Shown here: one piece after another, positions 1-44,769 of the stretch
How the letters are laid out: every line of letters begins with the position of its first letter
How positions within the stretch are numbered: the first letter of the stretch is position 1
NCBI GenBank assembly: GCA_944324915.1
Contig: CALUYD010000014.1
Coordinates: 1 to 44,769, forward strand
Source: Candidatus Gastranaerophilales bacterium
GTDB lineage: Bacteria > Cyanobacteriota > Vampirovibrionia > Gastranaerophilales > Gastranaerophilaceae
Length of the DNA stretch: 44,769 bases
Reading direction: 5' to 3'
Position numbers and translations under genes: made by a program
The notes under the pieces: generated by a model
Seen by the model: only the letters and a program-made list of their open reading frames with translations
What the model was told of the DNA's origin: nothing
Databases searched by the model: none

Positions 1-296
1 TCACCGTGAAGCTCTACGCATTCCTTACAAGAACACTCAGGAATATCTAATGCTTGACTTTCAAGACAAGATAGTCCACACACAATACAAGTATCACTAG
101 TACAAAAACTGCAATTAGGACCAAAATCATCACAATTTGTATTGGTAGAACCTCCACCACCACTACCAAGTGATCCTACAGTTACATTATTACTTTGTAG
201 CCTTTTAGTTATGATAGGTGCCAGAGCAGCCGTTATGACACTTAAAATAATTAATGCTACAACTATTTCAACTAAACTAAATCCACGCTTAAACAT
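1..296 (-). CDS. Type IV pilin-like prepilin, Cys-rich, 3' end outside window
   Basis: The frame starts at ATG 296 after a good ribosome site (GGAG) and runs off the window edge, so only about 98 residues are visible. It opens with MFKRGFSLVEIVVALIIL, a class III prepilin signal: basic leader, Gly|Phe cleavage site, Glu at +5 of the mature protein, then a hydrophobic helix. A short helical stretch and a Gly/Ser linker (about residues 41-48) follow, then a segment with nine cysteines in roughly 45 residues. Pseudopilins and minor pilins are assembled by the type IV pilus or type II secretion machinery; the prepilin signal is clear, but the Cys-rich part is not something I recognise. It is divergent from the XRE regulator at 361. 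Confidence 0.8.
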   Translation of the reverse strand, partial: MFKRGFSLVEIVVALIILSVITAALAPIITKRLQSNNVTVGSLGSGGGGSTNTNCDDFGPNCSFCTSDTCIVCGLSCLESQALDIPECSCKECVELHG

Positions 297-312
297 ATTC
301 TTTCTCCAGATG

Positions 313-369
313 TTGTATGTATACAACGAACAATAAAAATATACCAGCTATTATGTATCTATGCAACGA
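313..369. promoter_or_regulatory. Divergent intergenic region with a 17-bp imperfect direct repeat
   Basis: Between the pilin-like gene and the XRE regulator, positions 313-329 and 353-369 match at 14 of 17 bases (shared cores TGTAT and CAACGA), 40 bp apart. The first copy lies in a near-palindrome, 312-327. The second overlaps the regulator's start codon. A possible -10 box TATTAT lies at 349-354. Repeats placed like this could be operators for the adjacent XRE protein controlling itself and the pilin gene; that is inference. Confidence 0.4.
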
Positions 370-636
370 CACAGTGAAAAATCTTTACAATTAACAAAAA
401 AATTAGGTGTTGTACTAAGGAAAATAAGAACATCTAAAGATGTTTCGTGTACTAAATTTGCCTATCAATTTGATATAGATAAAGGAAACTTAAACCGCAT
501 AGAAAATGGTTTAATTGATTGTAAGTTTACAACTTTATGGAAAATATCTGAAGCCTTGGGCGTAAAATTAGGCGATATTATTGATGCGCTAGAAGAGGAA
601 TTAGGCTCGAGTTTTAAATTGGATGATGAAGAATAA
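361..636 (+). CDS. XRE-family helix-turn-helix transcriptional regulator
   Basis: This 91-residue protein is almost entirely one HTH_3/XRE domain (about residues 13-78), with the typical run of a first helix, the recognition-helix region around NLNRIENG, and the closing LWKISEALGVKLGDII segment. The C-terminus is acidic. Proteins of this kind bind operator DNA as dimers. No Shine-Dalgarno sequence precedes ATG 361, and a TATTAT box ends only six bases upstream, so the transcript may be leaderless. The divergent neighbour is a pilin-like gene and the repeat in the shared intergenic region is a candidate binding site. Its target genes are not known. Confidence 0.85.
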   Translation: MQRHSEKSLQLTKKLGVVLRKIRTSKDVSCTKFAYQFDIDKGNLNRIENGLIDCKFTTLWKISEALGVKLGDIIDALEEELGSSFKLDDEE

Positions 637-672
637 AAAAACAGCAACACGAAAAATCGCATTGCTGTTTTT
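637..672. terminator. Bidirectional intrinsic terminator between XRE gene and rpsA
   Basis: An 11-bp stem pairs AAAAACAGCAA (637-647) with TTGCTGTTTTT (662-672) across a 14-base loop. T-rich sequence follows on the plus strand and the A-run gives a U-tract on the minus strand. It lies just after the XRE stop and just after the convergent rpsA stop. Confidence 0.75.
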
Positions 673-686
673 GGTTTTTTAGTTAA

Positions 687-1751
687 TTATTTAACAATAT
701 CTTTCATTGATAAACCGATTCTGTGTTCTTGTGGAGTGAATTTTTTGATTAATACTTCAATTTCATCACCTAGATTGAACATAGAATTGATATTTACTTG
801 ACCGTCTGCAATTTCTGAAGATGGCAATAATGCTTCAACTCCGGGGTAAATATTAATAAATGCGCCGAATGAAGTAATTTTATTGATTGTACCTTTAATT
901 ACATCGCCTTCTTTGAATTTATCAACGATTTCTTCCCAAGGGTTAGCGCCCATTCTCTTTAATGATAGAGAAATACGTTTTAAATCTTCATCAATTTTAA
1001 TGATTTTAACTTCAATTTTTTGACCAAGTTGAATAACATCAGATGGATGTTTAATTCTTTCCCATGAAATTTCAGAAATTGGAAGTAAGCCATCAATACC
1101 TTCAATATCAACAAAAGCACCGAAGTCTGCAATTCTTACAACTTCACCTTCAACAACTTGATCAACTGCTAATTTTGAAATGATTTCATCTGCAACCATT
1201 TCTCTTTGTTGAGTGTAAACTTGTCTTTGAGATAAAATAAGTTTATTTCTTTTTGGATCAGCTTCAAGAATTTTAACTTCAATTTCTTGACCAACTTGCA
1301 TTTCAGATGGAGCACCTGTTCTTAATTGGCTAGATGGAATAAAACCTCTTAAGCCTTCGATTTCAGCAATTAAACCGCCTTTAACAGAAGATAAAACTTT
1401 TGCAATTGCAGTTTCGTTGTTGTTTTTGATTTCTGCAAGTTTTTGCCATGCTTGAGCGCAAGATACTTTTTTAAGAGAAAGAATTGCTACTTCATCATCT
1501 TCTTCATCTTTAATTATGTAGAATTCTTTTTCGTCCCATAATTTAACAACTTCATCAACATTTTTATCAGGAATGTTTGAAATTTCTCTGTTTGGTAAAA
1601 ATGCTTCAGTTTTAGCGCCGATATCTACTAAAAAACCGTCTTTTTCTTTTTTTACAACAACGCCTTTTACAACATCAGCTACGTTGATTTTGTAAGTGTA
1701 AGAATTTGCTAATAATTGTTCAAATTCTTGATTTGACATAGTTTCTGTCAT
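687..1751 (-). CDS. rpsA: 30S ribosomal protein S1
   Basis: The 354-residue protein contains four S1 (OB-fold) RNA-binding repeats at about residues 22-96, 109-177, 194-266 and 279-351. The third is the most canonical, with the FGAFVDIEGIDGLLPISEIS signature. S1 helps the 30S subunit capture and unfold mRNA during initiation. The short four-repeat form differs from the six-repeat E. coli protein and resembles the compact S1 proteins of Cyanobacteria, Actinobacteria and Firmicutes. It lies 13 bp downstream of ispH on the same strand and is probably co-transcribed; the ispH-rpsA pairing is also seen in Clostridia. The terminator at 637-672 closes the unit. Confidence 0.95.
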   Translation of the reverse strand: MTETMSNQEFEQLLANSYTYKINVADVVKGVVVKKEKDGFLVDIGAKTEAFLPNREISNIPDKNVDEVVKLWDEKEFYIIKDEEDDEVAILSLKKVSCAQAWQKLAEIKNNNETAIAKVLSSVKGGLIAEIEGLRGFIPSSQLRTGAPSEMQVGQEIEVKILEADPKRNKLILSQRQVYTQQREMVADEIISKLAVDQVVEGEVVRIADFGAFVDIEGIDGLLPISEISWERIKHPSDVIQLGQKIEVKIIKIDEDLKRISLSLKRMGANPWEEIVDKFKEGDVIKGTINKITSFGAFINIYPGVEALLPSSEIADGQVNINSMFNLGDEIEVLIKKFTPQEHRIGLSMKDIVK

Positions 1752-1764
1752 TTTTTTATCCTTT

Positions 1765-2673
1765 CTAATTTATATTTTCTAGTTTTTCAATTACTGCTTT
1801 AATTATCGAATCAGGAGTTGAAGCCCCTGCAGTTACGCCAATATTTTGAGCTTTTAAAATTTTATCTTTATAATTTTCAAGCTCGTTTTGGTTTTCGATA
1901 TGAATTGTTTTTGTTATCTTTTGAAGAATTTGTGCTAAATGTGTTGTATTTGCACTTTTTTTAGAGCCTACAACTACCATTAAATCTGATTCTTTGCCTA
2001 ATTTTTTTGCTTCTTCTTGCCTTAGAGTGGTTGATGGGCAAATTGTATTTTGAACTCTTAAAATTTTACATTTGCCTGATAAATAATTAATTACTTCTAA
2101 TAAATATTCTTTTGTTTGGGTGGTTTGCAAGACTATTCCTATTTTTTTTGAATTTTTTATTTTTTCTTCAACAGATTTTAGTGTTTCAAGATTTTGCGCT
2201 ACAAAAACATTTTCTTTATTTTTTGCACAATTTTTAGCATTTGTATATATTGCGATTACTTCCGGATGATCATTTTTTCCTAAAATAATTACAAAATATC
2301 CCTCTTTAACCATTTCAACCGCTTTTTGCTGAACTTTTTTAACATCAAAGCATGTTAGATCAACTAATTCATATCCCTTATTTTCGATTTCTTTAAAAAC
2401 TTCATCGCTTTCACCATGGCTTCTTATAATGCAAATACCCTCTCCTTTTTGAGGAAGGTTTGTGATAGTTTTTATGCCAAGATTTTCTAATTCAGAAGTA
2501 ACATGTGAATTATGAATTAATTCACCTAATACTGAAACTGTTTTATTTGGATTTTCTTGTTTGATTTTTTTTGTTGTGTCGACTGCTCTTTTGACACCAT
2601 AGCAAAAACCTGCGTTTTTGGCTAATTTTATTGTTCTTTTAATGGTCTTGAACCAACTTTCTTTTAAAGTCAA
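1765..2673 (-). CDS. ispH: 4-hydroxy-3-methylbut-2-enyl diphosphate reductase (IspH/LytB)
   Basis: IspH carries out the last step of the MEP isoprenoid pathway, reducing HMBPP to IPP and DMAPP with a 4Fe-4S cluster. The three cluster cysteines are visible: C24 (NAGFCYGVKRAV), C108 (DLTCFDVKK) and C212 (NTICPSTTLRQ). The proton-donor glutamate in HPE (E138), the QTT motif near 183-185 and the GSKKSANT substrate loop are also present. Length (302 aa) is typical, though about 14 residues precede the usual IKLAKNAGFC start, so the true start could be slightly downstream. The presence of the MEP pathway fits a bacterial host. First gene of a unit with rpsA. Confidence 0.95.
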   Translation of the reverse strand: MTLKESWFKTIKRTIKLAKNAGFCYGVKRAVDTTKKIKQENPNKTVSVLGELIHNSHVTSELENLGIKTITNLPQKGEGICIIRSHGESDEVFKEIENKGYELVDLTCFDVKKVQQKAVEMVKEGYFVIILGKNDHPEVIAIYTNAKNCAKNKENVFVAQNLETLKSVEEKIKNSKKIGIVLQTTQTKEYLLEVINYLSGKCKILRVQNTICPSTTLRQEEAKKLGKESDLMVVVGSKKSANTTHLAQILQKITKTIHIENQNELENYKDKILKAQNIGVTAGASTPDSIIKAVIEKLENIN

Positions 2674-2752
2674 TATTTATTAAATATTGCTAAGAATATT
2701 TAAACACAAACATTTTTTTAGTACAATATAAATATATTTTTTTGGAGTTGAA

Positions 2753-3385
2753 ATGGAATTTAATGATAAAGAGCCTAAAAATAGTATTTTGTATTGGTCT
2801 AAACGACTTTATCAAAAGGGCATGAGTCCGGCTACGAGCGGAAATATTTCTATTAAAACACAAGACGGTATCTTAATTAGCGCAAGTGGGACTTGTCTTA
2901 ACGATATGGATGAAAATGACATTGTTCTTATCGATTATAACGGCAATGTCAAAGAGGGATCTAAAAAACCGTCTAGCGAAAAAATCATGCATAGCGAAAT
3001 TTATACAAGACGAGATGATATAAACGCTATAATTCATTGTCATTGTCCTGTAATTACTGCTTTTGCAGTTGCGAGCGTTCCTATTAAAAAACCGATATTG
3101 CCTGATTTTGCTCTATTGTATGATGAAATTCCATTAGTTCCTTATTTTTGTCCATCGAGTATAGAATTAGCGCTAAAGGTGGGTGAAATTTTTGAAAAAA
3201 ATGATGTAGCATTATTAAAAAACCATGGTATTGTTCTTGGTGATACCTCTTTGCAAAATGCGTTTTATAAATTAGAATTAATTAGAACTTACGCTGAAGC
3301 TTATTTTGGAGCAGAAGTTTTAGGCGGAGCTAAGGCGTTATCCAAAAAAGCGGTTAATGAGATTAAAAAATTATATAGAAAGTAA
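2753..3385 (+). CDS. Class II aldolase/adducin family protein
   Basis: The 210-residue protein has the fold signatures of the L-fuculose-phosphate aldolase / methylthioribulose-1-phosphate dehydratase family: the phosphate-binding SGNIS (about 30-34), SASGT, the PSSEKIMH segment with the likely catalytic Glu, zinc ligands in HCHCP (His at about 95 and 97), and KNHGIV with the third zinc His (about 158). Members cleave or dehydrate short sugar phosphates with Zn2+; the substrate cannot be read from sequence. A GGAG ribosome site precedes ATG 2753. It is followed after 12 bp by a ThiC-like gene, so the two are probably one operon and may act on related compounds. Confidence 0.85.
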   Translation: MEFNDKEPKNSILYWSKRLYQKGMSPATSGNISIKTQDGILISASGTCLNDMDENDIVLIDYNGNVKEGSKKPSSEKIMHSEIYTRRDDINAIIHCHCPVITAFAVASVPIKKPILPDFALLYDEIPLVPYFCPSSIELALKVGEIFEKNDVALLKNHGIVLGDTSLQNAFYKLELIRTYAEAYFGAEVLGGAKALSKKAVNEIKKLYRK

Positions 3386-3397
3386 TATGGAGAATAT

Positions 3398-4609
3398 ATG
3401 CCAACTCGTATTTTAAATGCTCAAATGGCTAGAATTACCGATGAAATGAAGCAAGTTGCTAAATTAGAGGGCGTTAGCGATAAATTTATTAAAGATTCGC
3501 TTGCGCTTGGTAGAGTTGTTATTCTAAAAAATAAACTTAGAAAAAAGACAACCCCAATAGCAATAGGTAATGGGCTTAGAACTAAAGTGTGCACTGCTTT
3601 AGCAGTAAATGAAAATAAAGAATCTTTTGAACTTGAAACAGATAAATTGCGAGTTGCGCAAGTTACTGAAGTTGATTGCATTTTTGATATAACTGCAAGT
3701 TCATATATTAAAGAAATAAGACAAAATATTTTATCTAATTCTTTTATTCCTGTTGGAACAAATCCATTTTTAGAGGTTGGCTATAAAGCAATTAATAATA
3801 GCGATGAATTAGATAATATTACAAGTCAAGATATGCTTGATATTGTTGAGCAACATTGTCGTGATGGCGTTGATTTTGTGTCTTTAAATTGTACTCTTAC
3901 AAAATCATTAGCTGAGCAATATGTTTCTCAAGGCAGACTATCTCAAATTACAACCAGAGGAGCTCAAGTATTATTTGATTGGATTGAAAAACACCAATGT
4001 GAAAATCCATATTATGAAAGATTTGATGAATTGCTCGATATATTAGCTAAATATGATGTTGTACTACATTTAGCTTGTGCTTTTAAAAGCGGAAGTATTT
4101 CAGATTCTTTTGATTTGCTTCAAATGTCAGAATATTCAACAATGGGCGAATTAACTAGAAAAGCCTTAGCTAAAGGTGTTCAAGTGATGTCTGATGGAAT
4201 TGGACATGTTTCAATAGATAAAATTCCTTCTCTTGTTAATTTAATTAAAGAAATTAATTTGCAAGTGCCTTTGTTTGTTTCATCTGCTTATGCTTGTGAT
4301 TGCGCTATCGGATATGATAATATTTCATCATCTATTGCAGGCTCAATTGCAGCTTCAAGTGGTGCTAATTTATTAAATGTTACTGCTAATGTTGATTTTT
4401 TGATGCCAAGCACAACCGCTCAATTAAGAGAAGGGATAATTAGCACAAAAGTTGCTGCTCATTGCGGCGATGTTGCAAAGAGTAATCCTGATGCAATTAA
4501 GAGAAATTATAAAATATCTTTTGCAAGAAGAAATAAAAATTGGAAAAATATCGTTAAAAACTGCATAGATAAATCAGTTTTCGAGGGTGTTGACATTAAA
4601 AAAAGATAA
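3398..4609 (+). CDS. ThiC-family protein lacking the C-terminal radical-SAM cysteine motif
   Basis: Most of the 403 residues follow phosphomethylpyrimidine synthase (ThiC): an N-terminal TRILNAQMARITDEM segment, GNGLRTKV, the barrel motifs NPYYERFDELLDIL and ELTRKALAKGVQVM, GIGHV, GYDNISSSIAGSIAA, and REGIISTKVAAHCGDVAK. Canonical ThiC converts AIR to HMP-P and ends with a CxxCxxxxC motif that holds a 4Fe-4S cluster for radical-SAM chemistry. Here the protein stops just before that region; only isolated cysteines remain near the end, and the bases after the stop do not encode the motif in any frame. GYDH of typical ThiC is GYDN. It therefore probably does not do standard ThiC chemistry. It is paired with a class II aldolase. 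Real function unknown. Confidence 0.8.
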   Translation: MPTRILNAQMARITDEMKQVAKLEGVSDKFIKDSLALGRVVILKNKLRKKTTPIAIGNGLRTKVCTALAVNENKESFELETDKLRVAQVTEVDCIFDITASSYIKEIRQNILSNSFIPVGTNPFLEVGYKAINNSDELDNITSQDMLDIVEQHCRDGVDFVSLNCTLTKSLAEQYVSQGRLSQITTRGAQVLFDWIEKHQCENPYYERFDELLDILAKYDVVLHLACAFKSGSISDSFDLLQMSEYSTMGELTRKALAKGVQVMSDGIGHVSIDKIPSLVNLIKEINLQVPLFVSSAYACDCAIGYDNISSSIAGSIAASSGANLLNVTANVDFLMPSTTAQLREGIISTKVAAHCGDVAKSNPDAIKRNYKISFARRNKNWKNIVKNCIDKSVFEGVDIKKR

Positions 4610-4614
4610 TTAAT

Positions 4615-4643
4615 TTGACCTTGGTATAAACTTTTAATATAAT
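4615..4643 (+). promoter_or_regulatory. Sigma70-type promoter giving an apparently leaderless mRNA
   Basis: TTGACC (4615-4620) and a perfect TATAAT (4638-4643) are separated by exactly 17 bp. The start codon at 4650 is six bases beyond the -10 box, at the expected transcription start, and no Shine-Dalgarno sequence lies between them. Confidence 0.75.
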
Positions 4644-4649
4644 TAGTTT

Positions 4650-4898
4650 ATGCAACCGCTAATTTCAATTGATGATGTAGAAAATTTAATTAATGAGATT
4701 ATAACTGATCTTCCTAAGTGGAGAAAGGACATGATTCATTATATTAAAGATGAAAACCCCGAGTTAAATACTGCAATAATTGAGCTGTCACAAAAAACAG
4801 ATTTAGAACCAAAAGCGCTTGCAACAGGAGCTTATATGGCTTATAAACTTCTTGAAAATCAAAATAGTGAAGATTTTGTTGATTTTGAAGAAGAATAA
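4650..4898 (+). CDS. Small acidic protein of unknown function
   Basis: This 82-residue protein is acidic and predicted helical, ending in EDFVDFEEE. I see no recognisable family motif, signal peptide or membrane segment. It has its own strong promoter (4615-4643) positioned so that the message would start at or next to the ATG, and it is followed 36 bp later by a kinase gene that also appears to have its own promoter. Codon use matches its neighbours, so it is probably a genuine resident gene. Confidence 0.65.
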   Translation: MQPLISIDDVENLINEIITDLPKWRKDMIHYIKDENPELNTAIIELSQKTDLEPKALATGAYMAYKLLENQNSEDFVDFEEE

Positions 4899-4899
4899 T

Positions 4900-4928
4900 T
4901 TGAAAATAGATTGATTTGGAAATAAGAT
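4900..4928 (+). promoter_or_regulatory. Putative promoter of the kinase gene, near-leaderless
   Basis: TTGAAA (4900-4905), a 17-bp spacer and TAAGAT (4923-4928) lie immediately upstream of ATG 4935, leaving six bases from the -10 box to the start codon. No ribosome site is visible. The geometry is the same as at 4615-4650. Confidence 0.5.
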
Positions 4929-4934
4929 ATTATT

Positions 4935-5786
4935 ATGACTAATTTAACTGAAAATCAAATAAAGCAAGCAAAAAGAATGGTTTCTATGTCTAAAATGTCA
5001 CAAATTTTAGAAAACATTAGAAAAGTTATTGCTCATGATAGAATGCAAAAGCAGCCATTGATTTTAAGAATTAATGAAGGTTTTATATTTAATATTGCAA
5101 GAAAAGCAATCGAAGAAAAAAATTCTACATTTATTATGGCAATAGCAGGTGAAAGTGCTTCAGGAAAAACAACTTTAGTTAGAAATGCTGCTAAAGCATG
5201 TGTTAAATCTGATACAAATAATGTATACACCGTTGTTTGCTGTGATGATTATTATAAAGATGCTTCTTTGGAATTAAAAAATGCAGGAAGCTATGAAAAA
5301 TTGTTTGAATCCGGTTTTTCTTTTGATACTCCTGATGCAATCGATTTGGATTTGATGAAAGAGCACTTGATTAAGTTAAAAAATGGTGAAGAAATATACT
5401 CTCCATTGTATGATTTTGTTACTTGCGAGAGCAAAAAAGATACAGTTTTGAAAAAACCGGCAAAATTAATTTTAAATGAGGGTTTATATGTTTTACATGA
5501 AAAAGTAAGAGATATTGCTGATGTAAAAATTTATGTATATACTCCTTTTGAAGTTATTAAGGATAGATGGTTTGCTAGAGCTACAAGCAGAGGTAAAACC
5601 GGTCTTGCTGCTCAAATGCAATTTCATGATGTTAACCAAACAGCATTTAGACATATCCGTCCTTCAATGGATATAGCTGATGTTGTAATTAATGGTATGA
5701 CAACACAAGTCTATATTGAAGAAATTGTTCAACAATTAATTGATGCAATTGTTTCAGTTTTGCATGATAAACATTTCTCTCTATAA
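4935..5786 (+). CDS. Uridine kinase-like P-loop kinase
   Basis: The 283-residue protein has a Walker A motif, AGESASGKTTL (about residues 71-81), followed by DDYYKDAS, which matches the uridine kinase / phosphoribulokinase family, and a later ARATSRGKTG segment like the lid region. The first 65 or so residues form an extra N-terminal helical part. Uridine kinases phosphorylate uridine and cytidine with ATP or GTP in pyrimidine salvage; related proteins use other small molecules, so the substrate is open. It lies between a small acidic gene and tRNA-Gln, in the same direction. A promoter-like sequence with no leader lies directly upstream. Confidence 0.75.
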   Translation: MTNLTENQIKQAKRMVSMSKMSQILENIRKVIAHDRMQKQPLILRINEGFIFNIARKAIEEKNSTFIMAIAGESASGKTTLVRNAAKACVKSDTNNVYTVVCCDDYYKDASLELKNAGSYEKLFESGFSFDTPDAIDLDLMKEHLIKLKNGEEIYSPLYDFVTCESKKDTVLKKPAKLILNEGLYVLHEKVRDIADVKIYVYTPFEVIKDRWFARATSRGKTGLAAQMQFHDVNQTAFRHIRPSMDIADVVINGMTTQVYIEEIVQQLIDAIVSVLHDKHFSL

Positions 5787-5796
5787 ATAAAATTAG

Positions 5797-5824
5797 TTGA
5801 CAAATAAGTTTTATATATTATTAT
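5797..5824 (+). promoter_or_regulatory. tRNA-Gln promoter
   Basis: TTGACA (5797-5802) and TATTAT (5819-5824) are spaced by 16 bp, 13 bases ahead of the tRNA. The sequence around the -10 box (TTATTATAGTAA) is identical to that ahead of tRNA-Ser at 44685. Confidence 0.65.
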
Positions 5825-5837
5825 AGTAATTGCCTGA

Positions 5838-5910
5838 TGGGGCGTCGCCAAGTGGTAAGGCACCTGGTTTTGGTCCAGGCATTTCGGAGGTTCGAGTCCT
5901 TCCGCCCCAG
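5838..5910 (+). tRNA. tRNA-Gln (TTG)
   Basis: The acceptor stem pairs TGGGGCG (5838-5844) with CGCCCCA (5903-5909), with discriminator G at 5910. The anticodon arm CCTGG-loop-CCAGG carries TTG, and the T-loop TTCGAGT is canonical. CCA is not encoded. Confidence 0.95.
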
Positions 5911-5915
5911 AATTT

Positions 5916-5943
5916 AAAAACTCTCATTTTTGAGAGTTTTTTA
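5916..5943 (+). terminator. Terminator of tRNA-Gln
   Basis: CTCTCA (5921-5926) pairs with TGAGAG (5931-5936), preceded by an A-run and followed by six T. It could also serve the convergent corA. Confidence 0.75.
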
Positions 5944-5968
5944 TTGCTTATTTTTAATTTAAAATCTA

Positions 5969-6919
5969 TTAAAACATTCCTTTTTTTACAAAGAATATTG
6001 CAGCAAGAATTGCCGCTATTAAAGATATAATACTTACTATTAAAAATCCGAATTCATTATGTGCAAAAGGAACTGCGACATTCATTCCCCAAAAACTTGA
6101 AAACATGGTAGGTATTGCAAAAATAATTGCAATTGATGTTAAAAACTTCATAACAATATTTAAATTGTTGGAAATAATTGAAGCGAATGCATCCATCATA
6201 TTTTCTAAGATATTTCTGTGCATTTCAACCATTTCAAGCGCCTGTTTGTTTTCAATGATTACATCTTCCAATAAATCAATATCATCTTCGCTGAATTTTA
6301 ATAATGAGCTTTGTTTTGTGCTTTGGCTTATTCTCATTATTTTTTGAAGCACCATATAGTTATCTTTTAGCGCTGTTGTAAAATAAACAAGTGATTTTTG
6401 CACTTCGAATAATTGGAAAAGTGCTTTATTTTTCATTGTTTTTCTTAATTCTTCTTCTATTTCTTCTGATTTTTTATAAATATTATTCAAATATCTCAAA
6501 TAATATTTTGTTGATCGAAATAATATATCAAGCAAAAATTTTGTTTTATTTCTTGTATCGAATGAGGTTGATGTGTCTTTATTGAATGAGGAAATAATTC
6601 TGTTTTTCTTAGAGCAAACTGTAATAAAGCCCCTTTGTGTAAAAATTATACCTAAAGGCAAGGTGTCATAAGCGCCTTCATCTTCCATAACGGGAATGTT
6701 TGTGATTATTAACAGGCAATCATCTTCAAATTCTATACGTGATCTTTCATCAACGTCCAATGAATTTCTTAAAAAGCTTTCATCTAAATTTAAAATTAGA
6801 GAAACTTTCTGAATTTCATCATACGTTGGATTTATAAGATTAAACCAAGAACCGCTTTGCGCTTCATTAATTCCAAGTTCTATCAATTTTTCATCAGTGG
6901 TTTTTAAAATTTCTATCAT
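5969..6919 (-). CDS. corA: CorA-family magnesium/divalent cation transporter
   Basis: The protein (316 aa from ATG 6919) has the CorA layout: a large N-terminal cytoplasmic domain, a long helix, and two C-terminal membrane segments with the pore signature GMN (in FWGMNVAVPF) at the end of the first. CorA pentamers take up Mg2+ and sometimes Co2+ or Ni2+. The C-terminus ends in a basic KKG tail, as in the family. An upstream in-frame GTG at 6928 is a possible alternative start, but the AAGGA ribosome site is too close to it; the ATG is slightly distant at 12 bases, so the start is uncertain. Monocistronic; convergent with tRNA-Gln. Confidence 0.92.
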   Translation of the reverse strand: MIEILKTTDEKLIELGINEAQSGSWFNLINPTYDEIQKVSLILNLDESFLRNSLDVDERSRIEFEDDCLLIITNIPVMEDEGAYDTLPLGIIFTQRGFITVCSKKNRIISSFNKDTSTSFDTRNKTKFLLDILFRSTKYYLRYLNNIYKKSEEIEEELRKTMKNKALFQLFEVQKSLVYFTTALKDNYMVLQKIMRISQSTKQSSLLKFSEDDIDLLEDVIIENKQALEMVEMHRNILENMMDAFASIISNNLNIVMKFLTSIAIIFAIPTMFSSFWGMNVAVPFAHNEFGFLIVSIISLIAAILAAIFFVKKGMF

Positions 6920-6996
6920 GATTACCACATTTCCTTTTTAGGGGGTATATTTCTATTAAACAACACTTTTATTAATATGTAAACACATAAAAAGAA

Positions 6997-7019
6997 ACCT
7001 CTTTTTTAACAAAAGAGGT
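6997..7019 (-). terminator. Terminator of the 7055-7405 gene
   Basis: ACCTCTTTT (6997-7005) pairs with AAAAGAGGT (7011-7019). On the minus strand it is followed by a T-rich tail, about 35 bp after the stop codon at 7055. Confidence 0.65.
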
Positions 7020-7054
7020 AAATTTAACACACACAAAACCAATAAGTAAACTTT

Positions 7055-7405
7055 TTATGCAAATGACGGTCTTGGTTCTTTCGCAAGTTTTTGAGCAAGT
7101 GCATTTTTCTTTGCCATTTGAGCTGCAACAACTTTTCTTGCTGCTTCCGCCATTCTTTCTTTTTTAGATTTAACTGATTTCATTTTTGTATATTGAATAT
7201 TCATTGAAATTGCTTTTTGACAAATATCTTTCAGTGCATTTTGTATTCTAAATGCTTCCATATGTGCATTAGCATAATCATTCATTACTCCTAACATTTT
7301 GTTAGGGTCAATCATTGAACTTTGAATTATTGCATTATCAACTTTTAATGTTTGATATTTTTTAACTAATGCTTTATCTAATTTATCTTGAGCACCAACT
7401 GCCAT
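7055..7405 (-). CDS. Small basic helical protein of unknown function
   Basis: The 116-residue protein is predicted to be helical throughout, with a strongly basic Lys/Ala-rich second half (repeated K, A and M between about 70 and 110) and no membrane segment or signal peptide. I do not recognise a family. AAGGAAT precedes ATG 7405, and the gene has its own terminator (6997-7019), so it is a single-gene unit. The basic Ala/Lys tail would suit nucleic-acid or ribosome contact, but that is speculation. Confidence 0.65.
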   Translation of the reverse strand: MAVGAQDKLDKALVKKYQTLKVDNAIIQSSMIDPNKMLGVMNDYANAHMEAFRIQNALKDICQKAISMNIQYTKMKSVKSKKERMAEAARKVVAAQMAKKNALAQKLAKEPRPSFA

Positions 7406-7564
7406 AATAATAATTCCTTAAATATCTCTCGTATTTATATAAAGTTTTTTTTGATTAAAAAATTGACAATTTTGTGATTAATGTTGTTACAAAAGTTAAT
7501 ATTTTATTAAAAAATCTAAAAATGCTTTAAAATATAATTAATTATAAAAGCCAAGGAGAAAAAG

Positions 7565-7819
7565 TTGGACGAGAAAAAAGTAGTTTCTTTTGAAAAGAAA
7601 CATTCTAAACCTTCAAATGAAAAAAATAATGAGATAGAATATTGTAGTTTTTGTAAAAGACCAAATACTCAAGTTCCCAAAATGGTAAAAGGCCCTGGGG
7701 TCAATATTTGCTCAGAATGTACATTGATTGCTGTTCAATATTTAATTTTGCAAGACGGATTGATGAGCGCTGAAGCTCAAAGAATTTTAGATTTATTATG
7801 GGGCGTTAATCGAAAATAA
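7565..7819 (+). CDS. Stand-alone ClpX-type C4 zinc-binding domain protein
   Basis: The 84-residue protein carries CSFC (C27, C30) and CSEC (C49, C52), with the spacing and intervening GPGVNIC of the zf-C4_ClpX domain. In ClpX that N-terminal domain dimerises and binds adaptors and some substrates. Here the AAA+ ATPase is absent: the protein ends about 30 residues after the zinc site. The start is TTG 7565 with AAGGAG (7553-7558) six bases upstream. Its stop overlaps the ATG of the next gene (TAATG), so translation is probably coupled. The family is clear; the role of a detached domain is not. Confidence 0.85.
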   Translation: MDEKKVVSFEKKHSKPSNEKNNEIEYCSFCKRPNTQVPKMVKGPGVNICSECTLIAVQYLILQDGLMSAEAQRILDLLWGVNRK

Positions 7820-9429
7820 TGTCCGATAATTCTCAAAAACTTAAATTAAGAGCAGATATTGTTGCTATTTTAAACAAATACAGAAATGCAACAAATATTG
7901 ATAATATAGGGCTAAAAAAAGATATTGATTATATTTCTGCTTTGGACGATAAAAAATCAGTTTTTAGAATAATTCTTCAAGAAATAGTTTCATCCAAGGG
8001 TCTATATTGCGATATATGCTCTATTATTGCATTTGAAGCAATTGATGGCGATGTTTTTGAAGATGTCGCTATAAATTATCTGAAAGACAAAAAAGTTGAT
8101 GATGATAAAAAGTTTTTGATTATGTCTCTTATGCGCCAAAAGGGCTTAGATTTCAATTATAGAGATATAGTAGATTATATTGATGATCCGGAGGATTTAG
8201 CACATAGAGGAATTAAGAGTTTTTTAAGCAACGCTATTTTTGATGCTGATGTTCAAATAGATTTATTGGATTTTTATATCAACATTCCAAAAGATGAAAA
8301 AATAAATTTTTTGGAAAATTTAAAATCCGAGTTTATTGGCGATGATTTAGTTAATGCTTTTTCTATTTTGGCTCAGCTTAATTTAGAAAATGAAGAATAT
8401 GAAATAGTTTTTGATGTTTTAATTAATTCAAATTCGCCTTATTCGATACAAGGTTTGGAATTTATTTTAGAAAATTCTTCTTTAGATACTAAAACAAAAG
8501 CAAAAATAAAACGTAAAATCAAAAAGATAAAATCACTTAATCCTGATTTTGTGAATGATTTATTGATTAAAGACAGCTCTATTTATAAATGTTTTATTAG
8601 TTTTGTTGATGGAAAATCTAATTTTTCTTTAGTATTTTCAAGAAAAAGAGCTGACGGATTATTGCATGCAATATTGTTCAGCGTAAATATAATGCAAGGT
8701 ATAACTTCTTGTATGGGCTTTTGCTTGATTGAAGAAGATAATTTTAATTCAATTATAAAGCGTTTATTTAGCGATTTTGTTCCTGTTAAAATCAATCCTA
8801 TTGCGCTTAAGAGTTTGTATTTACATTATTTAATTAAAGCCGGTAAAAATCATATTGATTTACCTTATGAATTAATTGTTTGGAAAAATATGCTAAATGA
8901 TGTTAGGGCGGTTAATTTCGATATTTCAGAATTTATTAATTCTAAACTTGAAATTATGAAATTAACAAAAACAAAAGTTGAAAAATTCGTTAGCTCGAAA
9001 ATTGTAGATACTTGGTTTTATCTGTACGGCGAAAATAAATATATTGATGAAATAATCAATAAAATAGAAAAAAATCATTGTGTTGATTTAGATAGTATTA
9101 ATGAAATTGTATCAAAATCAATCGATGATAATTTCCTTAATGATAAGATTTTTTTGCAAGAAATGCAAAGCAGGCTTTTAATTCAAAGCTATGTAGCATC
9201 TCTTGCTAAATTAAGGCTTACTTCTGCGTGCGCTTATAGTTTATGCTTTAAAAATCCATATTTAAAATTGTTTATTACATCAATCGTGGATAAAAGTATT
9301 TATTATATTTTAGCTTCTAAGTTAGAAGAATTAGCAAGTGAGAACATTTTTAAAAAAGAATTGCCAACTAAATTTACTCAAGATGAGCTTGAGCTTATAA
9401 TGGCACAATTAGAGGAAAAATGGTCATAA
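7819..9429 (+). CDS. Large helical-repeat protein of unknown function
   Basis: The 536-residue protein seems all-helical, with many 30-40-residue Leu/Ile-rich blocks suggestive of a HEAT-like or other alpha-solenoid fold (clearest from about 20 to 240). No catalytic motif, signal peptide or membrane helix is evident. It starts at the overlapping TAATG shared with the ClpX-type zinc-finger gene and overlaps ruvX by 10 bp at its end, so the genes are tightly coupled. A solenoid co-translated with a zinc-binding adaptor-binding domain suggests a protein-protein interaction pair; this is inference from context. Confidence 0.65.
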   Translation: MSDNSQKLKLRADIVAILNKYRNATNIDNIGLKKDIDYISALDDKKSVFRIILQEIVSSKGLYCDICSIIAFEAIDGDVFEDVAINYLKDKKVDDDKKFLIMSLMRQKGLDFNYRDIVDYIDDPEDLAHRGIKSFLSNAIFDADVQIDLLDFYINIPKDEKINFLENLKSEFIGDDLVNAFSILAQLNLENEEYEIVFDVLINSNSPYSIQGLEFILENSSLDTKTKAKIKRKIKKIKSLNPDFVNDLLIKDSSIYKCFISFVDGKSNFSLVFSRKRADGLLHAILFSVNIMQGITSCMGFCLIEEDNFNSIIKRLFSDFVPVKINPIALKSLYLHYLIKAGKNHIDLPYELIVWKNMLNDVRAVNFDISEFINSKLEIMKLTKTKVEKFVSSKIVDTWFYLYGENKYIDEIINKIEKNHCVDLDSINEIVSKSIDDNFLNDKIFLQEMQSRLLIQSYVASLAKLRLTSACAYSLCFKNPYLKLFITSIVDKSIYYILASKLEELASENIFKKELPTKFTQDELELIMAQLEEKWS

Positions 9430-9836
9430 AAAAAAGAATTGTAGCACTTGATATAGGTACTAAAAGAATAGGTGTTGCAGTATGCGACGCGCTATGGATT
9501 GGCGCTACTCCTATTAAAACTATTAATCGAAAAAATGATAAAGTTGCTCTTGAAGAAATTAAAAAAATATGCAATGAATATACAACAGATACAATTTTAA
9601 TCGGTGTTCCTTATAATATGGATGGTTCATTAGGTTTTCAAGCGAAAAATTGTCTTGATTTTATTGAGCCTCTAAGAAAAGAATATGTTATACTTGAACA
9701 AGATGAAAGATTATCATCCTCAACCGCTGAAGAAATTTTGCGCTCAAAAGGCAAAAAATATACTAAAGATAAAGCTTTAGTTGATTCTACCGCAGCATGT
9801 GTAATATTAACGCAATATTTAGAAGATAATAGATAA
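9420..9836 (+). CDS. ruvX: Holliday junction resolvase-like RuvX/YqgF (pre-16S rRNA nuclease)
   Basis: The 138-residue protein is the usual length for YqgF/RuvX and shows its RNase H-like motifs: LDIGTKRIGVAVCD at about residues 9-22, GVPYNMDGS in the middle, DERLSSSTAE, and the C-terminal KALVDSTAACVILTQYL containing the last catalytic Asp. The family trims the 5' end of pre-16S rRNA and has been proposed to act in recombination. It overlaps the preceding helical-protein gene by 10 bp and is followed 11 bp later by a DUF1292 gene, the same order as yrrK-yrzB in Firmicutes. Confidence 0.93.
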   Translation: MVIKKRIVALDIGTKRIGVAVCDALWIGATPIKTINRKNDKVALEEIKKICNEYTTDTILIGVPYNMDGSLGFQAKNCLDFIEPLRKEYVILEQDERLSSSTAEEILRSKGKKYTKDKALVDSTAACVILTQYLEDNR

Positions 9837-9847
9837 AGGAAGAAAAA

Positions 9848-10132
9848 ATGCAAGAAAATTCACCTGAAATTATTAAAGTTATTGGCGAAGAAGGCGAAGA
9901 AATTTTTATGAAGTTACAAGAGATTATAACTGTCGAAGATAAAGATTATGCGCTTTTATCAATTGTTGAGGAAGATACTCTGCCAACTTCTGATAACGAC
10001 GATGATGAAATTGTTATAATGAGAATGATTAAAACCGATGATGATTGCACTTTTGAAGTAATTGAAGATGATGATGAGTTTAATATGGTTGCAAGTGCAA
10101 TAACTGACGGCGATGAATTTGAGGAAGAATAA
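9848..10132 (+). CDS. DUF1292 (YrzB-like) acidic protein
   Basis: The 94-residue, strongly acidic protein matches the DUF1292 pattern: a beta-rich core around EEIFMKLQEIITVEDKDYAL and LLSIVEED, followed by a stretch of Asp/Glu, then an aligned TFEVIEDDDEF segment. Function in the family is unknown. AAGGAAG precedes ATG 9848. Its position straight after ruvX repeats the Firmicutes arrangement, which supports the call. The terminator at 10137-10160 ends the operon that begins at 7565. Confidence 0.8.
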   Translation: MQENSPEIIKVIGEEGEEIFMKLQEIITVEDKDYALLSIVEEDTLPTSDNDDDEIVIMRMIKTDDDCTFEVIEDDDEFNMVASAITDGDEFEEE

Positions 10133-10136
10133 TAAA

Positions 10137-10160
10137 AAAGGAGCTTTAATTAGCTCCTTT
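10137..10160. terminator. Bidirectional terminator, convergent genes
   Basis: AAAGGAGCT (10137-10145) pairs with AGCTCCTTT (10152-10160) across a six-base loop; A- and T-runs lie on either side. The stem includes the last codons of the minus-strand gene ending at 10150. Confidence 0.75.
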
Positions 10161-11187
10161 GTATTATTTGTTCAACTTTTTCTTTTTGTTTTAATATTTT
10201 AGCTCTTTTATTTCTGTATAACATATCACAAAATGCTTCAAGACGAGTTATAAAGCCTGCTTCTCCTGTGTGTTCATCAATAGTTAAATTTAAAAGCGGT
10301 TTGTTGAAATTTTTAGCTTTTCTTCTTATATCTTCAAGCATTAAACTATCCGGTCCACAACCAAATGCAGTTAGTGTAATTATACCATCTATTTTATCAT
10401 CTTGAAGATAGTGTCCCGCGCAACCCGTCATTTCATATTGATTTGCCCAATATAAGGTTGAATTTAGAGAATGCATACCGCCTTTTAGTTGTTCAAGTGT
10501 AAGTTCGTATGCGCTATAAACTCTAACATCCATATTTTCTAATTTTTTAAAGATATCCATGCAGGTTCTTTTATCGTATATATTATATCCATGTCCAATT
10601 AGAGCGATGCTGATTGGTTTTTCTTCTTTTTTAGGAGGAATTATAACTTTTCCTTCTTTAGCATTTTTAAGCGCTTCTTCAAAATTAAGTCCGTTTTGTA
10701 CCATAACATTAAAATTATTTTGAACAACAAAGCCTGCTTTTTGAGCTTTTTTTATGGTCTCAAAATCTTTAATATCAAATTGATTAGCGATTTCAGTCAA
10801 GAAATCTATTAAGTTTTTGTCTTTTTCTGATTTATCAAGAGTTGCTTCAATTATATTAAAATCGCCTCTAACAACATTCCTTATTAAATCGGGAAGTCCT
10901 CTGATTTTTGAGCAGTTATATATTTTATGCGCAATTGATTGAATTGAAGGCACGAAAATATTTTTTACACCTTTATCTATTAAATTTAAAACATGTCCTA
11001 CAAATACTTTAATAGGTAAACAAGTTTCAGTTACAACTAAAGATGCGCCGTCTGAAATTGTCTTTTTTGTTGTATTGTCTGACAAAATAATTTTAATTCC
11101 TAAATCGTTAAAAAAGCCATACCAAAAAGGAAAATATGTATAGTATAGCATTGCTTTCGGTATTCCGATAATTTTTTCTTTATTCAT
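10150..11187 (-). CDS. 2-hydroxyacyl-CoA dehydratase/activase-related protein (DUF2229-like)
   Basis: The 345-residue protein begins IGIPKAMLYYTYFPFW and continues with TETCLPIKVFVGHV and FVPSIQSI, the pattern of the DUF2229/COG3580 group related to 2-hydroxyglutaryl-CoA dehydratase components and their activases. It has conserved cysteines in TETCLP, NCSKIRGLP, TGCAGHY and FGCGPDS that could hold an iron-sulfur cluster, and a C-terminal ITRLEAF segment as in the family. The ATPase activase domain and dehydratase subunits usually found with such proteins are not in this window. Physiological role unknown. It is divergent from the M16 peptidase. Confidence 0.75.
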   Translation of the reverse strand: MNKEKIIGIPKAMLYYTYFPFWYGFFNDLGIKIILSDNTTKKTISDGASLVVTETCLPIKVFVGHVLNLIDKGVKNIFVPSIQSIAHKIYNCSKIRGLPDLIRNVVRGDFNIIEATLDKSEKDKNLIDFLTEIANQFDIKDFETIKKAQKAGFVVQNNFNVMVQNGLNFEEALKNAKEGKVIIPPKKEEKPISIALIGHGYNIYDKRTCMDIFKKLENMDVRVYSAYELTLEQLKGGMHSLNSTLYWANQYEMTGCAGHYLQDDKIDGIITLTAFGCGPDSLMLEDIRRKAKNFNKPLLNLTIDEHTGEAGFITRLEAFCDMLYRNKRAKILKQKEKVEQIIQRS

Positions 11188-11210
11188 AAATTAGTCCAAA
11201 TTCTCTCAAT

Positions 11211-11241
11211 ATAATCATATTACACCAAAAATAATCATATT
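11211..11241. repeat. 11-bp direct repeat in divergent intergenic region
   Basis: ATAATCATATT occurs exactly at 11211-11221 and 11231-11241, 20 bp apart, which puts both copies on the same DNA face. It sits in the 115-bp gap between the divergent DUF2229-like gene and the M16 peptidase. It may be an operator, or a chance feature of AT-rich DNA. Confidence 0.4.
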
Positions 11242-11302
11242 GGCATGTCAATTTTTTATTATAATTTGTTTTAAAATAAATATATATCTTTTGGGAATAA
11301 TT

Positions 11303-14185
11303 ATGTCTTTACAAAATATAAATCCGTATTATTTAAATAACTTTGTACGTATGCCTATTCAAAATAGAACTATGGCTTATCCTGTACAAAATTATGCGCA
11401 AAATCCATACCAAGCAAGTTTTTATAATCAAAATGTTGCTTATCCTTATTTGCCATTTTTGCAACCAAAAAATAATTCTTATGTAAAAATTGGTGAACTT
11501 GTTGCGCCAAACGGCGAAAAAACGCATTTATTCAGACTTTCAAACGGTCATGAAGTTGCTATAATGCAAAGAAAAGACGAACAAACCATAGTTAAAACTT
11601 TTGTTGATGCAGGTTCAATGAATGAAACAGACGAAAAAAGAGGTGTTCAACATGTTAATGAACATGGTTTATTTAAAGGTTCTTCAAAATTAAAAGACGG
11701 TGATGTATTTAGGCTTGTCGGTAAAATGGGCGCTTCTACAAATGCTTCAACCGATTTTGCTCAGATAAATTATTATATTATGGCTCCTTACATGGGTCTT
11801 GATGAGCTTAATAAAACAATTGAAATACAAGGAGATATGATTTATAATCCAAATTTTGATTATGAAGCAATGGAATCGGAAAAAGGACCAATATGTTCTG
11901 AAATTTCCATGATTAATGATGACCCTTCTACTGTTGCTTATGATAAAGTAATTAGAAATCTATTCCAAATTAAATCAAATTCAAAAAATCTTGTGGCAGG
12001 CTCTATTGATACTGTTATGGGCCTAACTAAAGATGATATGCATAATTATCATCAAACTTATTATACTCCTGAAAATCTTCATACTGTAATTATCGCAGAT
12101 GAAACTATACCTGTTGATGTAATTATGAAAAAGGTGTCTGAAAGTTTTAAATCTGCATATAATCATGATAAAAAAATAGAAGTTAAAAAAGAAGATTTAA
12201 CACCTATTCAAGTGTCAAAAAGAGAAGATATTATAAGTTCAAAAACAAATTCAACAACATCTTATCTTGCTTTTGCGGGACCTGTTAATACAAATTCAAA
12301 GGATTTTATTTTAAATGAAATGGTTCAATATTATCTTGCGAATTGTTCAACTTCGCTATTGAAAAAGGGTTTGGATAATATTGACGCTTCATATAGTTAT
12401 GCAACACAAAAAGTCGGTTTAAAAGAAAAAGATCCTTATGCTTTAGTTGCAGCGATAGAATCTAATCCTAATGATGAGCAAAAAGGGCTCGATATATTTT
12501 ATGATGCTATATATAAATTGCAAACAGAATTATTATCAGACGATGATATGACTGCTATTAAAAATTCTCTAAATAAAAATTTAGAATTTGCAATGTGTGA
12601 TTCTGAATCAATTTGCGATGTTTTGGGTGATTCTTTAAGAGATAATTCTCTTGATTACTTTACAAATTATAGAGAAATTCTATCAAATATTACAAAAGAA
12701 GATATTATGAATTTTGCTCGCAGATACTATAATTTAAATAAAGCATCAATTGTTGTAGTTCATCCATCAAGTGTAAGCGAATCTCAAATTAAGCAAAATT
12801 ATGCTCAATCGAAGTATTCATTCAATAATGTATCTAAAAATTCATTCAATATTTCATTTACAGGTATTAAAAATATAGGTACTGATGATGTGCAAGAATA
12901 TCAGCTTGTAAACAATACTCATCTTGCAATAAATAAAACAAATTCTAATTTGTGCTTTTTTAATTGGAGTTTAAATATTCCTCCGATTAAAGCAAAAAAT
13001 CCTAATATACCTTTGATTTTGCGTCACATGTTCAAAAAAGGCACTCAATACCATAATCAAAATGAATTAGATAGATATAAAGAACTAAATGCAATTGATG
13101 TATCTGCTTATGTAAATGGTAGAAGTATAGAGATTTCAGCAGATTGTATGCCTGAAAACACTGAAAAAACCTTGGCGATTATAAATGAGTTGATGTATCA
13201 TCCAAAATTAACACAAGAAGATTTTGAAGCAGCTAAGAAATTTGTTAAATCTATCTTGCAAACAAGTCAAAAAGACGCTGCATCTAATTTATTAGATAGA
13301 TTATACCCGGGATACTTCCCGACTTATCAAAAAATGCTTAATGACATTGATAAATTAACACTAGATGATGTTAAAGATTTTTATAACGAGCTTTTAAAAA
13401 ATGCTAAATCATCATTTGTCGCAACTCTGCCTTTAGATACTCATCTGGAGCTTGCAAATAGTGTTATTGCTCATCAAAGTATGCCAAATGTTATTTTTAA
13501 GGAAAATATTCAAAAATTAACACCAATTTTTGAAGCAAATCCATATAGTAATGTTGTGTATGATATTGATGATTTAAATCAAGCACAAATTTGTCAATCT
13601 TATAAATTTCCAATGTCAGGAAATATTGAAGATGAAGTTAAATTTGAATTAGTTCATACAATTTTAGGCGGAAGTACTAATTCAAGATTATTTTCAGATT
13701 TAAGAGAAAAACAAAATCTTGCGTATAGCGTTTCATCTACTATTCAATCTTTTGAAAATACAGGCATTTTAACTCTTCAAATTCAAACAACAACCGATAA
13801 TCCTGATGAAAGCATTGTAAGCTATGATAATGTTCAAAAGTCATTGGATGGTTTTAAAAAGCATATTGAATTATTAAAAAATGAATATGTGACAGATGAA
13901 GAACTTGAAAGTGCTAAAATGCGCTTAAAGCAAAAAATTATCGGTCAATGTCAAAATCCTTTATCTGAAACTGAGCTTCTTGCAATGAATATGCTTGAAC
14001 CTTATGGTATTAAGCGTATTGATAAATATATTGAAGCAATTGATAAAATGACTAAAGAAGATATTAAGCAAGCAGCAAACTTTATATTCTCATACAACCC
14101 TACTGTTTCAATTTTAGCAAGTGAAAACACAATTAATTCTCAATTACCATATTTAAAAACTTTAGGTACTGTTGAAAAAGTATAA
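11303..14185 (+). CDS. M16-family zinc metallopeptidase (pitrilysin/PreP-like)
   Basis: From ATG 11303 (upstream GGGA) the protein has 960 residues. After an Asn/Gln/Tyr-rich leader of about 55 residues comes an M16 domain with the inverted zinc motif HVNEH (H117, E120, H121) and the likely third ligand in ICSEIS (E200). Further M16-type domains follow (about 260-500, 530-730 and 730-950); the later SRLFSDLREKQNLAYSVSS is the substrate-binding Arg/Tyr signature of the non-catalytic half. This four-domain clam-shell degrades peptides. No signal peptide is evident. A short SFTG motif lies at the junction of the two halves (about 518). An upstream extension to 11240 is unlikely, having no ribosome site. 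Confidence 0.88.
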   Translation: MSLQNINPYYLNNFVRMPIQNRTMAYPVQNYAQNPYQASFYNQNVAYPYLPFLQPKNNSYVKIGELVAPNGEKTHLFRLSNGHEVAIMQRKDEQTIVKTFVDAGSMNETDEKRGVQHVNEHGLFKGSSKLKDGDVFRLVGKMGASTNASTDFAQINYYIMAPYMGLDELNKTIEIQGDMIYNPNFDYEAMESEKGPICSEISMINDDPSTVAYDKVIRNLFQIKSNSKNLVAGSIDTVMGLTKDDMHNYHQTYYTPENLHTVIIADETIPVDVIMKKVSESFKSAYNHDKKIEVKKEDLTPIQVSKREDIISSKTNSTTSYLAFAGPVNTNSKDFILNEMVQYYLANCSTSLLKKGLDNIDASYSYATQKVGLKEKDPYALVAAIESNPNDEQKGLDIFYDAIYKLQTELLSDDDMTAIKNSLNKNLEFAMCDSESICDVLGDSLRDNSLDYFTNYREILSNITKEDIMNFARRYYNLNKASIVVVHPSSVSESQIKQNYAQSKYSFNNVSKNSFNISFTGIKNIGTDDVQEYQLVNNTHLAINKTNSNLCFFNWSLNIPPIKAKNPNIPLILRHMFKKGTQYHNQNELDRYKELNAIDVSAYVNGRSIEISADCMPENTEKTLAIINELMYHPKLTQEDFEAAKKFVKSILQTSQKDAASNLLDRLYPGYFPTYQKMLNDIDKLTLDDVKDFYNELLKNAKSSFVATLPLDTHLELANSVIAHQSMPNVIFKENIQKLTPIFEANPYSNVVYDIDDLNQAQICQSYKFPMSGNIEDEVKFELVHTILGGSTNSRLFSDLREKQNLAYSVSSTIQSFENTGILTLQIQTTTDNPDESIVSYDNVQKSLDGFKKHIELLKNEYVTDEELESAKMRLKQKIIGQCQNPLSETELLAMNMLEPYGIKRIDKYIEAIDKMTKEDIKQAANFIFSYNPTVSILASENTINSQLPYLKTLGTVEKV

Positions 14186-14240
14186 AAATTTTGCATACCT
14201 CTTGAAATAGTGTTATATTTAGAAAAAACAGGAGGTAAGC

Positions 14241-15218
14241 ATGACAACAAAAATAGGTATTTTAGGGTACGGCAATTTAGGCAGAGGCGTTGAAAAAGCT
14301 GTATTAAAAAATAGCGATATTGAGCTAAAAGCTATATTTACAAGAAGAAATCCTAAGGATTTAAAAGTAAACTCATCAGCTCAAGTTTGTTCTGTTGATG
14401 ATATTGAAAATTGGAAAGATAAAATTGATGTATTGATAATTTGTGGCGGAAGCGCTACTGATTTACCTGTTCAAACTCCTAAATATGCAAAATTATTTAA
14501 TGTTGTGGATAGTTTTGATACCCATGCAAATATACCTCAACATTTTTCTGCGGTTGATGAAATAGCTAAATCTTCTAAAAAAATCGGAATTATTTCAGTT
14601 GGCTGGGATCCTGGCATGTTTTCACTAAATCGTTTATATGCTAATTGTATTTTGCCTGATGGAAAAGATTATACATTCTGGGGCAAAGGAGTAAGTCAAG
14701 GGCATTCTGACGCTATTCGAAGAATTGATGGTGTATTAGACGCTAGACAATATACAATTCCTGTAAATGAGGCACTTGAAGCTGTAAGGAGTGGTAAAAA
14801 TCCTGAGCTATCAACAAGACAAAAACACACAAGAGAATGTTTTGTTGTTTTAAAAGAGGGTGCTGATGCTAAAAAAGTTGAGCAAGAAATTGTAACTATG
14901 CCAAATTATTTTGCTGATTACGATACAACCGTTCATTTTATTTCTAAAGAAGAACTTGATAAAAATCATTCAGCTATTCCTCATGGTGGTTTTGTATTAA
15001 GATGTGGTGAAACTTCAGATAATACAAAACATTTAATTGAATATAGTCTGAAACTAGATTCAAATCCCGAATTTACTTCAAGCGTATTGATTGCTTATGC
15101 AAGAGCGGCACATAGATTGAATAAAGAAGGTCAATGCGGTTGCAAAACTGTTTTTGATATTGCTCCTGCATATTTAAGTCCTAAATCAAATCAAGAATTA
15201 ATTTCAACTATGTTGTAA
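14241..15218 (+). CDS. ddh: meso-Diaminopimelate D-dehydrogenase
   Basis: The 325-residue protein has the NADP-binding start IGILGYGNLGRGVEKAV, then the Ddh signatures VDSFDTHANIP, GWDPGMFSLNR, the substrate-loop GKGVSQGHSDAIRRIDGV, and HGGFVLR. Ddh makes meso-DAP in one step from tetrahydrodipicolinate for peptidoglycan and lysine. Length is typical (about 320-326). AGGAGG precedes ATG 14241. Most Cyanobacteria use the DapL route, so a Ddh here may reflect gene transfer from gut Firmicutes or Bacteroidetes; codon and base composition match its neighbours. It appears to be monocistronic. Confidence 0.93.
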   Translation: MTTKIGILGYGNLGRGVEKAVLKNSDIELKAIFTRRNPKDLKVNSSAQVCSVDDIENWKDKIDVLIICGGSATDLPVQTPKYAKLFNVVDSFDTHANIPQHFSAVDEIAKSSKKIGIISVGWDPGMFSLNRLYANCILPDGKDYTFWGKGVSQGHSDAIRRIDGVLDARQYTIPVNEALEAVRSGKNPELSTRQKHTRECFVVLKEGADAKKVEQEIVTMPNYFADYDTTVHFISKEELDKNHSAIPHGGFVLRCGETSDNTKHLIEYSLKLDSNPEFTSSVLIAYARAAHRLNKEGQCGCKTVFDIAPAYLSPKSNQELISTML

Positions 15219-15236
15219 TCATAAAAATAATATTGA

Positions 15237-15285
15237 CCGTATGCTTTTGTTGTAGTTTAATTAAATAATACACACAAGCATACGG
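15237..15285. promoter_or_regulatory. Perfect 10-bp inverted repeat upstream of nadA
   Basis: CCGTATGCTT (15237-15246) and AAGCATACGG (15276-15285) are exact reverse complements separated by 29 bp, ending 19 bp before the nadA ATG. There is no T-run, so this is not a typical terminator. It could be a pair of operator half-sites or an RNA hairpin acting on nadA translation. Confidence 0.5.
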
Positions 15286-15304
15286 CTTATTATTGGGAAT
15301 AAAT

Positions 15305-16246
15305 ATGGATTTAGTAAGTAAAATAAAAGAGTTAAAAAAAGAGAAGAATGCAATAATCTTAACTCATTGTTATCAAAATATTGAAATAGATGATGTTTCA
15401 GATTTTGTTGGCGATTCTTTGTATTTAAGCAAAATGGCGGCACAAACAAATGCTGATATTATTGTTTTTGCGGGCGTTTATTTTATGGCACAGAGTGCTA
15501 AATTGCTTTCTCCTAATAAAAAAGTATTGCTTCCAAATCTTAATTCCGGTTGTATGATGGCGGATATGATAAATGTTCAAAATTTAAAATCATTCAAGGA
15601 TAGAAATCCCAATATTCCCGTGGTTTGCTATATCAATTCAACCGCTGAAGTTAAAGCAAATTGTGATGTTTGTTGTACATCATCTAATGCTATTGAAGTT
15701 GTTAAAAATTTAAATTCGAATAAGGTTTTATTTGTTCCTGATAATTTCTTAGGTAAATATGTTCAACATAAATTGCCTAGTGTTGAAATAATTACATTTA
15801 ACGGTTATTGTCCTATACATCAAAGAATTAGACTTGAAGAAATAGAGCGAGCAAGGAAAAATTATCCTAACGCAATGATTTTAACTCATCCTGAGTGCAA
15901 TCAAGAAGTTGCAAAACGTTCTGATTTCATTGGTTCAACTAAAGAAATTATGGAATATGTTAAAAAATCAGATAAAAAACAATTTGTAATTGCAACAGAA
16001 AAAGGTGTAGTAGAAAGATTAAATCGTGATTCTAAAAAAGAAGGCTGGGATAAAGAATTTATTTTAATCGATGAAAATATTGTTTGTCCTGATATGAAAA
16101 AAAATACGCTTGATAGTATCTATGACACACTTTTAAAAGAAGAAAATGTTATTGAAATCGATTTAGATGTTGCAAAAAAAGCAACAAGATGTATTGAAAG
16201 AATGTTTGAAATAACTTCTCCAATAAAAAATAGCTCTAAAATATAA
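15305..16246 (+). CDS. nadA: Quinolinate synthase NadA
   Basis: NadA condenses iminoaspartate with DHAP to quinolinate in de novo NAD synthesis, using a 4Fe-4S cluster. The three cluster cysteines are visible: C83 (NSGCMMADM), C169 (NGYCPIHQR) and C261 (VCPDMKKNTL). The other family signatures are THCYQ near the start, GDSLYLSKMA, NSTAEVKA and THPEC. Length is 313 aa from ATG 15305, with GGGA upstream; a TTG 12 bases earlier is less likely. Neither nadB nor nadC is adjacent. A perfect inverted repeat lies between it and ddh, and a strong terminator follows. Confidence 0.95.
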   Translation: MDLVSKIKELKKEKNAIILTHCYQNIEIDDVSDFVGDSLYLSKMAAQTNADIIVFAGVYFMAQSAKLLSPNKKVLLPNLNSGCMMADMINVQNLKSFKDRNPNIPVVCYINSTAEVKANCDVCCTSSNAIEVVKNLNSNKVLFVPDNFLGKYVQHKLPSVEIITFNGYCPIHQRIRLEEIERARKNYPNAMILTHPECNQEVAKRSDFIGSTKEIMEYVKKSDKKQFVIATEKGVVERLNRDSKKEGWDKEFILIDENIVCPDMKKNTLDSIYDTLLKEENVIEIDLDVAKKATRCIERMFEITSPIKNSSKI

Positions 16247-16248
16247 AG

Positions 16249-16275
16249 TTAAGCCCGCTCAATAAGCGGGCTTAA
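16249..16275. terminator. Strong bidirectional terminator, nadA / gdhA
   Basis: TTAAGCCCGCT (16249-16259) pairs with AGCGGGCTTAA (16265-16275) around a five-base loop. It lies between convergent nadA and gdhA. Confidence 0.85.
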
Positions 16276-16298
16276 TTATGTCTTGTTTGGAATTTGAA

Positions 16299-17663
<1,365 letters not shown>

Positions 17664-17728
17664 TTATATGCTTATTGATTATATCATCATTTGTTTTTTA
17701 TGTGCAATTTCTTTATAAATTCTTTAAG

Positions 17729-17757
17729 TTGACAAATGTATTAATATAATGTATGTT
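17729..17757 (+). promoter_or_regulatory. trpR-trpB promoter
   Basis: Consensus TTGACA (17729-17734), a 17-bp spacer and TATGTT (17752-17757) stand 27 bp before the trpR start. Confidence 0.7.
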
Positions 17758-17772
17758 ACTATATATAGAAAC
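17755..17772. promoter_or_regulatory. Candidate TrpR operator
   Basis: GTTACTATATATAGAAAC is an 18-bp palindrome with eight of nine half-site pairs intact. It overlaps the end of the -10 box and the expected transcription start of trpR-trpB, where repressor binding would block initiation. The ACTA half-site core recalls the CTAG half-sites of the E. coli trp operator. Assignment to TrpR is inference from position and symmetry. Confidence 0.55.
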
Positions 17773-17783
17773 AAGGTATATAT

Positions 17784-18041
17784 ATGAAAGATTTTTATAA
17801 TTTGGTTGCACAAATAAAAAACCCTAAAGATATTGAAAAGCTTTTTTGTGAAATTTTTACTATAAATGAAATTAAAACTTTATCAAAGCGATGGCGTATT
17901 TTAGAAATGCTTGTTAAGAATCATACTCAAAGAGAAATTTCGGATGAACTTGGAGTAAGTCTATGTAAGGTTACAAGAGGTTCTAAAATACTAAAAGATA
18001 AAAATGCAATCGTTACTAAATTTTTGATAAAGGAGAAATAA
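17784..18041 (+). CDS. trpR: TrpR/YerC-family transcriptional repressor
   Basis: The 85-residue protein is the length of the Trp repressor superfamily and shows its core: a helical [19 protein letters not shown] dimer segment followed by the helix-turn-helix [20 protein letters not shown] (about 47-66) and SKILK. TrpR binds tryptophan and represses trp genes. The gene lies one base before trpB, with AAGG seven bases ahead of its own ATG. That adjacency, and a palindrome over the promoter, favour a true TrpR over the related YerC group, but tryptophan binding is not proven by sequence. Confidence 0.75.
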
Positions 18042-18042
18042 T

Positions 18043-19245
18043 ATGTTGAATAATTTCGTGCCAAATAAAAACGGATTTTTTGGAAATTATGGCGGTCAAT
18101 TTATTGATAATCAAGAGTTATTAGATGAATTTAAAAATATAGAAAAAAATTTTTTAGAGATAATTAATGATGAAAATTTTCAAAATGAATTAGATTATTT
18201 AATGAAAAATTATGTAGGCAGACCAAGTCCTATATATTTTGCACAAAATCTATCAAATAAATACGGGAATAAAATTTTTTTAAAACGTGAAGATTTAAAT
18301 CATACAGGTGCACACAAGATTAATCATTGCATAGGTGAAGCATTATTAGCAAAAAAAATGGGTAAAACTAAAATTATTGGTGAAACAGGTGCAGGTCAGC
18401 ATGGCTTGGCTCTTGCAACAACATGTGCACTATTGGGGCTTGAATGCGACATTTATATGGGTGAAGTTGATATTCAAAAGGCAAAACAAAATGTCGATAA
18501 AATGAGGTTATTGGGCGCTAATATTATACCTGTTACATTTGGGACAAAAACTCTTAAAGAAGCAGTTGATGCTGCATTTAGCGCATATAAAAATGAATAC
18601 AAAACAGCTTTATATGCAATAGGTTCTGTTGTTGGACCTCATCCTTTTCCGATGATAGTTGAATACTTTCAATCAAGAATTGGCATGGAAGCAAGATTGC
18701 AATTTTTGGATTATAACTTAACTTTACCTGATTATGTCGTTGCTTGTGTTGGTGGTGGCTCTAATGCAATTGGTATGTTTAATGGTTTTATTAATGATGA
18801 AAGTGTTCAATTGGTGGGCGTTGAACCTTTAGGAAAAGGTGCTAAAATAGGCGAGAACGCCGCAAGTATAAATTTTGGCAAAGACGGCATAATCCATGGC
18901 TTTAAATGTAAAGTTTTACAAGATGATAACGGTAATATAATTGACGCATATAGTGTAGCCTGCGGACTTGATTACCCTGGGGTTGGACCTAAACATTGTT
19001 ATTTGAATGAAACTAAACGTGCCAAATATGAAACAATAACCGATGATGAAGCAATTAGTGCCTTTTATGAATTATCACGATGTGAAGGTATTATTCCTGC
19101 ACTTGAGAGTTCTCATGCTCTTGCTTATGCAATTAAATTATCTAAAACAGTAAAAAACAAGAAAATACTTGTTAATCTTTCAGGTCGTGGTGATAAAGAT
19201 ATTGATTTTATCGTTCGTAATTATCCAATCTCTAAATATCTTTAA
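18043..19245 (+). CDS. trpB: Tryptophan synthase beta subunit
   Basis: TrpB is a PLP enzyme that joins indole and serine to make tryptophan. The 400-residue protein is full length, with the PLP lysine in HTGAHKINH (K92), GETGAGQHG, the PLP-phosphate loop [12 protein letters not shown], and SGRGDKD near the end. It is of the standard TrpB1 type. The start is one base after the trpR stop, preceded by AAAGGAG inside trpR. trpA is missing: trpB is followed directly by a convergent carbonic anhydrase gene with a 14-bp overlap, so the operon is trpR-trpB only. This suggests salvage of indole rather than full synthesis, unless trpA lies elsewhere. Confidence 0.96.
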
Positions 19246-19852
19246 TTTCAATATATTCTAAATTAGAATTTAGAAGATGTACATGACCTGTTTCGTGCGA
19301 TAAGTGGCATTTTGCAATGTATAGCTCTTTATTTTCCACTGCTTTTTTAATTATTTTGGAATGATTTAAAATATATTCTTCAGCCCAAAGAGTATGTTGC
19401 TTTGCAAGCTGATTTTCAGATGTAAGTGCATTTTTGTCACACTCAATAGCAGGATATACACATTTCAATATTCCTTGAAAATTATCCGCAATATTAGGAT
19501 AATTTTCTTGTGCATATTCCATAACACCGCAATTATCATGTCCTAAAAGTATTAATAGGGGCACTTTTAATTTTTTTACGGCATATTCAATGCTCTCCAT
19601 TACATTTGGTCCTACTGTAATTCCTGCAATTCTAACTACGAATAATTCTCCTATTCCTGCTTCAAAGATTAATTCAGGAACAACTCTTGAATCAGAACAG
19701 CTTAAAACGCATGCATGGGGATTTTGATGATGAGATAATGCTTTAAGAGTTTCTATTGTTATATTTTTAGCTTCATATTTCCCATTTACAAATTGTTCAT
19801 TTCCTTTTAGTAATTTTATTAAAATTTCTTTGGAATAATTTGGTATATTCAT
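19232..19852 (-). CDS. Beta-class carbonic anhydrase
   Basis: Carbonic anhydrase interconverts CO2 and bicarbonate. The zinc site is complete: C52 with the D54/R56 dyad in SCSDSRV, and H105 and C108 in GHDNCGV. The 206-residue length and the [14 protein letters not shown] segment fit the beta class, prokaryotic clade. AAAGGGG precedes ATG 19852. It is convergent with trpB and overlaps its last 14 bases, so the two messages are antisense at their ends. It may supply bicarbonate for biosynthetic carboxylations. Confidence 0.93.
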
Positions 19853-19919
19853 AAAACCCCTTTACAAATAAATATCTGTCGTACTAAAATTTTCCTTGGA
19901 ATTTTAGAAAAGGGCAAAT

Positions 19920-20879
19920 ATGTTACAAGATTTATTAAATAATAAAAAATGTTTTAAATTGGTTTGTGGTGCAGGAAATGAAGATGTAGTAGAAGTTGAA
20001 AAACTTGTTTATATCTATTCTCTTGCTGGCGTTAGATTTTTTGATGTTTGCGCTAATTTAGATGTTATTGACGCTGCTAAGCGTGCAATTAAAAAAGCCG
20101 GAGATGAAAGCAATAAATATCTTTGTGTTAGCGTTGGTATTGAAGGTGACCCTCATATTACAAAAGCAAAAATCGATTATGATAAATGCGTAAAATGCGC
20201 TATTTGTAAAAATAATTGTCCTCATCAAGCAATTGATGAAAATATTGAAATTAATGAAAAAAGATGTTTAGGCTGCAATATATGTAAAAACCTATGTCCA
20301 AATAAAGCTATTACAATGCATACAAAAATTCAAGACTATAATGAGATTTTACCTAAAATTGTCGAAAAAGGAGTTGATTGTATTGAATTTCATGCAATTT
20401 CTAAAGATGAAGATGATGTTTTAGAAAAATGGGACAAAATTAACTCTTGTTTCAGTGGTTTAACTTGCATTTCGGTTGATAGATCAACATCAGGTGATAA
20501 AGATTTAGTTGAATTAGTTAGAAAAATGGTATCTAAAAAAGCACCATACACAACAATAATTCAAGCTGATGGCGTTGCTATGAGCGGAAATAATGACGAA
20601 TTTGGAACAACCCTGCAAGCGGTTGCGACTGCTCAAATGTTTCAAAATTCAAAAGTTCCGGCTTATATTATGATGTCAGGCGGAACAAACACAAAATCAA
20701 TTCAATTAGCTAAATTGTGCGATGTTCATCCTCATTGTCTTGCTGTTGGTTCTTACGCAAGAAAAATTATAAAAAAATATTTAGATAATGAAAATCTTTT
20801 CAATGACAAAAAAGCAATTGATGAAGCAGTTAAAATTGCAAAAAGTCTTGTAGATGTTTCATTGGAGAATATGGGATGA
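19920..20879 (+). CDS. LdpA-like iron-sulfur protein
   Basis: The 319-residue protein starts with FKLVCGAGNEDVVEVEKL and YSLAGVRFFDVCANLDVI, which resembles the N-terminus of LdpA, a cyanobacterial protein that passes redox state to the circadian clock. A two-cluster ferredoxin domain follows: C90, C93, C96, C100 and C116, C119, C122, C126, each in CxxCxxCxxxC(P) form. The C-terminal half (about 140-310) is a barrel-like domain with GGTNTKSIQLA, as in LdpA_C. No kai genes are in the window, so any clock role is unlikely here; the protein may be a redox or oxidoreductase-type enzyme. It overlaps the next gene by ATGA and is probably co-transcribed. Confidence 0.7.
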   Translation: MLQDLLNNKKCFKLVCGAGNEDVVEVEKLVYIYSLAGVRFFDVCANLDVIDAAKRAIKKAGDESNKYLCVSVGIEGDPHITKAKIDYDKCVKCAICKNNCPHQAIDENIEINEKRCLGCNICKNLCPNKAITMHTKIQDYNEILPKIVEKGVDCIEFHAISKDEDDVLEKWDKINSCFSGLTCISVDRSTSGDKDLVELVRKMVSKKAPYTTIIQADGVAMSGNNDEFGTTLQAVATAQMFQNSKVPAYIMMSGGTNTKSIQLAKLCDVHPHCLAVGSYARKIIKKYLDNENLFNDKKAIDEAVKIAKSLVDVSLENMG

Positions 20880-21631
20880 TTAGCTTAAAAACAAAAAATT
20901 GGCAAATTGATAATATTGATACAGTTATTTTTGATAAAGACGGTACATTGATTGATTTACATTATTTTTGGGGCAAAATGACCGAGCTTAGAGTTGATGA
21001 AGTTATTCAAAAATACAATTTTGATTTAACTTTTTTTGACCATTTATGCTATTGCCTAGGTTACGATATTAATACACAAAAAATGCTTCCTGATGGCATT
21101 ACTGCGCTATATTCAAGACCAAAAATTATTGAACTTTTTATCAAAGATTTAGCTAAATTCGGTGTTGTTGCAACAACAGCTGAAATTGAAGAAATCTTTG
21201 ATAAGGTTTCAGATGATTTTTATAAAAATATTTTAGATTATACAAAACCAATAGATTCGGCATTTAGATTTGTCGAAAAACTATATAAAAATAATGTTAA
21301 AATTGGTATAGTTACTTCTGATTCAATTGTTTCAACGCAATTAACCGTAAAACAATTTGAGCTTGAGAAGTATTTTAAATCTTTAATCGGAAGAGAATCT
21401 TGCACTGATATAAAAGAAAGCGGAAAGCCAACAATTATGGCATTGAATGAGCTAAATTCAAATCCTAAAAATACGGTTATGATAGGTGACGCCCCAATGG
21501 ATTATATAAGTGCTAAAAATGCCGGAATTGATAAAACAATTCTTATCGCAACAGGTCAAATAGATGTTGATGAATTAAAGAAAACATCTGAATTTGTGTG
21601 TTGTGATTTAGATGAAGTTGAAATATTCTAA
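20876..21631 (+). CDS. HAD-family hydrolase (phosphatase-like)
   Basis: The HAD motifs are in order: FDKDGTLID (motif I, nucleophile Asp), IGIVTSD (motif II), a Lys in ESGKPTIMAL (motif III) and GDAPMDYISAKNAG (motif IV). The helical cap between motifs I and II is of the C1 type, as in phosphoglycolate phosphatase and beta-phosphoglucomutase relatives. The 251-residue protein probably hydrolyses a small phosphate ester; the substrate is unknown. Its ATG overlaps the stop of the LdpA-like gene (ATGA), which implies coupled translation and possibly a shared pathway. Confidence 0.85.
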   Translation: MISLKTKNWQIDNIDTVIFDKDGTLIDLHYFWGKMTELRVDEVIQKYNFDLTFFDHLCYCLGYDINTQKMLPDGITALYSRPKIIELFIKDLAKFGVVATTAEIEEIFDKVSDDFYKNILDYTKPIDSAFRFVEKLYKNNVKIGIVTSDSIVSTQLTVKQFELEKYFKSLIGRESCTDIKESGKPTIMALNELNSNPKNTVMIGDAPMDYISAKNAGIDKTILIATGQIDVDELKKTSEFVCCDLDEVEIF

Positions 21632-21643
21632 ATTTATTTTGTT

Positions 21644-21677
21644 ATTTATAAAGACCCTTAAAAGGGTCTTTATAAAT
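21644..21677. terminator. Bidirectional terminator
   Basis: A 14-bp perfect stem pairs ATTTATAAAGACCC (21644-21657) with GGGTCTTTATAAAT (21664-21677) around six bases, between the convergent HAD and SLOG-like genes. Confidence 0.85.
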
Positions 21678-21681
21678 AAAA

Positions 21682-22509
21682 TTATTTTTCAAATATAAAC
21701 TGTACTGCTTTTTTTACAGCATTATTAATTGCTTTGCTATCATTGCCCTCTAGGGTAATGATTTTAATGTTATCTAAATTGCAATTTTTAAGAAAATCTT
21801 CTGTCAGTCCTGCAACTTGCGGATGGGGTAATCTTTCTCTATTCTTAAATGCTTCTAATTGGTCTATTAAATATTTTGACGCATTTTCTACTCTATTTTT
21901 TGCTTCTCCCCATGCAGGAGTATCAATGTATGGATTGTCTAAGACAATAATTTTATTGCCTTTGTTTAATGCGTTACAAAAATCGCTTACTGTCGCATTT
22001 CTTCCGCCGGTTGCAACAAAGATATTTGATGCCTCTGCTGTTGCTTTTGAATATTCTGAATTATCTGGCAAAATATACTTGGGAATTTCTGAATATGTTT
22101 GAGTATTGATTGTGGAAGGGAAGTTGTCAGGATTAATGTATTTTACATAATTTTGAGCTGTAATATAGAATATTTTGTCTTTGTTTAATCCTGTTACTTC
22201 AGTTGTAATTGCATCAATACTGCCTCTATCTGCTGTCGGGCTTGTAATGAACGCAGTACTTCTTGTTCCTAGTTCTGCATTTAATCCCTTTAAAAATGCT
22301 TTTGTAGGTTCTTCGTATCCAGCAGGAGGTGCTGAATATCCTGCCGTTGCAATACGATATGGCATTGTGCCAATTTTTTTGTTTGCGATTCTACCAGCTT
22401 CTTCTGCGGTTGTGATATTAATAATATTGTATGGTGATTTTTTTGAAACTTCGTTTCCAAATGACTGTTTAGTGGTTTGATTTAAGTTTAATGAGTAAAT
22501 TTTGGGCAT
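21682..22509 (-). CDS. SLOG/LOG-like Rossmann-fold protein
   Basis: From ATG 22509, with AAAGGAGG directly upstream, the protein has 275 residues; a longer frame to 22542 is unlikely. It shows IATAGYSAPPAGYEEP early and VATGGRNATVSDFCNALNKG later, followed by KIIVLDNP. This glycine-rich pattern resembles the ligand loop of SLOG-superfamily proteins (LOG cytokinin hydrolase, DprA, TIR-like nucleotide sensors), which bind nucleotides or nucleosides. The canonical GGGxGT of LOG is changed to GGRNAT, so the assignment is tentative. QSFGN near the N-terminus resembles the SFxG motif of other proteins in this window. The gene stands alone between a terminator and a gene-poor stretch. Confidence 0.55.
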   Translation of the reverse strand: MPKIYSLNLNQTTKQSFGNEVSKKSPYNIINITTAEEAGRIANKKIGTMPYRIATAGYSAPPAGYEEPTKAFLKGLNAELGTRSTAFITSPTADRGSIDAITTEVTGLNKDKIFYITAQNYVKYINPDNFPSTINTQTYSEIPKYILPDNSEYSKATAEASNIFVATGGRNATVSDFCNALNKGNKIIVLDNPYIDTPAWGEAKNRVENASKYLIDQLEAFKNRERLPHPQVAGLTEDFLKNCNLDNIKIITLEGNDSKAINNAVKKAVQFIFEK

Positions 22510-22592
22510 TATATCCTCCTTTGTATTATGACTATGTAACAAATTTATATTAAATATTAATTATTGATGTAGACCGTTAAATTCATTTATTG

Positions 22593-22769
22593 TTATTTCT
22601 GTATTTCCTTTTCAGTGGGAAGTGTGTATTTTACTTTGCTAAATATTCTTGAAAAAGTGTCGTTTACTTTGGCTAATTGTTGTTCTGCTAGTTCCTTAGC
22701 TTTTGCATTAGTTATTATTACACTAACCTTATTTTGTATTTTTGTATGCTTATATAAAAACCGAAATAT
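22593..22769 (-). pseudogene. Possible 5'-truncated gene fragment
   Basis: The 411-bp gap 22510-22920 holds no intact gene I would accept. On the minus strand, a 58-codon open frame (22769 down to the stop at 22593) has protein-like composition in its second half: charged, amphipathic, with AKAKELAEQQLAKVND and SKVKYTLPTEKEIQK. No ATG, GTG or TTG is available in frame, so it looks like the 3' end of a decayed gene. It may also be chance. Confidence 0.3.
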
Positions 22770-22920
22770 TTATTATTTGTTATTAAGCTGTAATTATGTT
22801 AAGTATATTTTACATGTTATTTTTTATTTTAATTTTTGTTAAGATAATTCTTTTTATTAACAAAAAAAGAAAATTATATGCTTTATACTTGTGTTAATAA
22901 ACGTTTAGAAAGGGATTTGA

Positions 22921-23436
22921 ATGAATATACGTCCAATTGGTGCTAATACATCATTTGCAGGGAGATTAAAATATGACCGAATTGCTCTAACTGAAAAAAT
23001 AGCAGCTTTAGAAGATACTGAGATAGAAAGTCTTGCTCCTAAAATAGTCGAAGGTATTAATGCACTCAAAAGAAGTGTAGAAGAATCTACTCCGGATAAT
23101 TTTGATTGTTTTCTTGATATGAACTATAAGACAAGACGAAAAAGTATTGATGATGATTTTGATTATGTTAGTAAAATAAATCATATTTTTACTATAAAAA
23201 CAAAATGTAAAGATGGTTTAAATCAGAATCAGGCTTTTAATGGTAATTTTGAATTGCAATGTATAGGTTCTGTATATACATTTCGAGATAATGCTGCTAT
23301 TATGATTAGTGAGTTTTTCTCTAATCTTTCAAAACAAATAGTTAATTATGCTAATTCAGATGGTGAAAAACGTATATCTGCTATTAAATTTAAACCTGGC
23401 AGTTTTAGTGAAAATATATACAATAAATTTGATTAG
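22921..23436 (+). CDS. Hypothetical protein with N-terminal SFAG motif
   Basis: This 171-residue protein starts with a short leader and TSFAGRL (residues 10-16), then mixed helical and beta segments with no family I recognise, no signal peptide and no membrane helix. AAAGGG lies 7-8 bases before ATG 22921. It is flanked by long non-coding stretches and ended by the terminator at 23488-23516, so it is a single-gene unit in the accessory region. The SFxG tag recurs in other proteins of the window and seems to be a lineage trait. Confidence 0.65.
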   Translation: MNIRPIGANTSFAGRLKYDRIALTEKIAALEDTEIESLAPKIVEGINALKRSVEESTPDNFDCFLDMNYKTRRKSIDDDFDYVSKINHIFTIKTKCKDGLNQNQAFNGNFELQCIGSVYTFRDNAAIMISEFFSNLSKQIVNYANSDGEKRISAIKFKPGSFSENIYNKFD

Positions 23437-23487
23437 ACACAAAATTATTTTGTATATTTACATGAATACAGAATATTTTTTATAAAC

Positions 23488-23516
23488 AAAAGAGACTAAT
23501 TTAAGTCTCTTTTTTA
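23488..23516 (+). terminator. Terminator of the 22921-23436 gene
   Basis: AAAAGAGACT (23488-23497) pairs with AGTCTCTTTT (23504-23513), followed by T residues to 23516. Confidence 0.75.
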
Positions 23517-23830
23517 TTAAAATAATTTTATTATATCTTTATCACTTTCGTTACCCATATATTTTTATTCAAATATTTTCATTAATATCACCATAAAAGT
23601 CACATGGTTTAATTGCTTTATATTTATTGTTGAATAAATTAGTAAATTATATAACAAAATTATATACTTAATACAAGTTTTGCAAATGTTGTGTTTATGT
23701 GTCTTAATTGTTACATCTTTGAGCCTGCGTTGGTCTGAAAAGTAATTATTGAATAGATAGACATTCTATCATTTACAATTTCTCTAATTGCCATTATAAA
23801 GGTTGCTGTTTTTTATCCTCAACCTATAAA
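23517..23830. other. Non-coding stretch with no recognised feature
   Basis: About 310 bp of AT-rich sequence between the terminator at 23488-23516 and the nuclease stop. Both strands are broken by stops and I see no tRNA, clear promoter or repeat. Confidence 0.5.
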
Positions 23831-24247
23831 TTAATATGCGCTACAACCGCCAAAAGTTTTCATAGAATCGTTTACGTTTATATTGTCAAAATAGACAACC
23901 GCTAAAACTCTTTTATAAATATCTAACCCTTTAAATTCAAAATATATTTTATCTGCATTCTTATAGAAATCCTCTAAATATTTTTTAGAATTCTTTCCTC
24001 TCGATAATACATCATCAATAGATAAATTATTCAAATACGCTTGCCTATAAGCTCTATTATTTGCATTTGTTTCAAAACAATCAATTCCAACAAGGCGAGC
24101 TGAAAATTCATTTTTATCAACCTTTAAAATAATTGTATCACCATCGATAATTTTTACTAACTCAGTAGAAATTTTATTTTCAGAATTAGCTGGCAAGTTT
24201 AATAAAATAAGAAAAAGAAATAATATTTTGCATTTTATACCGTTCAT
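23831..24247 (-). CDS. Secreted thermonuclease-like (SNase) protein
   Basis: The 138-residue protein has a signal peptide (basic start, hydrophobic LFLFLILLNL, likely cleavage after about residue 22) and an SNase fold: VKIIDGDTIILKV with the metal-binding Asp, ARLVGIDCFET with the catalytic Arg and Glu region, and KRVLAVVYF with the second Arg. Staphylococcal nuclease relatives cut DNA and RNA with Ca2+ outside the cell or in the periplasm. It ends shortly after the last strand, at FGGCSAY, so it is compact. Divergent from the AbrB-like gene. Confidence 0.85.
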   Translation of the reverse strand: MNGIKCKILFLFLILLNLPANSENKISTELVKIIDGDTIILKVDKNEFSARLVGIDCFETNANNRAYRQAYLNNLSIDDVLSRGKNSKKYLEDFYKNADKIYFEFKGLDIYKRVLAVVYFDNINVNDSMKTFGGCSAY

Positions 24248-24334
24248 ATATACATTTAACCATACCTTGTAAGATTAGAAAATAATATATACAAACGGCA
24301 TAATATTGTCAAGTATTATGTAAGGTTAAAAATT

Positions 24335-24502
24335 ATGGCAGTTGAAAGAAAATTAATGAGAAACGGAAACGGTTGGGCACTTAGCATAAATTCAACAATT
24401 CTTGCGTTGTTAGATGTAAACCCCGAAGTTGATATGGTTAAATACACAATCGAAAATGATAAACTAATAATCACTAAAGGCAACAAAAAAGAAGAAAAAT
24501 AA
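24335..24502 (+). CDS. AbrB/MazE-like small DNA-binding protein
   Basis: This 55-residue protein starts at ATG 24335 with TAAGG upstream. RKLMRNGNGWALSINSTILALL followed by YTIENDKLIITK resembles the swapped-hairpin AbrB/SpoVT fold of MazE-type antitoxins and small regulators. The usual partner toxin is not visible next to it. It may be a stand-alone regulator. Terminator at 24544-24567. Confidence 0.6.
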   Translation: MAVERKLMRNGNGWALSINSTILALLDVNPEVDMVKYTIENDKLIITKGNKKEEK

Positions 24503-24543
24503 AAGATGTTAAGGTAAATTTCATACCCTAAAATTGAGCGTTA

Positions 24544-24567
24544 AAAAGATCCTATTAAGGGTCTTTT
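24544..24567 (+). terminator. Terminator of AbrB-like gene
   Basis: AAAAGATCC (24544-24552) pairs, with one G-T, with GGGTCTTTT (24559-24567) around a six-base loop. Confidence 0.65.
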
Positions 24568-24571
24568 AGTA

Positions 24572-24588
24572 TATGGGGCGGGTGATGG
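24572..24588. repeat. Copy of the tRNA-His 3' end (possible att remnant)
   Basis: The 17 bases TATGGGGCGGGTGATGG are identical to 25317-25333, which form the 3' end of tRNA-His including its CCA. This GC-rich stretch stands out from the AT-rich surroundings. Integrases using a tRNA 3' end as attachment site leave such direct repeats, which would bound a 745-bp segment here. Confidence 0.55.
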
Positions 24589-24739
24589 CAACAGTATTGA
24601 ATTTATTACGCATTTAGGCTTGTTGAAAAATTATACAAAGAGTATGTAAACTTTTGTTAAATAAATATGTTGTAAATATCAAAATAAATATTATTACAGT
24701 TTTTGTATATATATAGTAGTGTAAAAAGGAAATTTAAAT

Positions 24740-25135
24740 ATGGAAATTTCTAGTGTAAAAAATCAAGAGTCTAAAAAAATCGTTTCAAATACTGCAAAAG
24801 CAGCTACAATTGGTGCTGGTGTATTTGGTACTCTTGGAGCCTTAAGCAATCATTCATTACAAAAAGATATTATTGAATTAGCTAAACAAAATCCTGGGTG
24901 TAATTCTGTTAAACCTTTGGTTTTAGGCGATAGTAAACTATTACAAAAAAGCGCAGAAATGGTTGAAAATTTATCTAAAAAAATAATAGAGTCTGGCAAT
25001 AAAATTGTAAAATCAGAGATTGTAAAATCTGGTCTAAAGTCTGCTGCTCAAGGTGCTGCAATAGTTGGTGGTATTGCTTTATTGGTAAATCTTGTTAAAA
25101 ATGCCAACGCATCAAAAAATACTGAAAATAAGTAA
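24740..25135 (+). CDS. Small protein with two glycine-rich hydrophobic segments
   Basis: The 131-residue protein has two hydrophobic Gly/Ala segments, about residues 20-36 (AATIGAGVFGTLGAL) and 107-124 (AAQGAAIVGGIALLVNLV), separated by a charged helical part. It may be a membrane hairpin. No family is recognised. AAAAGG precedes ATG 24740 at a somewhat long spacing. It is the only gene between the two copies of the tRNA-His 3' end, and has its own terminator (25151-25185). Confidence 0.6.
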   Translation: MEISSVKNQESKKIVSNTAKAATIGAGVFGTLGALSNHSLQKDIIELAKQNPGCNSVKPLVLGDSKLLQKSAEMVENLSKKIIESGNKIVKSEIVKSGLKSAAQGAAIVGGIALLVNLVKNANASKNTENK

Positions 25136-25150
25136 TTTGTTAAATAATTA

Positions 25151-25185
25151 AAAAAAGATAAGGTTTTTATGCCTTATCTTTTTTT
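25151..25185 (+). terminator. Terminator of the 24740-25135 gene
   Basis: AAAAAAGATAAGG (25151-25163) pairs with CCTTATCTTTTTT (25172-25184) around an eight-base loop, with the last pairs giving the U-tract. Confidence 0.75.
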
Positions 25186-25233
25186 GTTTGTTTTGTTTTA
25201 TATATGTGTAATTTTGGATTTTTTTAGGTTCTC

Positions 25234-25266
25234 ACCCACTTTACGGGTCTTGCGACCTGTGTGGGT
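25234..25266. other. GC-rich imperfect hairpin near tRNA-His
   Basis: ACCCAC (25234-25239) pairs with GTGGGT (25261-25266), and inside them ACGGGTC (25243-25249) pairs with GACCTGT (25254-25260) around TTGC. The stem is GC-rich in an AT-rich region and no gene explains it. It could be a small RNA, a mobile palindrome or a recombination site. Confidence 0.45.
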
Positions 25267-25283
25267 TTAAACACAACCAAAAT

Positions 25284-25317
25284 AAAACAGGTTACAACAA
25301 AAATTGTAACCTGTTTT
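25284..25317 (-). terminator. Terminator of tRNA-His
   Basis: A perfect 14-bp stem pairs AAAACAGGTTACAA (25284-25297) with TTGTAACCTGTTTT (25304-25317), directly downstream of the tRNA 3' end; on the minus strand it ends in a T-rich tail. Confidence 0.8.
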
Positions 25318-25318
25318 A

Positions 25319-25395
25319 TGGGGCGGGTGATGGGGGTCGAACCCACGAATATCGGAACCACAATCCGAGGCCTTAACCACTTGGCGACACCCGCC
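25319..25395 (-). tRNA. tRNA-His (GTG), CCA encoded
   Basis: On the minus strand an eight-pair acceptor stem GGCGGGTG/CACCCGCC includes the G-1:C73 pair diagnostic of tRNA-His. The anticodon arm CTCGGAT-TGTGG-TTCCGAT carries GTG, the T-loop is GTTCGAC, and CCA is encoded (25321-25319). tRNA-Gln in this window does not encode CCA. Confidence 0.95.
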
Positions 25396-25619
25396 ATTTT
25401 TGTTTGCAAGTTAAAATAACCGCTAAAAAATTATAAAATAAACAAAAAAAATTTTCAAGAAAAATCGCAAAAAGTTGTAAGACCTTACAAAAAAATGCCA
25501 AAAAACGAGAGTTTTTCAAAAAAATATGTTAATCTAAAAAAGTAATTTTCGGACAATTCAAATTTGTATCATCTTTAAGATTGAGAAACGAGGCTGACGA
25601 AAACAAGGAGGGGATAACT

Positions 25620-26000
25620 GTGCGTCATTGTAACAGTGTATTTAGTGCGTCTGATATTTGGTTTTTATTGGATAGGGACGATTGTACCAAAAGAAAATTA
25701 TATATTGCAAATTGTCCTATTTGTAACAAAGAAATGGCGTTATATTCTTGTGTTGATGCTAATGGAGAATATTTTGAAAAATATTATTATTCATTTGGCG
25801 CTAAAAAAGTCAAAGAAAGATTAAAAAAAGATGTAACATCAACCATGTTAGGTTTTAAGACAAAATACAAAATGCCGTCAGGCTTTAAATATGGCGAAAA
25901 TAAAGAAATTAAGAAAAACGGTAAAATAATTGCCATTGAACAATATTCTTGTGATTTTTGGGGGAATAAGATTTTAGTTAAAAAAATCGAAAATGGATAA
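25620..26000 (+). CDS. Hypothetical phage-cluster protein with CxxC motif
   Basis: The start is GTG 25620 with a strong AAGGAGG (25605-25611) eight bases upstream; an in-frame TTG at 25581 has no ribosome site. The protein has 126 residues, including NCPICNKEM, a half zinc-ribbon-like CxxC, and a second part rich in Lys and aromatic residues. I do not recognise a family. It overlaps the small terminase gene by 8 bp, so it belongs to the phage operon. A short Cys-motif protein ahead of terminase could be a regulator or packaging accessory; this is not established. Confidence 0.6.
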   Translation: MRHCNSVFSASDIWFLLDRDDCTKRKLYIANCPICNKEMALYSCVDANGEYFEKYYYSFGAKKVKERLKKDVTSTMLGFKTKYKMPSGFKYGENKEIKKNGKIIAIEQYSCDFWGNKILVKKIENG

Positions 26001-26304
26001 TGAGATAATTTCAAAAAATGATATTCAAAATATAACTAAAATTGAAAATATTAATAATTATTCAAAAATTGATGCGCTAAAAGAATTTGATGAGCTCAAA
26101 AATATTGCTCTTAATTGTTTTGATAAGAATGGAAATCCTAATATTTCAGCAGCCCTTAGGGCACTGGAAAATAAAGCAAAAGTTGCTGGATTATATACAA
26201 ACACAAAACAACAAGCAAATTGCATAGTAAATATGGGTGAAATTACCATTGATGGCGAGCAATTAAAGTTAAATATCGGCGAAGATTATTTAAATGAATT
26301 ATAG
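25993..26304 (+). CDS. Probable terminase small subunit
   Basis: This 103-residue protein lies directly ahead of the large terminase and overlaps it by 11 bp, the standard position of the small subunit. The segment ISAALRALENKAKVAGLY resembles the C-terminal signature of Terminase_2/P27-type proteins, where a helix ending in 'ALE...GL' is typical. The small subunit recognises viral DNA and hands it to the ATPase. The N-terminal DNA-binding domain is short here. It has no ribosome site of its own and overlaps the upstream gene, so it is probably translated by coupling. Confidence 0.6.
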   Translation: MDNEIISKNDIQNITKIENINNYSKIDALKEFDELKNIALNCFDKNGNPNISAALRALENKAKVAGLYTNTKQQANCIVNMGEITIDGEQLKLNIGEDYLNEL

Positions 26305-27616
26305 TGTTCCAGAAATATTAAATATTCCTCCTAAATTATATCCTTTTATTTTTCATTTTAATAATTACAGTTATTTTCTTTTAGAAGGCGGAAGGGCAAG
26401 CGGTAAAACTCAAAGCGTTGCAAGATTTTTACTCTATATCGCACAAAATAGGCTTGTTAGAATTTGTTGCGGAAGAGAAATACAAAATTCAATAAATGAA
26501 TCTGTAAGAACCGTTTTTGTAGATTTAATTGAAAAATATAATCTTTCTTACGACATTAAAAGAGATAGTTTAATTAATAAAAAAACAGGCTCTAAGATAT
26601 TTTTTAAAGGCTTTAGAGAACAAGGCAGTGTCAACATCAAAGGTTTAGAAGGTATTGATATATTATGGATTGATGAAGCTCAAGCAATCACTAAAACCAC
26701 CTTGGATGTTATAGTTCCTACCATTAGAAAAAAGAATTCTGTTGTCATTTTTACAATGAACCGATACACAAGATTTGATTCTGTTTATAATTTTTGCGCA
26801 AAAAGAAAAGATTGTTTGCATATCAATATTTGTTATTTTGATAATCCTTTTGTAGATAGCAAAATAATAAATGAAGCTCAAGTATGCAAAAATACCAATA
26901 TAAATGACTATAATCATATTTGGTTGGGGTATCCTTTGGCTAATAATAATGAATTTCTTTTATCATCAGATATGATTGATAAATCAATAAGTCTTGAATA
27001 TGAAGCGGATAGTTCTTATTTTATAAATTCTGTTATGAGTGTTGATTTATCAGCTTGTGGCGCTGATTTATGTGTTGCTAAGTTGTTTGTTCAACAAAAT
27101 CAAACTGTTTGGCTTGAAAAATATACAACAACTTGGCAAGAATCTGATACTGATATAACTAAAGGAAAAATTATAAGTCTTTATTCTGATTGGCAGCCTA
27201 AGATTTTGATTATGGATGCTGATGGGCTTGGTTATCCTATTTGGATTAGTATTCAAAAAGTTATTCAAAATGCAATAGGTTTTAGAGGCGCTCATAAACC
27301 CTCATCAAAATTTGCGCTTAATTCAAGAGCTGATGGGTATTTAGCGCTTAGGGATTATCTTGATAAAGGATATTTAAAATTAACCGATAAAAATGCAATC
27401 AGACAACTTGAATATATAAAAAAGATTTATAAGCCCAATGGTCTAATTGCAATCCAAGATAAAAAAGAAATTCGAAAACTCCACAATGAAAGCCCTGATT
27501 TTGCAGATTGTTCCATGATGGCTTTATATGCAATTAACTATTGTTCAAATGTAATCATTAGAAGTTCACAAAATTATGATTGTTTTGTAGAGAGTGATTT
27601 TGATATTTTTGATTAA
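26294..27616 (+). CDS. Terminase large subunit (PBSX/Terminase_3-like)
   Basis: The 440-residue protein has the packaging ATPase motifs EGGRASGKT (Walker A, residues 31-39) and ILWIDEAQ (Walker B, 123-130), followed by a coupling motif near IFTMN. The C-terminal nuclease has acidic residues in SVDLSACGADL (D251), LIMDADGLG (about 308-310) and the final SPDFADCSMMAL. The layout is that of Terminase_3/PBSX-type large subunits. It cuts concatemeric DNA and pumps it into proheads. Both ATPase and nuclease residues look intact, so the enzyme may still work. It overlaps the small subunit gene by 11 bp. Confidence 0.93.
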   Translation: MNYSVPEILNIPPKLYPFIFHFNNYSYFLLEGGRASGKTQSVARFLLYIAQNRLVRICCGREIQNSINESVRTVFVDLIEKYNLSYDIKRDSLINKKTGSKIFFKGFREQGSVNIKGLEGIDILWIDEAQAITKTTLDVIVPTIRKKNSVVIFTMNRYTRFDSVYNFCAKRKDCLHINICYFDNPFVDSKIINEAQVCKNTNINDYNHIWLGYPLANNNEFLLSSDMIDKSISLEYEADSSYFINSVMSVDLSACGADLCVAKLFVQQNQTVWLEKYTTTWQESDTDITKGKIISLYSDWQPKILIMDADGLGYPIWISIQKVIQNAIGFRGAHKPSSKFALNSRADGYLALRDYLDKGYLKLTDKNAIRQLEYIKKIYKPNGLIAIQDKKEIRKLHNESPDFADCSMMALYAINYCSNVIIRSSQNYDCFVESDFDIFD

Positions 27617-27635
27617 CCTAAGAAAGGAGAAAAAA

Positions 27636-27833
27636 ATGTGCTTTGCAAAAAGTGAACCAACGGTTGTGCCTGCTGTGCAGGATAGTGTTGTAAGACATGA
27701 AGCTGACGCTTCTTTAACTAAAAATTCCAACACTGATAATAAACAGGGGATTTTTAAACAAAATATTAAAACGACTGCACTTGGCTTGGAAGATAGTGCA
27801 AACACCGAGAAAAAGACTCTTTTAGGAGAATAA
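27636..27833 (+). CDS. Small phage protein between terminase and portal
   Basis: The start is ATG 27636, after AAAGGAG; the longer frame from 27594 overlaps the terminase gene and lacks a ribosome site. The 65-residue protein starts MCFAKSEPTVVP and has RHEADASLTKN, then a polar tail. Small proteins at this position in podovirus-type clusters often begin with a similar Met-Cys/Gly-Phe plus proline-rich segment; their role is unknown. It ends one base before the portal start. Confidence 0.6.
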   Translation: MCFAKSEPTVVPAVQDSVVRHEADASLTKNSNTDNKQGIFKQNIKTTALGLEDSANTEKKTLLGE

Positions 27834-27834
27834 A

Positions 27835-29469
27835 ATGACTTTTTATAATGTTGAATATTTTCAAAAAAGAAAAAAAGAAATGGAAGATGTTTTTAATGTG
27901 ATTAAGCCGGATTTACAAGAGCTTGCAGATTATTTTCTTCCAAGAAGCGCTCAATTTATTGCAAGAAATACAAGAAAACCTTATGTAAAAAGCAAAAAAA
28001 TTATCGATTCAACTCCATTAATTGCTTTAAGAAACTTTTCATCCGGTATGATGTCCGGTGCTACAAGTCCTACCAATAGGTGGTTTAAGACGGTTTTTAC
28101 AAACGCTGATTTGGCAAATGATTATTATTTAAAAAATTGGTGCTCAAATCAAGAAGAATTAACAAGAAAAATATTATATAGTTCAAATTTTTATCAGTGT
28201 TTACCTGAAATATATAAGCAACTTGGTGTTTTTGGATTTTGCGCTGTTGGTATGGAGCCTGATTATGATAATGTAGTTAACTTTAAGGTTTTGCCTTTGG
28301 GTTCATATTATTATGCAAGAAATTCAAAAGGAAAAATCGATACTTTTTGTCGTGTGTATATGGAAACAGCAAAAAATATTGTTGAAAAATATGGAGATTC
28401 TTGTCCTTTAGAAATAGTCGAAGTTGCAAAAGAAAATCCTTTAAAACAATATGAATTAATTCATTTTGTTGAGAAAAATAAATATCATAGGATTAAACAT
28501 TTAAGCTCAAAATATGCTAAATATATTTCTGCAGTTATTTTATCTTCTAAAAATGAATTTTTATCTTTGAAAGGTTTTTCTAAATTTCCTTATGTCGTTT
28601 TTGAATCATCAAATCCTTCTGATTCTGATTATCCTAATGATTGCCCCGGAGTTAATGCGCTTGCTGATGTTAAGCAATTAATGATGATGGTTAAGGAATA
28701 TGCTAAAGCAGTTAAAAAGATAGTTTGTCCAACATATAAGGGTCCTGCCAGCTTAAAAAATAAAAAATTAGCTGATGTTCCAGGAGCATACATTGAAGAA
28801 GATGAAAATGGCAGAGGTATTAGTCCTGTATATGAAGTAAATCCTAGAGTTTTAGAATTAAAGCAAGAAAAAGATGAATTAAAACAAACAATTAAAGAGC
28901 ATTTTTATAATGATTTATTTGCAATGATTTTAAATACTGCAGAGCGCGGAAGAACAGCAACCGAGGTTAACGAATTAAAAGAAGAAAAAATGGTTCTTTT
29001 ATCGCCATTATTAGAGCAAATTCATTGTGCGCTAAGAGAGATTTTAACTTGGATTTATGATGAACAAATTCGTGTAGGAATTATTGAACCGCTTAAAAAG
29101 CAATATCAAAATTGCAGATTTCAGATAGAATTTATATCAAGTCTTGCTCAAGCGCAAAAAGTTTCTAATATTTCAAGTATGGAGCGCTTTACAACATTTG
29201 TATCCAATATCGCTAATGCGATTGATCCTGTTTTGAAATCTAAATTAAACGGTGAAAAAATCATTGAAGATTATGCAACTTTTGCAAATATTAGTCCAAC
29301 TCAAATTGTGCCGTCTGACGAAATTGAAAAAATTAGAAATGAAATGAAAAATTCGCAAAATCAGCAATCTCAAATAAATGCTCTAAAAGAAAGCAGTCAA
29401 ATTATTCAAAATATGGGCGGAGTTGATTCTTATGGAGCTGATTTGTTAGCTCGTTTTGGTGTTATTTAG
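27835..29469 (+). CDS. Portal (head-to-tail connector) protein
   Basis: The 544-residue protein matches the T7 gp8-type connector family (Phage head-tail connector, pfam12236): an N-terminal ELADYFLPRSAQF segment, KIIDSTPLIALRNFSSGMMSG and TSPTNRWFKT, then NEFLSLKGFSKFPYVVF and a long helical C-terminal region with AERGRTATEVNELKEEK and SSLAQAQK. Twelve copies form the ring through which DNA enters. Length is typical. GGAG is upstream. The full family signature and open frame point to a functional protein. Confidence 0.9.
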   Translation: MTFYNVEYFQKRKKEMEDVFNVIKPDLQELADYFLPRSAQFIARNTRKPYVKSKKIIDSTPLIALRNFSSGMMSGATSPTNRWFKTVFTNADLANDYYLKNWCSNQEELTRKILYSSNFYQCLPEIYKQLGVFGFCAVGMEPDYDNVVNFKVLPLGSYYYARNSKGKIDTFCRVYMETAKNIVEKYGDSCPLEIVEVAKENPLKQYELIHFVEKNKYHRIKHLSSKYAKYISAVILSSKNEFLSLKGFSKFPYVVFESSNPSDSDYPNDCPGVNALADVKQLMMMVKEYAKAVKKIVCPTYKGPASLKNKKLADVPGAYIEEDENGRGISPVYEVNPRVLELKQEKDELKQTIKEHFYNDLFAMILNTAERGRTATEVNELKEEKMVLLSPLLEQIHCALREILTWIYDEQIRVGIIEPLKKQYQNCRFQIEFISSLAQAQKVSNISSMERFTTFVSNIANAIDPVLKSKLNGEKIIEDYATFANISPTQIVPSDEIEKIRNEMKNSQNQQSQINALKESSQIIQNMGGVDSYGADLLARFGVI

Positions 29470-29477
29470 GAGTATTT

Positions 29478-30401
29478 ATGGAAAATAAAAATATTGTATC
29501 GAGCATTTCTTTTTTAGAATTTGTAAATAACATCAACACCCTCATAAATCGGCTTTTATATTCTTCAGGCGAAGGGTATACAAATTTAAAATCTAAAAAT
29601 GCCATAGTCGGTTTTTGTGATGTTGTTAAAAAATTTGATAACGAAGCTATAAAACTTTCAAAAGATTTAGATTATTCTGAAGTTGAAACTTTAGTCAATT
29701 CAAAAAGAAAAGATTTGATTTTGCAAATTCAAAAACATTATAACCAAGAGGTTTTAGTTTGGGCTGATGAAGTTTTTGATAACCTTGTTGAAAATTGTCT
29801 TTTTGCTGTTTCGATAAATAAAAATAAAGCTAAAGAATATTATAGCCAATTAGTCAAATCTATTCGCTGGATTTGCGATGTAAAAGGATTACCTAAAGAA
29901 GAACAAAATCAAATTTTGAAAAAATTTACAAAAAGATTTGAATCTGCTCTCAAGAGCAAAGATAGCGATTATACAAAAAACCCAATTCCTCAAAAAACAG
30001 ATTGTGCTGAGTTTGTGAAATTATGGAATTCGATTTTGGATGATGTTGAGTCTTTTTTAAATTGCGATTTTACAAAGTATAGTAATAAATTTACAAAGGA
30101 AGATTTATCATATTTTGAAAATATCAAAAAGAAACTTGCTTCTTATAAAAGAAACTATGTCTTAGATGAAATTTATATGATTTCAACAGCGATTAATAAT
30201 TTAAAACTTGAAAAAAATGATGAAATATTCGATTTTATTAAACAAATAAACTATGACTTAATAACTTTTCTTGAGCAAAATAAAAAAATTACCGAAGAAG
30301 AAAAAATTAATTTAATTAAGCGCAGATGTGAGCTTTTTTGTGACAAAAACAAAAAAGAAAAAAATTATTTTAAAAAGTTGATTATTTCTTCGAATGAGTA
30401 A
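29478..30401 (+). CDS. Phage-cluster helical protein of unknown function
   Basis: The 307-residue protein is mainly helical and charged. It lies between portal and scaffold, 8 bp after the portal stop, with GGAG seven bases ahead. The segment around RKDLILQIQKHYNQEVLVW is the most distinctive but I cannot name a family. Its last 20 bp overlap the end of a minus-strand gene. Possibilities include an internal virion or assembly protein; context alone supports a phage role. Confidence 0.65.
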   Translation: MENKNIVSSISFLEFVNNINTLINRLLYSSGEGYTNLKSKNAIVGFCDVVKKFDNEAIKLSKDLDYSEVETLVNSKRKDLILQIQKHYNQEVLVWADEVFDNLVENCLFAVSINKNKAKEYYSQLVKSIRWICDVKGLPKEEQNQILKKFTKRFESALKSKDSDYTKNPIPQKTDCAEFVKLWNSILDDVESFLNCDFTKYSNKFTKEDLSYFENIKKKLASYKRNYVLDEIYMISTAINNLKLEKNDEIFDFIKQINYDLITFLEQNKKITEEEKINLIKRRCELFCDKNKKEKNYFKKLIISSNE

Positions 30402-30804
30402 TTTTGCAATATTGTGGATTTGCAAGATATTTTTGGAAAACTTCACCGTTTGTTGTTAGTTTTGCTTCAAATATTCTATTTTTTGCAATCTGTTTTTTAA
30501 ACATATCGCTAAATCTTGTCATTGAATTTGCAATAAAATCTTGTTGGGTTTGATTAAATTCACAAGTTAGCATTTGATATTTTTTATCTTGGTAAATTTT
30601 TTCTCTGTAAATACATTTGTTATCTTTAGCTTTATCAAGGGTTATACGAATATTAAATACTTCTCCGTCATGTTCTATTGCGCCGTCTTGAGAATAACTT
30701 TCGCAAGTTTTAATTGCTTTTATAAAATCATTTTGAGCATATATTTTCATTGTAACAGCGCAAAATAATAAAACGATTGAGATAATTGATAATATTTTTT
30801 TCAT
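30382..30804 (-). CDS. Secreted four-cysteine protein on opposite strand of phage cluster (moron candidate)
   Basis: The start is ATG 30804, with GGGGAG seven bases upstream; a longer frame reaching 30987 runs antisense into the scaffold gene and is not supported. The 140-residue protein has a clear signal peptide (MKKILSIISIVLLFCAVTM, cleavage near YAQ-N at about 24) and four cysteines in the mature part (TCES, KCIY, TCEF, YCKI), suggesting two disulfides in the periplasm or outside. I do not recognise its family. It has its own TATAAT box at 30826-30831. Phage genes of reverse orientation with their own promoter are typically expressed in the lysogen and benefit the host. Confidence 0.7.
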   Translation of the reverse strand: MKKILSIISIVLLFCAVTMKIYAQNDFIKAIKTCESYSQDGAIEHDGEVFNIRITLDKAKDNKCIYREKIYQDKKYQMLTCEFNQTQQDFIANSMTRFSDMFKKQIAKNRIFEAKLTTNGEVFQKYLANPQYCKITHSKK

Positions 30805-30825
30805 ACTTTTTACTCCCCTGTAAAA

Positions 30826-30831
30826 ATTATA
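30826..30831 (-). promoter_or_regulatory. -10 box of the secreted minus-strand gene
   Basis: On the minus strand, a perfect TATAAT lies about 21 bp before ATG 30804, with GGGGAG in the short leader. A -35 box is weak (TTGCAT at 19 bp). It lies inside the gap before the scaffold gene, so the two genes are divergently transcribed from the same 46 bp. Confidence 0.55.
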
Positions 30832-30850
30832 ACACATAGAAAGGATAAAA

Positions 30851-31402
30851 ATGCAACAACAATTAAACAACAATTTAAAATTAAGTGACAAAAAGGAACA
30901 AAATTTCTTTGGAAAGCCTGATAAATATGACTTTTCAAAATTTTCATCAATTGAAGAATTTGGCTGGGATGAAGAATTGATGAACAAATTATCTCCGCTC
31001 GCACAAAAACTTAATTTATCTCAAGAATCTTTAGAAATGCTTTTAGATATTGCTCTTGAGATGTCGCAAAAGCAAAAAATGGCTTATGAAAAAGATGAAA
31101 TTGCCAAATATCAAGATAATGTTATGGGTTATAACAAATTATTTAATGAAGATAGTGAATTGCCGAGTGCTAATTCTTTGCAATTAAGACAATATATGCA
31201 ATTGGCTAATAATGCATACAGTGAATTTACTTCACCAAAATTAAAAGAAATCTTAGAAAAAACAGGGTTAGTGTATCATCCGGAATTAATTAAGATGTTT
31301 TACAAAATTGGTGAACTTTCTCAAGAGGATAATTTATCCCACTGTGGAAAGCCTGCGATTGAAGAATTGACACCTGCGCAAATTTTATACGGTAACAGCT
31401 AA
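30851..31402 (+). CDS. Capsid scaffolding/assembly protein
   Basis: This 183-residue protein lies directly before the major capsid gene, the usual place of a scaffold. Its sequence follows podovirus scaffold proteins: FFGKPDKYDFSKF near the start, LSPLAQKLNLSQESLEMLLDI in the middle, and a C-terminal YHPELIKMFYKIGELSQED and PAQILYG. It is acidic and helical. Scaffolds guide prohead assembly and then leave. AAAGG precedes ATG 30851. Confidence 0.85.
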   Translation: MQQQLNNNLKLSDKKEQNFFGKPDKYDFSKFSSIEEFGWDEELMNKLSPLAQKLNLSQESLEMLLDIALEMSQKQKMAYEKDEIAKYQDNVMGYNKLFNEDSELPSANSLQLRQYMQLANNAYSEFTSPKLKEILEKTGLVYHPELIKMFYKIGELSQEDNLSHCGKPAIEELTPAQILYGNS

Positions 31403-31416
31403 AAAAGGAGAGAAAA

Positions 31417-32412
31417 ATGGCATTAGTCGGAAATACTTACATTACTTTAAAAGACAAATTAGCACAAACTGAAAATGGTCGTGCAGCTACCGCAATTGTA
31501 GATTTATTGGCTCAATCTAATGTATTGATTGAAGATGCGGTTGTAAGAGAATGTAACGAAGGTTCAACTCATAAAACTACTGTAAGAAACGGTTTACCTG
31601 AAGTTGAATTTAGAAAATTTTATCAAGGTGTTTCATCATCTAAGGGTGAATATACTCAAATAACAGATACAACAGGTATGCTTGAAGTTTATTCTCAAGT
31701 TGATAAATCTTTAGCGGATTTAGAAGGTGATACTCAACAATTCAGAATGAATGAAGCTCAAGCGTTTTTAGAATCAATGAATAATACTGTTCAAGAAAAT
31801 ATTTTTTATGGTTCAAAAGCTACAAATCCTGCTGGTTTTGATGGTTTGGCAGTGCGTTACAATAAAACTTCAGATGATAAAAATTCTATTGGTTATAGAG
31901 TTTTAGATGCGGGCGGTTCAGGTAACACCAATACATCTATTTGGTTTATTACTTGGGGCGATTTGCATACACATCTTTTATATCCAAAAGGTTCTCAAGC
32001 AGGTCTTGTTCATACTGATAAAGGCGCTCAAACTGCCACTGATTCAAACGGCAATATGTATGAAGTTTATCGTGATCATTTTAAATGGGATATTGGTATG
32101 ACAGTTAGAGATTTTCGCTCAACATGCAGAATTGCTAATATTGATGTTACAACGCTGGATAGCGAAGATGCGCCTGATTTAATTAAATTAATGGTTCAAG
32201 CATATCATCGTATTAACCGCTTTGCAAAAACAGGTAAGACTGTAATTTATTGTAATGATATTATTCAAACTCATCTGCATTTCCAAGCTATGAATAAAAC
32301 AAATGTTAAATTGGCTATTGAAGATTTTGCAGGAAAACCTCTTGTATCATTCCTTGGTATTCCAATTAAATGTGCAGATCAAATTAGAAATGATGAAAAA
32401 GCGGTTGTTTAA
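31417..32412 (+). CDS. Major capsid protein
   Basis: The 331-residue protein follows the scaffold and precedes a cement-type protein, as in BPP-1-like phages. It starts with TYITLKDKLAQT and has RNGLPEVEFRKFYQGV, LADLEGDTQQFRMNEAQAFLESM, ENIFYGSKATNPAGFDGL and a C-terminal segment with LVSFLGIPIKCADQI, a pattern common to short-tailed phage major capsid proteins of the HK97-fold group. A strong AAAAGGAG ribosome site is present. The call rests on these motifs plus position; the fold itself is inferred. Confidence 0.88.
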   Translation: MALVGNTYITLKDKLAQTENGRAATAIVDLLAQSNVLIEDAVVRECNEGSTHKTTVRNGLPEVEFRKFYQGVSSSKGEYTQITDTTGMLEVYSQVDKSLADLEGDTQQFRMNEAQAFLESMNNTVQENIFYGSKATNPAGFDGLAVRYNKTSDDKNSIGYRVLDAGGSGNTNTSIWFITWGDLHTHLLYPKGSQAGLVHTDKGAQTATDSNGNMYEVYRDHFKWDIGMTVRDFRSTCRIANIDVTTLDSEDAPDLIKLMVQAYHRINRFAKTGKTVIYCNDIIQTHLHFQAMNKTNVKLAIEDFAGKPLVSFLGIPIKCADQIRNDEKAVV

Positions 32413-32425
32413 ATAAGGAGGAAAA

Positions 32426-32815
32426 ATGTTATTAGATAGTCAAAATTTATTTTGTGAAAATCAAGAAATTACATCAGGAACAATATATTCTCAAAATGTT
32501 ATTGCATTTGGTAAAAATGATGTTTCTTTTGTTCCTGTTTTAATTCAAGCTGTGTCAGATTTTAGCGCTCTGGTTGACTTAGAAGTGAAAATTGAAACTT
32601 GTGCTAATAAAGATTTTGATGAAGCTACTGAACTTGCAAGCTCTAAATTAACTTTAGAAAAATTAAAAAGTGGTGCAACATTTCCTATTAAATTTTTACC
32701 CCAAGGTAATCTTGGCTTTATGAGATTAGCTTTTGTAGTTAATGGTACTGAAACAACAGGAAAAATTACATCCGGTGTAGTTGCATCAAATAGCCTTTCA
32801 TATCATGAAATTTAA
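32426..32815 (+). CDS. Bbp16-like capsid cement protein
   Basis: The 129-residue protein starts 13 bp after the capsid gene with AAGGAGG upstream. Its opening LLDSQNLFCENQEIT and beta-rich remainder ending in NGTETTGKITSGV fit the Bbp16 family, which forms cement trimers on the head of Bordetella phage BPP-1. The call depends on the N-terminal pattern, size and position. It is followed by a strong terminator, so capsid and cement form the 3' end of one transcript level. Confidence 0.7.
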   Translation: MLLDSQNLFCENQEITSGTIYSQNVIAFGKNDVSFVPVLIQAVSDFSALVDLEVKIETCANKDFDEATELASSKLTLEKLKSGATFPIKFLPQGNLGFMRLAFVVNGTETTGKITSGVVASNSLSYHEI

Positions 32816-32840
32816 CCTCTATTTCTTTTGTCATCTTTGC

Positions 32841-32867
32841 GTGGGCATTTTTTGCCCACTTTTTTTA
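32841..32867 (+). terminator. Terminator inside the virion operon, after cement gene
   Basis: GTGGGCA (32841-32847) pairs with TGCCCAC (32853-32859) around five T, followed by TTTTTTT. It separates capsid/cement from tail genes, with no obvious new promoter downstream, so it probably lowers rather than ends expression of later genes. Confidence 0.8.
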
Positions 32868-32889
32868 ATCGAAAGGAGAAAATAAAAAT

Positions 32890-33390
32890 ATGTGTATTCC
32901 ATCAGATGGGACGATGCAGGCTATTTCTACTATTGTTGGCGGTACAAACGATTATTGGGAATATAGAAAAGAAAAACAAAATTACGAATATAGGACTCAA
33001 GTTGCGCTAAATAACGCTAAAAAAGCTGAAAATGAAGCAAGAAGGCAAGAACAACTCGGAATAGAGAAATCCCGTCAAGAAAAAATTGAAGGCATACAAA
33101 AAGCAAATCAATTAAAGGCGATAAATTCTGCTTCTAATTTAGATATTAATTCTGAAACCAGCATGCTTGCTTATGAGGATATTTTAGAATATTCCGATTT
33201 TAATGCAGAAAATATATTAAATCAGTATGAGCAAAATGCAAATAATTATTTTGATCAAGCAAACAGTTATTTAGAGGATGTTCAACAATATAACAAGTTA
33301 TCTAACCAATCTTTGTTTGATTATGCGCTCAGTGCACTTGGAAGAACTCAAAATGTTGCAGATAGTTGGTATAAATCCAAAAGGAGGTAG
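32890..33390 (+). CDS. Internal virion protein, T7 gp14-like
   Basis: The 166-residue protein has a long coiled-coil-like stretch rich in Ala, Glu, Lys and Gln (about 30-90). It begins MCIPSDGTMQAI and carries a NSASNLDINSETSMLAYEDI segment like the 'GVDxxSGS' motif seen in small internal virion proteins of podoviruses (gp14 type), which are ejected to form a channel across the cell envelope. AAAGGAG lies about 11 bases before ATG 32890. The order with the next genes (gp11-, gp12-, gp13-like) supports the call. Confidence 0.65.
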   Translation: MCIPSDGTMQAISTIVGGTNDYWEYRKEKQNYEYRTQVALNNAKKAENEARRQEQLGIEKSRQEKIEGIQKANQLKAINSASNLDINSETSMLAYEDILEYSDFNAENILNQYEQNANNYFDQANSYLEDVQQYNKLSNQSLFDYALSALGRTQNVADSWYKSKRR

Positions 33391-33393
33391 TTG

Positions 33394-33987
33394 ATGACGT
33401 TTTCTAAAGCACAAATTTTTAATATTACTTTAAATATTTTAGGTGTATCAATGCCTTTGGAAAATCCAAATTCTGATGATAACCGTGCTATTCTTTTGAA
33501 TAATTATTATGAATTAGCTCGTGATTATGTTTTAAAAGATTTTGATTGGAACTTTGCTTCAACATTTAGAGAATTAGCATTATCTGATAATCAACTTGCA
33601 CAATCAAATTATAAATATACTTATGCTTATCCTAATGATTGTGTATGTGCTCGTGATATATTTCAAAAAGGGTTTTACAATCAGCAAAAATTCTGCATAT
33701 CTTCTGCCTTAGATAGTTCTGTTGTAATTTTAAGTGATGTTGAAAATGCAGTATTAAGATACACAAGGCGAGTTGACAAAGAGATTTATTTTTCTTGCGA
33801 ATTTGTTATGGCACTATCTTATTATTTAGCTTCTTTGACTTCTGGAGTTATCTTGGGCAGCGTTCAAAAGGGCGAATTGGCTTGGGAAAAATATAATAAA
33901 ATTTTAGCTCATGCAAAAGTTCTTAATGCTTATGAAACAGGTGAAAATCTATACAATGAAGAAACTTATTTGGATATGAGGTGCTGA
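33394..33987 (+). CDS. Tail tubular protein A (T7 gp11-like head-tail adaptor)
   Basis: From ATG 33394 (AAGGAGG six bases upstream; a TTG three bases earlier is too close), 197 residues. LNILGVSMPLENPNSDD, NYYELARDYVLKDFDWNFA and KYTYAYPNDCV are the characteristic segments of gp11-type proteins, which sit under the portal and start the short tail. A C-terminal ALSYYLASLTSG segment also fits. It ends two bases before the next gene. Confidence 0.85.
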   Translation: MTFSKAQIFNITLNILGVSMPLENPNSDDNRAILLNNYYELARDYVLKDFDWNFASTFRELALSDNQLAQSNYKYTYAYPNDCVCARDIFQKGFYNQQKFCISSALDSSVVILSDVENAVLRYTRRVDKEIYFSCEFVMALSYYLASLTSGVILGSVQKGELAWEKYNKILAHAKVLNAYETGENLYNEETYLDMRC

Positions 33988-33989
33988 TT

Positions 33990-36050
33990 ATGAGTATAAG
34001 AGTAAGTCAAAATTCATTTTCTAAGGGAGTATTGTCGCCGTCATTACAAGGAAGAATAGATTTAAATCAATATTCTTTAGGTTTAAAAAAATTAGAAAAC
34101 GGAATTGTTCTTCAAGAAGGTTGTGTTATAAATAGAGCTGGTCTTGAATATATTGGAAGTGTTAAATATCCAAACAAAAAAGTTCGTTTATTCCCTTTTG
34201 TTTTTAATCAAGATGAAAATTATATTTTAGAGTTTGGTGATAAATATATTCGATTTATAAATAAAGGCGGATATATTTTGGACGATGAAAATCAAATATA
34301 TGAAATTGAAACTCCTTATTTGGAAAAAGATTTATTTTCAATCGATTATGTGCAACAAGCTGATGTTATAACTTTTGTTCATAAAGATTATAAACCTTGC
34401 GAACTATCAAGATTGGCTCATAATAATTGGTCTTTATCAGAAATCGCTTTTGAAGCATCTATTAAACCGCCTAAAAACTTAAAAGCCGTTTATACGGGTT
34501 CAACCTCATCAAATACAACAACTTATGAATATGTAATTTGTTCTGTTGATAAAGAAACAAATGAAGAAAGCTCAAGAAGCGAAGTTGTTGATGTATTAGG
34601 TCATCTTGAAGCATATTGGACAACAGCTGAATATATTGATTTAACTTGGGATAAAGTTGATGGCGCTCTTGAATATAATATATATCGTGCAGTAAATGGA
34701 ATTTTTGGTTATGTTGGAACTACAAGTAATACAACTTTTAGAGATAATAATATAGAACCTGATTTATCAAGTTGTGCTCCAATTTTTACGAATCCCTTTG
34801 AAGAAGAAAATCCTTCTTGTGTTTGTTATTTCCAACAAAGAAAAATATTTGCATCATCTCAAAATTCTCCTCAAACTTTTTGGGCAACACAAAGTGGTTC
34901 AAATAAAAACTTTAATATCTCAAGACCTCTAAATGCAACAGATTCAATTACAATGTCTATTTATGATAATGTTGCAAATGTTATTCAACATTTAATCCCG
35001 TTTGATGATTTAATTGTTATGACAACTAACGCTGAATGGGTTGTAAATGGCTCAGATGGTGTTTTTTGTGCAAATCCTTCGCCTGTATCTAGTATGCAAT
35101 CTTGTTACGGTTCATCTAAAATAAAACCCGTCATATCAGGCTCAATGGTTTTATTTGTGCAATCAGGCGGAAATATCGTAAGGGATTTAGGGTATAGTTA
35201 TTTATCCGATTCTTATGATGGCGAGGAATTAACTTTGTTGTGCAATCATTTGTTTGAAGGCAAACAAATAATTGATATGGCATATTCTAAAGAGCCATAC
35301 AGGATTTTATGGTGCGTAATGGATGATGGCACTATAAATGCGCTTACTTATAACCCTAAGCAAAAAATATCTGCATGGCACACTCACAAAACAAAGGGCA
35401 AATTTGAAAGCGTTAGCGTTGTTCGAGAAAATAACGAAGACATTGCTTATTTTGTTGTTAAAAGAACTATAAATAACCAAGACGTTAGATATATTGAAAG
35501 ATTTAAATCAAGAGTAATTAATTCTCTTGAAAATGCGTTTTTCTTAGATAGTGCTCTTAGTGTTAAATTTGACGAGGCTGTTGATACTATAAGCGGACTT
35601 GAACATTTAGCTAATGAAAAAGTTAACGCTCTTCTTGATTATGGGGTTGTAGAAAATCTCAGCATTGATTCTTTAGGTACTTTAAAACTTCCATACAAAG
35701 CTAAAAATATTATTGTAGGTTTACCTTATGAATTTATTTTAGAAACTTTAAATCTTGAAGCACAAGGTACTCTTGGAGTTGAAAAATTAATTAATAAAGT
35801 AGAGGTAAAAATTTATAATTCAAGAGAAGATTTTTTTATTCAAAATGATGATAAAACTATTTCTCAAAACCCAAGGAGTGTTGACAGTATCAATAACCCA
35901 AAAAATGTTTTTTCTAAGAGTGTAGAGTTTTGCCCTCTTTCTAATCCGTCAAAAGAAGAAAATGTGGTTTTAGTTCAAAAATATCCTCTTCCTCTTTGCA
36001 TATTAGATATTTCAACCACAATATCTATACAAGAGGTTGAGCAATTATGA
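33990..36050 (+). CDS. Tail nozzle / tubular protein B (T7 gp12-like)
   Basis: The start is ATG 33990, with GAGG at 33978-33981. The 686-residue protein opens VSQNSFSKGVLSPSLQGR and KLENGIVLQEGCVINRAGL, the standard start of large podovirus tail tubular proteins. It contains a fibronectin-like insert around 160-260 (YEYVICSVDKET, LTWDKVDGALEYNIYRAV), then DSITMSIYDNVANVIQHLIP and LIVMTTNAEWVV, a pattern of the nozzle ring. It would close the tail tube. An ATGA overlap links it to the next gene. Confidence 0.82.
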   Translation: MSIRVSQNSFSKGVLSPSLQGRIDLNQYSLGLKKLENGIVLQEGCVINRAGLEYIGSVKYPNKKVRLFPFVFNQDENYILEFGDKYIRFINKGGYILDDENQIYEIETPYLEKDLFSIDYVQQADVITFVHKDYKPCELSRLAHNNWSLSEIAFEASIKPPKNLKAVYTGSTSSNTTTYEYVICSVDKETNEESSRSEVVDVLGHLEAYWTTAEYIDLTWDKVDGALEYNIYRAVNGIFGYVGTTSNTTFRDNNIEPDLSSCAPIFTNPFEEENPSCVCYFQQRKIFASSQNSPQTFWATQSGSNKNFNISRPLNATDSITMSIYDNVANVIQHLIPFDDLIVMTTNAEWVVNGSDGVFCANPSPVSSMQSCYGSSKIKPVISGSMVLFVQSGGNIVRDLGYSYLSDSYDGEELTLLCNHLFEGKQIIDMAYSKEPYRILWCVMDDGTINALTYNPKQKISAWHTHKTKGKFESVSVVRENNEDIAYFVVKRTINNQDVRYIERFKSRVINSLENAFFLDSALSVKFDEAVDTISGLEHLANEKVNALLDYGVVENLSIDSLGTLKLPYKAKNIIVGLPYEFILETLNLEAQGTLGVEKLINKVEVKIYNSREDFFIQNDDKTISQNPRSVDSINNPKNVFSKSVEFCPLSNPSKEENVVLVQKYPLPLCILDISTTISIQEVEQL

Positions 36051-36526
36051 TTGAAGTAAAACCAACTAAAAGATTACTTTATGAATTTATTTCTAATTTA
36101 AGAGAATCTGATTTATTAGAGTTTAATGAATTATATAAGAATTCTTCTTTAGATGAATTTTATAAAGTTTGTTTAGATGAAAATCAAGATACTTATTTTT
36201 TATTGACTGATAATTATTTGCCTTTAGCTTTAGGCGGTGCTTACAGTTGTTCAGATTTTCCCAATCAGGCGAGTGTTTGGCTATTGTGCACAAAATATAT
36301 CAACAAAAACAAGAAAGAATTGTATAAGTACATTAAAAATAAGATTGATTTTTTCAAAAGAAAATACAATTTTTTATTTAATTATATTTTTAAATCTAAT
36401 TTTAGTTCACTAAAGTGGTTAAAAGCCTGTGGTTTTAGCGTTTTAGATACCAATAGGGCTGATTATAAATTATTTTATTTTGGTAAAGGAGAAAATTGTT
36501 TTGATATACGATATTTCACCCGTTAA
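36047..36526 (+). CDS. T7 gp13-like GNAT-fold phage protein
   Basis: The 159-residue protein has an acetyltransferase-like layout: an N-terminal segment, then ALGGAYSCS and SVWLLCTKYI, and a C-terminal FSSLKWLKACGFSVLD that matches the last GNAT helix-strand. Proteins of this type occupy the gp13 position in podovirus tail clusters, and may have an assembly role rather than catalysis. The acetyl-CoA P-loop (RxxGxG/A) is not evident. Its start overlaps the tail nozzle stop (ATGA) and its end overlaps the fibre gene by 26 bp. Confidence 0.65.
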   Translation: MIEVKPTKRLLYEFISNLRESDLLEFNELYKNSSLDEFYKVCLDENQDTYFLLTDNYLPLALGGAYSCSDFPNQASVWLLCTKYINKNKKELYKYIKNKIDFFKRKYNFLFNYIFKSNFSSLKWLKACGFSVLDTNRADYKLFYFGKGENCFDIRYFTR

Positions 36527-38249
36527 TAATTACGTAGGTAATGATACAACTACAATATTTGATTTTAATTTTTATATTGATAATGCTTCGCAAATAAAGG
36601 TTTATTTATTTGATGAAAATAATATTAAACATACACTTACCATGGATTTAGATTATTCTGTAAATGGGTCTAAAAGCCTCAATGGCGGGTCTGTTACTTT
36701 TCCTTTGGAAGGATCTGGTTATTCTATTTTAAAAAGTAATCAAAAATTATCTATTGAACTTGATATACCCGTTTCTCAAGAAACAGAATTTAATAATAGT
36801 TCTTTATTGAATTTGAGCTCGTTAGAATATTCTTTTGATTATTTAACAAGATTAATTCAAATTTTAAAAAGAAAAATTTCTCTTTGTGTAAAAGTTGAAG
36901 AATGTTCGAATAATACTCCTGAAGATTTAATAAATTCATTAAATAGTGCAAGTATAAGTGCAAATTTATCCGCTAATTCTGCTCAAGAAAGCAAAAATCA
37001 AGCTGAATTATTAGCTCAAAGCGCTAATCAAGCAAAAGATACGGCTGATGAAATTCTAGAGCAAACAAAAGATATAAAAGATGAAATTATTTCATGTGGA
37101 ATGTTTAAACATAATTTGTTTGATATTAGAATTAGCGATTATATATTAAATGATATTGAATTAAAAGGCTGGTCAATTCAAGGAAGTTATGTTAATGCTT
37201 CTGATTATCCTGATTTTTATCAAAGTTGCATTTCTCAAAAGGAAAATTCTAATGTTGAACAACTTTCATTGTTAGATGAAAATATCAATATTTATGTTAA
37301 TCCCAATGGTCATAAGTTTTATGATATACAGGATAAAACTTTTATAGATAATTGGTTTAGTCAAGAAGGAAATGCAGAATTTTACGGGGTTGATGTCGAA
37401 AATGAGAGGATTTTACTTCCAAGAAATAATTCTTTTTTAATGTTTGATGTTGATTCATCTGAAATAACTTCATCTTCTCCAACATCCAAAGTTTTGTATT
37501 ACTGCACAGGAAATACAAAAGTTGAAAATGCAATAACTAATGTTGATGAAATTACTACATCAACAAATGATAATTTGCCTTTATTTTCAGCTATGAATTT
37601 TGATTTTATTCCAAATAACCCATCATGGATTAAAGCCGGTGAAACGCTTTATAGTGCTGGTATTTATAAAACATGTTACGATGAATTAATTAAGGCGCTG
37701 AATGGTGTTAATCCAAATAAAATAAAAGTAGTTGATATTTTAAATATGGATAGTGATTTTGACTATTCTCAATATTGGGTAGTAAATCAAGATAATTTAT
37801 CTTTTCAAGCGCCAAGTAAAACATCTTATTTTCAAGGTGGTGAAAATCTTTATTTTAAAGTTGCGAATGCGCTTCAAAATCTTGAAATTTTAGATGTATC
37901 GAGTGTTCTTACATCCTTAAATAATAAAATCGACAAGCAAGAGTGTACTGCTTATATTATTGAAGCATATAAGAATGGTAAATCTTGGTATCGTGTATGG
38001 TCGGACGGCTTTATTGAACAAGGTGGTAGGACTGCTCTAATTAAACAGGATTCATATAAAACAGTTGCATTGCTTAAAGAATTTTCTGATTTGAATTACT
38101 GTGTTTTAGTAACAGGTTTGCGTACAACTGAAAAACCAGAAACATATAATGGCGGTTTAACTGTGGCAACTTTGACTATAAGTAATTTCAGAGTTTGGAA
38201 TAGTGACCAAGATTCGTTTTACGGGATTTGGTACGCTTGTGGCAAGTAA
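36501..38249 (+). CDS. Tail fibre/spike protein
   Basis: The start is probably TTG 36501 with GGAG nine bases upstream, giving 582 residues. It opens with YDISPVNNYVGNDTTTIFDFNF and continues as a beta-rich N-terminal domain like the T7 gp17 tail-attachment part, then a coiled coil rich in Ala, Ser, Asn and Gln (about 150-200), and a larger C-terminal region that ends in a repeat-like receptor-binding domain (SWYRVWSDGFIEQGGRT). Fibres bind the cell surface. The C-terminal segment resembles common phage fibre ends in gut phages. It overlaps the previous gene by 26 bp. Confidence 0.8.
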   Translation: MIYDISPVNNYVGNDTTTIFDFNFYIDNASQIKVYLFDENNIKHTLTMDLDYSVNGSKSLNGGSVTFPLEGSGYSILKSNQKLSIELDIPVSQETEFNNSSLLNLSSLEYSFDYLTRLIQILKRKISLCVKVEECSNNTPEDLINSLNSASISANLSANSAQESKNQAELLAQSANQAKDTADEILEQTKDIKDEIISCGMFKHNLFDIRISDYILNDIELKGWSIQGSYVNASDYPDFYQSCISQKENSNVEQLSLLDENINIYVNPNGHKFYDIQDKTFIDNWFSQEGNAEFYGVDVENERILLPRNNSFLMFDVDSSEITSSSPTSKVLYYCTGNTKVENAITNVDEITTSTNDNLPLFSAMNFDFIPNNPSWIKAGETLYSAGIYKTCYDELIKALNGVNPNKIKVVDILNMDSDFDYSQYWVVNQDNLSFQAPSKTSYFQGGENLYFKVANALQNLEILDVSSVLTSLNNKIDKQECTAYIIEAYKNGKSWYRVWSDGFIEQGGRTALIKQDSYKTVALLKEFSDLNYCVLVTGLRTTEKPETYNGGLTVATLTISNFRVWNSDQDSFYGIWYACGK

Positions 38250-38258
38250 GGAGTAAAA

Positions 38259-38747
38259 ATGAGCTATAAATTAAATAAACCATATACAGATAAACAAAGA
38301 GCAGATTTTATAGTTGAATATAATCACAATCAAGGCTTAATTATTGAAGAAACAGATACGGCTTTATATGCTCTAGAACCATTTGAAAAATTAGTCAATG
38401 ATGAAGTTGTAGATAATATCATCGAATATGAAAAAGAACAAGCACAAATTGAAAAAGAGCGAATTGCAATGTTGAATTTAACAAGAGCCGATGTAGAGCG
38501 AGCGATATATAAGGCTCGTGGTATGGATTTTGATGATGTTATCGCTTTTTTAGAGGCTCAACCATTAAGCGAAGATGGCACACCTCAAGTTGATATAAAA
38601 GCATTAAAAATTGAGCTTAAGGCGAATAATTTTTATCGCGGTAATCCTTATGTTGCCAAAGTCGGCGAAATTTTAGGTTTTAGCAAAAATCAACTCGACG
38701 CATTTTTTGAGGATGGTAATTATGAACATTTGTTGGTATCAGGATAA
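38259..38747 (+). CDS. Phage protein following the tail fibre, unknown function
   Basis: The 162-residue protein has an N-terminal beta part (YKLNKPYTDKQRADFIVEYN) with acidic stretches and a helical C-terminal part with FYRGNPYVAKVGEILG. It lies 9 bp after the fibre gene with AAGGAG ahead. Small proteins after fibre genes often act as fibre-assembly or attachment helpers; I do not recognise the family, so this is a guess. It overlaps the next gene by 26 bp. Confidence 0.6.
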   Translation: MSYKLNKPYTDKQRADFIVEYNHNQGLIIEETDTALYALEPFEKLVNDEVVDNIIEYEKEQAQIEKERIAMLNLTRADVERAIYKARGMDFDDVIAFLEAQPLSEDGTPQVDIKALKIELKANNFYRGNPYVAKVGEILGFSKNQLDAFFEDGNYEHLLVSG

Positions 38748-39177
38748 AAATCTTAAAATAGTTTTTGATAATATTCCAAGGGTCTCAATAAGATATATTA
38801 CTCCGCTATCATCTGCAGAGGAAATTGAACAAATAAATAAAAAACCTTTTATTAATCTTGCCAATTTAAATGTAAATTTGAATGATTTTAATAAAAATAA
38901 AAGTTACAATTTTCAAATTTTAAAAAATTATACTTGGGATGGGGCAACTATTCCTAGAGTATTTTGGCGATTAATAGGTTCTAAAACGGATAATAAATTT
39001 TTAATTCCGTCTTTAATCCATGATGTATTGTGTGAAAATCACAATTATATTGATAATGACAGATATTTTTCAACTTGTGTCTTTGAAAGACTTTTATATG
39101 TTTCAAGGGTTAATGCTTTTAATCGTTGGATGATTAAACATAGCGTAGATAATTTTCAAAAGTTTTGCGGGTGGTGA
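38722..39177 (+). CDS. DUF1353 protein
   Basis: From ATG 38722 (GAGG nine bases upstream), 151 residues. YTWDGATIPRVFWRLIG followed by LIPSLIHDVLCEN is the DUF1353 signature, and ANxNRWxxxHxV-like segments follow. The family is common in phages near lysis genes; its function is not established. An upstream in-frame TTG (38707) is less likely. It overlaps the next gene by one base in TGATG. Confidence 0.85.
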   Translation: MNICWYQDKNLKIVFDNIPRVSIRYITPLSSAEEIEQINKKPFINLANLNVNLNDFNKNKSYNFQILKNYTWDGATIPRVFWRLIGSKTDNKFLIPSLIHDVLCENHNYIDNDRYFSTCVFERLLYVSRVNAFNRWMIKHSVDNFQKFCGW

Positions 39178-39410
39178 TGGTTCATTATACGGATATAGCT
39201 TATTATTCCATAATTGCAACAGGCGCTTTAGTTGGCGTATTCAAAAGTGTTGATTGGTTGATTTCTACAAAATATCGCACTAAAGATGATTGTGAAAAAT
39301 GTAGAAATTTAATATATGAAACAATTAACAAAGATAGAGATTTGCTTGTGCGTCTTGATGCAAAAATGGATTTGGTGTTAGAAAGAATGAAAGGTGATGA
39401 GATTGATTAA
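39177..39410 (+). CDS. Holin-like single-membrane-segment protein
   Basis: The 77-residue protein has one transmembrane segment near the N-terminus (AYYSIIATGALVGVF) and a charged, helical C-terminal tail with DDCEKCR. Size, topology and position directly before the M15 endolysin suggest a holin or a haemolysin XhlA-type membrane protein. The CxxC is typical of some phage small membrane proteins at this position. The start overlaps the DUF1353 stop. Confidence 0.6.
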   Translation: MVHYTDIAYYSIIATGALVGVFKSVDWLISTKYRTKDDCEKCRNLIYETINKDRDLLVRLDAKMDLVLERMKGDEID

Positions 39411-39798
39411 TTTTAAAATTTCTGAATTTTTAAAATCTGATACGGCAGCTAAAAATAATATCAACAATATTCCTGATTTTAATTCTTTGGATAATATTTT
39501 GGATTTAATAATTAATTGTATGCAACCAATTAGAAATTTATTTAATTTACCTGTAATTATAACATCAGGGTTTCGATGTCAAAAATTAAATAAAATTGTA
39601 GGCGGTTCAGCTAACTCGCAACATTTAGTTGGTTGTGCTGCAGATTTTAAAATTAAATCTTTAACACCTGATAAAATAATTCAAAAAATAAAAAACTCGA
39701 ATATTGAATACGATCAATTAATTAATGAATATGATAAATGGGTTCATATCTCGTATAGAAAAGATAAAAATAGAAAACAAATTCTAAAGATAAAATAA
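39397..39798 (+). CDS. M15-family peptidoglycan peptidase (endolysin)
   Basis: The 133-residue protein has the M15 zinc site: SGFRCQKLN, SQHLVGCAADF with H76 and D83, and KWVHISY with H117. Such enzymes cut D-Ala-D-Ala or L-Ala-D-Glu bonds in peptidoglycan. As the last gene of the cluster, next to a holin-like protein, it is the likely endolysin. It overlaps the previous gene by 14 bp; GTG 39394 is an alternative start. Confidence 0.88.
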   Translation: MRLINFKISEFLKSDTAAKNNINNIPDFNSLDNILDLIINCMQPIRNLFNLPVIITSGFRCQKLNKIVGGSANSQHLVGCAADFKIKSLTPDKIIQKIKNSNIEYDQLINEYDKWVHISYRKDKNRKQILKIK

Positions 39799-39803
39799 AA
39801 AAG

Positions 39804-39833
39804 AAAAAGCTCTGCTATATGCAGAGTTTTTTT
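39804..39833 (+). terminator. Terminator closing the phage cluster
   Basis: CTCTGC (39810-39815) pairs with GCAGAG (39821-39826) around TATAT, with A-run before and seven T after. Confidence 0.85.
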
Positions 39834-39857
39834 GTAGTTAGTTATAATAGGAGTTGT

Positions 39858-40673
39858 TTAAATATTTAAATAGCTTATATATTGGCTATCGAAACTTCCT
39901 TTTGTTCCCATATCATAAAGCACAATTTTTGCGCAAATGTCATTTAACGGCTTTTTATATGGTCTATCTTCTTTTAGTGCACAATACACATCAGATATCG
40001 TCAATGCTTGATTTTCATGATTTCTTTTTACATTTTTTTCGTAGTCATGATGTTCGTGCGTTAATTTTGCAACAATAGGATTTAAATCTGTCGTAATTAA
40101 TATTTCATAGCTTAATAGATTATGCAGTTCTATTGTCGCGCGTTCTTTTAGTGTTAATTTACCTCTTTTGTTTAAGATTTCGCTTGGTATAAAACCTTTT
40201 CCAATGTCATGCAATAATGCTGCTTGAGTTAAATATAAATATGTGATTTCTTTTTTATCATGCCCCATATTGCAGTATAATCTTTGTGCAGTTTTGCAAG
40301 TCGGAATCAAATGCGACATTATGATTGAATTTACATTTTCATAGTTGAATTCAATATTTAAATTATTTTCTTTAATTATTTTTGAAATTCTTGGATTATT
40401 TTTAATCGCATTATTAATCGTTGCTTCGTTAACATATTTTCTAATAAAGCGTATTGGCTGAATTAAAGCCAAATTTGCTTCGTTAAAATCAACACTTGTG
40501 GCAAATTTTTTATTTGCTTCAAGCGCTTTTGATAAATCGACATTGTAAGCTAAATTTCCTTGTTTTGAATTGTGAAATTCAAAATAGTTTTTATAAGGAG
40601 ATGTCACATTGGCATTATTTTGAACACCTTTGCTATCAACTTTTTTTAAGCCAATTCGCTCTAAAAAACCCAT
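39858..40673 (-). CDS. HD-domain phosphohydrolase (HD-GYP-like), short paralogue
   Basis: The 271-residue protein carries an HD domain: LHDIGKGFIP (metal ligands His and Asp), then ELHNLLSYEIL, THEHHDYEKN, and SDVYCALKEDRPYKKP, in the order seen in HD-GYP c-di-GMP phosphodiesterases. The GYP triplet itself is missing, with HHDY in its place, so activity on c-di-GMP is uncertain. Its C-terminal 190 or so residues are closely similar to the C-terminus of the next gene, 111 bp away, so one is a duplicate of the other. AGGTTAGA precedes ATG 40673. Confidence 0.75.
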   Translation of the reverse strand: MGFLERIGLKKVDSKGVQNNANVTSPYKNYFEFHNSKQGNLAYNVDLSKALEANKKFATSVDFNEANLALIQPIRFIRKYVNEATINNAIKNNPRISKIIKENNLNIEFNYENVNSIIMSHLIPTCKTAQRLYCNMGHDKKEITYLYLTQAALLHDIGKGFIPSEILNKRGKLTLKERATIELHNLLSYEILITTDLNPIVAKLTHEHHDYEKNVKRNHENQALTISDVYCALKEDRPYKKPLNDICAKIVLYDMGTKGSFDSQYISYLNI

Positions 40674-40783
40674 TCTAACCTACTAATTTAATAAACACAC
40701 TTTCCTATATGTTTATTTAAAGTATTTTTTTGGTTTTCTATTGCGTATTTGTATATACGATTTTAATAATTATTAACATTTTA

Positions 40784-42754
40784 TTACATGCCGGCATAAT
40801 TTAAGTTGAATTTGCCTTTTGAATGCATATCGTAAAGCAAAACTTTGGAATACATATCATCGTACGCTTTTTTATAAGGTCTTTCTTCTCTTAGTGCGCA
40901 GTAATTGTCCGCAATTTGTAATATTTGATTTTCTTGTGTTTTAGCGTTGTTGTTGTAGTCGTGGTGTTCTAACACCAACTTTGCTACTTTTGGATTTAGC
41001 TTGGTAGTTTTTAGTATTTCATATCCTAATATACTGTGTAGTTCTATTATTGCTTTTTCTTTTGGAGTTGGTTTTCCTTTTTTGTTTAAAATTGTTTTTG
41101 GTATAAAACCTTTTCCGATGTCATGCAACAAAGCTGCTTGTGTTAAATAAATATATTCATCTTCATTTTCGTTGTGTCCTGCGTTTTTGTAAAGTTTTTG
41201 TGCTAAGCTGGCAACATTAATTAAATGTGTGTCTGATAATTTTTGCATATAATTATAATTGTACTCAATACTTAGATTATATTTATTTAGAATTCTTTTT
41301 ATGTTTGGATTATTTTTTATTGCATTTTCAATTGTTTCTGTATTTATGTATTCATTTATAAATTTTTTATGTTCTTCTATTGCATTATTTTGATTGTTTG
41401 CAGGTATTTTGTCTTCTTCTTTGATATTTTTATTTTCATTATTCGTATCTTCAACGCCCACAAAACCGTCTTTTCCTGTTATTTTTTTAGTTATAAAATA
41501 TGCAACTTTAGGTATTAACATGCCAAGTCCCAAGAAACTTGCAATTGTCCCTAGCGCATAAAATGTTGTATTTTTTATATTTGCTTTTTTAACTATTTTC
41601 ATTAATTTTTCTGTATCGATTGAGCCATTTTCAAATATATTTGTTGAACTAATATATTTTAAGAACTTTTTAACGCTATCATTAATTTCATCAAGTTCAC
41701 TATCTTTAACAAATTTATTGATTTTGCCAAATCTTCCGTTTGTGCCTTGTTTGTATATTTCATCTGCAATTTCTTTATCAAATAATTCAGATAATTTAAA
41801 TTTTTTGTTATTATCACACGCTATTGAAATTGCTTCTTGTAGTTTTCCTTTATCTGTATTTGCAAGTATTTCTGCAATTGTTGCGCTTATGTTTGGTGTT
41901 TTAAATGTTTTTCTTAATAATTTTTCAACAAAACTTGTGCAATAATTATAGAAAAATATTGCAGCGCTATCCATCATAAATATTTCAAATGCTTCATTTT
42001 TGTTTCTTGCAGTTGCGCATCTTCCTATAATCATAGGAACATCTGTTGAAACTAATCTAAAGCGATTATTGTTGTTTATTCCGTATGTAAACCAATCAGC
42101 AGTTTGAGATAACCCCTTAAAAGATACTTCTTTTTTGTTTTCTTTTTTAGTTTGATTTATATAATCATCCATGGAGATTTGTTCTTTTATTTTATTTTGC
42201 TTAGCTTCTTGGTTTTTCTTCATTTTGTTTGCTGTGATTTTTTGGTTTAATTTAGGTAAAACAACACCCATTAATGCACAGTTTAGAACCCATGCTCCAA
42301 TTGAGATAGCTTGTTTTGCGATTTTTACATTTTTTATTGTTTTTTCTACATCTTTTATCTCTATTTTGCCGATGTATTTTTTTAAATCACTAGTATCTAA
42401 ATTGTTTTCATTTAATCCGTTTGCAATAAAATTAATACTATCTTTAATAGCATCTCGTCCTTGTTTTGCGTTTGAATAATCAATATTCATGGGTAATTTA
42501 AATATTTTTTCGCATATTAAATTTCCTGCTTTATTAAACAATGGAATACCGCAAAGCCAAACAGCAGCAGACATTACTTCTCTTCTGAATTTTTCAGAAC
42601 CCTCAATAACACCGCCTCTTTTGTATCCATTATATGCTTTTCCTATATCAGCTGGTACTTCAATTAATACCGTACCTGTTAGAGCATTGGGGTCTTTCAA
42701 GTGGGTAATAGTCTTTGCTAAATTTGAATATTGTATAGGATTATTAATAGACAA
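40784..42754 (-). CDS. Duplicated membrane-domain protein with C-terminal HD-GYP-like domain
   Basis: The likely start is TTG 42754 with AAGG upstream; 656 residues. Two similar modules (about 1-205 and 215-435) each have an EVP/DVP..IG segment, a helix pair before EKI/EKL, and end in a hydrophobic pair (LMGVVLPKLNQKIT; GLGMLIPKVAYFITKKIT), so this half arose by internal duplication and is membrane-associated. A linker leads to an HD domain (about 470-656) with LHDIGKGFIP, LEHHDYNNN and ADNYCALREERPYKKA, much like the short neighbour. A signal-transduction hydrolase tied to the membrane is likely; the substrate is unknown. SFKG begins the second module. Confidence 0.7.
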   Translation of the reverse strand: MSINNPIQYSNLAKTITHLKDPNALTGTVLIEVPADIGKAYNGYKRGGVIEGSEKFRREVMSAAVWLCGIPLFNKAGNLICEKIFKLPMNIDYSNAKQGRDAIKDSINFIANGLNENNLDTSDLKKYIGKIEIKDVEKTIKNVKIAKQAISIGAWVLNCALMGVVLPKLNQKITANKMKKNQEAKQNKIKEQISMDDYINQTKKENKKEVSFKGLSQTADWFTYGINNNNRFRLVSTDVPMIIGRCATARNKNEAFEIFMMDSAAIFFYNYCTSFVEKLLRKTFKTPNISATIAEILANTDKGKLQEAISIACDNNKKFKLSELFDKEIADEIYKQGTNGRFGKINKFVKDSELDEINDSVKKFLKYISSTNIFENGSIDTEKLMKIVKKANIKNTTFYALGTIASFLGLGMLIPKVAYFITKKITGKDGFVGVEDTNNENKNIKEEDKIPANNQNNAIEEHKKFINEYINTETIENAIKNNPNIKRILNKYNLSIEYNYNYMQKLSDTHLINVASLAQKLYKNAGHNENEDEYIYLTQAALLHDIGKGFIPKTILNKKGKPTPKEKAIIELHSILGYEILKTTKLNPKVAKLVLEHHDYNNNAKTQENQILQIADNYCALREERPYKKAYDDMYSKVLLYDMHSKGKFNLNYAGM

Positions 42755-42813
42755 AATATCACCTTATTAGTATTTGCTTTTGTATAAAACTACTGAAGCA
42801 AAAAAATTGCCTA

Positions 42814-43485
42814 TTATTTTTGTAAATTTTTATATCCTGTAAGTTGTGAAATTTGCTCACACCATTGTGATAAAATTTCGCACTCATCAAGTTCCCATGA
42901 AATTGGTTCACCTACATTTATTTTAATTTCTTTTTTCTTAAAAGGTTTCCAATTATATTCTTCAAGTCCTGATATTCCAACAGGAATTATATCAACTTTA
43001 TTTGTTTTTGCAAAATATATAAAACCGCCATTAATATTTTCTATTGTTTTGTTTTTTCTAATACCGCCTTGAGGAAAAATGCAAAGATTGTATTTTGCCT
43101 TAAATACTTCTTTTGTTGTTCTTATGGTAGAAACACTTACTTTTTCTCTGTTTACCGCGAATGCTCCAAGTCTATATATGTTTCTTGCAACATATCTTTG
43201 TAATTTTGTTGAAATTCTGAATAATTCTTGTTTTGCCATGTAAGCTAATGGTATACCCATAGCATGGTTTACGATAAATACATCCAAATAAGATACATGG
43301 TTTGGTGCAATTATATATAATTTTTTCTTGTCTAGTTTTTTATTTCTATTGATTTTAAAGTTGTAAAATAAAAATCCAAATATTGGAAAAAACAAAATGT
43401 ATAATGAATAAAATTGATATAATCTTGTTAAAATATTAAAGTCTTTAGCTTTTTTTTGTGCAAAATTAATATTTTTTATATTCAT
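42814..43485 (-). CDS. 1-acyl-sn-glycerol-3-phosphate acyltransferase-like (PlsC), second of tandem pair
   Basis: The 223-residue protein has an N-terminal hydrophobic segment, the PlsC catalytic block NHVSYLD, then IFPQGGIRKN in the position of the FPEGTR substrate motif, and VPVGISGL. It adds an acyl chain to lysophosphatidate in membrane lipid synthesis, at the inner membrane. Its start overlaps the stop of the upstream paralogue by one base (TAATG), so the two are one operon. The second motif has Gly for Thr (FPQGGIR), a deviation that could alter substrate preference. Confidence 0.85.
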   Translation of the reverse strand: MNIKNINFAQKKAKDFNILTRLYQFYSLYILFFPIFGFLFYNFKINRNKKLDKKKLYIIAPNHVSYLDVFIVNHAMGIPLAYMAKQELFRISTKLQRYVARNIYRLGAFAVNREKVSVSTIRTTKEVFKAKYNLCIFPQGGIRKNKTIENINGGFIYFAKTNKVDIIPVGISGLEEYNWKPFKKKEIKINVGEPISWELDECEILSQWCEQISQLTGYKNLQK

Positions 43486-44117
43486 TATCTTTTTCCCTCC
43501 GACAGCTCAATTACACTTTTACTCCATTGGTTAATCATTTCATCTATATCATTGCTATATGGAATTGGTTTTCCGATTTTAATTTTCATATGGCTTTTAA
43601 ATAGTTTTCTTTGGTCCTTTGTAACCCCTGTTATTGAAATTGGAAGTATGTCACATTTTAAGGTTTTAGCAAAACTTGCAAAACCCTTATTTATATTATC
43701 CATATTGCCATCACGCTCCCTTGTTCCTTGCGGAAATATCCCAAGGCACCAATTTGTGTCTTTTAAGCCGATAACGGTCTTTATGGTAGATACCGATAAT
43801 TTATTTCTATCTACCGCAAATGCTCCTAAAAGATTTAAAAATAATCTTGCAATTTTCTTTTCAAAAAGCTCTACTTTTGCCATATATGCAATATTTCTTT
43901 GTGTGGCATGTACAACCAAAAAAGGGTCAATTGCGCTTACATGGTTTGATGCAATAATTATCATTCCTTTTTTTGGAACATTTTCTCTTCCTTCAACTCT
44001 TAAGCCAAAAGCAATTCTGTAATATAGACCGTAAACTAAGTTGCAGGTTATCCATTGAAATATTCCTCTAAATAAATTATATTCTCTTGAGCTTCTTTTT
44101 TGATAATCTCTACTCAT
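43485..44117 (-). CDS. 1-acyl-sn-glycerol-3-phosphate acyltransferase (PlsC), first of tandem pair
   Basis: The 210-residue protein has a short hydrophobic N-terminus, the catalytic NHVSAIDP, IFPQGTRERDG as the second PlsC motif, and LPISITGV. It is the more canonical of the two copies and would acylate lysophosphatidic acid. The gene overlaps the second copy by TAATG. Tandem PlsC genes with different motif details suggest two acyl or lipid specificities. It is divergent from the Skp-like gene. Confidence 0.9.
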   Translation of the reverse strand: MSRDYQKRSSREYNLFRGIFQWITCNLVYGLYYRIAFGLRVEGRENVPKKGMIIIASNHVSAIDPFLVVHATQRNIAYMAKVELFEKKIARLFLNLLGAFAVDRNKLSVSTIKTVIGLKDTNWCLGIFPQGTRERDGNMDNINKGFASFAKTLKCDILPISITGVTKDQRKLFKSHMKIKIGKPIPYSNDIDEMINQWSKSVIELSEGKR

Positions 44118-44200
44118 TTTTTACCTTAATAAAATATTATGCTAAAATTATACTAAATAAATAAACTTGTGCTATAATTTTTTACAAAAAGGAGAATTGA

Positions 44201-44647
44201 ATGAAAAAATTATTACTTTTAAGCGCAACAATGTTTTTAATGTTTGGTGCTGCAAATGCGGAAGTTATCGGTGTTGTTGATTTCGATAAAATCGTTGACA
44301 ACTATGCAAAAGTTAAAACCGTTTCTAATGAAATTTCTGATAAATACGCAGAAATTCAAAGATATAGCTTGGATAAAGAAAGAGAATACAAAAAACTTTC
44401 AACTCCTTTAGAACGTAAAAATTTCGAAGAAAATGTAGCTCGTGAGCTAGCTAAAAAACAAGAAGCATACTTAAAATTAAAAGAAAAGAAAGAAGCAGAA
44501 ATTGATACAGCAATTAAAAATGCAATTAAACAAGTTGCAATGACATCTAAAGTTACAACAGTTGTTGAAAAAACAGTTATATTCTATGGCGGTATTGATT
44601 TAACAGATAAGGTTGTAAAGCAATTAAACAATCCAACTGCTAAATAA
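44201..44647 (+). CDS. Skp/OmpH-family periplasmic chaperone
   Basis: The 148-residue protein has a signal peptide (MKKLLLLSATMFLMFGAANA, cleavage after about residue 20), then VIGVVDFDKIVDNY, the typical OmpH start, a long charged coiled-coil region (about 45-125), and a beta segment at the end (VIFYGGIDLTDKVVKQL). Skp holds unfolded outer-membrane proteins in the periplasm for the Bam complex, so it implies an outer membrane. AAAAGGAG precedes ATG 44201, and an extended -10 box TGCTATAAT lies about 25 bp upstream. Confidence 0.88.
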   Translation: MKKLLLLSATMFLMFGAANAEVIGVVDFDKIVDNYAKVKTVSNEISDKYAEIQRYSLDKEREYKKLSTPLERKNFEENVARELAKKQEAYLKLKEKKEAEIDTAIKNAIKQVAMTSKVTTVVEKTVIFYGGIDLTDKVVKQLNNPTAK

Positions 44648-44662
44648 ATTTTAAAAAAGTAC

Positions 44663-44690
44663 TTTACATAATATTTTTTTCAGTTATTAT
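44663..44690 (+). promoter_or_regulatory. tRNA-Ser promoter
   Basis: TTTACA (44663-44668) and TATTAT (44685-44690) with a 16-bp spacer, 16 bases ahead of the tRNA; the -10 region equals that of tRNA-Gln. Confidence 0.6.
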
Positions 44691-44706
44691 AGTAAAGTAA
44701 CTTTTC

Positions 44707-44769
44707 GGAGGATTGCCGGAGTGGTTGATCGGAGCGGTCTTGAAAACCGTCGGGCATGCGAGTGTCCCC
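44707..44769 (+). tRNA. tRNA-Ser (TGA), 3' end outside window
   Basis: The sequence begins GGAGGATTGCCGGAGTGG, the typical start of tRNA-Ser, with the D-arm and an anticodon stem CGGTC/ACCG around the loop containing TGA. The variable arm starts before the window ends. Confidence 0.9.

Follow-up and report, generated by a model that had tools for sequence, protein, structure and literature searches.

Described relatives of the ThiC barrel

The closest described relative of the protein considered here is ThiC, the phosphomethylpyrimidine synthase, for which structures are available from AtThiC (4s25-4s29) and CcThiC (3epm and 4s2a). The ThiC paralogues BzaA, BzaB, and BzaF, which belong to benzimidazole synthesis, are likewise radical enzymes. 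The AtThiC structures assign roles to individual residues: Asp383 contacts N3 of AIR, His426 and His490 are the ligands of the metal that anchors SAM, and a tethered cluster domain extends into the neighbouring subunit (PMC4389238). Another parallel comes from pseudoenzymes (PMC10211241), in which the fold is kept, the catalytic residues are lost, and the gene is conserved; among those of vitamin pathways is plant PDX1.2, described as a regulator of vitamin B6 biosynthesis (PMC6829848). In the literature searched, of which coverage was partial, no published description of a cluster-less ThiC was found.

A gene of this kind lies in the window, that is, the whole stretch of 44,769 nucleotides that was analysed (contig CALUYD010000014.1 of assembly GCA_944324915.1, Candidatus Gastranaerophilales bacterium). 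All of the evidence presented below is computational, and the organisms are MAGs. We consider it reasonably likely that the gene is the thiC of a lineage without thiamine synthesis, whose protein has been kept for a non-radical job, most likely as a pseudoenzyme.

The thiC locus

The window genome, 99.98% complete in 36 contigs, contains a single ThiC match. It is encoded on the + strand at 3398..4609 and has 403 aa, predicted to form a complete ThiC (beta/alpha)8 barrel without the Cys tail. An intact class II aldolase gene (FucA-like, 210 aa) precedes it on the same strand at 2753..3385, its stop codon lying 12 bp from the ThiC-like start as first recorded, and 2753-4609 spans both genes. 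To the left is a divergent gene on the - strand (1765..2673), which we take to be IspH-like, with an S1-like gene in the same flank. To the right, both on the + strand, are an 82-aa ORF without a Pfam match (4650-4898) and a gene for a uridine-kinase-type protein (PF00485, 4935-5786). These constant flanks are common to the canonical thiC loci of the genus. Since the genome has no other ThiC and the ThiC-like gene shares its flanks with those loci, the gene is the ortholog of thiC. The initial annotation had called it a paralogue, which is wrong, and had proposed a search for a separate canonical thiC; none is present. The ORF between thiC and the uridine-kinase-type gene is itself conserved across the genus at 82-88 aa, without any Pfam match.

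Two promoter-like sequences, recognised purely by consensus match, border the gene pair on the + strand. One (TTTAAA and TACAAT, 17 nucleotides apart) lies upstream of the aldolase gene at 2699..2727, and the other (TTGACC and TATAAT, likewise 17 apart, 11/12 consensus positions) directly follows the ThiC-like gene at 4615..4643. The second candidate suggests that the next genes form a separate unit, and together the two fit a probable two-gene operon with the aldolase first.

A ThiC barrel without its cluster tail

PF01964 covers residues 3-394 of the ThiC-like protein (1e-107), corresponding to profile positions 1-390 of 420. What remains unmatched is the cluster tail at the C-terminus: the protein ends before the CX2CX3-4C motif and has none of its three cysteines. 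In relatives from the family this motif takes the form CX2CX3C (CTMCGSYC), not CX2CX4C. The original reading of a protein that tracks the ThiC barrel and stops short of the cluster cysteines is therefore accurate, as is its report of GYDN in place of GYDH (aa 305-308, 4310..4321, + strand). No separate copy of the Cys-tail DNA pattern was found in any frame across the window genome. Scores against the NCBIfam equivalogs of ThiC fall below the cut-offs (PRK13352, 353.5 vs 410; TIGR00190, 317.4 vs 460). The protein resembles the Bza proteins in being ThiC-derived, and it scores 340.5 bits against TIGR04386 (BzaB), but this is far under the cut-off of 700 and, unlike them, it has no cluster ligands. 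Archaeal ThiC matches at 32-35% identity were considered as cluster-less relatives and rejected, being cysteine-bearing ThiC.

An AlphaFold2 model built from 26 sequences (pLDDT 93.4, pTM 0.92) predicts with confidence that the protein keeps the complete ThiC barrel. The best structural matches of this model in the PDB are ThiC proteins, with Z scores of 48-56, followed at a Z of about 20 by glutamate mutase and further proteins. The match to AtThiC extends over residues 1-403 (Z 56, rmsd 2.0, 30% identity). The likeness to ThiC thus covers predicted fold, locus, and ancestry, whereas the cluster tail is missing and the active site differs at most of the positions examined.

Residue roles were taken from the AtThiC structures (PMC4389238), with numbering counted along the 4s25 alignment. 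The window protein departs from canonical ThiC at 13 of 16 ligand or metal positions examined, or at 16 of 19 when the three cysteines are included. From canonical to window, the changes are N228A, G230A, L259I, Y286L, H322N, S342T, D383C, R386K, E422D, Y449F, H464N, E489D, and H490F; R343, G344, and H426 are retained. The AIR-binding set N228, Y286, H322, S342, D383, R386, and E422 accordingly reads A, L, N, T, C, K, and D, the canonical Asp383 being Cys at codon 227 (4076..4078, + strand). Of the two SAM-anchoring metal histidines, His426 is kept and His490 is Phe at codon 334 (4397..4399, + strand). The histidine of GYDH was also considered as a metal ligand and rejected, as it is His464 along the AtThiC alignment, whereas the metal is bound by His426 and His490.

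Asp383 and His490 are lost in all 14 altered ThiC proteins identified, including two, from genomes G084 and G165, that retain the cysteines. Their loss despite intact cysteines suggests that AIR and SAM-metal binding disappeared before the cluster. The window protein shares the replacements Leu286, Asn322, Lys386, Asp422, Phe449, Asn464, and Asp489 with its cluster-less relatives in G156 and G148, together with the retained His426. Other altered lineages carry different replacements, with no common new site.

Thiamine pathway and distribution of altered ThiC

Among 28 genomes of the genus, all 12 that encode ThiG also encode a canonical ThiC (CTMCGSYC). The 16 genomes without ThiG encode either an altered ThiC ORF (10/16) or no ThiC at all (6/16). 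In a 146-genome sample of the family, true ThiG and full ThiE accompany canonical ThiC only, the two exceptions being G045, which has a ThiE-like match and no ThiC, and a MAG of 57% completeness. The window genome has no ThiG, and its ThiE is a 144-aa remnant occupying the locus at which a canonical relative encodes a 341-aa ThiD2-ThiE fusion. It is consequently very unlikely that thiamine is made de novo along the known bacterial route. Two further markers were uninformative in the 33 genomes surveyed, canonical ones included: no TPP riboswitch was found upstream, and thiamine pyrophosphokinase, a marker of auxotrophy, was absent from 33/33.

A broader survey of 383 family and 382 class genomes placed altered ThiC only in the genera g1 (10 copies), g3 (2), and g39 (2). 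The remaining full-length ThiC proteins almost all score 585-660 bits, the exceptions being fragments split between contigs and a short Cys-bearing type in three genomes. As the altered gene passes the PF01964 threshold, annotation by that domain alone would wrongly score these gut bacteria as makers of the thiamine pyrimidine.

Constraint on the altered protein and alternative explanations

The ThiC-like gene is under strong purifying selection rather than decaying as a pseudogene. Compared with its 86%-identical, cluster-less counterpart in G156, the window gene yields an omega of 0.018 by pairwise maximum likelihood (GY94; likelihood ratio 404 against omega = 1); as dS approaches saturation, the profile interval of about 0.01-0.03 is to be used in place of the point value. 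The two genes differ at 113 codons synonymously and at 56 nonsynonymously, and at 55 of 123 fourfold sites. The altered pair from g39 gives a dN/dS of 0.10, and the aldolase one of 0.014. At similar dS, canonical ThiC pairs show a lower dN than altered pairs, from which it follows that constraint on altered ThiC is relaxed relative to canonical ThiC, while still far from neutral.

All three members of the window clade agree at 10 of 16 pocket positions, vs 63% for the whole protein. Conservation in this clade is 0.70 in the top loops, on the catalytic face, and 0.61 in the helices; canonical triples of similar overall identity reach 0.82 in the top loops and 0.97-1.00 in the barrel strands. 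The catalytic face has lost its special conservation, which favours a non-catalytic role and still leaves room for a remodelled pocket. The protein is thus probably non-catalytic or equipped with a remodelled pocket. Loss of the catalytic residues, with selection and the predicted fold both kept, is what is expected of a pseudoenzyme. The parallel with PDX1.2 has a limit: with the other parts of its old pathway lost, the ThiC-like protein cannot be serving it.

A new non-radical enzyme, in which the barrel has been re-tooled for another small molecule, perhaps one that the adjacent aldolase uses or produces, is an unlikely alternative. Strong purifying selection would be expected of it, and the replacement set fixed in the window, G156, and G148 proteins, the retained His426, and the somewhat higher conservation of the catalytic-face loops over the helices all point the same way. 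Against it, the pocket is not specially conserved, the other altered lineages have differing replacements, and the phosphate-binding residues are largely lost. The chemistry on a sugar phosphate or nucleotide-derived compound that the initial annotation had envisaged is accordingly unsupported, the AIR/phosphate site being largely dismantled.

Slow decay, in which the gene is a relic of thiC whose frame is open only through recent loss, is quite improbable. The long branches of the altered lineages, their nonsynonymous divergence above that of canonical pairs, and the disappearance of the gene from six ThiG-less relatives are what such decay would leave behind. The dN/dS of about 0.02, however, was obtained between two copies that are already cluster-less and differ at nearly half of their fourfold codons, and a simulated neutral frame of 403 codons stayed open in only 4.5% of runs at 0.05 hits per site, whereas 14/14 altered copies are open. 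Random truncation followed by decay, which had been named as a possible refutation of a retained function, was thus not seen.

It is very improbable that the protein is one half of a split ThiC still making the thiamine pyrimidine with a cluster domain supplied by another protein: the tethered domain that reaches into the partner subunit (PMC4389238) makes supply in trans conceivable, but the genome holds neither a second ThiC match nor the Cys-tail pattern, the residues for AIR, SAM, and metal have also been lost, and ThiG and full ThiE are absent. An assembly or sequencing artefact, be it MAG misassembly in a genome fragmented into 36 contigs or the frameshift raised at the outset, has a negligible chance of being correct, because an independent contig (L032) from a related-species MAG (Candidatus Gastranaerophilales) carries the same gene at 86% identity with the same neighbours, ending likewise in FEGIDIKKR without the cysteines, a cluster-less version at 67% identity is encoded in a third genome (G148), and the Cys-tail pattern occurs nowhere in the window genome in any frame.

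The reading as a retained non-radical protein, most likely a pseudoenzyme, agrees with the part of the initial annotation that had proposed a non-radical descendant of ThiC: the gene is intact, strongly selected (about 0.02), and the only thiC of its genome.

Evolutionary history

A single clade of cluster-less members, for which the initial annotation had proposed a tree, is not supported; the altered genes occur in at least three genera (g1, g3, and g39), apparently having arisen separately. In the ThiC tree most altered copies fall together on long branches with low support. In the aldolase and flanking-gene trees the altered copies are interleaved with canonical lineages, on a poorly supported within-genus backbone. 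Genus g3 is well separated from g1 by ThiC; the ThiC branch of g39 is very long and poorly placed, and the g39 aldolase does not group with that of g1. The clade of the window, G156, G148, and G146, with G165 as its sister, is well supported, and, since G165 retains the cysteines, the cluster was lost within it.

Following the loss of the thiamine pathway, the first changes would have removed AIR and SAM-metal binding (Asp383 and His490), at a stage when the cysteines may remain, as in G084 and G165. The cluster tail would have been lost later, leaving a barrel without radical chemistry that is most likely a pseudoenzyme. One genus holds a natural series, from an intact radical-SAM ThiC, through proteins with their cysteines but without AIR and SAM-metal contacts, to a cluster-less protein under strong selection, in which the order of dismantling and reuse of a radical enzyme can be studied directly. 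We propose only tentatively the wider picture of a radical-SAM enzyme that was dismantled stepwise and repeatedly, in three genera or more, and became a constrained protein without radical chemistry, with a new function tied to the aldolase operon and with ThiE shrunk and kept in parallel.

Within the window clade, G148 (L152) and G146 (L153) are sisters according to their flanking genes (98). According to ThiC, G148 is instead the sister of the window and G156 (100), with identities of 67% vs 41%. The conflict suggests that either the cluster-less gene was transferred or recombined or evolution accelerated in G146.

The class II aldolase neighbour

The neighbouring aldolase, of ordinary sequence, matches PF00596 (3e-43), retains the zinc-binding and catalytic motifs PSSE, HCH, and NHG, and aligns to 4c25 and related fuculose-phosphate aldolases. 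It belongs by fold family and motifs with the FucA-type class II aldolases (4c25, 1fua), but unlike them it falls below the cut-off of every specific NCBIfam equivalog.

All 14 altered ThiC copies lie directly downstream of this aldolase gene. From the 12-bp spacing in the window, the initial annotation had deduced a shared pathway. The same adjacency is found beside canonical ThiC in g1, g36, g26, and g37, so that the linkage is older than the loss of the cluster and does not define a new function; the aldolase itself is family-wide, being present in 136/146 genomes, most of them without ThiC. It was therefore rejected as the marker of a pathway specific to cluster-less proteins.

As a guess at how the protein most likely works, the folded barrel would serve the aldolase of the operon as scaffold or ligand-binding partner, for example in a complex or by tuning it. 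This guess draws its sole support from gene adjacency and from the survival of altered copies at aldolase-linked loci only, an association that is phylogenetically confounded across the three genera. Against it, the aldolase occurs in most ThiC-less genomes, including G145 of the same genus (80% identity), and does not generally need a ThiC-like partner. Against the wider reading of a retained pseudoenzyme, the six ThiG-less genomes of the genus without a copy indicate a function dispensable in some lineages, and the slight excess of conservation in the catalytic-face loops leaves room for a remodelled active site. At the G145 locus (L138, 7434-8373) the aldolase gene is followed after a 37-bp gap by an ORF of the 82-aa type, a clean absence of thiC.

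Other ThiC-like and ThiE-like proteins

The short ThiC-like type with cluster cysteines (CTMCGxFC) was found at L117 7779-9478, L157 7803-9535, and L158 2208-3940. The G245 and G274 contigs that bear this type may be contaminants. The copy in G010 carries D383A and Y449R. The type is always paired with a protein of 185-202 aa, which in G010 has no Pfam, PADLOC, or PHROG match, and the pair is found in islands that also carry restriction-modification, helicase, integrase, or HTH genes.

A similar reduction affects ThiE in many ThiG-less genomes, ThiC-less ones included, where the protein lacks the ThiD2 domain and some of the barrel. The reduced ORFs have 144-216 aa (L139 5635-6069, on G000 contig C7; L149 2831-3283; L167-L182) and share a core motif, ..LC..F...FII..R.DIA....ADG..L....ID...AR.ILG...IIG. 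Their dN/dS values range from 0.005 to 0.19, point values obtained at saturated dS, and all are far below 1.
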